Shown here piece by piece: positions 1 to 41,152 of a stretch of DNA of 41,152 nucleotides. The notes under the pieces are model-generated. The model was given only the letters and a program-made list of their open reading frames with translations, was not told the origin of the DNA and made no database searches. The position numbers and the translations under genes were made by a program. This stretch comes from Bacteroidota bacterium (lineage in GTDB: Bacteria; Bacteroidota; Bacteroidia; 2-12-FULL-35-15): the NCBI GenBank assembly GCA_003151815.1, contig PLYN01000035.1, positions 1 to 41,152 on the forward strand. Direction: 5' to 3'. Every line of letters starts with the position of its first letter. Position 1 is the first letter of the stretch.

Positions 1-54
1 AATTTATAATGCGTGTTGCCCTGTTACATAGGTGCAGGTTTGCACATCACACTG

Positions 55-71
55 ATAAATATCATATTTAT
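55..71. repeat. 17-nt perfect palindrome upstream of first gene
   Basis: ATAAATAT (55-62) and ATATTTAT (64-71) form a perfect inverted repeat around a single C. It lies about 60 bases upstream of the small gene at 132. It could be an operator or a weak hairpin, but it may be chance in AT-rich DNA. Confidence 0.3.
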
Positions 72-131
72 GGGTTTTAAAAAGAACTACGTTTGTTGTA
101 ATTAACCTATAAAAATTTAATATAAATAAAA

Positions 132-347
132 ATGAAAAAAATAATTTTATCAATATTAGCCTTAGCGATCTCAGGCATACTAACTGTAAATGCTCAACAA
201 GAGCCAACCAAAAAAGCAAAGACTCCTAAAAAACACGAAACAATTAAAGAGGAGATCAAAGAAAAGAAAGAGGAAAGAAAAGAGAAGAAAGAAGATAGGG
301 AAGCAAAGAAAGAGAAGAAAGCAGAAAAAGAAATCCCAAAACAATAA
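132..347 (+). CDS. small secreted Lys/Glu-rich protein
   Basis: A 71-aa protein with a clear signal peptide: MKK, a hydrophobic core at about residues 4-18, then a VNAQ cleavage region at about 19-22. The mature part of roughly 49 residues is almost entirely K, E, R and Q in repeated KEKK/KEER blocks, which predicts a charged helix or a disordered, highly soluble peptide. The ATG is preceded by an A-rich leader. A rho-independent terminator at 372-401 follows closely, so this is probably a monocistronic, well-expressed gene. I recognise no family. Small exported K/E-rich proteins of this type occur in Bacteroidota but their role is not something I can name; binding of nucleic acid, acidic polymers or metals would be guesswork. 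Confidence 0.75.
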   Translation: MKKIILSILALAISGILTVNAQQEPTKKAKTPKKHETIKEEIKEKKEERKEKKEDREAKKEKKAEKEIPKQ

Positions 348-371
348 AGTTTTTTAAAAAATATTTAAATG

Positions 372-401
372 AGACTGTTCCAAAAGAGCAGTCTTTTTTT
401 T
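372..401 (+). terminator. rho-independent terminator
   Basis: AGACTGTTC (372-380), loop CAAAA (381-385) and GAGCAGTCT (386-394) form a 9-bp stem with one G-T pair, followed by an eight-T tract (394-401). It lies 25 bases after the stop codon of the small secreted protein. It is the clearest intrinsic terminator in the window. Confidence 0.85.
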
Positions 402-648
402 GATAAAATTATCAAAACTGATGTAAGGAAATCTACTGAATTGCTTGAAAATAGTATAGATTAAACTGGAAATATTTTAGAATAAACCTTGGAGTTCTGA
501 GATAGTACGCAATATTCTCCTTAAAGATGAGGTTAAATCACAAATAAAGTTTTGGGAGTTGGAGGTAATAACCTAAACGGACCATTCATGATAAATTTTA
601 CCTGTTAATTCACTCCATGCTAATATCATATTCAGAACAATTATATTC
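402..648. other. non-coding stretch, no recognised content
   Basis: No convincing gene, RNA or repeat is seen between the terminator and the putative promoter of the PAS-TOPRIM gene. All frames contain only short broken ORFs. It could be decayed sequence. Confidence 0.5.
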
Positions 649-679
649 TTTGGGTATAAAAAATTATTGTGTATTTTTA
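649..679 (+). promoter_or_regulatory. putative Bacteroidota-type promoter of the PAS-TOPRIM gene
   Basis: TTTG at 649-652 is followed after 19 bases by TATTTTTA at 672-679. The known Bacteroidota consensus is TTTG at -33 and TAnnTTTG at -7 with about 19-21 bases between them; the -7 box here differs only in its last base. Transcription would begin near 686, which favours the ATG at 712 over the in-frame TTG at 667. Confidence 0.4.
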
Positions 680-711
680 AAAAACTAAAACTAAAACTAA
701 AAATTTATCAA

Positions 712-1863
712 ATGGCTTCCTCAGATAAACAATTGCAATATATGCAGGATTTTTTAATCAATATTGCAGAGGGTAATTTTGATGCAAAACTCAATATTTC
801 AAATAGAAGTGATAAAGAATTAGTTGCAATGCAAGTTGGTATCAATATGTTGGTTGAAGAATTAAAATCGACAACGATATCACGTGTTTTTTTGAATAGC
901 ATATATGATAGCATAAATGATATTCTTGTTGTTTTAAATGAAAAAGGGGAAATTCAAAGAACAAACAATATTGTTGAAACTCTTTTATTTTATCCAGAAT
1001 CAGAACTACTTCATCAATCGATAGAAAAATTGATCCGAGTTGAAGATTTTGAAGTTGTTAAAGATTATATCCGAAATGTTTTTGATAATAGAGAAACTCA
1101 AGAAATTGGTTTAAATTTCATAACTAAAAATAATTCCTCAATCCCTGTAGCTTGTTCCTTTTCGGTACTCTACAATAAACAACATCAGCCTTCTGGGATT
1201 TTGCTGGTAGCTAAAAACATTACGGCACTTTTACAAGCTAAAAACAACTTGCAAACCCCAGTCAAAAATAACTTTCAATCCCTTTTTCATACTCCTAGGA
1301 AGGATGCGTTACTCGTAGAAGGTAAACATGATAAAATTCACATAGAAACGGCTTTACAATACTTGTCAATAGAATATCCAGATTTAGAATTTGATGTTTT
1401 CGATATGAATGGGGCAGCTAACATTAAAAGAATGATGATTCTTTTGGAGAGTTTTGGTCATATTACCAAACATAAAATAATTGCAATTTACGACAATGAC
1501 AAAATGGGACTTTCAGAAATTAGTCAGAACTTCAATAAAACCAATGAACCTATTTTTCGGCTCACTGTTAAAAAAGGAAAACCTTCTGCAATTTTTTACG
1601 GCATATTACTTCCAGAGCCAATTGATTTTATGGAAGATTTCACAATTGAGAATTTTTATACTTCAGACAAATACCAACAGGCATATAAGGAAGCCGTTTC
1701 AAAAATAAATTTTTTAAGTAACAAATCTATTAATACTATAAATGATAATATTAGAGATGAATCCAAAAATATTTTAGCTAATAGTTGCATAAGCTTTCAG
1801 AAAAGTGATTTTGAAAACTTCAAACCACTTTTTGAGTTATTAAGACAAATTAAAGCTCTATGA
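712..1863 (+). CDS. PAS domain protein fused to an OLD-like TOPRIM domain
   Basis: A 383-aa soluble protein numbered from the ATG at 712; an in-frame TTG at 667 would add 15 Lys-rich residues but lies upstream of the likely transcription start. Residues about 8-60 resemble the HAMP-like linker common before PAS domains in Bacteroidota signal proteins (IAEGNFDAKL, INMLVEEL). Residues about 61-172 form a PAS domain, with SINDILVVLNEKGEI at its start and a GILLVAKNIT ending. Residues about 196-320 carry TOPRIM motifs: LLVEGKHD with E203, and IIAIYDNDKMG with D261 and D263 (the DxD pair), then IENFY near 312-316. TOPRIM domains of the OLD type bind metal and cleave or bind nucleic acid. No ATPase, histidine kinase or GGDEF domain is present, so TOPRIM seems to be the output of the sensor. 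The stop overlaps the next start as ATGA, implying translational coupling. Domain assignment is from motifs only. Confidence 0.75.
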   Translation: MASSDKQLQYMQDFLINIAEGNFDAKLNISNRSDKELVAMQVGINMLVEELKSTTISRVFLNSIYDSINDILVVLNEKGEIQRTNNIVETLLFYPESELLHQSIEKLIRVEDFEVVKDYIRNVFDNRETQEIGLNFITKNNSSIPVACSFSVLYNKQHQPSGILLVAKNITALLQAKNNLQTPVKNNFQSLFHTPRKDALLVEGKHDKIHIETALQYLSIEYPDLEFDVFDMNGAANIKRMMILLESFGHITKHKIIAIYDNDKMGLSEISQNFNKTNEPIFRLTVKKGKPSAIFYGILLPEPIDFMEDFTIENFYTSDKYQQAYKEAVSKINFLSNKSINTINDNIRDESKNILANSCISFQKSDFENFKPLFELLRQIKAL

Positions 1864-2297
1864 ATGCAACTTATAGTTCAGTACATTTAATAAAAAAGCT
1901 CAAGCAATTGAAACCATTTATTCTACTTGCAATATTATTATTTCCATTTACAATTATTCATGCTCAAAATATGTATGACGGTAGTGGTCATCAATTAGGC
2001 AGAGTGGATGGGAAATATTATTACAATGGTTTCGGAAAACGGATTGGTCGTGTTGATGGAAATTATATTTATGATGGTTCGGGTCATCAAATAGGCCGGA
2101 TTGAAGGTGAATATCTTTATGATGGTTCCGGAAAACAAATGGGTAGAATAACGGATGAATATTTATACGATGGTTCAGGCAAGCAAATCGGACGAATAAA
2201 CGGAGATAATATTTATGATGGTTCCGGAAAACAAATTGGTAGAGCCGATGGCTTAAGAAGAATGCAAAAAATCATTTTCTTTTATTTTTTTATGTGA
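1860..2297 (+). CDS. secreted protein with six 16-residue YDGSGKQIGR repeats
   Basis: A 145-aa protein with an N-terminal signal or anchor segment (hydrophobic at about 20-34, then HAQ at 34-36). Residues 39-131 consist of five full and one partial copy of a 16-residue unit, typically YDGSGKQIGR followed by an acidic/Gly residue pair and an aromatic or aliphatic end. The spacing suggests repeating beta-hairpins. The last 13 residues (RRMQKIIFFYFFM) are strongly hydrophobic, possibly a membrane-inserting tail. The start codon overlaps the stop of the PAS-TOPRIM gene by ATGA, so the two are probably co-translated. I have seen similar repeats with the same hydrophobic tail in Bacteroidota proteins of unknown function. 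No catalytic residues can be suggested. Confidence 0.75.
   Translation: MNATYSSVHLIKKLKQLKPFILLAILLFPFTIIHAQNMYDGSGHQLGRVDGKYYYNGFGKRIGRVDGNYIYDGSGHQIGRIEGEYLYDGSGKQMGRITDEYLYDGSGKQIGRINGDNIYDGSGKQIGRADGLRRMQKIIFFYFFM
1974..2252 (+). repeat. 48-bp tandem repeat inside the secreted repeat protein
   Basis: Six units of 48 bases (the last one partial) encode the YDGSG..GR motif. The units have diverged at the DNA level but keep length and frame exactly, so the repetition is protein-level and under selection. Confidence 0.8.
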
Positions 2298-2318
2298 ACG
2301 TTTTAAAATAAATACAAA

Positions 2319-2326
2319 TACATTTG
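2319..2326 (+). promoter_or_regulatory. possible -7 box TACATTTG
   Basis: This matches the Bacteroidota -7 consensus TAnnTTTG exactly and lies 84 bases before the next start. No good TTTG is found about 20 bases upstream, so the call is weak. Confidence 0.25.
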
Positions 2327-2403
2327 TAATGTTTAACCGGTCAAGTTCAGGAAGTACAAGTAACCCAAACTTTTTTATAACGAAAAAAAATAATTAAAAA
2401 TTT

Positions 2404-2748
2404 ATGATTATGGAAAATACAGATCAATCATACGACCAACCAATGAAATGGTATCATTACATTACGGTTTTTTTTGCAGGATTTTTTCTAACCAATTTTG
2501 TTCCTCATTTTGTAAATGGGATTTCCGGAAATCCTTTTCCAACACCCTTTGCAAATCCTCCGGGCAAAGGACTTTCATCTCCCCTTACAAATGTACTTTG
2601 GGCATTATTTAATTTGCTTATCGGTTACCTGCTTTTCAGAGCCGGTAAAATAAATTCAAAAAATAAACCCGCACTTCTCATTTTCTTTGCAGGAATAGTA
2701 TGTGTAAGCATTATGCTAAGCATTGCGTTTATGGATAAAGTAAAATAG
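2404..2748 (+). CDS. small integral membrane protein
   Basis: A 114-aa protein; an alternative start two codons later (2410, MENTDQ) is equally good. Three hydrophobic segments are visible: about 16-36, a middle one at about 60-80 (VLWALFNLLIGYLLF) and one at about 88-108 (ALLIFFAGIVCVSIMLSIAF). A Pro/Gly-rich loop (GNPFPTPFANPPGKG) lies between the first two. I recognise the general look of a conserved Bacteroidota membrane protein but cannot name a function. It is 106 bases downstream of the repeat-protein gene on the same strand and may have its own promoter. Confidence 0.7.
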   Translation: MIMENTDQSYDQPMKWYHYITVFFAGFFLTNFVPHFVNGISGNPFPTPFANPPGKGLSSPLTNVLWALFNLLIGYLLFRAGKINSKNKPALLIFFAGIVCVSIMLSIAFMDKVK

Positions 2749-2810
2749 AATTCAATTACAATTATACCATTTCTAAATCTACATTTTCTTAAACCAAATA
2801 CAATTTTGTT

Positions 2811-2958
2811 TGCCACAGATTACAAAGATTCCCGCAGATTAGACAACACAGATTCGTTTGTTGAGATTTATAAAATAATAATCCCCACCCGAACGACTGA
2901 TGTCTTTCAGTTGGGCAGGTGCGAAAAAAATCTGTGTAAATTTTTGTAATCTGTGGCA
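2811..2958. repeat. intergenic inverted-repeat element, CCACAGATTACAAA family
   Basis: Arms at 2811-2840 and 2929-2958 match in 26 of 30 positions as an inverted repeat, the outer 16 perfectly (TGCCACAGATTACAAA). Inside lies a second hairpin, about 2886-2921, with ACTGA/TCAGT stems. The whole 347-base gap (2749-3095) holds this element and a promoter-like -7 box but no gene. It looks like a small palindromic mobile or regulatory element. Confidence 0.7.
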
Positions 2959-3053
2959 TTTCAGTAAATAAATATATAATGGTTTAAAATTTTCTTTAAC
3001 ATAAATTAACTACATTTTTTTATACATTCAAAAATATCAACGTAATCTTGAAA

Positions 3054-3061
3054 TAATTTTG
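3054..3061 (+). promoter_or_regulatory. putative -7 box TAATTTTG before the hydrolase gene
   Basis: This is an exact match to TAnnTTTG, 34 bases before the ATG at 3096. The -33 TTTG is not obvious. Confidence 0.35.
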
Positions 3062-3095
3062 ATGTAATACTTTCTGATAATTTAGAAATAAAAAA

Positions 3096-3830
3096 ATGAA
3101 TACTATTCCTATTAAGCAAGATTACGTGACACTCACGGTTTCAGGCGCTGACCAAATGAACGCATACACAGCAATGCCAACTACGATTGACGCTCCTTTA
3201 CCGGGTTTAATTATTTTTCAGGAAGCATTTGGTGTTAATAAACATATCCGGAAGCTGGCGGATAGTTTTGCAGCACAAGGTTATATTGTCATTGCCCCTG
3301 AATTATTCCATCGTACGGCTCCTAAAGGGTTTGAAGGAAGCTACACCGATTTCACCGCTATAGCTCCACACTTTCAAGCCTTATCCGAAAGTGGCTCAGT
3401 AGCTGATATACGCGCCACATGGGAGTGGTTGCAAAACAATCCGAATGTCCGGCACGATACTGTTTCATGTTTGGGTTATTGTATGGGAGGACGAATGTCA
3501 TTTTTAGCGAATACGCTTTTCCCTTTTAAAGCAGCCATTTCATATTACGGAGGAAGAATTGTTCCCGACTTAATAAAACATGCATCTAAACTGCATGCGC
3601 CCATGTTGTTTTTTTGGGGTGGTTTAGACAAACACATTCCGAATGAACAAATAGATGCGATTAATTCGGAATTGGATAAAGAAGGCAAACCGTATACATG
3701 TGTTAAGTTTTCGAATGCAGACCACGGTTTTAATTGTGATGAAAGAGTAAGTTTTAACGCCAAGGCTGCAAAAGAAGCTTTAGCATTAACATTGAGCTTT
3801 CTTAAGGTTGAGAATAATATACCCGGTTAA
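3096..3830 (+). CDS. dienelactone hydrolase family protein
   Basis: A 244-aa cytoplasmic alpha/beta hydrolase. Known dienelactone hydrolases use a Cys-Asp-His triad plus a nearby Glu, and all four are in place: E43 in FQEAFG, C129 in GYCMGG, D178 in WGGLDKHIP and H210 in NADHGFNC. The length is normal for the family. The reference enzyme opens dienelactones in chloroaromatic degradation, but most members in genomes like this one have unknown substrates, and no aromatic-degradation genes are nearby. The end of the gene overlaps the most upstream possible start of the following receptor gene, so the two may be co-transcribed. Confidence 0.9.
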   Translation: MNTIPIKQDYVTLTVSGADQMNAYTAMPTTIDAPLPGLIIFQEAFGVNKHIRKLADSFAAQGYIVIAPELFHRTAPKGFEGSYTDFTAIAPHFQALSESGSVADIRATWEWLQNNPNVRHDTVSCLGYCMGGRMSFLANTLFPFKAAISYYGGRIVPDLIKHASKLHAPMLFFWGGLDKHIPNEQIDAINSELDKEGKPYTCVKFSNADHGFNCDERVSFNAKAAKEALALTLSFLKVENNIPG

Positions 3831-6717
3831 AATTATATATCCTTTGAAATCCATCCTTCATAATAATCTACTATCTATTATTGTCGGGTGGAAACAATTA
3901 TTACTTTTCTTTATTTTTCTTTCTTTCTTTACTATCCGCGTTGATGCCCAACATCAATCTGTTTCAGGAATACTTTTAGATAAAAAGGATCAATCAACGC
4001 TTATTGGGGCTGATGTAGTTTTACTTCATCCTTCCGATTCATCCATATACAAAGGAAGTGTGGCTGATGTAAATGGAAAATTTGCTATTGAAAATGTTGC
4101 AACCGGAAAATTCATACTTAAAATATTTTACATCGGTTATGCCGAATACTATAAAAACATAGAGGTTACAGATGCACCTTACAGTGCCGGTACCATTTTT
4201 TTAGAACAAAAAAGTAATGAATTAAAAAGTGTTCAGATAATTGAAAAATTACCTACAGCTATTCAAAAAGATGATACTACCGAATTCAATGCCAAAGCTT
4301 TCAAATCACATCCTGACGCAACTGCTGAAGATTTAGTTAATAAAATGCCTACGATTACTTCGCAGAATGGCACGGTGCAGGCTCAAGGCGAAAATGTATC
4401 GCAAATACTGGTAGATGGAAAACCTTTTTTTGGCGGTGATCCCAATACTGTTTTAAAAAATTTTCCTGCCGAAGTAATTGATAAAATTCAGGTGTTCGAT
4501 CAGTTAAGCAATCAATCGCAGTTTACCGGATTTAATGATGGAAACACAACTAAAACGATGAACATTATTACAAAACCAAATATGCGTAATGGTACATTTG
4601 GTAAGGTTTACGGTGGTTATGGAGATGATGGTAAATACAGGGCAGGTGGCAATATCAATTTTTTTAACGGCAACAGGCGTTTCTCTATTATCACACAAAC
4701 GAACAATATTAACGAGCAAAATTTTTCAAGCGAAGATTTATTAGGAGTAATGGGTGGCAGCAGCGGAGGAGGTGGAGGTCAGGGTAGCGGTGGTGGTGGA
4801 AATTTTGGAGGCGGCGGACAAGGCGGTGGTGGCGGCTCTTCCAATAGTTCAAACAACTTTTTAGTGAGTCAGCAAAATGGTATTACAAAAACCAATGCTG
4901 TAGGATTAAATTATAGTGATAAATGGGGAAAGAAAATAGAGGTTGCCGGAAGTTATTTTTTGAACGGAACAGACAATACGATTGCTCAAACACTATTCCG
5001 CAACTATGTGTTGCAATCTGAATTGGGGCAAAAGTACAATCAAACAAGCACCACAATAAACAATAATGTTAATCATCGGTTTAACGCAAAATTAACATGG
5101 AACATTGATTCAAGTAATTCAATTATTATTACACCAAAATTTTCGCTGCAGCAAAATACAAGCGGCACTTCCCTGAATGGTCTGACACAATTGAACGATG
5201 AATTGCTCAACAAAACAAACAGTGATAATGGATCTAAATTACAAGGAATAAATTTCACAAACGACTTACTCCTTCGTCATAAGTTTGATAAAAAAGGTCG
5301 CACTATTTCTGCCGACATCAACACTGTTTACAGTCCTTCCAATGGGACAGGAAGTTTAAATTCTGCGAACAATTATTATACGGATTCAATTTCTTCTGAA
5401 ACATTAAATCAAATTTCGAACTATGCTAATCAAGGGAAAACCGTTGGAGCAACTGTTAATTATACAGAGCCAATAATTAATAATAAAAGCATTGTGCAAT
5501 TCACGTATGTGAACAATTATAATTTTAATGATAACAATAAAAAAACGTACGATTATTCGAATATGTCGGATAGTTACAGTAACTTGAACACGCCATTGAG
5601 CAATCAATATCAGAGTTTGTATCATACACAAAGCGGCGGTTTAGGTTATCGGTATAATTATAAAACCATTCAATGGATGGTAAATGCAAATTACCAAGTG
5701 GCAACACTTACCAGTACAGAACTGTATCCTGAAAATTATAATTTAAACCGGACCTTTCAGAATGTATTGCCTTCGGCAATGTTCAGGTATAATTTAAACA
5801 AAAAAAATAATTTAAGGATCAATTACCGGACATCAACCAATCAACCAAGCATTAACCAACTCCAGAATGTGGTTAACAATTCAAATCCTATTCAGTTAAG
5901 TGTTGGGAATACCGACTTAAAACAGAGTTTTCAGCATTCTGTATTTATCCGTTATTCGGCAACGAATAGTAATAAAGCAACTTCTTTTTTTGTCCTGCTG
6001 AGTGGTTCTGCTACACAGAATAATGTGGTTAACAGTGTTTTTATTGCTAAAGAGAATAGCGTAATTGATGGCATAACTTTATTAAAAGGTTCTCAGTTAA
6101 CGAAGCCGGTAAATATGAATGGTTATTATAAAGCGAATACATATATTACGTATGGTATTCCAATAAAATTTATCAAAACAAATTTGAATTTCAATGTAAA
6201 TGCCGGTTATACGCGTAGTCCGGGTTTGGTGAATAATCAGGCAAATTTTGCAAATTCACCGGTAGCTGGTACCGGTATTGTTTTAAGCAGTAATTTTAGT
6301 AAAAGCATTGATTTTACTTTGTCAACTAATTCCAGTTACACAACAGTTCAGAATACGCTTAACAAACAATCCAACACAGAATATTTTAACCAGCAAACAC
6401 GTTTTAAATTTAACTGGATAATCTGGAAAAGTTTAGTAATTAATACCGACCTCACGCATCAATATTATAAAGGACTTGCTGCATCTTTAAATCAAAATTA
6501 TTTATTGTGGAATGCGGGAATCGGTTATAAATTTTTGAAAGAAAAAAATGCGGAATTCCGTCTTACCGTATTCGACTTGCTAAAACAAAACACGAATGTT
6601 AGTCGAAATATAACGGCTGCTTATATAGAAGATACACAAAACACCTTACTTCAGCGCTACTTCATGTTCAACTTCACCTACACTATCCGACGATATAAAA
6701 ATACTGAAGAAAAGTAA
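3808..6717 (+). CDS. TonB-dependent receptor-like outer-membrane beta-barrel protein
   Basis: A protein of up to 969 aa. The signal peptide is at about 29-48 (LLLFFIFLSFF..VDAQ). A carboxypeptidase-regulatory-like domain follows at about 50-125 (VSGILLDKKD..GKFAIENV), then a plug-like region at about 140-260 (VNKMPTI, ILVDGKPFFGGDP, IDKIQVFDQLS), then a long beta-barrel rich in Tyr, Asn and aromatic alternation ending in YTIRRYKNTEEK. This architecture matches the outer-membrane beta-barrel family related to SusC/TonB receptors; no SusD partner is adjacent. Residues about 315-346 are an almost pure Gly/Ser/Asn run. The start is uncertain: no in-frame ATG precedes the signal peptide. TTG at 3808 overlaps the hydrolase gene by 23 bases and TTG at 3844 does not. 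The ligand cannot be inferred. Confidence 0.88.
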   Translation: MRIIYPVKIIYPLKSILHNNLLSIIVGWKQLLLFFIFLSFFTIRVDAQHQSVSGILLDKKDQSTLIGADVVLLHPSDSSIYKGSVADVNGKFAIENVATGKFILKIFYIGYAEYYKNIEVTDAPYSAGTIFLEQKSNELKSVQIIEKLPTAIQKDDTTEFNAKAFKSHPDATAEDLVNKMPTITSQNGTVQAQGENVSQILVDGKPFFGGDPNTVLKNFPAEVIDKIQVFDQLSNQSQFTGFNDGNTTKTMNIITKPNMRNGTFGKVYGGYGDDGKYRAGGNINFFNGNRRFSIITQTNNINEQNFSSEDLLGVMGGSSGGGGGQGSGGGGNFGGGGQGGGGGSSNSSNNFLVSQQNGITKTNAVGLNYSDKWGKKIEVAGSYFLNGTDNTIAQTLFRNYVLQSELGQKYNQTSTTINNNVNHRFNAKLTWNIDSSNSIIITPKFSLQQNTSGTSLNGLTQLNDELLNKTNSDNGSKLQGINFTNDLLLRHKFDKKGRTISADINTVYSPSNGTGSLNSANNYYTDSISSETLNQISNYANQGKTVGATVNYTEPIINNKSIVQFTYVNNYNFNDNNKKTYDYSNMSDSYSNLNTPLSNQYQSLYHTQSGGLGYRYNYKTIQWMVNANYQVATLTSTELYPENYNLNRTFQNVLPSAMFRYNLNKKNNLRINYRTSTNQPSINQLQNVVNNSNPIQLSVGNTDLKQSFQHSVFIRYSATNSNKATSFFVLLSGSATQNNVVNSVFIAKENSVIDGITLLKGSQLTKPVNMNGYYKANTYITYGIPIKFIKTNLNFNVNAGYTRSPGLVNNQANFANSPVAGTGIVLSSNFSKSIDFTLSTNSSYTTVQNTLNKQSNTEYFNQQTRFKFNWIIWKSLVINTDLTHQYYKGLAASLNQNYLLWNAGIGYKFLKEKNAEFRLTVFDLLKQNTNVSRNITAAYIEDTQNTLLQRYFMFNFTYTIRRYKNTEEK

Positions 6718-6822
6718 AATGATTTTTTTATTTCAATTTTTTGATTTCGTATTTTATTTTAAATTCTAAAAAGAGAATCTAAAAATAATTAGTAATTTCG
6801 AATTAGTTTTTATGCTTCTAAC

Positions 6823-7209
6823 ATGACCAATAATAAATTTGAAATAAAATCCATAGGAAATTTGATTTTTCGGATTGAATTTTTTAATGGTGCGGGTATT
6901 GACTTAACTGATGCCGAATTAATCCACGAAACATTGACTAGTCTTGCTCAAGGGAATAAATATTGTATTTTGTTAGATGCTCAACATCAGTTTACCACTA
7001 CTCCTGAATCAAGGGCATTTGTAGCCAAAAAAGTTTCGGGACGAATAGCATTTGCAATAGTTACCAAATCAATCGCAAATAGATTAGTCGGTAACTTTTT
7101 TATTCAATTTAATAAACCCGTTTCTCCAACAAGGTTATTTGCAGATGAAGATGCTGCGATACAATGGTTAAAAGAACAAAAAGAGCAATTCGATTCTTTA
7201 AATAAGTAA
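6823..7209 (+). CDS. STAS/SEC14-like small conserved protein
   Basis: A 128-aa soluble protein. The layout (a short beta-rich N-terminus, YCILLDAQ, AFAIVTKSIANRLVGNFFI, then KPVSPTRLFADEDAAIQWL near the C-terminus) resembles the SpoIIAA/STAS-like family frequent in Bacteroidota, whose members end with a conserved AxxWL helix. The function of the family is unclear; the fold suggests small-ligand or protein binding rather than catalysis. It converges on the lpd gene with a 24-base gap and has its own 105-base upstream region. Confidence 0.65.
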   Translation: MTNNKFEIKSIGNLIFRIEFFNGAGIDLTDAELIHETLTSLAQGNKYCILLDAQHQFTTTPESRAFVAKKVSGRIAFAIVTKSIANRLVGNFFIQFNKPVSPTRLFADEDAAIQWLKEQKEQFDSLNK

Positions 7210-7233
7210 TTTTAAAAAAAATCTCAATCCTTT

Positions 7234-8661
7234 TTACATGTGTATTGTTTCATCGTAAGCCGCTGCTGCCGCTGCCATGATAACTTCGCTCATTGTAGGA
7301 TGTGGATGAACAGCATCAATGAGTTCACGTCCTGTAACTTCTAATTTACGGGCAATAACTATTTCTGCTATCATTTCTGTAACGTTCGCTCCGATCATAT
7401 GAGCACCCAATAGCTCTCCATATTTAGCGTCAAAAATTAATTTAACGAAACCATCTTTCAAGCCAACAGCAGTTGCTTTACCGCTTGCTGAAAAAGGGAA
7501 TTTACCAACCTTGATCTCATAGCCGGCTTCTTTTGCTTTCGCTTCTGTAAAGCCAACAGAAGCAACTTCAGGCTGACAATAGGTACAGCCCGGAATGTTG
7601 TTGTAATCCAATGGTTCCGGGTTTATGCCTTTTGCATAACCGCCCAGCAGCGCAATTTTTTCTACACAAATAAGTCCTTCTGCAGATGCAACATGCGCCA
7701 ATGCTTGTCCACCAATACAATCGCCAATAGCGTAATAACCCGGCATATTGGTTTGATAAAATGGATTGGTTAATATTTTTCCTTTGTCAGATGCGATACC
7801 AACCTCTTCCAGTCCTATGTTTTCCAGGTTAGCCTGAATGCCCACCGCAGAAAGAACGATATCACATTCAATAATTTCTTCACCTTTTTTCGTTTTGATC
7901 TTCACCTTGCATCCTTCACCGCCTGTACTGAGCGGAGTCGAAGTGTCAATGCTTTCAACATTTGATTCCACCAACACATTGATGCCGATCTTTTTAAATG
8001 AGCGTTCCAATTGCTTGGATACTTCCGCATCTTCAACAGGTACAATGCTTGGCAAAAATTCTACAAGGGTTACTTTGGTTCCCATGGTAGCATAAAAATA
8101 AGCGAACTCACTTCCGATAGCTCCTGAACCTACTACAACCATTGACTTTGGTTGTTTCGGTAAGGACATCGCTTCACGGTAACCGATTATTTTTTTGCCA
8201 TCCTGTACCAGATTCGGTAATACGCGTGAACGGGCGCCCACGGCTAATAAGATATGTTTTGCTTCGTACAAAGTAACCTTACCACCGGCTGCCGTAACTT
8301 CTACTTTTTTACCTGTTTTTATTTTTCCTGATCCTGTGATGACATCAATTTTGTTTTTCTTCATCAAAAAACCAACGCCTTTATTCATCCCTTCTGCTAT
8401 ATCCCTGCTGCGTTTTACTACCGCGCCAAAATCAGCTTCGCCACCATTCACCTTTATACCATAGTCCGCAGCGTGGTTGAGATATTCAAATACCTGCGCG
8501 CTTTTTAATAAAGCTTTAGTTGGGATACATCCCCAGTTCAAACAAATGCCACCAAGACTGTCGCGCTCAACAATGGCTGTTTTTAAACCTAATTGCGATG
8601 CTCTGATGGCAGCAACATATCCACCCGGACCGCTTCCTATTACTATTAAATCGTAAGTCAT
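7234..8661 (-). CDS. lpdA: dihydrolipoyl dehydrogenase
   Basis: A 475-aa flavoprotein, the E3 component that reoxidises dihydrolipoamide in the pyruvate and 2-oxoglutarate dehydrogenase complexes and the glycine cleavage system. The FAD motif GSGPGG is at 9-14, the redox disulfide C40/C45 in GGICLNWGCIPTKALL, the NAD-binding GSGAIGSEFA near 178, and the catalytic His/Glu pair H454 and E459 in HPHPTMSE. The family length is about 465. The extra residues fall at about 240-248 (TPLSTGGEG), encoded by a stretch that reads like a known intergenic repeat (see that entry). No complex subunits are adjacent. Confidence 0.96.
   Translation of the reverse strand: MTYDLIVIGSGPGGYVAAIRASQLGLKTAIVERDSLGGICLNWGCIPTKALLKSAQVFEYLNHAADYGIKVNGGEADFGAVVKRSRDIAEGMNKGVGFLMKKNKIDVITGSGKIKTGKKVEVTAAGGKVTLYEAKHILLAVGARSRVLPNLVQDGKKIIGYREAMSLPKQPKSMVVVGSGAIGSEFAYFYATMGTKVTLVEFLPSIVPVEDAEVSKQLERSFKKIGINVLVESNVESIDTSTPLSTGGEGCKVKIKTKKGEEIIECDIVLSAVGIQANLENIGLEEVGIASDKGKILTNPFYQTNMPGYYAIGDCIGGQALAHVASAEGLICVEKIALLGGYAKGINPEPLDYNNIPGCTYCQPEVASVGFTEAKAKEAGYEIKVGKFPFSASGKATAVGLKDGFVKLIFDAKYGELLGAHMIGANVTEMIAEIVIARKLEVTGRELIDAVHPHPTMSEVIMAAAAAAYDETIHM
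7912..7945 (-). repeat. repeat-like insert inside lpdA
   Basis: On the minus strand the sequence CTTCGACTCCGCTCAGTACA, followed by a GGCGGTGAAGG stretch, encodes TPLSTGGEG in a surface loop of Lpd. It resembles the TTCGAC..GCTCA repeat seen as a hairpin at 37904-37952 and, from memory, common in Bacteroidota intergenic regions. Frame is kept. Confidence 0.6.
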
Positions 8662-8780
8662 TTGTGAATATTTTTAATGAGAATAGTATTTGTAAATATA
8701 TTATATATCAATGCGAAAATAGCAAATAATTTCGGAATATTTCGTCCAACTAAAAACTGTATTTTTGTTTGATATAAATA

Positions 8781-8917
8781 AATGGAACGCAGATGATGCA
8801 GATCATTATGATTAAAACAGATAAAAAATTTAATTTGTATTTTCTTTATTCATTTATTGATACCTTAACTTCTACAAATAAAAATCTTAAAAAATCATAA
8901 ATATCAGCGTTCTATTT
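8781..8917. repeat. GGAACGCNGAT inverted-repeat element, copy 1
   Basis: The left arm begins GGAACGCAGAT near 8784 and includes TCATTATGATT. The right arm at about 8882-8913 reads inward as AGAACGCTGATATTTATGATT. It pairs imperfectly because of an indel of about 8 bases. The right arm is nearly identical to that of the copy at 10758-10897, on the other side of the M61 gene. Confidence 0.7.
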
Positions 8918-8937
8918 AATTTTCAAAAGTATTATCA

Positions 8938-10767
8938 ATGAAGTATATAATCTCTTATAAAAATCCTCACGATCATTTTATCGATATTGAATTTATTGCA
9001 GATAAAATAGATCAGGATGAACTGTTGGTTAATTTGCCTGCATGGCGTCCGGGGCGTTATGAGATGGGTAATTTTGCTAAAAATGTTCAAAAATGGAAAG
9101 CATACGATTCAAACGGTAATGTTTTAGTATCCGAAAAAACAAAAAAGGATTGTTGGAAAATTCAAACAAAAGGTATTACTGAGGTGCATATCAAATACAA
9201 TTATTATGCTGCTGAAATAAATGCAGGTTCAACATTTTTAGATGTCTCACAGATCTATATGAACCCTGTAAATTGCTGTGTTTATATTCCTGAACGCATC
9301 AATGAAGCTTGTGAACTTTTCTTAAGATTACCTAATGATTATCAAGTGGCAATTGGTTTAACACCTCAGCCCAACACCTCTCAGCCTCATCCGCCTTCGG
9401 CACCTTCTCCAAAGGAGAAGGGAATTGGAAACAATTTTTTGGAGAGAGGCTTTTTCGCAAATAATTTTCATGAACTTGCGGATTCTCCTTTTATTGCAAG
9501 TAATGCTCTTCAGCACGATTCATTTTTATCTGCCGGTGTAACATTTAATATTTGGTTTCAAGGCGAATGTAAACCTGACTGGACAAAGCTTAAGACTGAT
9601 TTCTTGAAATTTGTGAATGAACAAATGGCAATGATGAAAGCATTTCCGGCTGAACACTATCATTTTTTATTTCAGATACTTCCTTACAAAACATATCACG
9701 GTGTTGAACATGTTACATCCACTGTCATTGCTTTAGGGCCCGGATACAATTTAATGAAAAATGATCTGTATGAAGATCTGCTAGGAGTGAGTTCTCACGA
9801 ATTATTTCATGCATGGAATGTGAAGACCATTCGTCCGATTGAGATGCAGCCTTACGATTATTCTACCGAAAACTATTCAAAATTGGGATATGTTTGCGAA
9901 GGAGTAACAACTTATTATGGCGATCACTTATTATTCCGTTCAGGTGTATTTAATGAAGAACAATATTTAAAAACTTTTGCAGATCGTTTACAAAAACATT
10001 TTGATAATTTCGGACGTTTTAATTTGTCGGTTGCAGATTCTTCGTTCGATACATGGCTGGATGGTTATACTCCCGGAGTGCCCAATCGCAAGACATCCAT
10101 CTATGATGAAGGTTGTTTATTAGCCTTTGTTACAGATATATTTATCCGAAAAAACAGTAACAATAAAAATTCACTGGATGATGTAATGCGTTATTTGTAT
10201 ACTGAATTTGCATTAAAGAACAAGGGTTATTCTGCCGAAGATTATAAAGGTGTTGTTGAACATTTTTCAAATACTTCTTACGATGAAATATTCTATAATT
10301 ATATTAACAAGGCTGTTGATTATGAACCAATACTTATTGATGCCATGGAATATATCGGTTGTGAATTATCGAAAAGCTCCTCCGGTAAAGTTCATGAACA
10401 AGCCTTAGGTATTAAGGTGTCGGCTGTTAATGGTGCTTGTAAAATAATTTCGGTATACCCGGATTCGGTTGCTGATGCTGCCGGTATTTCAATTAATGAT
10501 GAGATACTTGCAATAAATAAAATGCAAATAAAAACAGATAGCTCGGGAACAAATTTCTCTGAGTGGTGTAATTATTTTGCTGCTGATATTTCCGGAAAGG
10601 AAGCGTTAAATTTAACAATTGCATCACAAGCAATCATAAGGGAACTTGAGCTGAATCCTCAACAGAATACCTATTACAAAATAGTTGTTATGAAAAAATC
10701 AGTATCAGCAAATAAAGAACAAAAAAATAATTTTGAAACCTGGAAAAATAAAAAAATGGAACGCTGA
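8938..10767 (+). CDS. M61 family metallopeptidase with PDZ domain
   Basis: A 609-aa protein. An N-terminal beta domain typical of M61 covers about 1-185 (PAWRPGRYEMGNFAKNV). The catalytic zinc motif HELFH is at 287-291, followed by the M61-typical AWNVKTIRP, with the third ligand Glu probably in YVCEGVTTYYGD near 320. A PDZ-like region lies at about 470-545 (ALGIKVSAV, VYPDSVADAAGISINDEILAIN). There is no signal peptide, so the product is probably cytoplasmic. Known M61 members are glycyl aminopeptidases, but the substrate here is unknown. Residues about 143-171 (Pro/Ser-rich, then ERGF) look like an insertion encoded by a palindromic repeat. The stop codon TGA lies inside the left arm of the downstream GGAACGCTGAT element. 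Confidence 0.92.
   Translation: MKYIISYKNPHDHFIDIEFIADKIDQDELLVNLPAWRPGRYEMGNFAKNVQKWKAYDSNGNVLVSEKTKKDCWKIQTKGITEVHIKYNYYAAEINAGSTFLDVSQIYMNPVNCCVYIPERINEACELFLRLPNDYQVAIGLTPQPNTSQPHPPSAPSPKEKGIGNNFLERGFFANNFHELADSPFIASNALQHDSFLSAGVTFNIWFQGECKPDWTKLKTDFLKFVNEQMAMMKAFPAEHYHFLFQILPYKTYHGVEHVTSTVIALGPGYNLMKNDLYEDLLGVSSHELFHAWNVKTIRPIEMQPYDYSTENYSKLGYVCEGVTTYYGDHLLFRSGVFNEEQYLKTFADRLQKHFDNFGRFNLSVADSSFDTWLDGYTPGVPNRKTSIYDEGCLLAFVTDIFIRKNSNNKNSLDDVMRYLYTEFALKNKGYSAEDYKGVVEHFSNTSYDEIFYNYINKAVDYEPILIDAMEYIGCELSKSSSGKVHEQALGIKVSAVNGACKIISVYPDSVADAAGISINDEILAINKMQIKTDSSGTNFSEWCNYFAADISGKEALNLTIASQAIIRELELNPQQNTYYKIVVMKKSVSANKEQKNNFETWKNKKMER
9374..9450 (+). repeat. palindromic repeat inserted in-frame in the M61 gene
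   Basis: CCTTCTCC (9403-9410) and GGAGAAGG (9414-9421) form a perfect 8-bp hairpin with a 3-base loop. CCTCTC (9377-9382) and GAGAGG (9444-9449) form an outer pair. The composition, with CCGCCTTCGGCACC, is GC-richer than the gene around it. It encodes about 26 Pro/Ser/Lys-rich residues where M61 relatives run straight on to the FHEL..DSPF motif. Confidence 0.7.
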
Positions 10768-10897
10768 TTTTTATGATTATTAAGATAAAATCTGATAAAA
10801 ATAAGTTTTAAAAAATTAGATTGTTGATGATAATTTTAAAATAAAAAAAATAAAAAAATCATTTTAAATCTTAACAATCATAAAAATCAGCGTTCTA
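10758..10897. repeat. GGAACGCTGAT inverted-repeat element, copy 2
   Basis: The arms at 10758-10787 and 10868-10897 pair in about 27 of 30 positions. The left arm starts GGAACGCTGATTTTTATGAT and supplies the stop codon of the M61 gene. With copy 1 it brackets that gene. Confidence 0.8.
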
Positions 10898-10913
10898 TTC
10901 AAAAATAAAAACT

Positions 10914-11354
10914 ATGGAAAATATCGAAAACAACAATGAAACCGCAACACCTAAACGTCCAACGTTTTTGACTGTATTATGTATTTTAACTTTTATTTCC
11001 GCAGGTATGGGAAGTATGTCCGCTTTATTTACAGTACCATTTTCCGATATAATGGTAGAGTTTGTAAAGATCAATCCAAGTTTTGATGAGCCAATGAAAG
11101 TTGAATTGATCAGGGTTCTTCAGGCAGGCTGGAGTTATTATTTAATGACCTTCGCTTTATCTCTGGGTTCCTTGGCTGGTGCTATTTTAATGTGGAACCT
11201 GAAAAAGTTAGGGTTTCACTTTTATGCCTTATCTAATTTGGGATTATTATTTGTCCCAATGTTAATGTTAGGCATGCCAACCAGTTGGGGTAGTATATTA
11301 TTTACCTCAAGTTTCATCGCTATGTATGCCATTCATTTAAAAGAAATGAAATAA
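10914..11354 (+). CDS. four-helix membrane protein of unknown function
   Basis: A 146-aa protein. A polar N-terminus of about 16 residues is followed by hydrophobic segments at about 17-38, 72-95, 99-118 and 122-141. The extramembrane loop at about 39-70 is acidic (DIMVEFVKINPSFDEPMKVEL). I recognise it only as the kind of small DUF membrane protein common in Bacteroidota. It begins 17 bases after the right arm of the GGAACGCTGAT element. It converges on ridA with a 73-base gap, whose part next to ridA is a TTAACTATTCC-type repeat. Confidence 0.75.
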   Translation: MENIENNNETATPKRPTFLTVLCILTFISAGMGSMSALFTVPFSDIMVEFVKINPSFDEPMKVELIRVLQAGWSYYLMTFALSLGSLAGAILMWNLKKLGFHFYALSNLGLLFVPMLMLGMPTSWGSILFTSSFIAMYAIHLKEMK

Positions 11355-11395
11355 AGGCAAGGTGGCCTGATGTTTTTTGCTGCAATTTATATTAG

Positions 11396-11430
11396 ATAAC
11401 TGTTAACTATTCCCTGTTAACTATTCGCTA
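11396..11430. repeat. TTAACTATTCC-type simple repeat abutting the ridA stop
   Basis: CTGTTAACTATTCC, then CTGTTAACTATTCGCTA: a tandem degenerate unit whose complement supplies the TAG stop of ridA. A related stretch (CATTAACTATTTCCTATTCG) lies at about 29957-29976, upstream of asnB. Confidence 0.55.
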
Positions 11431-11805
11431 CTTAACAGCAATCACACTTATTTCAACATTCACATTTAAGGGTAATTTTGAAACCTGAACTGTTTCACGC
11501 GCCGGATAATCGCCGGAAAAATAAGAACCATACATTTCGTTAACTGTAGCAAAGTCGTTCAGATCTTTCATGAAAATGGTTGATTTACAAACATGACTAA
11601 AATCGAAACCGGCATCTGTCAAAATACCTTTCAGGTTTTCCATTACTTGCTTTGCCTCGGTTTTAATATCGCCGGTCATTAGATCACCATTGGCGGGATT
11701 GATAGCAATTTGGCCGCTTACAAAAAGCATATTTCCTTTTATTACAGCCTGACTATATGGTCCAATTGGATTAGGAGCATTTTTGGATACGATTATTTTT
11801 TTCAT
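11428..11805 (-). CDS. RidA family reactive imine/enamine deaminase
   Basis: A 125-aa protein of typical length. RidA speeds the hydrolysis of reactive 2-aminoacrylate-type enamines and imines released by PLP enzymes, protecting other PLP enzymes in the cytoplasm. Conserved points visible are PIGPYSQA at 13-20, SGQIAINP at 30-37, the substrate-binding Arg R103 in YPARETVQV, and E119 in NVEISVIAV. No PLP-enzyme gene is adjacent. The gene lies downstream of lptD on the same strand, but the 186-base gap is filled by a hairpin repeat, so co-transcription is uncertain. Confidence 0.93.
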   Translation of the reverse strand: MKKIIVSKNAPNPIGPYSQAVIKGNMLFVSGQIAINPANGDLMTGDIKTEAKQVMENLKGILTDAGFDFSHVCKSTIFMKDLNDFATVNEMYGSYFSGDYPARETVQVSKLPLNVNVEISVIAVK

Positions 11806-11814
11806 GATAAAAAT

Positions 11815-11988
11815 AGTTAAAAGTTTAATTTAGAAAGTACAAAGTTGGAATCTCAATAGAGATGGAAATTTCAATAACAAAATTATTATTAAATCAATAC
11901 AACAACAAGTCATTAATTAGTACATTATTTTTACTTTAACCATCCTCTTGTTCTTAAAGCAGAACTTTAAACTTTCTAACTTTAAACT
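11815..11988. repeat. AGTTTAAAGTT-family inverted repeat between lptD and ridA
   Basis: The left arm at 11815-11846 and right arm at 11963-11988 are degenerate inverted copies. The inward-reading right arm is AGTTTAAAGTTAGAAAG, continuing TTTAAAGTT. It belongs to the same family as the elements at 29908, 35168, 39783 and 41005. Confidence 0.65.
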
Positions 11989-11991
11989 AAT

Positions 11992-14595
11992 TTACTGATA
12001 ATCCTGCCACTGCCTTTTTCTGGTCAATTTCAGATCTTTTAATACCGATGATTTTACATTTAAATTAAGTGAAAAACTTTGACGAAGTCCAAAAGGAACC
12101 CAATTGAAACTCATTTCCCAACAATGTAGATCGCGATAGATGTCAATTGAGGTTACAGTTAATTTTTTTGCTACAAAATCGTATCCGGAACTCGCACTTA
12201 TTTTCCATTTTTTTGTCACTCTTAAATCTCCACTAAAATTTGCTGAATTTCTTATTGTGCCTACCAAACCGGTATGATCAGCGTTTTGAGCTTTAACATA
12301 TGAAAGATTATAGGAAACATTGAGGTTCCATGGGATATTAAAATCTACATATACATTCGGATGTGCATTAATGTAATCAATCTCATCAGGAGTAGCTAAA
12401 CTACTTGTTTTTGGTTTCGAAGTATTTGTTTTGCTATGAAGGGTGGTTCCCAATGCAATTCCTGCTTGTGTTAACCGACCAACACTTCCTTTGCTCCAGG
12501 CCAGATAGTCAATTCGGTCACCTTGTGGCGTAACCTGGTAGGGATCAACTGTTGCACTTGTATTTACATTCAGCAGTTTATTAAATAACGTAGTACGACC
12601 AACTAAGCTTATAGGTGCCCATTTGAAACTTGTTGCAGCGATATTATATGAAGTTGATATACCAAGATTATCAATGAGAATTATTTTTTTTGTGGTTGTT
12701 CCAGAATCACTTTGTTGTTTGACTTTAGCTTCTAATGAATTAAGTATACCTATAGTAACAAGTCCTGATTTTCCGGTGGCCGGACCGCCGTAAATACCAT
12801 TTTGAAAGATAGAATAAACGGTGTCCTTTCCCGAAGCATTTGCTTGAACATGTTTATAATACCCATATTTGCTTTCGCTGAAATCAGGGCGATAGCTTGC
12901 ACCAATGGTAGGTATAATTACATGGCGTATTTGTTTTAAATGCTTGGATTTAAAAAAATAATTTCCATACACACGTGTAGTTAAGTTTGCTGATAAACTA
13001 TAATCATGTGCCATTTTAATACCTTGAATTGTGTCGGTTATATCTTTGTTTTGATCTTTATCGTAATGCATTTGTATTGTTTGATAATAAACTTTACTGG
13101 AAGTTGAAATGCTAGGGCTCAACGTGAAAAATTTTAGAACATTTAAAGATGTGCTGATAGGTACTGTAAATTGCATACCATTTTGCATTTTTTTTAAGGT
13201 TTGTGATTTAAAAAGTGTTGAATCTCCCGAATTGATTTGATTGCGCGCATTGGCTGTAGCACTAAGCCCTATTTTATCGTACCATTCATTTCCGATATGG
13301 TTTTTATTTTTAAAAGGGAAAATACGATTCATCGTCAAAGCCAATTCTGGCAAAGTGAGATTTACAGTTTTAGTGATCGTATTTTGACTATGTCGGGCAT
13401 TGGCAGAAAAGTTAAAAGGTGTTCCAAGGAAGCGTTTTGAATAGGAGATATTCGATTGCATAGTATTTGTTAAATAGGCACCCGTTACGTTTCCATTGAA
13501 TTTATTATACGCACTGCTTGCTGCATTTACATTGGCAGAAAAATTACTACTGGGGTTTGCTTTATTGTCTTGCGTGTGAGTCCAGTTTATTAAAAAATTA
13601 TTTTGCTTCGTTGTGTTTAATGATCCGGGGATTGGATTTATCATTTTCGAATAGCCAAGGTTTACAGCACCATTATACTTATAACGGTTTTTGTAATTAC
13701 TACTGGGTCTGATCGCAAACCCCCCATTTGCATAAATATCGCCGCGCAATGCCAGATCAACTTTTTCGCCCTTGCCAAAATAAAAACCTCCATCTTTTAA
13801 AAAAAATCCCCAAGTTGCGGATTCACCATAGGTAGGTATAAGTATACCAGATGCACGTCCTTTTTTATTGGGAAAATAACCAAAGGGAAGAGCTAATGGA
13901 GTGGGTACATCTAAAACATGCAATTGGGCCGGACCTGTAATAATTTTGTCGTTGGGAATTACTTTTATTTTTTTTGCTCCGATGTAAAAATGCGGATGTT
14001 CCAGATCACATGTGGTATATTTTCCATGAGCAACATAGTAAACGTTGTTGCTGTCTTTCTTTATATCACTTCCATGAATATAGCCTTCACCTTGCTGAGT
14101 GATAACATCTTTGATCTTCCCTTTTTTTGTTTTAAAGTTATAGGTAATTTCTCCTGCGTTAAATTTTTCTCCGTTTTGTTCCGAAACAGGTTTTTGAACA
14201 ATTTTTCCGGAACTGTCTTTCATTCCTTTGGAGTAAATTAAATTTTTTCCGAAATCAAGTTCAATATAACCGGCCTGAAGCTTCATATCTCCATAGACCA
14301 CGATTGCATTATTGTATAGGTATGCTTTATGATTGGTCATGTCCAGCACTAAAGAGTCGGTTGCGCTATAACTTACTTTTTCCTTTAAAAAAGAGTTCTC
14401 TTGTGGCGGGGTAACAATAGTGTCAACTTTAGTTAGCGATTTTTTTTTCGATTCATTAGCAGTAGTGTCTCCTTGAAAATGGAGCAGGGGTATTGAATCA
14501 ACAAGCATCCTTGATTGAAATGAAGTAGCATAGCTTGTTGTAGTTATTAACAAACAAAAAAGGAAAAAATATGTTTTTATAGGAATGGCTTGCAA
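11992..14595 (-). CDS. lptD: LPS-assembly protein LptD (OstA-like domain plus barrel)
   Basis: An 867-aa outer-membrane protein. The signal peptide is at about 1-24 (IKTYFFLFCLLITTTSYA). An OstA/LptA-like beta-jellyroll covers about 70-215 (YLYNNAIVVYGDMKLQAGYIELDF, FNAGEITYNFKTKKGKIK). The LptD-like core and barrel follow, with the conserved P..LALPFGYFPNKKGRASGILIPTYGES region near 230-260 and a YDFVAKKLT/WEMSFNWVPFG C-terminal end. LptD delivers lipopolysaccharide to the outer leaflet; its partner LptE is not in the window. The only start that keeps the signal peptide is TTG at 14595. The gene is divergent from the amidase across 132 bases. Confidence 0.88.
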   Translation of the reverse strand: MQAIPIKTYFFLFCLLITTTSYATSFQSRMLVDSIPLLHFQGDTTANESKKKSLTKVDTIVTPPQENSFLKEKVSYSATDSLVLDMTNHKAYLYNNAIVVYGDMKLQAGYIELDFGKNLIYSKGMKDSSGKIVQKPVSEQNGEKFNAGEITYNFKTKKGKIKDVITQQGEGYIHGSDIKKDSNNVYYVAHGKYTTCDLEHPHFYIGAKKIKVIPNDKIITGPAQLHVLDVPTPLALPFGYFPNKKGRASGILIPTYGESATWGFFLKDGGFYFGKGEKVDLALRGDIYANGGFAIRPSSNYKNRYKYNGAVNLGYSKMINPIPGSLNTTKQNNFLINWTHTQDNKANPSSNFSANVNAASSAYNKFNGNVTGAYLTNTMQSNISYSKRFLGTPFNFSANARHSQNTITKTVNLTLPELALTMNRIFPFKNKNHIGNEWYDKIGLSATANARNQINSGDSTLFKSQTLKKMQNGMQFTVPISTSLNVLKFFTLSPSISTSSKVYYQTIQMHYDKDQNKDITDTIQGIKMAHDYSLSANLTTRVYGNYFFKSKHLKQIRHVIIPTIGASYRPDFSESKYGYYKHVQANASGKDTVYSIFQNGIYGGPATGKSGLVTIGILNSLEAKVKQQSDSGTTTKKIILIDNLGISTSYNIAATSFKWAPISLVGRTTLFNKLLNVNTSATVDPYQVTPQGDRIDYLAWSKGSVGRLTQAGIALGTTLHSKTNTSKPKTSSLATPDEIDYINAHPNVYVDFNIPWNLNVSYNLSYVKAQNADHTGLVGTIRNSANFSGDLRVTKKWKISASSGYDFVAKKLTVTSIDIYRDLHCWEMSFNWVPFGLRQSFSLNLNVKSSVLKDLKLTRKRQWQDYQ

Positions 14596-14727
14596 ATTTA
14601 ACTGCTATTTTTGTGTATTATTTGGCTTTAAGGCTTCAAAACTAATTAAAAAAACTTTGGCAATATACAATTTGAAAATTTGTACGAACTCTGCTTCGGA
14701 TATAGAGAACCTTTAAACTTGATATAA
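14596..14727. promoter_or_regulatory. divergent intergenic region between lptD and amidase
   Basis: This 132-base AT-rich spacer must hold promoters for both envelope genes. Read toward lptD, TAAATTTG overlaps the TTG start and matches the -7 consensus; if used, it would give a nearly leaderless transcript with a start further inside, so I do not trust it. Confidence 0.35.
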
Positions 14728-16074
14728 TTGAAAAAATATATTTCCATCATCCCATTTTTGATTTTTTGTTTTTTAGCGACCTCGTTCTCTTCAAAAGTCA
14801 AGCCAGTATTTGGTGTTAAAACCATTGTGATTGATGCCGGTCATGGAGGTAAAGATCCGGGATGCCATGGAAATAAGCATAAAGAGAAGGACGTAGCCCT
14901 TGCTGTTGCCCTGAAATTTGGTAAATATATTGAGGAAAATATTAAGGATGTGAAGGTAATTTATACCCGGACAACCGATGTTTTTGTTGAATTGCAGGAA
15001 CGTGCCGAAATTGCCAACCGGGCCAAGGCCGATTTATTTGTTTCCATTCATTGTAATTCCGCTTGCGTAAGAGATAAAAAATTGAGACGTGATGTTTGCA
15101 GAGATCAGGTTCATGGAGCAGAAACATATGTTATGGGTATTAAAAATGAGAACGGGAAATTGAATATAGCTAAACGCGAGAATTCAGCCATATTATTGGA
15201 AGATAATTATGTTACAAAATACGAAGGCTTTGATCCTAATTCAGATGAATCCTATATTATCATGAGTATGTTTGCCGATACTTATCTCGACCAAAGTTTA
15301 AACTTTGCCGCAAAAGTTCAAAAGCAGTATTGTGAAAAAATAGGAAGAGAAGATAAAGGTGTTAAACGTGCCAGTTTATGGGTGCTGTGGCGGACATATA
15401 TGCCAAGCTTGTTAACGGAAATAGGCTATTTAACCAATCAGGAGGAAGAACATTTTTTAGGTTCGGTAAAAGGGCAGGAATATATTGCATCCGGACTTTT
15501 TAGAGCGTTTCGTGAATACAAGGATGAATTGGAAGGAACAACAAAAAAATATGATGATACATTCGAAAGGCAAGATCGTTATAAAATGTGCAAAGCAGAT
15601 TCTATTGAGATTGAAAATAATCAAAAAGCACAAAATCCGATTAAATCCGATACCACAAAAGTTGAGGCATTGAATAATAAAAAAACTGAGGTGCAAGAAG
15701 CCAATCTGGTAGATACAAAAAAAAATATTAGTGATACCCAAACATATACCATTTCAGCAAATCCGCATATTGAAAAGGTAGAAGGGGGATTGAAAAATGA
15801 ACATATCAAAATAATTGAACCGAAAAAACAGACTGTGATTTATAAGGTTCAATTATTGTCTTCCGATAAAAAAATACCATTCAATTCAGACCAGCTAAAA
15901 AGTGTTGAAACTCCAGGCGAGTATATGGAAAATGGAGTTTATAAATATACTTCCGGACAATATGTGAATATTAACGATGCAAATCAACTTAAAAATCAGT
16001 TACGTAAAATCGGTTTTAAAGATGCTTTCGTTATCGCAATGCAGGATGGAAAAAGAATTCCCCTTAATAAATAA
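14728..16074 (+). CDS. N-acetylmuramoyl-L-alanine amidase with SPOR-like C-terminus
   Basis: A 448-aa protein. The start is TTG at 14728, chosen because it gives a good signal peptide (KKYISIIPFLIFCFLATSFSS). An Amidase_3 domain covers about 31-255: H39 in VIDAGHGGKDPG, E53 in the following helix, the SIHCNS motif near 105-110, and the catalytic Glu in LLTEIGYL near 230. Family members are zinc enzymes that cut the amide between MurNAc and L-Ala to separate daughter cells. A charged linker (about 265-365) leads to a C-terminal domain (about 370-440, VYKVQLLSS..QYVNINDANQLKNQLRKIGF) that looks like SPOR, which binds stripped septal peptidoglycan. It leads a run of same-strand genes. Confidence 0.92.
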   Translation: MKKYISIIPFLIFCFLATSFSSKVKPVFGVKTIVIDAGHGGKDPGCHGNKHKEKDVALAVALKFGKYIEENIKDVKVIYTRTTDVFVELQERAEIANRAKADLFVSIHCNSACVRDKKLRRDVCRDQVHGAETYVMGIKNENGKLNIAKRENSAILLEDNYVTKYEGFDPNSDESYIIMSMFADTYLDQSLNFAAKVQKQYCEKIGREDKGVKRASLWVLWRTYMPSLLTEIGYLTNQEEEHFLGSVKGQEYIASGLFRAFREYKDELEGTTKKYDDTFERQDRYKMCKADSIEIENNQKAQNPIKSDTTKVEALNNKKTEVQEANLVDTKKNISDTQTYTISANPHIEKVEGGLKNEHIKIIEPKKQTVIYKVQLLSSDKKIPFNSDQLKSVETPGEYMENGVYKYTSGQYVNINDANQLKNQLRKIGFKDAFVIAMQDGKRIPLNK

Positions 16075-16076
16075 AC

Positions 16077-16104
16077 TTGAAAAGTTTAAAGTTTGAAAGT
16101 TTAA
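16077..16104. repeat. single-arm AGTTTAAAG repeat
   Basis: AAAAGTTTAAAGTTTGAAAG, then TTTAA, immediately after the amidase stop. The rest of the gap to 16255 holds degenerate TTTAG/ATTTAG units (16150-16190) but no clear opposite arm. Confidence 0.5.
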
Positions 16105-16255
16105 TTTGCAGAGTCTAGGTTTACTTCCTATAGCCATTAGGATTTATGGTTTATAGTTTAGTAATTTAGAGATTAGAATTTAGGATTTGCAGCAGAAATT
16201 CGGATTTCCGAATAATTCATTAAATTTGTTAAAATTTTGACCAAAGTACAATAAC

Positions 16256-17233
16256 GTGAAGATATCAAGAGAGGTTATTATAGGAGTAGTTGTTACAATT
16301 GCTCTTGGCTGTTTTATTTTTGGTTTTAATTTTCTTAAAGGCAAAAATTATTTTAACAACCAACGTAAATTTTATGCTGTTTATAGTGATATTGATGGTT
16401 TGGTTGAAGCTAATCCCTTATTGATAAATGGTTTTAAAGTGGGCATTGTTGGTGACATTAAGTTGTCGTTGGACACTACGAGGAAGGTAATTGTAACGCT
16501 ACTTTTAGATGATGCCGTGAAGGTTCCGAAAAACTCCATTGCCAAAGTGGTGAGTTCGGATATTTTAGGTTCAAAAGCTGTTCGGTTAATTTTAGGAAAC
16601 GGTATTACCTACGCAAATGATGGAGATACACTACAGTCTGAACAAGAGGATAATCTCAAACAAGCTGTAAATAAAACAATTGCTCCTTTGCAAAAAAAAG
16701 CGGAAGGTTTAATTTCTTCCATTGATTCAGTGATGACAGTGGTACAACAGGTTTTTAATGAAAATGCACGTAAAAATCTTTCTAAAAGTTTCGAAAGTAT
16801 TACCCTGGCAATAACTTCATTGCAAACCACATCCTACCGTATAGATACAATGGTGTTGTATGAAAAGGCGAAAGTTTCAAGTATTTTAAATAAAGTAAAT
16901 ATACTTACTACCACCCTGGCAAATAATAGTGATAAACTTGCCAATGCCATCAATAACTTTTCTGCGATCAGTGATTCAATAGCCAAATCAAGACTTACCT
17001 CTGTAATTAATAATGCCGATATAGCTTTAACGCAGGTATCCGTTATTATGACTAAGGTGAATAAGGGTGAAGGAACATTGGGGATGTTAATTAATAGCGA
17101 TAGTTTGTATCGCAAGTTGGATAAATCATCCGAAGATTTAGATAAATTATTAATAGATTTGCGAATGAATCCGGAAAGATATGTACGTGTTTCTGTTTTC
17201 GGACGCAAGGACAAAAATAAACCTTTGAAATAA
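16256..17233 (+). CDS. MlaD/MCE domain protein
   Basis: A 325-aa protein. The start is GTG at 16256, which begins KISREVIIGVVVTIALGCFIFGFNFLKG, a single N-terminal membrane anchor at about 7-25. An MCE domain follows at about 38-118 (FYAVYSDIDGLVEANPLLINGFKVGIVGDI..VVSSDILGSKAVRLILG). The rest is long amphipathic helix (about 130-290). MCE proteins form periplasmic rings that move lipids between membranes, usually with an MlaE permease and MlaF ATPase. Neither is in this window, so they must be encoded elsewhere. The gene lies between the amidase and the Fe-S membrane protein, with a 32-base gap to the latter. Confidence 0.9.
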   Translation: MKISREVIIGVVVTIALGCFIFGFNFLKGKNYFNNQRKFYAVYSDIDGLVEANPLLINGFKVGIVGDIKLSLDTTRKVIVTLLLDDAVKVPKNSIAKVVSSDILGSKAVRLILGNGITYANDGDTLQSEQEDNLKQAVNKTIAPLQKKAEGLISSIDSVMTVVQQVFNENARKNLSKSFESITLAITSLQTTSYRIDTMVLYEKAKVSSILNKVNILTTTLANNSDKLANAINNFSAISDSIAKSRLTSVINNADIALTQVSVIMTKVNKGEGTLGMLINSDSLYRKLDKSSEDLDKLLIDLRMNPERYVRVSVFGRKDKNKPLK

Positions 17234-17265
17234 TATCAGATAAAACAAAAAAACAATTTTAAACT

Positions 17266-18567
17266 ATGATTGCAAGTATTATTTTTATTTTATTATTCGC
17301 TGCCGGAGCGGCTTTGTTTACAGTTAATTCACGTAAAGTGATCCGTAATATCCGTTTGGGAAAAGATGTTGATCTTAGCGATCAGCCGGAAAAACGTTGG
17401 AAAATAATGACCCTCGTTGCTTTGGGGCAGTCAAAAATGTTAAGTCGCCCGATACCCGCGATCCTTCACATTTTTGTATATGTTGGTTTTGTTATCATCA
17501 ACATAGAGGTTGTCGAGATAATTGTTGATGGGATCTTTGGTACTCATCGCTTCTTGTCGTTTTTAGGTCCTTTGTATAATTTCCTTATCGGATCATTCGA
17601 AATATTAGCGTTTTTAGTAGCTTTTGGATGTGCTATTTTTTTAATTCGTAGAAACATCATCAAGTTAAAACGCTTTGTAAGTAAAGATCTTGACGGATGG
17701 CCACGTACTGATGCAAATGCAATTTTAATTACTGAAATATTATTGATGAGTGCATTCTTCACGATGAATGCCTGCGATACTTTATTATTTAATATGGGAA
17801 GCCACCATTATAATATAGCATTTGCAAATCCGATCTCTCAATTTGTAATGCCATTATTTTCAGGTATGAGTGAAGGTTCATTAATTTTCATTGAACGATC
17901 AGCATGGTGGTTCCACATCATCGGTATTTTTGCCTTCCTTAACTATTTGCCATACTCTAAACACTTTCATATTTTATTGGCTTTCCCGAATGTGTATTTT
18001 TCAAATCTGAATCCTAAAGGTAAGTTCACCAATTTAGAATCAGTAACCAACGAAGTAAAAGCGATGATGGATCCTTCGTTTACTCCTCCTCCTGCTAATC
18101 CTGATAAGCCAATGCGTTTTGGAGCAAAAGATGTTACGGATCTGAGCTGGAAAAAATTGTTGGATGCATATAGCTGTACGGAGTGTGGACGCTGTACTTC
18201 GGTATGCCCCGCAAACATAACCGGTAAATTATTATCACCACGTAAGATCATGATGAGTACCCGCGACCGTTTGGTTGAAGTAGGGGAGAATATTGATAAA
18301 AATGGTTCTTTTGTGGACGATAGTAAATCATTGGGTTCTTATATATCTAAAGAAGAGTTATGGGCCTGCACATCTTGCAATGCTTGCGTTGAAGCATGTC
18401 CGATAAATATCGATCCTTTAAGTATCATTATAGAGATGCGCAGATATTTAGTGATGGAAGAAAGTTCTGCTCCAACAGAGTTAACAGGAATGTTTACCAA
18501 TATAGAAAATAACGGTGCACCTTGGCAATTCCCTCCTTCTGACAGGTTGAATTGGAAAAATGAATAA
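17266..18567 (+). CDS. membrane-anchored 4Fe-4S protein, HdrC/GlpC-like with cytochrome-b-like helices
   Basis: A 433-aa protein. The N-terminal half has about five membrane helices (1-20, about 65-90, about 105-128, about 150-170, about 205-235), several with His residues that could ligate heme, as in NarI-type b subunits. The C-terminal part carries two 4Fe-4S clusters: CTECGRCTSVCP with cysteines 304, 307, 310 and 314, and CTSCNACVEACP with 368, 371, 374 and 378. Proteins of this type pass electrons between quinone and a CCG-domain partner, which is encoded two genes on (19183). The physiological donor and acceptor are unknown. In many Bacteroidota, as far as I recall, the two Fe-S genes are adjacent; here a HAD gene separates them. 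Confidence 0.88.
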   Translation: MIASIIFILLFAAGAALFTVNSRKVIRNIRLGKDVDLSDQPEKRWKIMTLVALGQSKMLSRPIPAILHIFVYVGFVIINIEVVEIIVDGIFGTHRFLSFLGPLYNFLIGSFEILAFLVAFGCAIFLIRRNIIKLKRFVSKDLDGWPRTDANAILITEILLMSAFFTMNACDTLLFNMGSHHYNIAFANPISQFVMPLFSGMSEGSLIFIERSAWWFHIIGIFAFLNYLPYSKHFHILLAFPNVYFSNLNPKGKFTNLESVTNEVKAMMDPSFTPPPANPDKPMRFGAKDVTDLSWKKLLDAYSCTECGRCTSVCPANITGKLLSPRKIMMSTRDRLVEVGENIDKNGSFVDDSKSLGSYISKEELWACTSCNACVEACPINIDPLSIIIEMRRYLVMEESSAPTELTGMFTNIENNGAPWQFPPSDRLNWKNE

Positions 18568-18573
18568 TAATAA

Positions 18574-18700
18574 TAGTTGCTAGTTGTTAGTTATTAGTTA
18601 TTAGTTATTAGTTATTAGTTGTTAGTGACATTCTGATAACCAACAACAAACTAACCTAACCAATAACAACTAACAACTAATAACTAACAACTAATAACTA
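18574..18700. repeat. TTAGTTATTAG hairpin element
   Basis: Two arms built of TTAGTTATTAG/TTAGTTGTTAG units, 18574-18625 and 18651-18700. The segment 18609-18625 pairs perfectly with 18684-18700 (17 bp). The right arm ends 5 bases before the ATG at 18706, so an mRNA hairpin could block initiation of the HAD gene. Confidence 0.8.
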
Positions 18701-18705
18701 TTTAA

Positions 18706-19128
18706 ATGACTGAACCAAAATTAATATCAGCAGAGGAGAACGGAAAACACATAAGTCCTATATTGCCTGCCGACGTAAAAAATTATTTAATTGATATTGA
18801 TGGGACCATTTGCGATGATATTCCGAATGAAGAGCCTGAACGTATGGCAACTGCTGCCTTATATCCCGATGCATTGACCATCTGTAATAAATGGTATGAC
18901 GAAGGGCATATCATCACCTTTTTTACTTCCCGTACGGAAGCACATAGAGAAGTTACTGAAAAATGGCTGAAGGCCAATGGCTTTAAATACCATGGTCTAT
19001 TGGTTGGTAAACCGCGTGGAGGTAATTATCATTGGATCGATAATCATATTGTGCGTGCAACCCGTTACGAAGGTAACTTTACTGATCTGGTTACGAAAGA
19101 AGTGACAATCGAAGTTTTTAAAAAATAG
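18706..19128 (+). CDS. HAD-like phosphatase family protein
   Basis: A 140-aa protein. HAD motif I is YLIDIDGTICDD, with nucleophile D30 and acid/base D32. Motif II is the FTSRTEAHRE Ser/Thr region near 71-80, and the later K-PRGGNYHWIDNH segment supplies Lys and Asp of motifs III/IV. It has no large cap domain. Relatives in Bacteroidota are often labelled phosphoheptose isomerase, which the HAD motifs contradict; a small-molecule phosphatase is more likely, substrate unknown. It sits between two Fe-S genes with a long hairpin in front. Confidence 0.82.
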   Translation: MTEPKLISAEENGKHISPILPADVKNYLIDIDGTICDDIPNEEPERMATAALYPDALTICNKWYDEGHIITFFTSRTEAHREVTEKWLKANGFKYHGLLVGKPRGGNYHWIDNHIVRATRYEGNFTDLVTKEVTIEVFKK

Positions 19129-19182
19129 TAGAATAGATTTGAGATATTAGATATAAGAATTAAGAAAACAAACACTCTAAAT

Positions 19183-19974
19183 ATGAGCGAAGCGTTAAAA
19201 GTGCCAACTATGGCTGATTATATGGCAACCGGTGAGATGCCTGAAATTTTATTTTGGGTGGGTTGTGCCGGAAGTTTTGATGATAGGGCAAAGAAAGTGA
19301 CAAAAGCTTTGGTGAAAATTTTAAATTTTGCTAATGTGAAATTCGCTGTGCTAGGTACAGAAGAAAGTTGCACTGGAGATCCGGCAAAACGTGCAGGAAA
19401 CGAATTTTTGTTTCAGATGCAGGCAATGACCAACATAAGCGTAATGAATGAATACAAAATTAAAAAGATCGTTACAGGTTGTCCTCATTGTTTTAATACT
19501 TTGAAGAATGAATACCCTTCCCTTGGTGGCAATTATGAAGTAATACATCATACCCAACTGTTGCAGGAATTGCTTAGCAGCGGTAGAATAAAAATTGAAG
19601 GCGGTAGTTTTAAAGGTAAAAAAATAACGTTCCACGACCCATGTTATCTAGGCCGCGCGAACGATGTTTATGAAGCACCCCGTGAAGTAATGCTTAATTT
19701 AGATGCTGAACTTGCTGAAATGAAACGCAGTAAAGCCAATGGTTTTTGCTGTGGTGCAGGTGGCGCACAAATGTTCAAAGAAGCTGAAAAAGGTGATAGA
19801 GAAGTAAATGTGGAACGTTCGGAAGAAGCGTTGGCATTGAATCCTGATATTATTGCTGTTGGTTGTCCGTTTTGCAATACCATGATGACAGACGGTGTAA
19901 AGCATTTCAATAAAGAACAATCTGTTAAAGTAATGGATGTTGCCGAGTTGATCGCTCAAGCGAAAGATTTGTAA
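19183..19974 (+). CDS. CCG-domain Fe-S oxidoreductase subunit, HdrB/GlpC-like
   Basis: A 263-aa soluble protein. It has two cysteine-rich CCG-type domains: C28, C63 and GCPHC (C100/C103) in the first, then DPCYLGR (C154), FCCGAGG (C189/C190) and GCPFC (C228/C231) in the second. In HdrB such domains hold non-cubane or cubane Fe-S clusters that reduce disulfides or accept electrons. The expected partner is the membrane 4Fe-4S protein at 17266. Together they would form a quinone-linked oxidoreductase; the substrate is not evident. Confidence 0.88.
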   Translation: MSEALKVPTMADYMATGEMPEILFWVGCAGSFDDRAKKVTKALVKILNFANVKFAVLGTEESCTGDPAKRAGNEFLFQMQAMTNISVMNEYKIKKIVTGCPHCFNTLKNEYPSLGGNYEVIHHTQLLQELLSSGRIKIEGGSFKGKKITFHDPCYLGRANDVYEAPREVMLNLDAELAEMKRSKANGFCCGAGGAQMFKEAEKGDREVNVERSEEALALNPDIIAVGCPFCNTMMTDGVKHFNKEQSVKVMDVAELIAQAKDL

Positions 19975-19992
19975 GCCTCATACTTTTTAAAA

Positions 19993-20502
19993 ATGAATTC
20001 AATAAAAAATATGCCGGCAGATGCCCGTGTATGGGTATTTCAAAGCAACAGAAATTTATCTGATGCTGAGGTGAAGGCTATTGAAAATTCAGGGCTTTCC
20101 TTTGTCGCTGACTGGACCGCTCACGGTGCCAGCCTGAAAGCAAGTTTTGATATACTATATGATCGTTTTATTGTAATTGCCGTTGATGAGAAGCAAGCAA
20201 TGGCAAGTGGTTGCAGTATCGATAAGTCAGTTCATTTTGTAAAAGAACTTGAGAATAAATTCAGTTTAAATTTATTTGATCGTATGCAGGTTGCTTATCG
20301 CAAAGGAAGCCAGATTGAATCATGTAGCTTATCTGAATTTGAAAAATTAGCCTCAGAAAATACAGTGAACAGATCCACCATCGTTTTTAATAACATGGTG
20401 AACACAAAATCTGCTTTTGATACTGAATGGGAAGTTCCTCTTAAACAAAGTTGGCAAAGCAGAGTGCTTCATTTCATTCAGGATGACAAAGGAATTTTTT
20501 GA
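19993..20502 (+). CDS. conserved protein of unknown function, often mislabelled ABC transporter ATPase
   Basis: A 169-aa protein that starts 18 bases after the CCG-domain gene and is probably in its operon. Visible features are ADARVWVFQSNRNLSDAEV at the N-terminus, WTAHGASLKASFDILYDRFIVIAVDE, and a C-terminal VNTKSAFDTEWEVPLKQSW. The family is frequently annotated as an ABC transporter ATPase, but I see no Walker A, ABC signature or Walker B motif, so that label is wrong. Its conserved place after the Fe-S pair suggests a role with it. The last ten residues (HFIQDDKGIF) look like read-through into an intergenic repeat. Confidence 0.75.
   Translation: MNSIKNMPADARVWVFQSNRNLSDAEVKAIENSGLSFVADWTAHGASLKASFDILYDRFIVIAVDEKQAMASGCSIDKSVHFVKELENKFSLNLFDRMQVAYRKGSQIESCSLSEFEKLASENTVNRSTIVFNNMVNTKSAFDTEWEVPLKQSWQSRVLHFIQDDKGIF
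20462..20492. repeat. repeat-like sequence forming the C-terminus of the preceding gene
   Basis: GAGTGCTTCATTTCATTCAG, then GATGACAAAG. Its complement begins CTTTGTCATCCTGAATGAAA, which from memory is a widespread intergenic repeat in Bacteroidota (the GTCATCCTGA family). It encodes LHFIQDDKG. Confidence 0.5.
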
Positions 20503-21624
20503 TTAATGATAATCACTTTTTATACTGTCATTAATAATTGCAGAAGTTTTTTTTAAACTTATAGAATCTTTCGCAATCAAAATTTCATCACTGCCGTCTA
20601 TCACATATAGATCGTATATTGTTATCTTGTTCTTTGGAATCTCAATCATGTATTTTTTTCTTTCAGAAAAAGTCTCTCCTTTCAGAAGAAGTCCTTCGTG
20701 ATTGGAACTATTTGTTAATGTATTTGCCCTTAACCAAGGGTTAAAGAGTTTTAAAATGGTATAATTAATTCCTTGTGAGTTTGCAAATTCGGAAAGGTCA
20801 TTTATACTCGAGTCAATTATAATTAATTTTGTTGGAATTGTTGAATAGTTATCTTTTTTACGAAGCATGAAGCCATAAACTTTTGGTCGTGAAATAATTT
20901 CTTTCATTGCCAATATTCTAAATATGTATTGTGATGTTTCTTCTGTTAAATGCAGATCATAATAATTATTTACTTTTTGTTTGTTGAGTTGAGCTTGAAT
21001 TCCGTTCATTCCCAGGTTGTAGGATGCTGCAACAAGTGTCCAATTATTAAATTGTTTGTATGCATCTTTAAAATATTTGCATGCTGTTTCAGTTGATTTA
21101 ATTACGTTATATCGTTCATCAACCTCATCTGTAATTTCCATTCCATAACCTTTTCCTGTAGATTCAATAATTTGCCAGAACCCTGTTGCTCCTTGAGGAG
21201 ACACAACATTGGTTAGCTGACTTTCTATTAGAGCAATGTATTTGAAATCTTCAGGAATGTTATTTTTACTAAGAATAGGCTCGATAATCGGAAACCATTG
21301 AATGGAACGTTTATGTAATACTAATGATTGTGATTGCCAATAGGTGTTTTTTTCCAGTTCGTATTCCATGGCATCGTGTATTCTAAAATCGGAAACGGGA
21401 ACCTTTTCTCCAGCAAAATTTAAATTTTTCGGAATCCGTACACTAAATATTTTGTAATTAGTATTAAAATAATCCTCGAAAGATGTGTCAGAAAAGGTAT
21501 CGGATAATGAATAGCTGAACAATTTAAGAATACTCAAAAAAGCCAGAACACACCCAAATGCAATCACATATTTTCTGGATAATAGTGTGTTCAGGAAAGG
21601 CTTATTCAGATATTTTTTTAACAT
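20503..21624 (-). CDS. membrane-anchored lytic transglycosylase
   Basis: A 373-aa protein with one N-terminal anchor (about 19-37). An SLT/MltD-type domain lies at about 115-245, with the catalytic Glu E134 in YIALIESQLTN, followed by the diagnostic SPQGATGFWQI and AASYNLGMNG motifs. Lytic transglycosylases cleave the MurNAc-GlcNAc bond with 1,6-anhydro ring formation. The C-terminal 120 residues lack clear LysM repeats. It is the last gene of the exopolysaccharide operon, 71 bases after the WecA-like gene, which suggests it opens peptidoglycan for an export machine. Its stop is directly adjacent to that of the convergent gene at 20502. Confidence 0.87.
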   Translation of the reverse strand: MLKKYLNKPFLNTLLSRKYVIAFGCVLAFLSILKLFSYSLSDTFSDTSFEDYFNTNYKIFSVRIPKNLNFAGEKVPVSDFRIHDAMEYELEKNTYWQSQSLVLHKRSIQWFPIIEPILSKNNIPEDFKYIALIESQLTNVVSPQGATGFWQIIESTGKGYGMEITDEVDERYNVIKSTETACKYFKDAYKQFNNWTLVAASYNLGMNGIQAQLNKQKVNNYYDLHLTEETSQYIFRILAMKEIISRPKVYGFMLRKKDNYSTIPTKLIIIDSSINDLSEFANSQGINYTILKLFNPWLRANTLTNSSNHEGLLLKGETFSERKKYMIEIPKNKITIYDLYVIDGSDEILIAKDSISLKKTSAIINDSIKSDYH

Positions 21625-21695
21625 TAAAGTAGTGTAAAGAAATAAAAAGTTTTACAGAATAGGCGGCATCCGGTACTTTCGAAATTATACATTGC

Positions 21696-22772
21696 CTATT
21701 TCGATTGTCCGTATTTAAGAGTTGGAGCATATAAAAACCAAAATAGCGAAAGGAAATAAATTGAAAATAAAATAATATGCAGGTATCCCCAATCTTTGAT
21801 ATAATTAATGATTAAAAAATTAAAGAACATGGAGATAAAACAAATTCCTGAATATAATATAGCTATATTTTTTTCGCTCATTCCCATAAAATATAAACTA
21901 TGTGTTGTGTGATCTTTACCTCCAACAAAGGGAGATTTACCACTCTTAATTCGGTTAATTACTACTGTTGTAGTATCAATAATAGGTATTGCAAAAGCAA
22001 GAATTGTTACAAAAAATTGTTTGGATGGAATTAGCTGACCATGCATATCGGGTGTATTCCAAAAATAAATAATACCCATTGCAGCTAAAAATAAACCCAA
22101 AAACTGACTACCGGTATCGCCCATAAACATTTTTGCAGGATGCCAATTGAAAAATAAAAAACCAATTAATGCCGACATGACACCAATAAGAAGAAGGATA
22201 TGTATATTATATCCATCCTTATTTAGGAATAATATAAATAAAGCATTCATAATAATGGTGATAGAAATAATGGAAGTTATAGCATCCATATTATCAAGCA
22301 TATTTATAGAGTTCATGATACTTACTACCCAAAATATTGTAATTGCGTAATTTAAGTAGCCGAAAGAAAACATGGAAATATGTGTACCTGAAAAAATTAA
22401 AATAAATGCACAACATATCTGAATGGCTAATTTTAAAAGTGGTTTTGTGTTATAAGCATCGTCAGATAAGCCCATCAAAAATGCGAGTGTACTTGCAGAA
22501 AGAATACCGAATAATTGCTTATTAAATAATACAGCATGTTGCTCAAACAAGATCGGGTAACTTGCAATCGATAAGAGAAAAAGTATGAAAAATGAAATGC
22601 CTCCTAAAGACGGTTTTGCCTGAGGACTCCATCTGATAATGTTTTCAGGGGTATTTCTGGTGCCTAAAGTGAAAGCAAATTTTAAAAACAACCCGTTAAT
22701 TAAAAATGACAATAAAACAGTGGCAATAAAATAAGATCCATAAACTAATATTAGTACGAGTTTTCCTTCCAT
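21696..22772 (-). CDS. WecA/MraY-like polyprenyl-phosphate sugar-1-phosphate transferase
   Basis: A 358-aa polytopic membrane enzyme (about 10-11 helices). It moves a sugar-1-phosphate from a UDP-sugar to undecaprenyl phosphate, the first step of glycan assembly. Motifs seen are GLSDDAYNTKP (Asp pair), NMLDNMDAIT, FNWHPAKMFMGDTGSQFLG and GGKDHTTHSLYFMG near the C-terminus, the basic loop of WecA relatives. NMDAI has Ala where NMDG is usual. It sits in the exopolysaccharide operon, consistent with initiation of the repeat unit rather than cell-wall MraY function. Confidence 0.9.
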   Translation of the reverse strand: MEGKLVLILVYGSYFIATVLLSFLINGLFLKFAFTLGTRNTPENIIRWSPQAKPSLGGISFFILFLLSIASYPILFEQHAVLFNKQLFGILSASTLAFLMGLSDDAYNTKPLLKLAIQICCAFILIFSGTHISMFSFGYLNYAITIFWVVSIMNSINMLDNMDAITSIISITIIMNALFILFLNKDGYNIHILLLIGVMSALIGFLFFNWHPAKMFMGDTGSQFLGLFLAAMGIIYFWNTPDMHGQLIPSKQFFVTILAFAIPIIDTTTVVINRIKSGKSPFVGGKDHTTHSLYFMGMSEKNIAILYSGICFISMFFNFLIINYIKDWGYLHIILFSIYFLSLFWFLYAPTLKYGQSK

Positions 22773-22886
22773 ATAATCTGTCTACAAAATTAACTCAATG
22801 CATTAACCATAATTCAATTTATATCTTTAAAATGTTTTTTGGTTATTTAATTTGGTTTACGGTTAAAGTTGTTTTTTGTTTCGGTT

Positions 22887-23429
22887 TTAAAAAAGACTTA
22901 TAAAATTTTTGAAATCTTTACCGAATTTGTCTTTTTCTGACAAATTGGGTTCATCGATATCCCAATTAATTCCTATGTCTTTATCATTCCACAAAAGAGT
23001 ATCTTCGGAAGCTTTATTATAATAATTACTGCATTTATAGGAAAAGATAGTATCGTTTTCTAAGGTTAAAAATCCGTGAGCAAATCCGGGAGGAATCCAT
23101 AACATTGTTTTGTTCTTTTCATTTAGTTCTAAATCATAATGCTTTCCATAGGTTGGAGAGTTTTTTCTTAAATCAACCGCAACATCCAAAATCGCACCCT
23201 TAATTACGCGCACCAATTTACCTTGCGCAAAAGGAGGGTTTTGAAAATGTAATCCACGCAATACTCCTGCTTGTGAAAGTGACTGATTATCCTGAACAAA
23301 ATCAACATCAATTCCATGTTGATCAAACAATGTTTTATTATACGATTCATAAAAATACCCTCGATTATCTTCAAAAACGGTGGGTTGAATTATTAATAGA
23401 TCGGATATTGGAGTGGCTTTGATTTGCAT
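22887..23429 (-). CDS. rfbC: dTDP-4-dehydrorhamnose 3,5-epimerase
   Basis: A 180-aa cupin enzyme of normal length, the third step of dTDP-L-rhamnose synthesis. Key features are the N-terminal FEDNRGYFYESY, catalytic His H61 in LRGLHFQ, RVIKGAILDVAVDLR, WIPPGFAHGFLTLE and Y131 in SYKCSNYY. The other rhamnose genes (rfbA, rfbB, rfbD) are not in the window. The gene lies 26 bases after the tyrosine kinase in the exopolysaccharide operon, implying a rhamnose-type or other 6-deoxysugar in the polymer. Confidence 0.95.
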   Translation of the reverse strand: MQIKATPISDLLIIQPTVFEDNRGYFYESYNKTLFDQHGIDVDFVQDNQSLSQAGVLRGLHFQNPPFAQGKLVRVIKGAILDVAVDLRKNSPTYGKHYDLELNEKNKTMLWIPPGFAHGFLTLENDTIFSYKCSNYYNKASEDTLLWNDKDIGINWDIDEPNLSEKDKFGKDFKNFISLF

Positions 23430-23455
23430 ATTGAAATTGTATTTTTTTTATTTCA

Positions 23456-25912
23456 TTATTTTTTGAAAAATGAAATTTTACGTTTTGGTTTAGTACCCTC
23501 ATCATAATAACCATACCCCGATCCGTAACCATAGCCGGATCCATAACCATATCCATAACCGTATCCATAACTATATCCGTATTGTTTGCGTTCAATATCA
23601 ACTCCATTCAGAATTATGGATAATTTTTTAATGTTAGCTTCATTATACAAGCGGTCGGCATTATGTATAAAGTCTCGTTTTGAATAATCCGATCTGAAAA
23701 TATAAATTGGGAAATCGGCTTTTTGAATCATAGTAATACCATCGCTCACTAAACCCACAGGCGGGTTATCGATAATGATAATGTCGTATATCGTTTTTAA
23801 TTCAATTAATAAATCATCCATTCTTTTACTAATAACTAATTCAGATGGATTCGGGGGAATAGGACCCGCAGTTATGAAATGTAAATTTTCTAGACCGCTA
23901 TGCTGTATGCAACTATCCAGAGAATCTTTATTAATTAACAAAGTACTCATTCCTTTTATATTATCTGCTTTAAATCCAATGTGAATTTTTGGTCTACGCA
24001 TATCTAAATCTATAAGTACAACTTTTTTTCCTGAAAAAGCAATAATTCCAGCCAGATTGATTGCTACAAAAGTTTTCCCTTCTCCGGAAATTGTTGAGGT
24101 TATGGCAATTATTTTTGAACCGGATTCGTTTGAAATAAATTGTAAGTTGGTGCGAATAGATCGGAAGGATTCAGCAATAATTGATTTCGGATTTTTATCA
24201 ACTAGAAGTTGAGAACTGGGAATGTCTTGTTTGCTCTTTGGAACAATGCCTAAAATGCTTATTGAAGAGTTTAGCTTTTTGCTGATATCATTTAGTGAAT
24301 TTATTTGGTTGTGAGATAAATATCTGATTAAAATAAGAGCAATGCTTAATAGCGTTGCACTAAGTAAATATGCTAGATAAATAAAATTTCTGTTGGGAGA
24401 TATTGGAATATCAGATACCGATGCTTTTTCAAGTATCACATTTTGGGAAACAAAACCGGCTTTTGAAATTGAATATTCGGTTTTTCTTTCTACCAATAAA
24501 TAGTAATATTTTTCATTTAAAGTAAATATACGTTGTAAGCGATTGAATTCTATTGCATTTTCTGGCAATTCATGAAATTTATTATTTATCTCATTTGTTT
24601 TTGTAACTAAGTCTTCTCTACGGGTTTGAATATTGTTTTTAATAGATTTAATGCTTTCTTTTAAAAGTTTAGTTTGTATGTTTATTTGATAGTCAATTGC
24701 CTTAGTTGCTTCACTATTAGGGGTTACATTATAAAGCATTTCTTCTTTTTGAAGGAGTAATTTCTGTAAAGCATTAATTGATCCTGAAATTGCACTTTCA
24801 CTGGTACTACCGGCTAGCATCGCTAACAAACTATAGGTGTCAATATTTTTAGAATTGTTTATATTAGTTTCAATTTTAGTTAAAATGTTTTCTTCCAATT
24901 CGAGAGCAATGATTTTATCTTCCAAACTATTTTGACGGGACGTGTTTGCGGCAAGCAGAGTAGTGTTTTCGCCGATGCTATAATTTTTTTTAAAATTCTG
25001 TATAGAAGTTTCTGAAATTTTTAATTTTTCATAAACAATATCTAATTGTTCATTAATAAAATCAATTATACTTCCTGAACTTTGACTCTTTCGCTCAATT
25101 TCAAATCCATTATACTCATGAGTGATCATTGAAACAATGTCGGCTGCTTTTTGTGGATTCAAATCTTTGAATGTGATAAGAATGGTGTTGGCACTCGGAT
25201 TAAGTATTCTTACATCTAATCTGGGGTAATATTCTTCTACCAATGCATCTATATCGTTAATAGTAAAATAATACGATTGTTTTTTTACCAGATTTTGTTG
25301 GGCTTCGATCTCATTGAAATTTTTTATTTTTATTTTTATATCAAAATCAGGAAAAGGAATCCATTGGTTGACCTCATGGTCTTTTGAAATTTGATTACCA
25401 TCTATTTCATAGGAGGTGGTTATTTGGTGCGTATTTATAAAATCAACATAAATTTTCATCCCCTTAATTTTCGGAGATTTAATTTTGACTTCAACAGTGT
25501 ATGGAGAACTTGTGTATTTTTCATTTGCTAATACAGTTCCTTCAGCAAAATAGCTATACTCTAATGGTAAATTCGACAGCACTCTTTTAAATAAAACTTT
25601 GGAACGCAAAAGTTCAACACCCTCAGACAAAATATTATCATTTTCTCCAAAATCTGAAACATTTAAAAGTGTAGTTGCTTGGTTACTTGTTTGGATTTGC
25701 AGGGTGCTATGCGATTCGAAAACTGGAGGAGTATATCGAAGATAAAGAAATGCAGATAATGCTGCCATGCTCAAGATCGGTATTATCCAAACGATGCTTT
25801 TGCGCGCTATATATAAAAAAAGTCCTAATTCAAATTCTCCACTGAAATTTGTAATACGCTCTTTATAACGCTCAAAACTGTCGTTGGTTTTCGATATATC
25901 TTCTTGAAGCAT
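23456..25912 (-). CDS. Wzc-like polysaccharide co-polymerase / tyrosine autokinase
   Basis: An 818-aa inner-membrane protein. The first membrane helix is at about 37-58 and a Wzz domain follows. A long periplasmic coiled-coil covers about 260-470 and the second helix is at about 505-530. A cytoplasmic BY-kinase domain then shows Walker A in STISGEGKT near 600-610, Walker A' in VVLIDLDMRRP near 630 and Walker B in IIIIDNPPVG near 710. The C-terminal tail, residues 778-803, holds 12 tyrosines alternating with Gly, the autophosphorylation cluster. These kinases control chain length and export with a Wza-type outer-membrane channel, the next gene upstream. Confidence 0.95.
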   Translation of the reverse strand: MLQEDISKTNDSFERYKERITNFSGEFELGLFLYIARKSIVWIIPILSMAALSAFLYLRYTPPVFESHSTLQIQTSNQATTLLNVSDFGENDNILSEGVELLRSKVLFKRVLSNLPLEYSYFAEGTVLANEKYTSSPYTVEVKIKSPKIKGMKIYVDFINTHQITTSYEIDGNQISKDHEVNQWIPFPDFDIKIKIKNFNEIEAQQNLVKKQSYYFTINDIDALVEEYYPRLDVRILNPSANTILITFKDLNPQKAADIVSMITHEYNGFEIERKSQSSGSIIDFINEQLDIVYEKLKISETSIQNFKKNYSIGENTTLLAANTSRQNSLEDKIIALELEENILTKIETNINNSKNIDTYSLLAMLAGSTSESAISGSINALQKLLLQKEEMLYNVTPNSEATKAIDYQINIQTKLLKESIKSIKNNIQTRREDLVTKTNEINNKFHELPENAIEFNRLQRIFTLNEKYYYLLVERKTEYSISKAGFVSQNVILEKASVSDIPISPNRNFIYLAYLLSATLLSIALILIRYLSHNQINSLNDISKKLNSSISILGIVPKSKQDIPSSQLLVDKNPKSIIAESFRSIRTNLQFISNESGSKIIAITSTISGEGKTFVAINLAGIIAFSGKKVVLIDLDMRRPKIHIGFKADNIKGMSTLLINKDSLDSCIQHSGLENLHFITAGPIPPNPSELVISKRMDDLLIELKTIYDIIIIDNPPVGLVSDGITMIQKADFPIYIFRSDYSKRDFIHNADRLYNEANIKKLSIILNGVDIERKQYGYSYGYGYGYGYGSGYGYGSGYGYYDEGTKPKRKISFFKK

Positions 25913-25929
25913 ATTGGCTTTCGCTAATT

Positions 25930-26706
25930 TTATTTTTTTATACTATAAATGAGCGTGAAAGTTAAAATTGTCGTAGAAAGAAGACTTAAAATGGGTGTCA
26001 ATTCTTGTAATACCTTGCTGCTAACTCTTTTTCGAGGTTCAATATAAATAATGTCATTGGCTTGAAGGACAAGGTAGGCATCTTTAATTCCTTTTATTGT
26101 GGACAAGTCAATTAAATAAACTTCGTGTTTTTTATTTACATCTCTAATCAGTTTAACTTGTTTTGCTTTACCATTTAACGATATTCCGCCAGCAATTGCA
26201 ATTACATCAATGAGCGTGGTGTTATTATTTGTTAGTGGTATTATCCTTGCATCACCGGTATTACCAGGAAATAGAATAACTTTTCTATTGCTGATTTTTA
26301 CTATAATAAATGGTTTAACATAAAACGCCGAATAACTTTCCTCAAGCATTTGTTCTACTTCACGAATGGTGAGACCTATTAATTTTCGCCTTCCTAAAAC
26401 GGGAAGTTTTACATATCCATCAGTTTCTACAAGGTACAGATTCGCAACTGCGGTCGAATTACCAATACCACCACTTCCTGAACTGGTTGTAAATGCGGTT
26501 AAATCGATTAATTTAAACCCATCATTGGTATACATGGTGAATGAAAGAAGATCATTCGTTGATATTTTATATTCCGAGGTTTTACTTGAATCCGGGGTTT
26601 TGGCGTATTGGTAATCAAAACCTGTTTTAAACATATTGTTTTGATTTAGCAAACCACAACTTGAAAAAAACAAGAGAAATCCGAATAAGTATAGAAGTTT
26701 ACGCAT
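25930..26706 (-). CDS. Wza-like polysaccharide export lipoprotein
   Basis: A 258-aa protein with lipobox FFSSCGLL; C17 would be lipidated. A poly-export domain (about 45-135, YKISTNDLLSFTMYTNDG, VETDGYVKLPVLGRRKLIGLTIREVEQML) is followed by a SLBB-like region (about 137-225). A C-terminal hydrophobic segment (SLLSTTILTFTLIYSI) may serve as the outer-membrane helix, as in Wza. It forms the export channel for the exopolysaccharide with the tyrosine kinase 17 bases downstream. Confidence 0.93.
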   Translation of the reverse strand: MRKLLYLFGFLLFFSSCGLLNQNNMFKTGFDYQYAKTPDSSKTSEYKISTNDLLSFTMYTNDGFKLIDLTAFTTSSGSGGIGNSTAVANLYLVETDGYVKLPVLGRRKLIGLTIREVEQMLEESYSAFYVKPFIIVKISNRKVILFPGNTGDARIIPLTNNNTTLIDVIAIAGGISLNGKAKQVKLIRDVNKKHEVYLIDLSTIKGIKDAYLVLQANDIIYIEPRKRVSSKVLQELTPILSLLSTTILTFTLIYSIKK

Positions 26707-26769
26707 ACTTTTTGTCCTATAATTGAAGTAGTAAAGCTACGAAAAAAATATGAATCGTTCTTTATGTTT

Positions 26770-27966
26770 TTACAAGGGATTGTTTTTTAGTAATTTACGA
26801 TAAAGATTTTCCATGTCAGCTACCAGTCGTGCATAGTGGAACTTTTCTTTTACATGAAGCCATCCGTTTTTTGCCATTTCTGCTCGTAATTGTTCGTTTT
26901 CAGTGAGTTTTAAAATTTGCTCGGCAAATTCGGTTATATTATTATTTTTACATAAAAGTGCTGTATCGCCAGATTTTATCACATCCTCAATGCCTCCAAC
27001 ATTGGTTGTAACAATTGGTTTATTGGCCGCCTGAGCCTCAATAAGACTAACAGGTGTTCCTTCATTGAAGGATGTCAGCGTTATAATATCGCTTCCGGTC
27101 AATACAACATCAATTTCTTTAACCCAGGATGTAAAGGTTAAAAGTGCTTTGTTATTCGTTTTTGTACTATCTATAAATGGTATATTCAATTCTTTAGCTT
27201 TGGATTCAATCACAATCCTGTCTTCGCCATCACCTACAATGAAGGCACGTATTTTTTTTGACGATTTTTCTGAAACAATTTTTAGTGCTTCTAAAAACAG
27301 GGTATGGTTTTTTACCGGTACTATGCGTCCGATTATTGCGATCACGATCTCATCTTCATCAACATTATATTTGGATCGAAATGATTTCCGTTTTTCAATT
27401 GTGTTTTCTTGAAATTTTAACAGATCAAAACCCAAAGGGATAACATGTACTTTATCAGAATTGCATATGTGATGAATTTCAACTAATTCCTGTTTTTGTT
27501 TTTCACTAATGGCAATAATTGCGGTAGATCTTCGAGCTAAATAACGTTCAATATTTTTGTAAAAAAGTGTTTTGAGTTTTCCGAAATAAGAATGAAATAC
27601 ATGTCCGTGAAAGGTATGGACAATTACCGGTACTCCGCAGGAATATGCGGCTAAACGTCCAAGTGTTCCGGCTTTTGAAGCATGTGTATGAACAATGTCA
27701 GGTTGATATTCCTGAATTATTTTTTTTATTTTTTTGTATGCTGCGTAATCATTTTTGAAATTTATTTCCCGTTTCATTTCCGGAATGATGATCGGTTTCA
27801 AGCTCAGGTTCTCAACAATAAAATCGGAACTTTCTTCTGATTCATCCTTTGCCCCTCCAACTAATAATGTTTCATAATCATCCGACATGTATTTGCTTAG
27901 GTAGGCAACATTGTATGTTGGCCCACCCAAATTGAAACGATTGATGATACGTAGTATTTTAGGCAT
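26770..27966 (-). CDS. GT4 family glycosyltransferase
   Basis: A 398-aa GT-B-fold enzyme. The N-terminal acceptor domain begins KILRIINRFNLGGPTYNVAYLSK and contains DIVHTHASKAGTLGR and HTFHGHVFHSYF. The C-terminal nucleotide-sugar domain has IIGRIVPVKNH and the retaining E-x7-E motif, E302 and E310 in NEGTPVSLIEAQA. It adds a sugar to the lipid-linked repeat unit in the cytoplasm. Donor and acceptor cannot be told from sequence. It lies between asnB and the export gene. Confidence 0.93.
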   Translation of the reverse strand: MPKILRIINRFNLGGPTYNVAYLSKYMSDDYETLLVGGAKDESEESSDFIVENLSLKPIIIPEMKREINFKNDYAAYKKIKKIIQEYQPDIVHTHASKAGTLGRLAAYSCGVPVIVHTFHGHVFHSYFGKLKTLFYKNIERYLARRSTAIIAISEKQKQELVEIHHICNSDKVHVIPLGFDLLKFQENTIEKRKSFRSKYNVDEDEIVIAIIGRIVPVKNHTLFLEALKIVSEKSSKKIRAFIVGDGEDRIVIESKAKELNIPFIDSTKTNNKALLTFTSWVKEIDVVLTGSDIITLTSFNEGTPVSLIEAQAANKPIVTTNVGGIEDVIKSGDTALLCKNNNITEFAEQILKLTENEQLRAEMAKNGWLHVKEKFHYARLVADMENLYRKLLKNNPL

Positions 27967-28014
27967 ATTTATATTTAATTATAGAATGAAGGTTGGTCAT
28001 TTTCATAGTTCCAT

Positions 28015-29904
28015 TCATTTACCAATTGTTTTTTTCCACCAGTATTGAAATACGATCAAGCCCCATACCTGTGCCACAGCATCATTTGGGTTGTTAGAAA
28101 ATAATTGTTCTTTTAAATTTGAGATTCTTCGCGGATCAAAAATTCCTTGTTCTTTAATGAATGTATCGTTTAACAGATCATCGGTTATCATGGTTTTTAG
28201 ATCGGTATGAAACCAATTTAAAAGTGGTACTTCAAAACCTTGTTTTTCTCTGTGATAAAGTTCTTCAGGTAAAAAGGGTTTAAAAGCATCTCTCAATATT
28301 TTTTTTCGCTGTTTACCGTCGATCTTATAATTTGTTGGCAATGCGAATGCAAAAGCTACAATTTTATGATCAAGGAATGGTACTCTCACTTCCAAACTTT
28401 GACTCATACTCATGCGATCAACTTTTACAAGCATATCATTTTCTAAAACTAATTGCACATCAGTTAACAGCACCGAGTTATAATCGCTGTTGATGTTTTT
28501 AAGAATATCTTTTTTTCTTGATGCAAATTCTTTTGATGTTTTTAAAAGCAGATTTTCTTGTTCGTCATCACTTGTATACCCTGCCCATCGCCAATATCGC
28601 TCCTTTTCATTCAGTTTTATTCCTTCAGCGAATTTTTCCAGTTGACGGATCTTGTTACCGGCTTTCGTATTTCTTGATTTAGGCAATTGTTTTAAAAGTG
28701 GATGAACAGACTTAATTAAACTTGTTTTTAAGCCACCTTTTCTCGCTTCCAATTCTGCTGAATGTTTGTTGTAACCTGCAAAGATTTCGTCCGCACCATC
28801 GCCCGAAAGGGCCACAGTTACGTGTTTTTTTGTATGCATGCTTAAAATGTTCACTGCTAAAGCGGAAGAATCAGCAAAAGGTTCATCAATAGATTCAAGC
28901 ATTTGATGGAGATTGGCAAACAAATCGGTATTGCCGAGTTCAAATACTGTGTGATTTGTTTTGTATTTATTTGCAACTAATTGTGCATAACGTTTTTCAT
29001 CAAATTGTGGTTGGTTCTTATAACCAATTGAAAATGTATTTAAATGTTTGGTGTGTTGTGCTGCAATAGCAGTGATGATGGAAGAATCGATCCCTCCGCT
29101 TAAAAAAGCACCTAAGGGGACATCCGAGATCATGCGTTTTAGAACTGATTGTTCAAGCAGGTTTTTTAATTGCTGTTGAGCCAATTCGTAATTTGTTGAA
29201 GAGATAGCTTGCGTGGATCTTGTTATATCGGGTAAAATATAATAGGCTTTCTTTTTTAATGCTCCGGTTTTGTTGATGATCAAATAATTACCAGCATCTA
29301 ACTTAAAAACATTTTTAAAAATGGAGTAGGGGGCCGGTATGTAATTTAGGTGAAGATAGATCTGTAAAGAAGCCTCATCTATTTCCTTTGGAATATCAAA
29401 GTTTAGAATTGCTTTTATTTCCGATGCAAAAACAAACTTCTCATTATCTTTAAAGTAATACAGCGGTTTAATTCCAAATCTATCACGGGCAATAAAAATT
29501 TCTTCCTTTAAATTATCATAGATCGCGAATGCAAATTCCCCATCTAATTGCTCTAAACACTTTTCTTTTTCGTTGATATACAGATAAAGCAAAACCTCAG
29601 TATCACTTTGCGATCTGAAATGAATTCCTTTGTTTGATAATTGATTTTTTAATTCCTGATAATTAAAAATCTCGCCGTTAAAAACGATGGTATAGCGTCC
29701 GGTTGCATCAGTAAATGGCTGCGAAGCCGCCTCGGTAGTGTCTATGATTGCGAGCCTTCTATGTCCCAGCGCAACGTTATTATGAAGGTATATCCCTTCT
29801 CCGTCAGGTCCGCGTTTAATTAATGAATGAGTTGCGGCACTTATTTTATTTAAGTGTCGTTTTCCCTCGTCATTAAATGCTAATACGCCTGCGATCCCAC
29901 ACAT
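28015..29904 (-). CDS. asnB: asparagine synthase (glutamine-hydrolysing)
   Basis: A 629-aa protein. The class II glutaminase domain begins MCGIAGV, so Cys2 is the nucleophile after Met removal. The synthetase domain carries the PP-loop SGGIDSS at 269-275. Enzymes of this type make Asn from Asp, but homologues in exopolysaccharide clusters are often thought to amidate sugar acids or peptides. It is the first gene of the minus-strand polysaccharide operon, 48 bases before the glycosyltransferase, so both readings are open. An AGTTTAAAGTT repeat begins 3 bases upstream of its start codon. Confidence 0.9.
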   Translation of the reverse strand: MCGIAGVLAFNDEGKRHLNKISAATHSLIKRGPDGEGIYLHNNVALGHRRLAIIDTTEAASQPFTDATGRYTIVFNGEIFNYQELKNQLSNKGIHFRSQSDTEVLLYLYINEKEKCLEQLDGEFAFAIYDNLKEEIFIARDRFGIKPLYYFKDNEKFVFASEIKAILNFDIPKEIDEASLQIYLHLNYIPAPYSIFKNVFKLDAGNYLIINKTGALKKKAYYILPDITRSTQAISSTNYELAQQQLKNLLEQSVLKRMISDVPLGAFLSGGIDSSIITAIAAQHTKHLNTFSIGYKNQPQFDEKRYAQLVANKYKTNHTVFELGNTDLFANLHQMLESIDEPFADSSALAVNILSMHTKKHVTVALSGDGADEIFAGYNKHSAELEARKGGLKTSLIKSVHPLLKQLPKSRNTKAGNKIRQLEKFAEGIKLNEKERYWRWAGYTSDDEQENLLLKTSKEFASRKKDILKNINSDYNSVLLTDVQLVLENDMLVKVDRMSMSQSLEVRVPFLDHKIVAFAFALPTNYKIDGKQRKKILRDAFKPFLPEELYHREKQGFEVPLLNWFHTDLKTMITDDLLNDTFIKEQGIFDPRRISNLKEQLFSNNPNDAVAQVWGLIVFQYWWKKTIGK

Positions 29905-29907
29905 AAT

Positions 29908-30105
29908 TTAGTTTAAAGTTAAAAGTTTGTTAGTTAAAAGTTTGGTTCTCGTTTTCCATTAACTATTTCCTATTCGCTATTTCCTGCAAAAGTGTGAAAA
30001 ACTTTGTTAATATACTAAAATGTTTGTGGTGGCAGGCCTTAATAAAATGATTTATTTTGTTTAGAATAAAAACTTTAAACTTTGCACTAACAAACTTTAA
30101 ACTAA
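29908..30105. repeat. AGTTTAAAGTT-family inverted repeat in the asnB/symporter divergent region
   Basis: TTAGTTTAAAGTT (29908-29920) and its perfect complement AACTTTAAACTAA (30093-30105) bracket almost the whole divergent intergenic region. Each end sits within 3 bases of a start codon. Inner copies extend both arms, and a TTAACTATTTCC-type stretch lies at 29958-29985. Confidence 0.75.
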
Positions 30106-30108
30106 TTT

Positions 30109-31581
30109 ATGACATCCAACCTGATCCTTATTTGTGTAATTGTTTATTCTGTTTTGTTGTTTGGCGTAACATGGTTTACTTCACGAGGAGCCGATAATGA
30201 AAGTTTTTTTGTTGGAAACCGTTCATCGAAATGGTATTTGGTGGCCTATGGAATGATTGGCGCTTCACTTTCCGGGGTCACATTTATTTCTGTTCCGGGT
30301 GCTGTGGGTATAGCGCAGTTTAGCTATTTGCAGGTCATTTTAGGATATTTATTAGGTTATCTGGTAATAGCATTTGTTCTGTTACCCTTGTATTACCGCT
30401 TAAATTTAACTTCCATTTATTCTTATCTGCTACAGCGTTTTGGAAATTATTCATACAAAACAGGAGCTTTCTTTTTTATTTTATCACGAACAATTGGTGC
30501 GGCTTTTCGATTGTATATTGTAGTAAATGTATTGCAGATATTTGTTTTCGACGGTTTAGGGATTCCGTTTTTTGTTACCGTCTCCATATTTATTGCACTG
30601 ATCTTATTGTATACTTACCAAGGCGGAGTTAAAACGATCGTTTATACCGATACGCTGCAAACTACCTTTATGCTGCTTTCTATGGTGTTGTCAGTCATTT
30701 TTATAATGGATCAGCTAAATCTTAATATGGACGATCTATACAATAAAGTAACTGATAGCGACTATTCTCAAATAATTTTTAAAGATTGGAAATTAAAATC
30801 GTTTTTCCCGAAACAATTCTTTGGTGGTATGTTCATTGCCGTTGCCATGACCGGTTTGGACCAGGAGATGATGCAAAAAAATATCAGTTGTAAAACATTG
30901 GGAGATGCACAAAAAAATGTGCTTTCATTTACATTTGTATTGTTGTTGGTGAATATTTTATTTTTAATATTAGGCGCTTTACTTTACATCTATGTAAATG
31001 AATCGCATATTAATTTAATGGTCGATGTGCATGGAAAAATAATTTCGGACAATGTATTTCCTACGATCGCCCTCAATCATCTGGGAACATTTTCAGCGGT
31101 TTTTTTTATTATCGGTTTGATATCTGCCGCTTATCCCAGTGCAGATGGCGCTTTAACAGCATTGACAAGTGTTTTTTGCATTGATTTTTTAGGTTTGAAA
31201 GATGATCGATCAAAAACGGAAGAGGGAAAAACTAAAATTCGTCATACCGTTCATTTAACTTTTGCTGCCATTTTATTATTGGTTATTGTAATTTTTAAAT
31301 TAATAAATAATGATGCAGTGATCAATAATCTTTTTACCTGGGCCGGCTATACATATGGACCGCTGTTAGGCCTGTACGCTTTTGGTTTATTTACTAAAAA
31401 AGAAGTGCACGATAAGTTCGTACCTTTAATTTGCATTCTGTCTCCAATTATTTGCATTTTGTTGAATGAGAATTCAAACCAATTATTCAACGGTTATAAA
31501 TTTGGTTTCGAGATGCTAATTCTGAATGGAGCCTTTACTTTTATAGGGCTGTTGACCATTTCTAAAAAGACCACTTCTTAA
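30109..31581 (+). CDS. sodium:solute symporter family transporter
   Basis: A 490-aa protein with about 13 membrane helices. The N-terminus FFVGNRSSKWYLVAYGMIGASLSGVTFISVPG matches the SSS family core helix 1, and YTYQGGVKTIVYTDTLQT is the family's characteristic motif. GLISAAYPSADGALTALTSVF contains the Ser/Thr-rich sodium site in helix 8. The substrate (sugar, amino acid, sialic acid or other) cannot be read from sequence and the neighbours do not help. The start is the ATG 3 bases after the inverted repeat. Confidence 0.92.
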   Translation: MTSNLILICVIVYSVLLFGVTWFTSRGADNESFFVGNRSSKWYLVAYGMIGASLSGVTFISVPGAVGIAQFSYLQVILGYLLGYLVIAFVLLPLYYRLNLTSIYSYLLQRFGNYSYKTGAFFFILSRTIGAAFRLYIVVNVLQIFVFDGLGIPFFVTVSIFIALILLYTYQGGVKTIVYTDTLQTTFMLLSMVLSVIFIMDQLNLNMDDLYNKVTDSDYSQIIFKDWKLKSFFPKQFFGGMFIAVAMTGLDQEMMQKNISCKTLGDAQKNVLSFTFVLLLVNILFLILGALLYIYVNESHINLMVDVHGKIISDNVFPTIALNHLGTFSAVFFIIGLISAAYPSADGALTALTSVFCIDFLGLKDDRSKTEEGKTKIRHTVHLTFAAILLLVIVIFKLINNDAVINNLFTWAGYTYGPLLGLYAFGLFTKKEVHDKFVPLICILSPIICILLNENSNQLFNGYKFGFEMLILNGAFTFIGLLTISKKTTS

Positions 31582-31616
31582 TTGGTAGACATATAATAAA
31601 AGGCCAATAATGCTTA

Positions 31617-31675
31617 TAAATTTACTACTTCAAAAGCCCATTGTTTTTTTGATTAGAAAGTTGTAAATTTACTAC
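31617..31675. repeat. 12-nt direct repeat before the patatin start
   Basis: TAAATTTACTAC occurs at 31617-31628 and again at 31664-31675, the second directly abutting the ATG at 31676. It could be an operator pair or chance. Confidence 0.4.
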
Positions 31676-32713
31676 ATGGCTAATCTCTTTCGCATATTAT
31701 CAATTGATGGCGGTGGTATTCGTGGTATTTTGTCGGGGCAATTATTAGTTGCCTTGGAAAAAAAGATTCAGCAAAGATCAGGAAATCCCTCCGCTCGTAT
31801 TGCTGATTATTTTGATATGATCGCCGGTAATAGTACCGGAGGCATTTTAGCTTGTCTTTATTTATTTCCCGATAAAAACATTCCTCCACGACCTCTTTTT
31901 TCTGCGGAAGATGCTGTAAATTTATATTTGCAACACGGACAGGAAATTTTTAAAGATGAAATTCGTCAGAAATTAATTTCATTGGGAGGTTTAACAAATG
32001 AAAAATATCCTGTTGATCATTTTGAGAGTTTATTAAAGAAATATTTCAAGGATATAAAATTGAGTCAATTGCTCCGTCCATGTATTATCCCCTCTTATAA
32101 TATTACCAAGCGCAGCACTCATTTTTTTACCCAGCATGATGCAGTAAAAAATGTAGATCATGATTTTTATATTCGGGATGTAGCAAGAGCTACATCAGCT
32201 GCTCCCACCTATTTTGAGCCGGCATGCGTGTCTTCCTTATCAGATGTGTCTTATCCATTAGTGGATGGCGGTGTATTTGCAAATAACCCATCCTTATGCG
32301 CTTTTGCGGAAGCCCGACAACTATTCAAAAAAAATGATGCTTCAAAAAACCTAACAGCAAGTGAAATGTTTATTGTTTCCATAGGTACGGGTGCAGAAAA
32401 ACGCAGTTTAAATTATGATGTTGCAAAAGGTTGGGGAGCATTGGGATGGATTTTTCCGGTGTTAGATATTGTTATGTCTGGTGCTGTTGACACTGTTGAT
32501 TTTCAATTGCAACAAATTTTCGAATCGGTTGATTGTGCTCATAATTATATCCGAATAAATCCGGAATTAAAGGATGCTAAACCTGAAATGGATAATGCTT
32601 CATCTCAAAATATAGAAGCATTAAGAGAAGCCGGAATTATTAGTGCAGAAGCCAATGATGAAAAGTTGGATCAGATCGCAAGCTATATAGTGAATAGGAA
32701 AATTGAAGGATAA
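31676..32713 (+). CDS. patatin-like phospholipase
   Basis: A 345-aa soluble protein. The oxyanion loop DGGGIRG is at 11-17, the nucleophile S53 is in GNSTGG, and the catalytic Asp D197 is in VDGGVFANNP, so the Ser-Asp dyad is complete. Patatins hydrolyse acyl chains from phospholipids or other lipids. The fold and length match the CapV-type patatins of CBASS, but no CD-NTase, HORMA or Trip13 gene is near, so a defence role is not supported; a housekeeping lipid hydrolase is more likely. No signal peptide. Confidence 0.92.
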   Translation: MANLFRILSIDGGGIRGILSGQLLVALEKKIQQRSGNPSARIADYFDMIAGNSTGGILACLYLFPDKNIPPRPLFSAEDAVNLYLQHGQEIFKDEIRQKLISLGGLTNEKYPVDHFESLLKKYFKDIKLSQLLRPCIIPSYNITKRSTHFFTQHDAVKNVDHDFYIRDVARATSAAPTYFEPACVSSLSDVSYPLVDGGVFANNPSLCAFAEARQLFKKNDASKNLTASEMFIVSIGTGAEKRSLNYDVAKGWGALGWIFPVLDIVMSGAVDTVDFQLQQIFESVDCAHNYIRINPELKDAKPEMDNASSQNIEALREAGIISAEANDEKLDQIASYIVNRKIEG

Positions 32714-32726
32714 AAAATAAAATTAT

Positions 32727-32788
32727 GTCTCGCAGATAAACATGGATATTGATTTTTTTTTCTGCGAAGATCTGCGTAATCTGCTAGA
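32727..32788. repeat. degenerate GCAGAT-type intergenic repeat
   Basis: TCTCGCAGATAAACATGGAT, then TTCTGCGAAGATCTGCGTAA and TCTGC. Partly self-complementary CGCAGAT/ATCTGCG units sit between the convergent patatin and DUF983 genes. It resembles the GCAGATT part of the element at 2811. Confidence 0.4.
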
Positions 32789-32799
32789 AAATAAATAAT

Positions 32800-33219
32800 T
32801 TATTGTTTCTTTTTTTTAGAAAAAGCAGGGTCGTAATTCACAAAAATATTTATCCAGATAGCTCTGGAGGTTCTAAAAACAATTGGAAAAAGAAGTAAAA
32901 TAATTGTTACGATGGAAATAATATTTGGTGTCAGGTCCCAACCATAAAAGTGAAAAACAATAAGATGAACTACAATAGCAATAACTGTAGTTAACGCATG
33001 ACTAACCATCATGGCTCCCCAAAAAAAACCAGATTCACGTACAAAATCTTCCCCACAAACTTCACATCTATTTGGCATTTTGTCGAACATTTTTAGATTA
33101 TATGGATTCCGTGTGAGAAATAAATTTCCTTCCTGACACCGCGGACATTTAAGCTTAAGGATGCTGTATAACTTTGTCCCTTTACCTAAGGAATGAATTG
33201 CTTTTGATTTGTTGCTCAT
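32800..33219 (-). CDS. DUF983 family zinc-ribbon membrane protein
   Basis: A 139-aa protein. The ATG at 33219 (MSNKSKAIHSLGKGTKLYSI) is chosen because the upstream extension to 33372 reads as a shadow of the small ORF in another frame. Two CxxC pairs, C25/C28 in KCPRCQEG and C52/C55 in RCEVCGEDF, form a zinc ribbon. Two membrane helices follow (about 70-92 and 98-117) and a Lys-rich tail. DUF983 proteins are conserved in Bacteroidota and Alphaproteobacteria with unknown function. It is 62 bases after the 36-aa ORF. Confidence 0.87.
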   Translation of the reverse strand: MSNKSKAIHSLGKGTKLYSILKLKCPRCQEGNLFLTRNPYNLKMFDKMPNRCEVCGEDFVRESGFFWGAMMVSHALTTVIAIVVHLIVFHFYGWDLTPNIISIVTIILLLFPIVFRTSRAIWINIFVNYDPAFSKKKKQ

Positions 33220-33281
33220 TGTTTCTTGCAAAATTTCACGATTTTTTTTATTTAATTTTGAAATTCGTATCTCCCATTTCT

Positions 33282-33392
33282 TTATAATATAAACAGACCG
33301 GCAATGATCATAATAATAATAACAATCAGGTATTGCCATACATCCGGGAAATAGATCTTCATTGTTTCCCATACATTTTTTAATTGTTTCAT
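33282..33392 (-). CDS. 36-aa single-helix membrane peptide
   Basis: A short ORF that begins 4 bases after the IMPase stop. It starts MKQLKNVWETMKIYFPDVWQ and ends with a hydrophobic helix YLIVIIIMIIAGLFIL. The amphipathic, basic N-terminus plus one helix is what a real small membrane protein looks like, and the tight spacing places it in an IMPase / peptide / DUF983 operon. I have no family name. A longer ORF in another frame over the same bases (Tyr-rich, starting 33372) is the shadow. Confidence 0.65.
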   Translation of the reverse strand: MKQLKNVWETMKIYFPDVWQYLIVIIIMIIAGLFIL

Positions 33393-33396
33393 AGTA

Positions 33397-34197
33397 CTAA
33401 TTTTTGAAATGGATTTTTATTGCGCTTAAAAATTCAGCAAATAAAATACTGTTTCCTGCTACAATTTCTTTTCCGAAAATATAATTATCGTTACCATTAA
33501 AATCGGTTATTTTTCCACCAGCCTGCTTTACTATAAACGCTCCTGCCGCTACATCCCACGGTTGCAGGCTGTATTCATAAAAACCATCGAAGCGGCCGCA
33601 TGCCACATAAGCAAGATCGGTAGCTGCAGATCCAAGCCTGCGCAGCCCATGAGTATTTTTCATAAAGTATTTAAAAAGCTCCAGGTATTCATTCATTCGA
33701 TTGTAATCATAATAAGGAAAACCTGTAGCAATTAATGAATCAGCCAATGTCGGAGCTTTTGAAACGTTAATTTCTTTTTGATTCATAAAAGCTTTGCTGC
33801 CTTCCCAGGCATAAAAACATTCATCTAAATTGATCTCATAGATCACTCCAAGTACCAATTCATTATTGCACATCAATGCAATGCTGATGGAATAACAAGG
33901 CACTCCATGAATGAAATTGGTAGTTCCATCAAGTGGATCAATGATCCAATTATAGATCTCCCCTTTTTTTGTTGAAGTTCCTTCTTCGGCAATAAATCCT
34001 GAATCGGGCAGTAAGGCAGAAAGACCTTCTATTAGCTTGATCTCGGATGTTTTATCAACATAAGAAACAAAGTCGTTTTTACCTTTTACTTCGATACTTT
34101 GAGTTGAAAATTGTGCTCTTTCACTTTTTATAAAAGCGCCTACTTGTTTAGCAAGTGTGCATACTTCTTGGCAAAGCTTTTGAAGGTCGATAACCAT
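33397..34197 (-). CDS. inositol monophosphatase family protein
   Basis: A 266-aa protein from the ATG at 34197; an upstream in-frame start at 34239 would add 14 residues that look like leader. The metal-binding motifs of the IMPase/CysQ/SuhB superfamily are all seen: IAEEGTS with E71/E72, WIIDPLDGTTNF with D87, D90, G91 and T92, and QPWDVAAGAFI near 215. It removes phosphate from inositol-1-phosphate or similar small substrates. In Bacteroidota the substrate (inositol phosphate, PAP or a sugar phosphate) is unclear from sequence. First gene of a probable three-gene operon. Confidence 0.92.
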   Translation of the reverse strand: MVIDLQKLCQEVCTLAKQVGAFIKSERAQFSTQSIEVKGKNDFVSYVDKTSEIKLIEGLSALLPDSGFIAEEGTSTKKGEIYNWIIDPLDGTTNFIHGVPCYSISIALMCNNELVLGVIYEINLDECFYAWEGSKAFMNQKEINVSKAPTLADSLIATGFPYYDYNRMNEYLELFKYFMKNTHGLRRLGSAATDLAYVACGRFDGFYEYSLQPWDVAAGAFIVKQAGGKITDFNGNDNYIFGKEIVAGNSILFAEFLSAIKIHFKN

Positions 34198-34288
34198 ATT
34201 AAAATAATTTATTCGCAAAGTTACAATTTTTAATAGCAACGGATTGCTTCTAAATAATCAAACATTTTTGTATTTTTGGTTACACCTT

Positions 34289-35161
34289 ATGAAAAAAACA
34301 GTGAGCTCTCGGTTTCAAATTCAGAATTTCATCATTACCATTTTTTTGATGTTGTTCTGTCTTTATGTGTCGTCTGCCTATGCACAAGAAGTTACTAAAT
34401 TTAATATTTTAGTAAAATTTAATATTTCAGATGGTGATTTTAAAAATTCTACCATTACCATTACCAAAAACGGCTCACCTTTCCGCGTAATAAATCCTAA
34501 TAAAGAGAAACACAATGTAGAGTTGCCTTTTGGGGCTGAGTATTTATTTACTTTTATCAAAATGGGCTATATTACCAAAAGTGTTGTGGTAGATACCAAA
34601 ATCCCTGTTGACAGGGAGAAAGAGCCATTTGCAAAATTTAGTATGGAAGTGAGAATTTTACCACAACCCGAAGACCAAATAGTTACCTATACGCAGCCTG
34701 TCGGAATAATTAAATATAGTTTAGAAATTAATGATTTTGATTTCGATAAAGATTATTCACTTACAGTACAGGAAATGCAAAAGCAGGCGGTAGAAAGGGC
34801 AGTAAAAGTGCCTAAACCTCCAACTCCAAATCCACGTCCGATACCTCCGGTAATTCCTGATCAAACAATAGCTCCAAGCAAGCCGATTCCGGTTGTTATT
34901 AAAGAGCCTGAATATAAACCCGAACCACCTAAAAAGAAACCTGTTGTTAGAATGCCTGCTATTCCACAAAAGCCAATTGTAAAAAAAAAGACGGTAAAAA
35001 TTATTCAGGAAGACCGGCGAAAAATTACGATTGTAATTGTTAATGTTGATGGCGTTGATCATATTTACAAAAAAGAAGAATACTCTTGGGGCGGCTGTTA
35101 TTATTATAAATCCGATAAAAGAATCACCGACTTGACTTTTGATAGAGAAACGGATTTCTAA
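34289..35161 (+). CDS. secreted protein with Pro-rich middle and WGG C-terminal motif
   Basis: A 290-aa protein from the ATG at 34289. The signal peptide is in residues 1-33 (hydrophobic at about 13-30, ending SSAYAQE). Residues about 34-140 are beta-rich and may be PEGA- or carboxypeptidase-like (ITITKNGSPFRVINPNKEKHNVELPFG). About 165-240 is Pro/Lys-rich. The C-terminus reads RKITIVIVNVDGVDHIYKKE, then YSWGGCYYYK, an ending I have seen in Bacteroidota exported proteins of unknown role. It may be a cell-envelope or gliding/secretion accessory protein, but this is a guess. Confidence 0.7.
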   Translation: MKKTVSSRFQIQNFIITIFLMLFCLYVSSAYAQEVTKFNILVKFNISDGDFKNSTITITKNGSPFRVINPNKEKHNVELPFGAEYLFTFIKMGYITKSVVVDTKIPVDREKEPFAKFSMEVRILPQPEDQIVTYTQPVGIIKYSLEINDFDFDKDYSLTVQEMQKQAVERAVKVPKPPTPNPRPIPPVIPDQTIAPSKPIPVVIKEPEYKPEPPKKKPVVRMPAIPQKPIVKKKTVKIIQEDRRKITIVIVNVDGVDHIYKKEEYSWGGCYYYKSDKRITDLTFDRETDF

Positions 35162-35167
35162 ATATTT

Positions 35168-35286
35168 AGTTTAAAGTTCAAAGTTGGAAAGTTTAAAGTT
35201 GAAGCAATAAGTTTGTAAAGTCAAAAGTTGAAACTTAAGATTGAGGTATAGAACTTTCAAACTTTAAACTTTCCAACTTTAAACTT
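35168..35286. repeat. AGTTTAAAGTT-family hairpin between convergent genes, overlapping lgt
   Basis: AAGTTGGAAAGTTTAAAGTT at 35181-35200 pairs perfectly over 20 bp with 35260-35279. The right arm extends into the 3' end of the lgt gene and supplies its stop codon. It may act as a two-way terminator. Confidence 0.85.
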
Positions 35287-36429
35287 ATTTTTAAAATACC
35301 AGATCCCTGTAAGACCAATAAAAAATAGCAGTGTGGAGATAAGTTCCGCTTGTGTAAACGCAAAACCATTAACATGATAAAGTGTGTTTACGCGAATTTT
35401 TTCAATGAAGAATCGTTCTACCCCATTAAAAATGAGGTAAACACAAAATAATACTCCCGGTGTGGTGATGCGTTTGCGCAAATACCACAGCACAAAAAAC
35501 AACCCGATACACATTATTGTTTCGTAAAAAGGAGTAGGAAATACAGCCGGTACAAGGTGATTGCAATATCTTTCCCCTATACAATTAGCGATAGGCTCAC
35601 CAACACTGTTCACATTATGTGGGTAATCATAACTCCATACCCAATCCGGCGCCCAACTTAACCAGCCCGGTTTAGGTGAAATGTTATCTATTCCCCAATC
35701 TCCATCGCCCGAAACATGGCAACCTATACGGCCGATAGCATATCCGATCATTAAGGATGGAGCGGAAGAATCAACCAAATGTGTAACAGGAATTTTGTTT
35801 TTACGACCATAATAAATTAATGCCGTAGCCGCAACAATAAGCCCACCATACATTGTTAATCCACTAAATGAAAGCAAAGCTCCCACCGGATCGGCAATAA
35901 AATCATCCCAATTTTCCAGATTATGAAAAATTTTGGCCCCTAAAATTCCAAAAAAAGCGGCAATGAGCGTCATGTTACCTACATGTTGATGCGGATACAT
36001 TTGCTCCTCCAACAAAATAGGTTTCTCTAATTTTGTTTTTTCGTTTTCAGAATATTTCAGATAAGCCGAAAGAGCTGTTCCAATAATACCGCCCAATAAA
36101 TTGCCTTCTAATGAAAGTAAAAAGCCCTGTGTGTTTTCTGTAAATTCCGAAAAGTTAAGTGCAATAAATAATAGTTTATATCCAATTAAAAAGCCGATGA
36201 TGCCTGAAGTGATAAGCTCTGCTGTAGTGGCTTTTGCACCTTTTAATATTTTAATGGTTTGTGGAACTAATAATCCGGACTGCTCTTTTCGTTGCAGTTC
36301 TTTTGTCCAGAAGTACGAAGCTGCCAAAAATGCAAGGGCGACAAAAAAACCAAAACTTTGGATCATTTTCAGAAAATGGAGATCCAATCCGAATAGATCT
36401 TTTACAGCGTAATATATTGAAGGATACAT
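35257..36429 (-). CDS. lgt: prolipoprotein diacylglyceryl transferase (long Bacteroidota form)
   Basis: A 390-aa polytopic membrane enzyme that moves diacylglycerol from phosphatidylglycerol to the lipobox Cys of prolipoproteins. The Lgt signature region is GRIGCHVSGDGDWG near 231-244 (compare GRIGNFINGE in E. coli), with RMP/PTPFYETI and EKIRVNTLYHVNGFAFTQAE further on. The long form of about 390 aa is usual in this phylum. The final nine residues, KFKVGKFKV (382-390), are encoded entirely by the AGTTTAAAGTT repeat, so the original C-terminus was probably shorter. Confidence 0.88.
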   Translation of the reverse strand: MYPSIYYAVKDLFGLDLHFLKMIQSFGFFVALAFLAASYFWTKELQRKEQSGLLVPQTIKILKGAKATTAELITSGIIGFLIGYKLLFIALNFSEFTENTQGFLLSLEGNLLGGIIGTALSAYLKYSENEKTKLEKPILLEEQMYPHQHVGNMTLIAAFFGILGAKIFHNLENWDDFIADPVGALLSFSGLTMYGGLIVAATALIYYGRKNKIPVTHLVDSSAPSLMIGYAIGRIGCHVSGDGDWGIDNISPKPGWLSWAPDWVWSYDYPHNVNSVGEPIANCIGERYCNHLVPAVFPTPFYETIMCIGLFFVLWYLRKRITTPGVLFCVYLIFNGVERFFIEKIRVNTLYHVNGFAFTQAELISTLLFFIGLTGIWYFKNKFKVGKFKV

Positions 36430-36458
36430 TTAGGCGAAAATTTTAGAACTCATTTTTA

Positions 36459-37811
36459 TTAACTCACCAATTCTGCAACCAACAGCTCGGCCATCACAGT
36501 TCCATCTTCAACTATTTTTTCTAAGGTAACTTCTCTCAATTGGTTTATTAATGAAGCATTGAAAGGTGTTTTAACTTTTATATAGTTATCGGTAAAACCA
36601 TGCATAAAGGTTTGTGTTTTATCTGCTTCAAACAAAACGGGTCGTGTTTGACCTAAATGTTGTTCGTAAAAATGACGTAATTTTTTTGCAGAAAGTATGC
36701 GCAACATTTTATTGCGTTTTTTACGAATATTGATCGGTACAACTTCTTTCATATGTATCGCATCCGTATTGTCCCTTTCGGAATATGTGAACACATGTAA
36801 GTAAGAAATATTTAATTCATTGAGGAAATTATAAGTATCTAAAAAATCATCTTCCGTTTCTCCCGGAAAGCCCACAATTACATCTACTCCAATGCAACAA
36901 TGCGGCATTACTGATTTTATTTTTGCGACACGTTCGGAATACAATTCACGTAAATACCTTCTGCGCATAGCTTTTAACATCTTGTTACTACCCGATTGCA
37001 GCGGAATATGGAAATGAGGAACAAAACGTTTTGATTGTGATACAAAATCAATAATTTCATCTTTCAATAAATTGGGTTCTATCGAAGAGATGCGAAAACG
37101 CTCAATTCCTTCTACTTTGTCAAGTTCTTTTAACAGATCGAAGAATGTCTCTTTTTTTGCGGTCGAAGCTTCTGTCTTCTTACTTCTGTCTTCTAACTTC
37201 TTACTATTACCAAAATCTCCAAGATTAACTCCTGTCAGCACAATTTCTTTAATTCCTTTTTTCGCAACAATATTTACATTGTTCACTGCATTTTTAATGG
37301 TATCGCTGCGACTGCTTCCTCGTGCTAAAGGTATAGTGCAAAAGGAACAATTGTAATCGCAGCCATCTTGCACTTTTAAAAAAACGCGTGTACGGTCACC
37401 GAAAGAGTAGGAATCAACAAAAAAAATGGCTTCTTCAATTTCACAACTGTAAATTTCAGCTTTTGTTTTTTTAGTCAGATCGTTCAGGTAATTTAATAAT
37501 TTGAATTTTTCTGAAGCGCCAAGCACCAGGTCAACGCCCTCAATATTTGCGATCTCTTCAGGTTTTAATTGTGCGTAACAGCCCACTACCACTATGTATG
37601 CGTCGGGAGAAATGCTCAATGCAGATTTTACGATCAGCTTACATTCTTTGTCGGCATTGGCTGTAACGGAACAAGTATTAATAACATACACATCCGAAGG
37701 TTCTTTGAAATCAACTTTCAAATAACCTTGCTCTTCGAACAACCTTGCAATGGTTGATGTTTCTGAGAAATTTAGTTTACAGCCAAGTGTATGGAACGCT
37801 ACTTTTTTCAT
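36459..37811 (-). CDS. mtaB: tRNA t6A37 methylthiotransferase MtaB
   Basis: A 450-aa radical SAM enzyme that adds a methylthio group to t6A at position 37 of tRNAs reading ANN codons. The N-terminal MTTase domain has cluster cysteines C11, C47 and C78. The radical-SAM motif is CDYNCSFC with C151, C155 and C158. A TRAM-like end is at about 385-445. MtaB is preferred over MiaB or RimO from the FHTLGCKLNFSE start. Residues about 202-220 (SKKLEDRSKKTEASTAKKE) break the usual short link between GDFG and FFDLLK and look repeat-derived. Confidence 0.93.
   Translation of the reverse strand: MKKVAFHTLGCKLNFSETSTIARLFEEQGYLKVDFKEPSDVYVINTCSVTANADKECKLIVKSALSISPDAYIVVVGCYAQLKPEEIANIEGVDLVLGASEKFKLLNYLNDLTKKTKAEIYSCEIEEAIFFVDSYSFGDRTRVFLKVQDGCDYNCSFCTIPLARGSSRSDTIKNAVNNVNIVAKKGIKEIVLTGVNLGDFGNSKKLEDRSKKTEASTAKKETFFDLLKELDKVEGIERFRISSIEPNLLKDEIIDFVSQSKRFVPHFHIPLQSGSNKMLKAMRRRYLRELYSERVAKIKSVMPHCCIGVDVIVGFPGETEDDFLDTYNFLNELNISYLHVFTYSERDNTDAIHMKEVVPINIRKKRNKMLRILSAKKLRHFYEQHLGQTRPVLFEADKTQTFMHGFTDNYIKVKTPFNASLINQLREVTLEKIVEDGTVMAELLVAELVS
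37162..37210 (-). repeat. simple-repeat insert inside mtaB
   Basis: On the minus strand GAAGTTAGAAGACAGAAGTA, then AGAAGACAGAAGCTTC: tandem AGAAGACAGAAGT units encoding Lys/Glu/Ser-rich residues in-frame. From memory such AGAAGTxAGAAGACAGA tracts are common between genes in Bacteroidota. Confidence 0.6.
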
Positions 37812-38155
37812 TGGACTGCGAAGTTACTAAATTCCTGCGAATTATTAGATTGGCTTTTGTGTTCGTAATTCAATGATGTTTAAATAAAAATCATCACAGA
37901 TATTTCGACAAGCTCAATATGACCTGCGTGCAGTCAGTCTGAGCTTGTCGAAGACCTTGAGCCGGCAAAACATCTTTAACAAAACGATGTTGATTTTTGA
38001 TATATAGAAATATATGTTGTTTAAATTATGTTGATAATTGGTATTGCTTAAATTGTTTTTATGCAAAATGATTTCTTAAACTTGATGATGCAAAAAGTAT
38101 CATCATGTTGCATGTCCAATTGTTAAAAAAATAAAAAAACATTTAAAATATATTT
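37812..38155. other. 344-base non-coding gap with TTCGACAAGCTCA hairpin
   Basis: The gap holds the inverted repeat described next and otherwise AT-rich DNA upstream of the substrate-binding protein gene, which must contain its promoter and the mtaB promoter. No gene is seen and no consensus promoter stands out. Confidence 0.5.
37904..37952. repeat. TTCGACAAGCTCA palindromic element
   Basis: TTCGACAAGCTCA (37904-37916) and TGAGCTTGTCGAA (37940-37952) are a perfect 13-bp inverted repeat with a 23-base loop. It is GC-richer than its surroundings. Weaker outer pairing (TGATGTTT near 37873, AAACATC near 37968) may extend it. Confidence 0.85.
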
Positions 38156-39784
38156 ATGAAAAAGCAATTAACTTACCTTTTAATCGCTATAACTATTTTA
38201 TCCTGCTCTCATGCAGATAAAAAAAAAGACGATTCATCAACCGTTTTTAAATACAATGAAATGGCAGGGATTACTTCGCTAGATCCTGCCGCTGCTCGCT
38301 CTTTCGAAAATATCTGGGTAGTCAATCAAATCTATAACGGATTGGTACAAATGAACGATTCATTACATGTCGAACCATCTATTGCCAAATCATGGAACAT
38401 CTCAAAGGATGGTTTAACGTATACTTTCAATTTAAATACCAACGTATTTTTTCATGATAACAAATGTTTTGCAGAAGGTAAAGGCCGTAAAGTTTTGGCG
38501 AGTGATTTTGTTTTTAGTTTCAACAGGCTATTAGATGCAACTGTTTCTAGCGCTATATCATTGCTTTCTCATGTTAATACGAATGATCAAAAAGGTTTCG
38601 AAGCACTTAATGACAGTATATTTATAATTCATTTAACAAAACCTTTTACCCCTTTTTTAGGTATTTTAACCATGAAGTATTTTTCGGTAATTCCGAAAGA
38701 AGCTATAGAAGTTTACGGTGTTGATTTTCGTAGAAATCCTATTGGTACCGGACCATTTAAATTCAAAATGTGGGAAGAAGGTTCAAAAATGGTATTAATA
38801 AAAAATGAAAATTATTTTGAATTTGAAGGCAGCAATCGTCTACCCTACCTTGACGCAGTTTCGATATCTTTTATCAAAGATAAAGAAACATCTTTTTTTA
38901 ATTTTTTACAAGGTGATATTGATATGGTTTCCGGTATTGACGCCATCAATACAGATAAAGTGCTTACACCCAACGGAACTTTGAAAGATATTTATAAAAC
39001 TAAATATACGTTGCAAACGCAGCCCTATCTTAAAACTGATTATTTAGGTTTTTTGATTGATGAAAATCAGGTTACATTAAAAAATTCCCCTTCAAAAAAT
39101 AAAGCACTTCGGCAGGCTATAAGTTATGGATTTGATCGTAAAAAAATGGTTAGGTATTTACGTAAAAATTTGGGTGTTCCTGCAACTGCCGGTTTTATTC
39201 CTCCTGGTCTTCCATCTTTTGATTCAAAAAAGGTGAAGGGTTATGATTATAATCCTGATAAGGTGAAGGAACTATTATTTTTAGCAGGTTTCCCGGATGG
39301 AAAAGGTTTACCTGAAATTTCACTTGCAACTACCGAACAGTATTTGGAATTAGCCGAATATATCCAATCTCAACTCAGTGAATTTGGTATTAAAATAAAA
39401 ATTGATGTTCAAAAAGCGTCTGTTTTAACTGAGGCTATTGCCAATTCAAAGGTTAAGTTTTTTCGTAAATCATGGGTAGCAGATTATCCTGATGAAGAAA
39501 ATTTCTTATCATTATTTTACAGCAAAAATTGGAGTCCAAAAGGTTTTAACTATACACATTACTATAACTCACAGTTTGATCAATTGTATGAAAGGTCACA
39601 AGAGGAATTGAATGATTCTATCCGCTATGATTATTATCGTCAAATGGATCAACTATTGATGGAGGATGTTCCCGTAACCCCAATATATTATGATCAGGTA
39701 GTTCGATTGGTTCAAAAAAATATCAATGGATTAACTTCTAATTCCATGAATATACTTTCGTTGAAAAAGGTTAAGAAAAATTAG
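38156..39784 (+). CDS. peptide/nickel-type ABC transporter substrate-binding lipoprotein
   Basis: A 542-aa SBP_bac_5 (DppA/OppA-like) protein. The signal peptide has a lipobox near ILSCSHAD, with C17 the lipidated residue. The start of the mature protein shows the family pattern (AGITSLDPAAARSFENIWVVNQIYNGLV), with KSWNISKDGLTYTFNL and RQAISYGFDRKKMVRYL later and GTGPFKFKMWE in between. It would bind short peptides or similar solutes in the periplasm. No permease or ATPase genes are adjacent, so the transporter is encoded elsewhere. Confidence 0.93.
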   Translation: MKKQLTYLLIAITILSCSHADKKKDDSSTVFKYNEMAGITSLDPAAARSFENIWVVNQIYNGLVQMNDSLHVEPSIAKSWNISKDGLTYTFNLNTNVFFHDNKCFAEGKGRKVLASDFVFSFNRLLDATVSSAISLLSHVNTNDQKGFEALNDSIFIIHLTKPFTPFLGILTMKYFSVIPKEAIEVYGVDFRRNPIGTGPFKFKMWEEGSKMVLIKNENYFEFEGSNRLPYLDAVSISFIKDKETSFFNFLQGDIDMVSGIDAINTDKVLTPNGTLKDIYKTKYTLQTQPYLKTDYLGFLIDENQVTLKNSPSKNKALRQAISYGFDRKKMVRYLRKNLGVPATAGFIPPGLPSFDSKKVKGYDYNPDKVKELLFLAGFPDGKGLPEISLATTEQYLELAEYIQSQLSEFGIKIKIDVQKASVLTEAIANSKVKFFRKSWVADYPDEENFLSLFYSKNWSPKGFNYTHYYNSQFDQLYERSQEELNDSIRYDYYRQMDQLLMEDVPVTPIYYDQVVRLVQKNINGLTSNSMNILSLKKVKKN

Positions 39785-39850
39785 TTTAAAGTTGTAAAAA
39801 TAGTTTAAAGTTCAAAGTTAGAAAGTTCAAAGTTTTTTCAACTTTAAACT
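39783..39850. repeat. AGTTTAAAGTT hairpin between convergent genes
   Basis: AGTTTAAAGTTG (39783-39794) and CAACTTTAAACT (39839-39850) are perfect 12-bp inverted copies, with two further direct copies between. The left arm begins within the stop codon of the substrate-binding protein and the right arm ends 2 bases from the opposite stop, as expected for a shared terminator. Confidence 0.8.
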
Positions 39851-39852
39851 GA

Positions 39853-40998
39853 CTATTGTTTTTCTAAATAGGTCACTATTGGAAAATGGTCAGATAATTC
39901 CTTTCGGATGGTACGGAAATCGTATGCTTTATAATGGTTGCTGTGGAGGATATAATCGATCCTGAATGAAGGAAATTTTCCAACATACGTTCTTCCAAAA
40001 CCTTTGCCACTTTCAATAAAAGCATCCTTTAAATTCTTTGAAATAGTGTGATAGGAATAGGCGGCGGGAGTGTCGTTAAAGTCGCCGCAAATGATCACAG
40101 GATAAGGAGAAGTGGCAACATGAGCTGCAACAAGTTCTGTTTGTTTTGATCGTTTTATATAGGCAAGTTTTAAACGTTTTAAAATGTTTTTTGATTTTTC
40201 GAGTTCTTCCGTTTCTTTATTATTCATCAGGTCTTCTACAAATTTGTAATCTTCATAATCGAATCGTATCGATTGTAAATGAACATTATAAACTCTCACA
40301 GTATCCTTATTGATCAGGATATCGGAGTAAATGCAAATGTTATTACTCTTCGTATCAAAATTTATTTTTCCATTTTTAACAATTGGGTAGGAGCTGAATA
40401 TAGCAACACCCCAATGATCTATTTTGCGCAATGTTGTAGTGTATTCGAGATGCGTATATTTTGCTTTCTGAAATTTTAAAAGTGTGTCCAAATTGTTAAA
40501 TTCGTCATGACTGTCACTCGTGAAAAACTCTTGAATACACATTATATCCGGACTTTCATTTTTTATCAGTTCAAACATTTTACCTCTGGTTTCTATATTG
40601 TGCGTCCAGTTGTATAGATCAAACAACTTCACATTGTAAGACATTACTTTAAACCCTTTTTTAGAATTATCGGGGACACTTATAGGATTTATTTGTGCAT
40701 AGCTTTGTATGTGAGACCATCCGCTAAGTATAATGATGAGTGAATAAAAAGCATTCTTTTTTAATTGAACCCACCAATAAATAACAAAAAATAAATTAAC
40801 GAGAACTAAAACAGGATATGCCAAACCAAAGAATGCTATGAACCAAAAATTTTCAGGACTTATGTATGGAGCCAGATAAGATATAAGTAAAGCGGTTGCT
40901 GCTATATGATTGAATAGCATGGCTATAGGATTAAAAAACTTTGGTTTAGGTTTTTTTTTCTTCGATTCTGCTGGCGGTATATTTTGTTCTGTTGTCAA
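39853..40998 (-). CDS. membrane-anchored endonuclease/exonuclease/phosphatase family protein
   Basis: A 381-aa protein. Three N-terminal helices (about 25-45, 51-72 and 82-100) anchor it. The EEP domain begins FKVMSYNVKLFD with N122, followed by metal-ligand Glu E157 in MCIQEFF, GDFNDTP near 305-312, and the terminal SDHFPI with D370 and H371. Such proteins cleave phosphodiesters or phosphates in DNA, lipids or sphingomyelin-like substrates. The anchored form is common in Bacteroidota, substrate unknown. The Lys-rich N-terminus (KKKKPKPK) fits a cytoplasmic lead segment. Confidence 0.9.
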   Translation of the reverse strand: MTTEQNIPPAESKKKKPKPKFFNPIAMLFNHIAATALLISYLAPYISPENFWFIAFFGLAYPVLVLVNLFFVIYWWVQLKKNAFYSLIIILSGWSHIQSYAQINPISVPDNSKKGFKVMSYNVKLFDLYNWTHNIETRGKMFELIKNESPDIMCIQEFFTSDSHDEFNNLDTLLKFQKAKYTHLEYTTTLRKIDHWGVAIFSSYPIVKNGKINFDTKSNNICIYSDILINKDTVRVYNVHLQSIRFDYEDYKFVEDLMNNKETEELEKSKNILKRLKLAYIKRSKQTELVAAHVATSPYPVIICGDFNDTPAAYSYHTISKNLKDAFIESGKGFGRTYVGKFPSFRIDYILHSNHYKAYDFRTIRKELSDHFPIVTYLEKQ

Positions 40999-41004
40999 AA
41001 AAAT

Positions 41005-41128
41005 AGTTTAAAGTTTAATAGTCTAAGGTTTGAAAGTTTAAAAAATGCATGGTATTGAATAAGTATAAATGTATAAATAAGAAGCAAAAACTCATTAGAA
41101 AAAACTTTGAACTATTAAACTTTAAACT
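41005..41128. repeat. AGTTTAAAGTT-family inverted repeat at window end
   Basis: AGTTTAAAGTTTAATAGT (41005-41022) and ACTATTAAACTTTAAACT (41111-41128) are perfect 18-bp inverted copies with an 88-base loop, 6 bases upstream of the EEP-family start codon. Confidence 0.85.
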
Positions 41129-41152
41129 TGAAGTTGTTTAAAGTCCCATTTA

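Follow-up and report, generated by a model that had tools for sequence, protein, structure and literature searches.

This study identified a gene in which the sensor of a cytosolic PAS histidine kinase is joined, just after the signalling coiled coil, to an OLD-type catalytic unit comprising a TOPRIM domain and a set of helices. The gene occupies positions 712 to 1863 on the forward strand of a 41,152-nucleotide contig from a Bacteroidota bacterium (the window, within which all positions are given), and its intact open reading frame encodes a 383-aa protein, P0001, with a HAMP-like/PAS sensor half (residues 1 to approximately 181) and an OLD-like TOPRIM half (approximately 195 to 383). A second protein, P0002, has the same architecture. 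We consider it fairly probable (approximately 0.6) that P0001 is a PAS-gated, metal-dependent nuclease, perhaps an RNase; we infer signal control and the cutting or binding of nucleic acids from the domains and from the precedents of retron Eco2 and the OLD nucleases.

The first-pass annotation had described a PAS sensor fused to a TOPRIM domain with no ATPase attached, and the Pfam analysis agreed on both points. One chain carried a PAS match (PF00989, residues 61-168, 3.2e-10, 40.5 bits against a cut-off of 22.6) and an OLD-like_TOPRIM match (PF20469, residues 198-263, 3.7e-7, 31.0 bits against a curated cut-off of 23.2), and no ATPase, kinase, or HAMP family was matched. The PAS domain as a whole spans residues 61-172 (positions 892 to 1227, +; TIGR00229, 1.6e-12). 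The proposed HAMP-like linker was upheld in part: residues 1-56 (712 to 879, +) form two helices with a connector in the structure model and are spanned by a WalK profile, and on this basis we retain the label HAMP-like, without a Pfam HAMP match. A modelled signalling helix or linker follows at residues 171-192 (1222 to 1287, +), where the confidence fell below 50 at residues 180-183; with a pTM of 0.56, the full-length model does not predict the arrangement of the domains.

The predicted fold of the C-terminal half (residues 195-383, positions 1294 to 1860, +) was a TOPRIM with C-terminal helices at a pLDDT of 91, matching the retron Eco2 TOPRIM best, followed by OLD and PARIS AriB; Pfam and the sequence relatives agreed with this assignment. 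The residues named in the first-pass annotation (E203, D261, and D263) proved to belong to a complete set of seven that match the two-metal OLD active site, and their conservation was counted in 43 other TOPRIM halves. E203 (1318-1320) and D207 (1330-1332), which align with residues 374 and 378 of the Eco2 chain, were present in all 43 halves (1318 to 1332, +), and in the DxD motif (1492 to 1500, +) D261 was found in 43/43 and D263 in 40/43. In the TxE motif (1642 to 1650, +), E313 was found in 43/43, and T311 is not invariant across the family, its column comprising T in 37 halves, E in three, S in two, and P in one. K352 (1765 to 1767, +) was again present in 43/43. The published counterparts of T311/E313 and K352 are T506/E508 and K562 in the OLD nuclease of B. 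pseudomallei, and those of T311/E313 in Eco2 are S513/E515. A sequence-based HMM alignment similarly placed an S-x-E of the RT-Toprim protein L063 in the T311/E313 columns and aligned K352 to a lysine of that protein.

P0001 has a leucine at position 244, where all 43 relatives and P0002 have glycine, and its branch in the TOPRIM tree is longer than that of P0002 (0.44 vs 0.16). These two features suggest that the activity of its TOPRIM may be altered or weakened, and they would also fit a signal-gated protein that binds nucleic acid or metal without cleavage and acts as a switch or scaffold. However, both fusions retain the full set of seven catalytic residues, and we regard a non-cleaving binder as unlikely.

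Residues 184-383 of P0001 matched ABC-ATPase/TOPRIM (OLD-type) proteins, whose C-termini were the closest. Among 19 TOPRIM relatives in the set of genome contigs, 18 had a Walker A motif in the same frame; in the remaining one it lay in a separate frame, and this Flavobacterium MAG locus appeared to be an ABC-TOPRIM gene broken across reading frames. Besides P0002, the closest TOPRIM was that of P0058, an ABC-TOPRIM protein. Two scans of the viral contigs returned no relatives. Within the genus, this TOPRIM was found in only one of 36 genomes, the source genome itself, and the order-level search covered the same 36; a sample of the class yielded three of 395 genomes, the source included, and the other two matches fell in frames of 626 aa and 576 aa, each with a Walker A motif. 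An OLD-type ATPase query (not AriA) against the source genome, which is 76.6% complete, returned four partial matches with a best E value of 0.003, none of them a convincing ABC ATPase.

A TOPRIM found in a single genome of its genus, in a gene located 712 bases into a draft-genome contig, might be a functionless accidental chimera or an assembly error. Against this explanation stands P0002, a 376-aa protein encoded on a 15.4-kb contig: it shares 64% identity with P0001 across the whole (100%) of the P0001 sequence, and its kinase-derived and TOPRIM parts meet at the same positions as in P0001. This shared architecture and joint make an assembly error unlikely. The frame and catalytic residues of P0001 are moreover intact, and the sensor half of the fusion evolves no faster than that of the kinase. 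We therefore consider an accident or artifact very improbable.

A length-limited profile search (approximately 129-410 aa) for further examples of the PAS and TOPRIM pair returned 31 proteins, among which P0002 alone had a PAS annotation. No additional PAS-TOPRIM protein was found among the 31 (19 inspected by sequence, the rest by their listed domains), and the 19 showed no other sensor domain, which leaves P0001 and P0002 as the two full-length examples found. The search also returned P0102, a 166-aa piece identical to the TOPRIM of P0001, and P0092 and P0095, which carry DUF4357 after the TOPRIM and an apparent ATPase tail at their start. The two fusions differ at the joint, where P0001 is eight residues longer. 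DNA comparison and alignment with P0002 revealed a 24-nt near-duplicate (1240 to 1287, +) encoding KNNLQTPV (177-184) and then KNNFQSLF (185-192); the extra residues nearly duplicate the adjoining eight, and the unit is single-copy in P0002. Either a tandem duplication or a scar left by a new sensor half on an older fusion may account for these residues.

The origin of the sensor half is evident within the same genome, which has a gene for a full-length PAS histidine kinase (P0003; G000:C18:60187). Residues 1-181 of P0001 are 88% identical to P0003, and the DNA identity of 86% (494/574) extends from an A-rich leader of 33 bases upstream of the ATG of the fusion to position 1250. The match stops at the coiled coil that precedes the histidine domain of the kinase; Pfam detected HisKA and HATPase_c in P0003 but not in P0001, and a tblastn search (E 1) revealed no remnant of the catalytic half of this kinase or of an OLD ATPase in the window. 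The values of dN (0.065) and dS (0.60) between sensor half and kinase (NG86; the ratio mixes the fusion and kinase lineages) indicate that the copying was not a recent event and that constraint has acted on the sequence. The dS was uneven, ranging from 0.18 to 3.1 in 30-codon blocks. Gene-conversion tracts were considered and rejected, the silent differences not being significantly clustered (permutation values 0.11, 0.14, and 0.07). The gene order of kinase, SPT-like enzyme, and DUF7793 was also found in another genome (G019), and on this basis the kinase is probably the ancestral resident, the fusion being derived.

The phylogenies of the two halves disagreed. Among 62 sensor halves, the tree placed P0001 with the kinase of its own genome (99/95) and P0002 beside three further kinases (99/96). 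The two fusions came together in 0% of 200 bootstrap trees, and a tree forcing them together was rejected (p-AU 0.031). The tree of 45 TOPRIM halves, built without RT-Toprims and without proteins from the length-limited search, paired the two fusions (97/87) and placed them beside P0058 (96/91). Trees pairing either fusion with P0058 were not rejected (p-AU 0.15 and 0.096), so a single origin is favoured and no more than that. Because the TOPRIM halves group together and the sensor halves do not, either one fusion later exchanged its sensor half for that of a resident kinase, or two independent fusion events occurred at the same point. The disagreement makes it possible to test for sensor replacement, or for repeated fusion, at a single joint.

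The close identity of the sensor half to a resident kinase, and the grouping of each fusion's sensor with kinases and not with the other fusion, would also be expected if P0001 were a companion of the kinase, forming mixed dimers with its paralogue and thereby bringing the TOPRIM to the two-component pathway of that kinase or disturbing this pathway. However, the two genes lie on different contigs. Both fusions are also altered at E35, G67, and Q179, three of the 61 alignment columns with at least 90% conservation across 60 kinase rows; the substitute residues differ between the fusions, and the chance of at least three shared altered positions is approximately 0.009, in a test chosen after seeing the data. 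These may be sites required for kinase output, and their alteration could shield the fusion from the kinase instead. We therefore regard the companion role as doubtful. We give similarly low weight to the idea that the kinase and a defence-type TOPRIM RNase share one sensor. Here a two-component sensor would have been rewired to the nuclease, and a need for the two proteins to respond to a common signal, or to dimerise with each other, would keep the sensor of the fusion matched to that of the resident kinase, by replacement or repeated fusion.

Immediately downstream of the fusion lies a gene for a 5-fold beta-flower protein (1860 to 2297, +; PF21785, 4.4e-24), which appears secreted and has a signal-peptide-like start. 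Its ATG overlaps the stop codon of the fusion (ATGA), and the two genes may be co-translated. The beta-flower gene had matches in 26 of the 36 genus genomes, the source included, and the three best other loci shared no neighbours with the window within approximately 1.5 kb on each side. A DUF7793 gene lies at 6823-7209 (+), and two more lie near the kinase paralogue (L024:9303-9698 and 9845-10240), so that such genes occur at distances of approximately 3-4 kb (kinase) and 5 kb (fusion). The order of kinase, SPT-like, and DUF7793 genes recurred in one of the six relatives examined (two with short contigs), and we therefore claim no link between DUF7793 and the fusion. Defence neighbours were sought with a PADLOC scan of the fusion and five other window proteins, the remaining window genes being inspected by eye. 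Among the five, the scan gave one strong and one weak match; the strong one was a patatin-like phospholipase (31676-32713, +; 6e-69 on the phospholipase effector profile), and no cyclase was noticed beside its gene on reading the ORF list.

On the preferred reading of a PAS-gated nuclease, the sensor half would dimerise and read the same cytosolic signal as the kinase, and the state of the PAS domain, transmitted along the coiled coil, would either separate the two TOPRIM units or bring them together. When active, these units would cut nucleic acid with a divalent metal. The substrate would most likely be RNA, solely because the TOPRIM is close to that of Eco2, and cutting may lead to growth arrest or to a stress or defence response. 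Against this reading, only two full-length fusions were found, and no defence gene linked to them is known. The linkers of the two fusions differ by eight residues, which is not a whole number of heptads and argues against strict helical-phase coupling. Over evolutionary time, the sensor half would have remained matched to a kinase, through either replacement from a resident one or repeated fusion.

Compared with known systems, P0001 combines familiar parts in an arrangement for which, as the first-pass annotation had supposed, we found no description: searches for "PAS domain" together with "toprim" found none in the literature covered, which included few subscription papers. Its sensor half resembles the cytosolic PAS histidine kinases of Bacteroidota (P0003 and its kin), with a TOPRIM in place of their HisKA and HATPase_c. 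A paper on BREX mentions Schlafen-type RNases fused to a minimal kinase and does not use the word PAS. The TOPRIM is predicted to have the fold of retron Eco2 (Ec67; type I-C RT-Toprim), whose partner is a reverse transcriptase with msDNA, whereas in P0001 the partner is a HAMP-like/PAS half with no reverse transcriptase among its Pfam matches; by sequence, in the tree without RT-Toprims, it instead adjoins ABC-ATPase proteins. No retron RNA was matched by Rfam at the gathering score in the window, which holds 711 bases upstream of the gene (not all retron RNAs have families). P0001 shares the TOPRIM, helical domain, and two-metal residues of the OLD nucleases (Classes 1-3, including Gabija GajA) but lacks the ABC ATPase that they carry on the same chain; an OLD review describes ATPase-linked classes, with PARIS encoded by separate genes. 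PARIS AriB is held by a separate ATPase, AriA, and once freed it dimerises and cuts tRNA, whereas the regulator of P0001 is a fused PAS half. The TOPRIM of Eco2 alone is reported to be toxic and to cut RNA, and msDNA has been proposed to block it within the complex; by analogy with Eco2 and AriB, restraint or assembly of the TOPRIM pair would fall to the PAS half. We have accordingly filed PAS-TOPRIM as a known TOPRIM effector with a new sensor. The known effectors are held either by ABC ATPases, as in OLD, Gabija, and PARIS, or, in Eco2, by a reverse transcriptase together with msDNA; if PAS can hold the same effector, the effector could be plugged into ordinary bacterial signalling as a small single-chain system in which a ligand might switch TOPRIM activation. 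If P0001 behaves as its domains suggest, its nuclease would respond to an ordinary cell signal rather than to a partner that senses phage.
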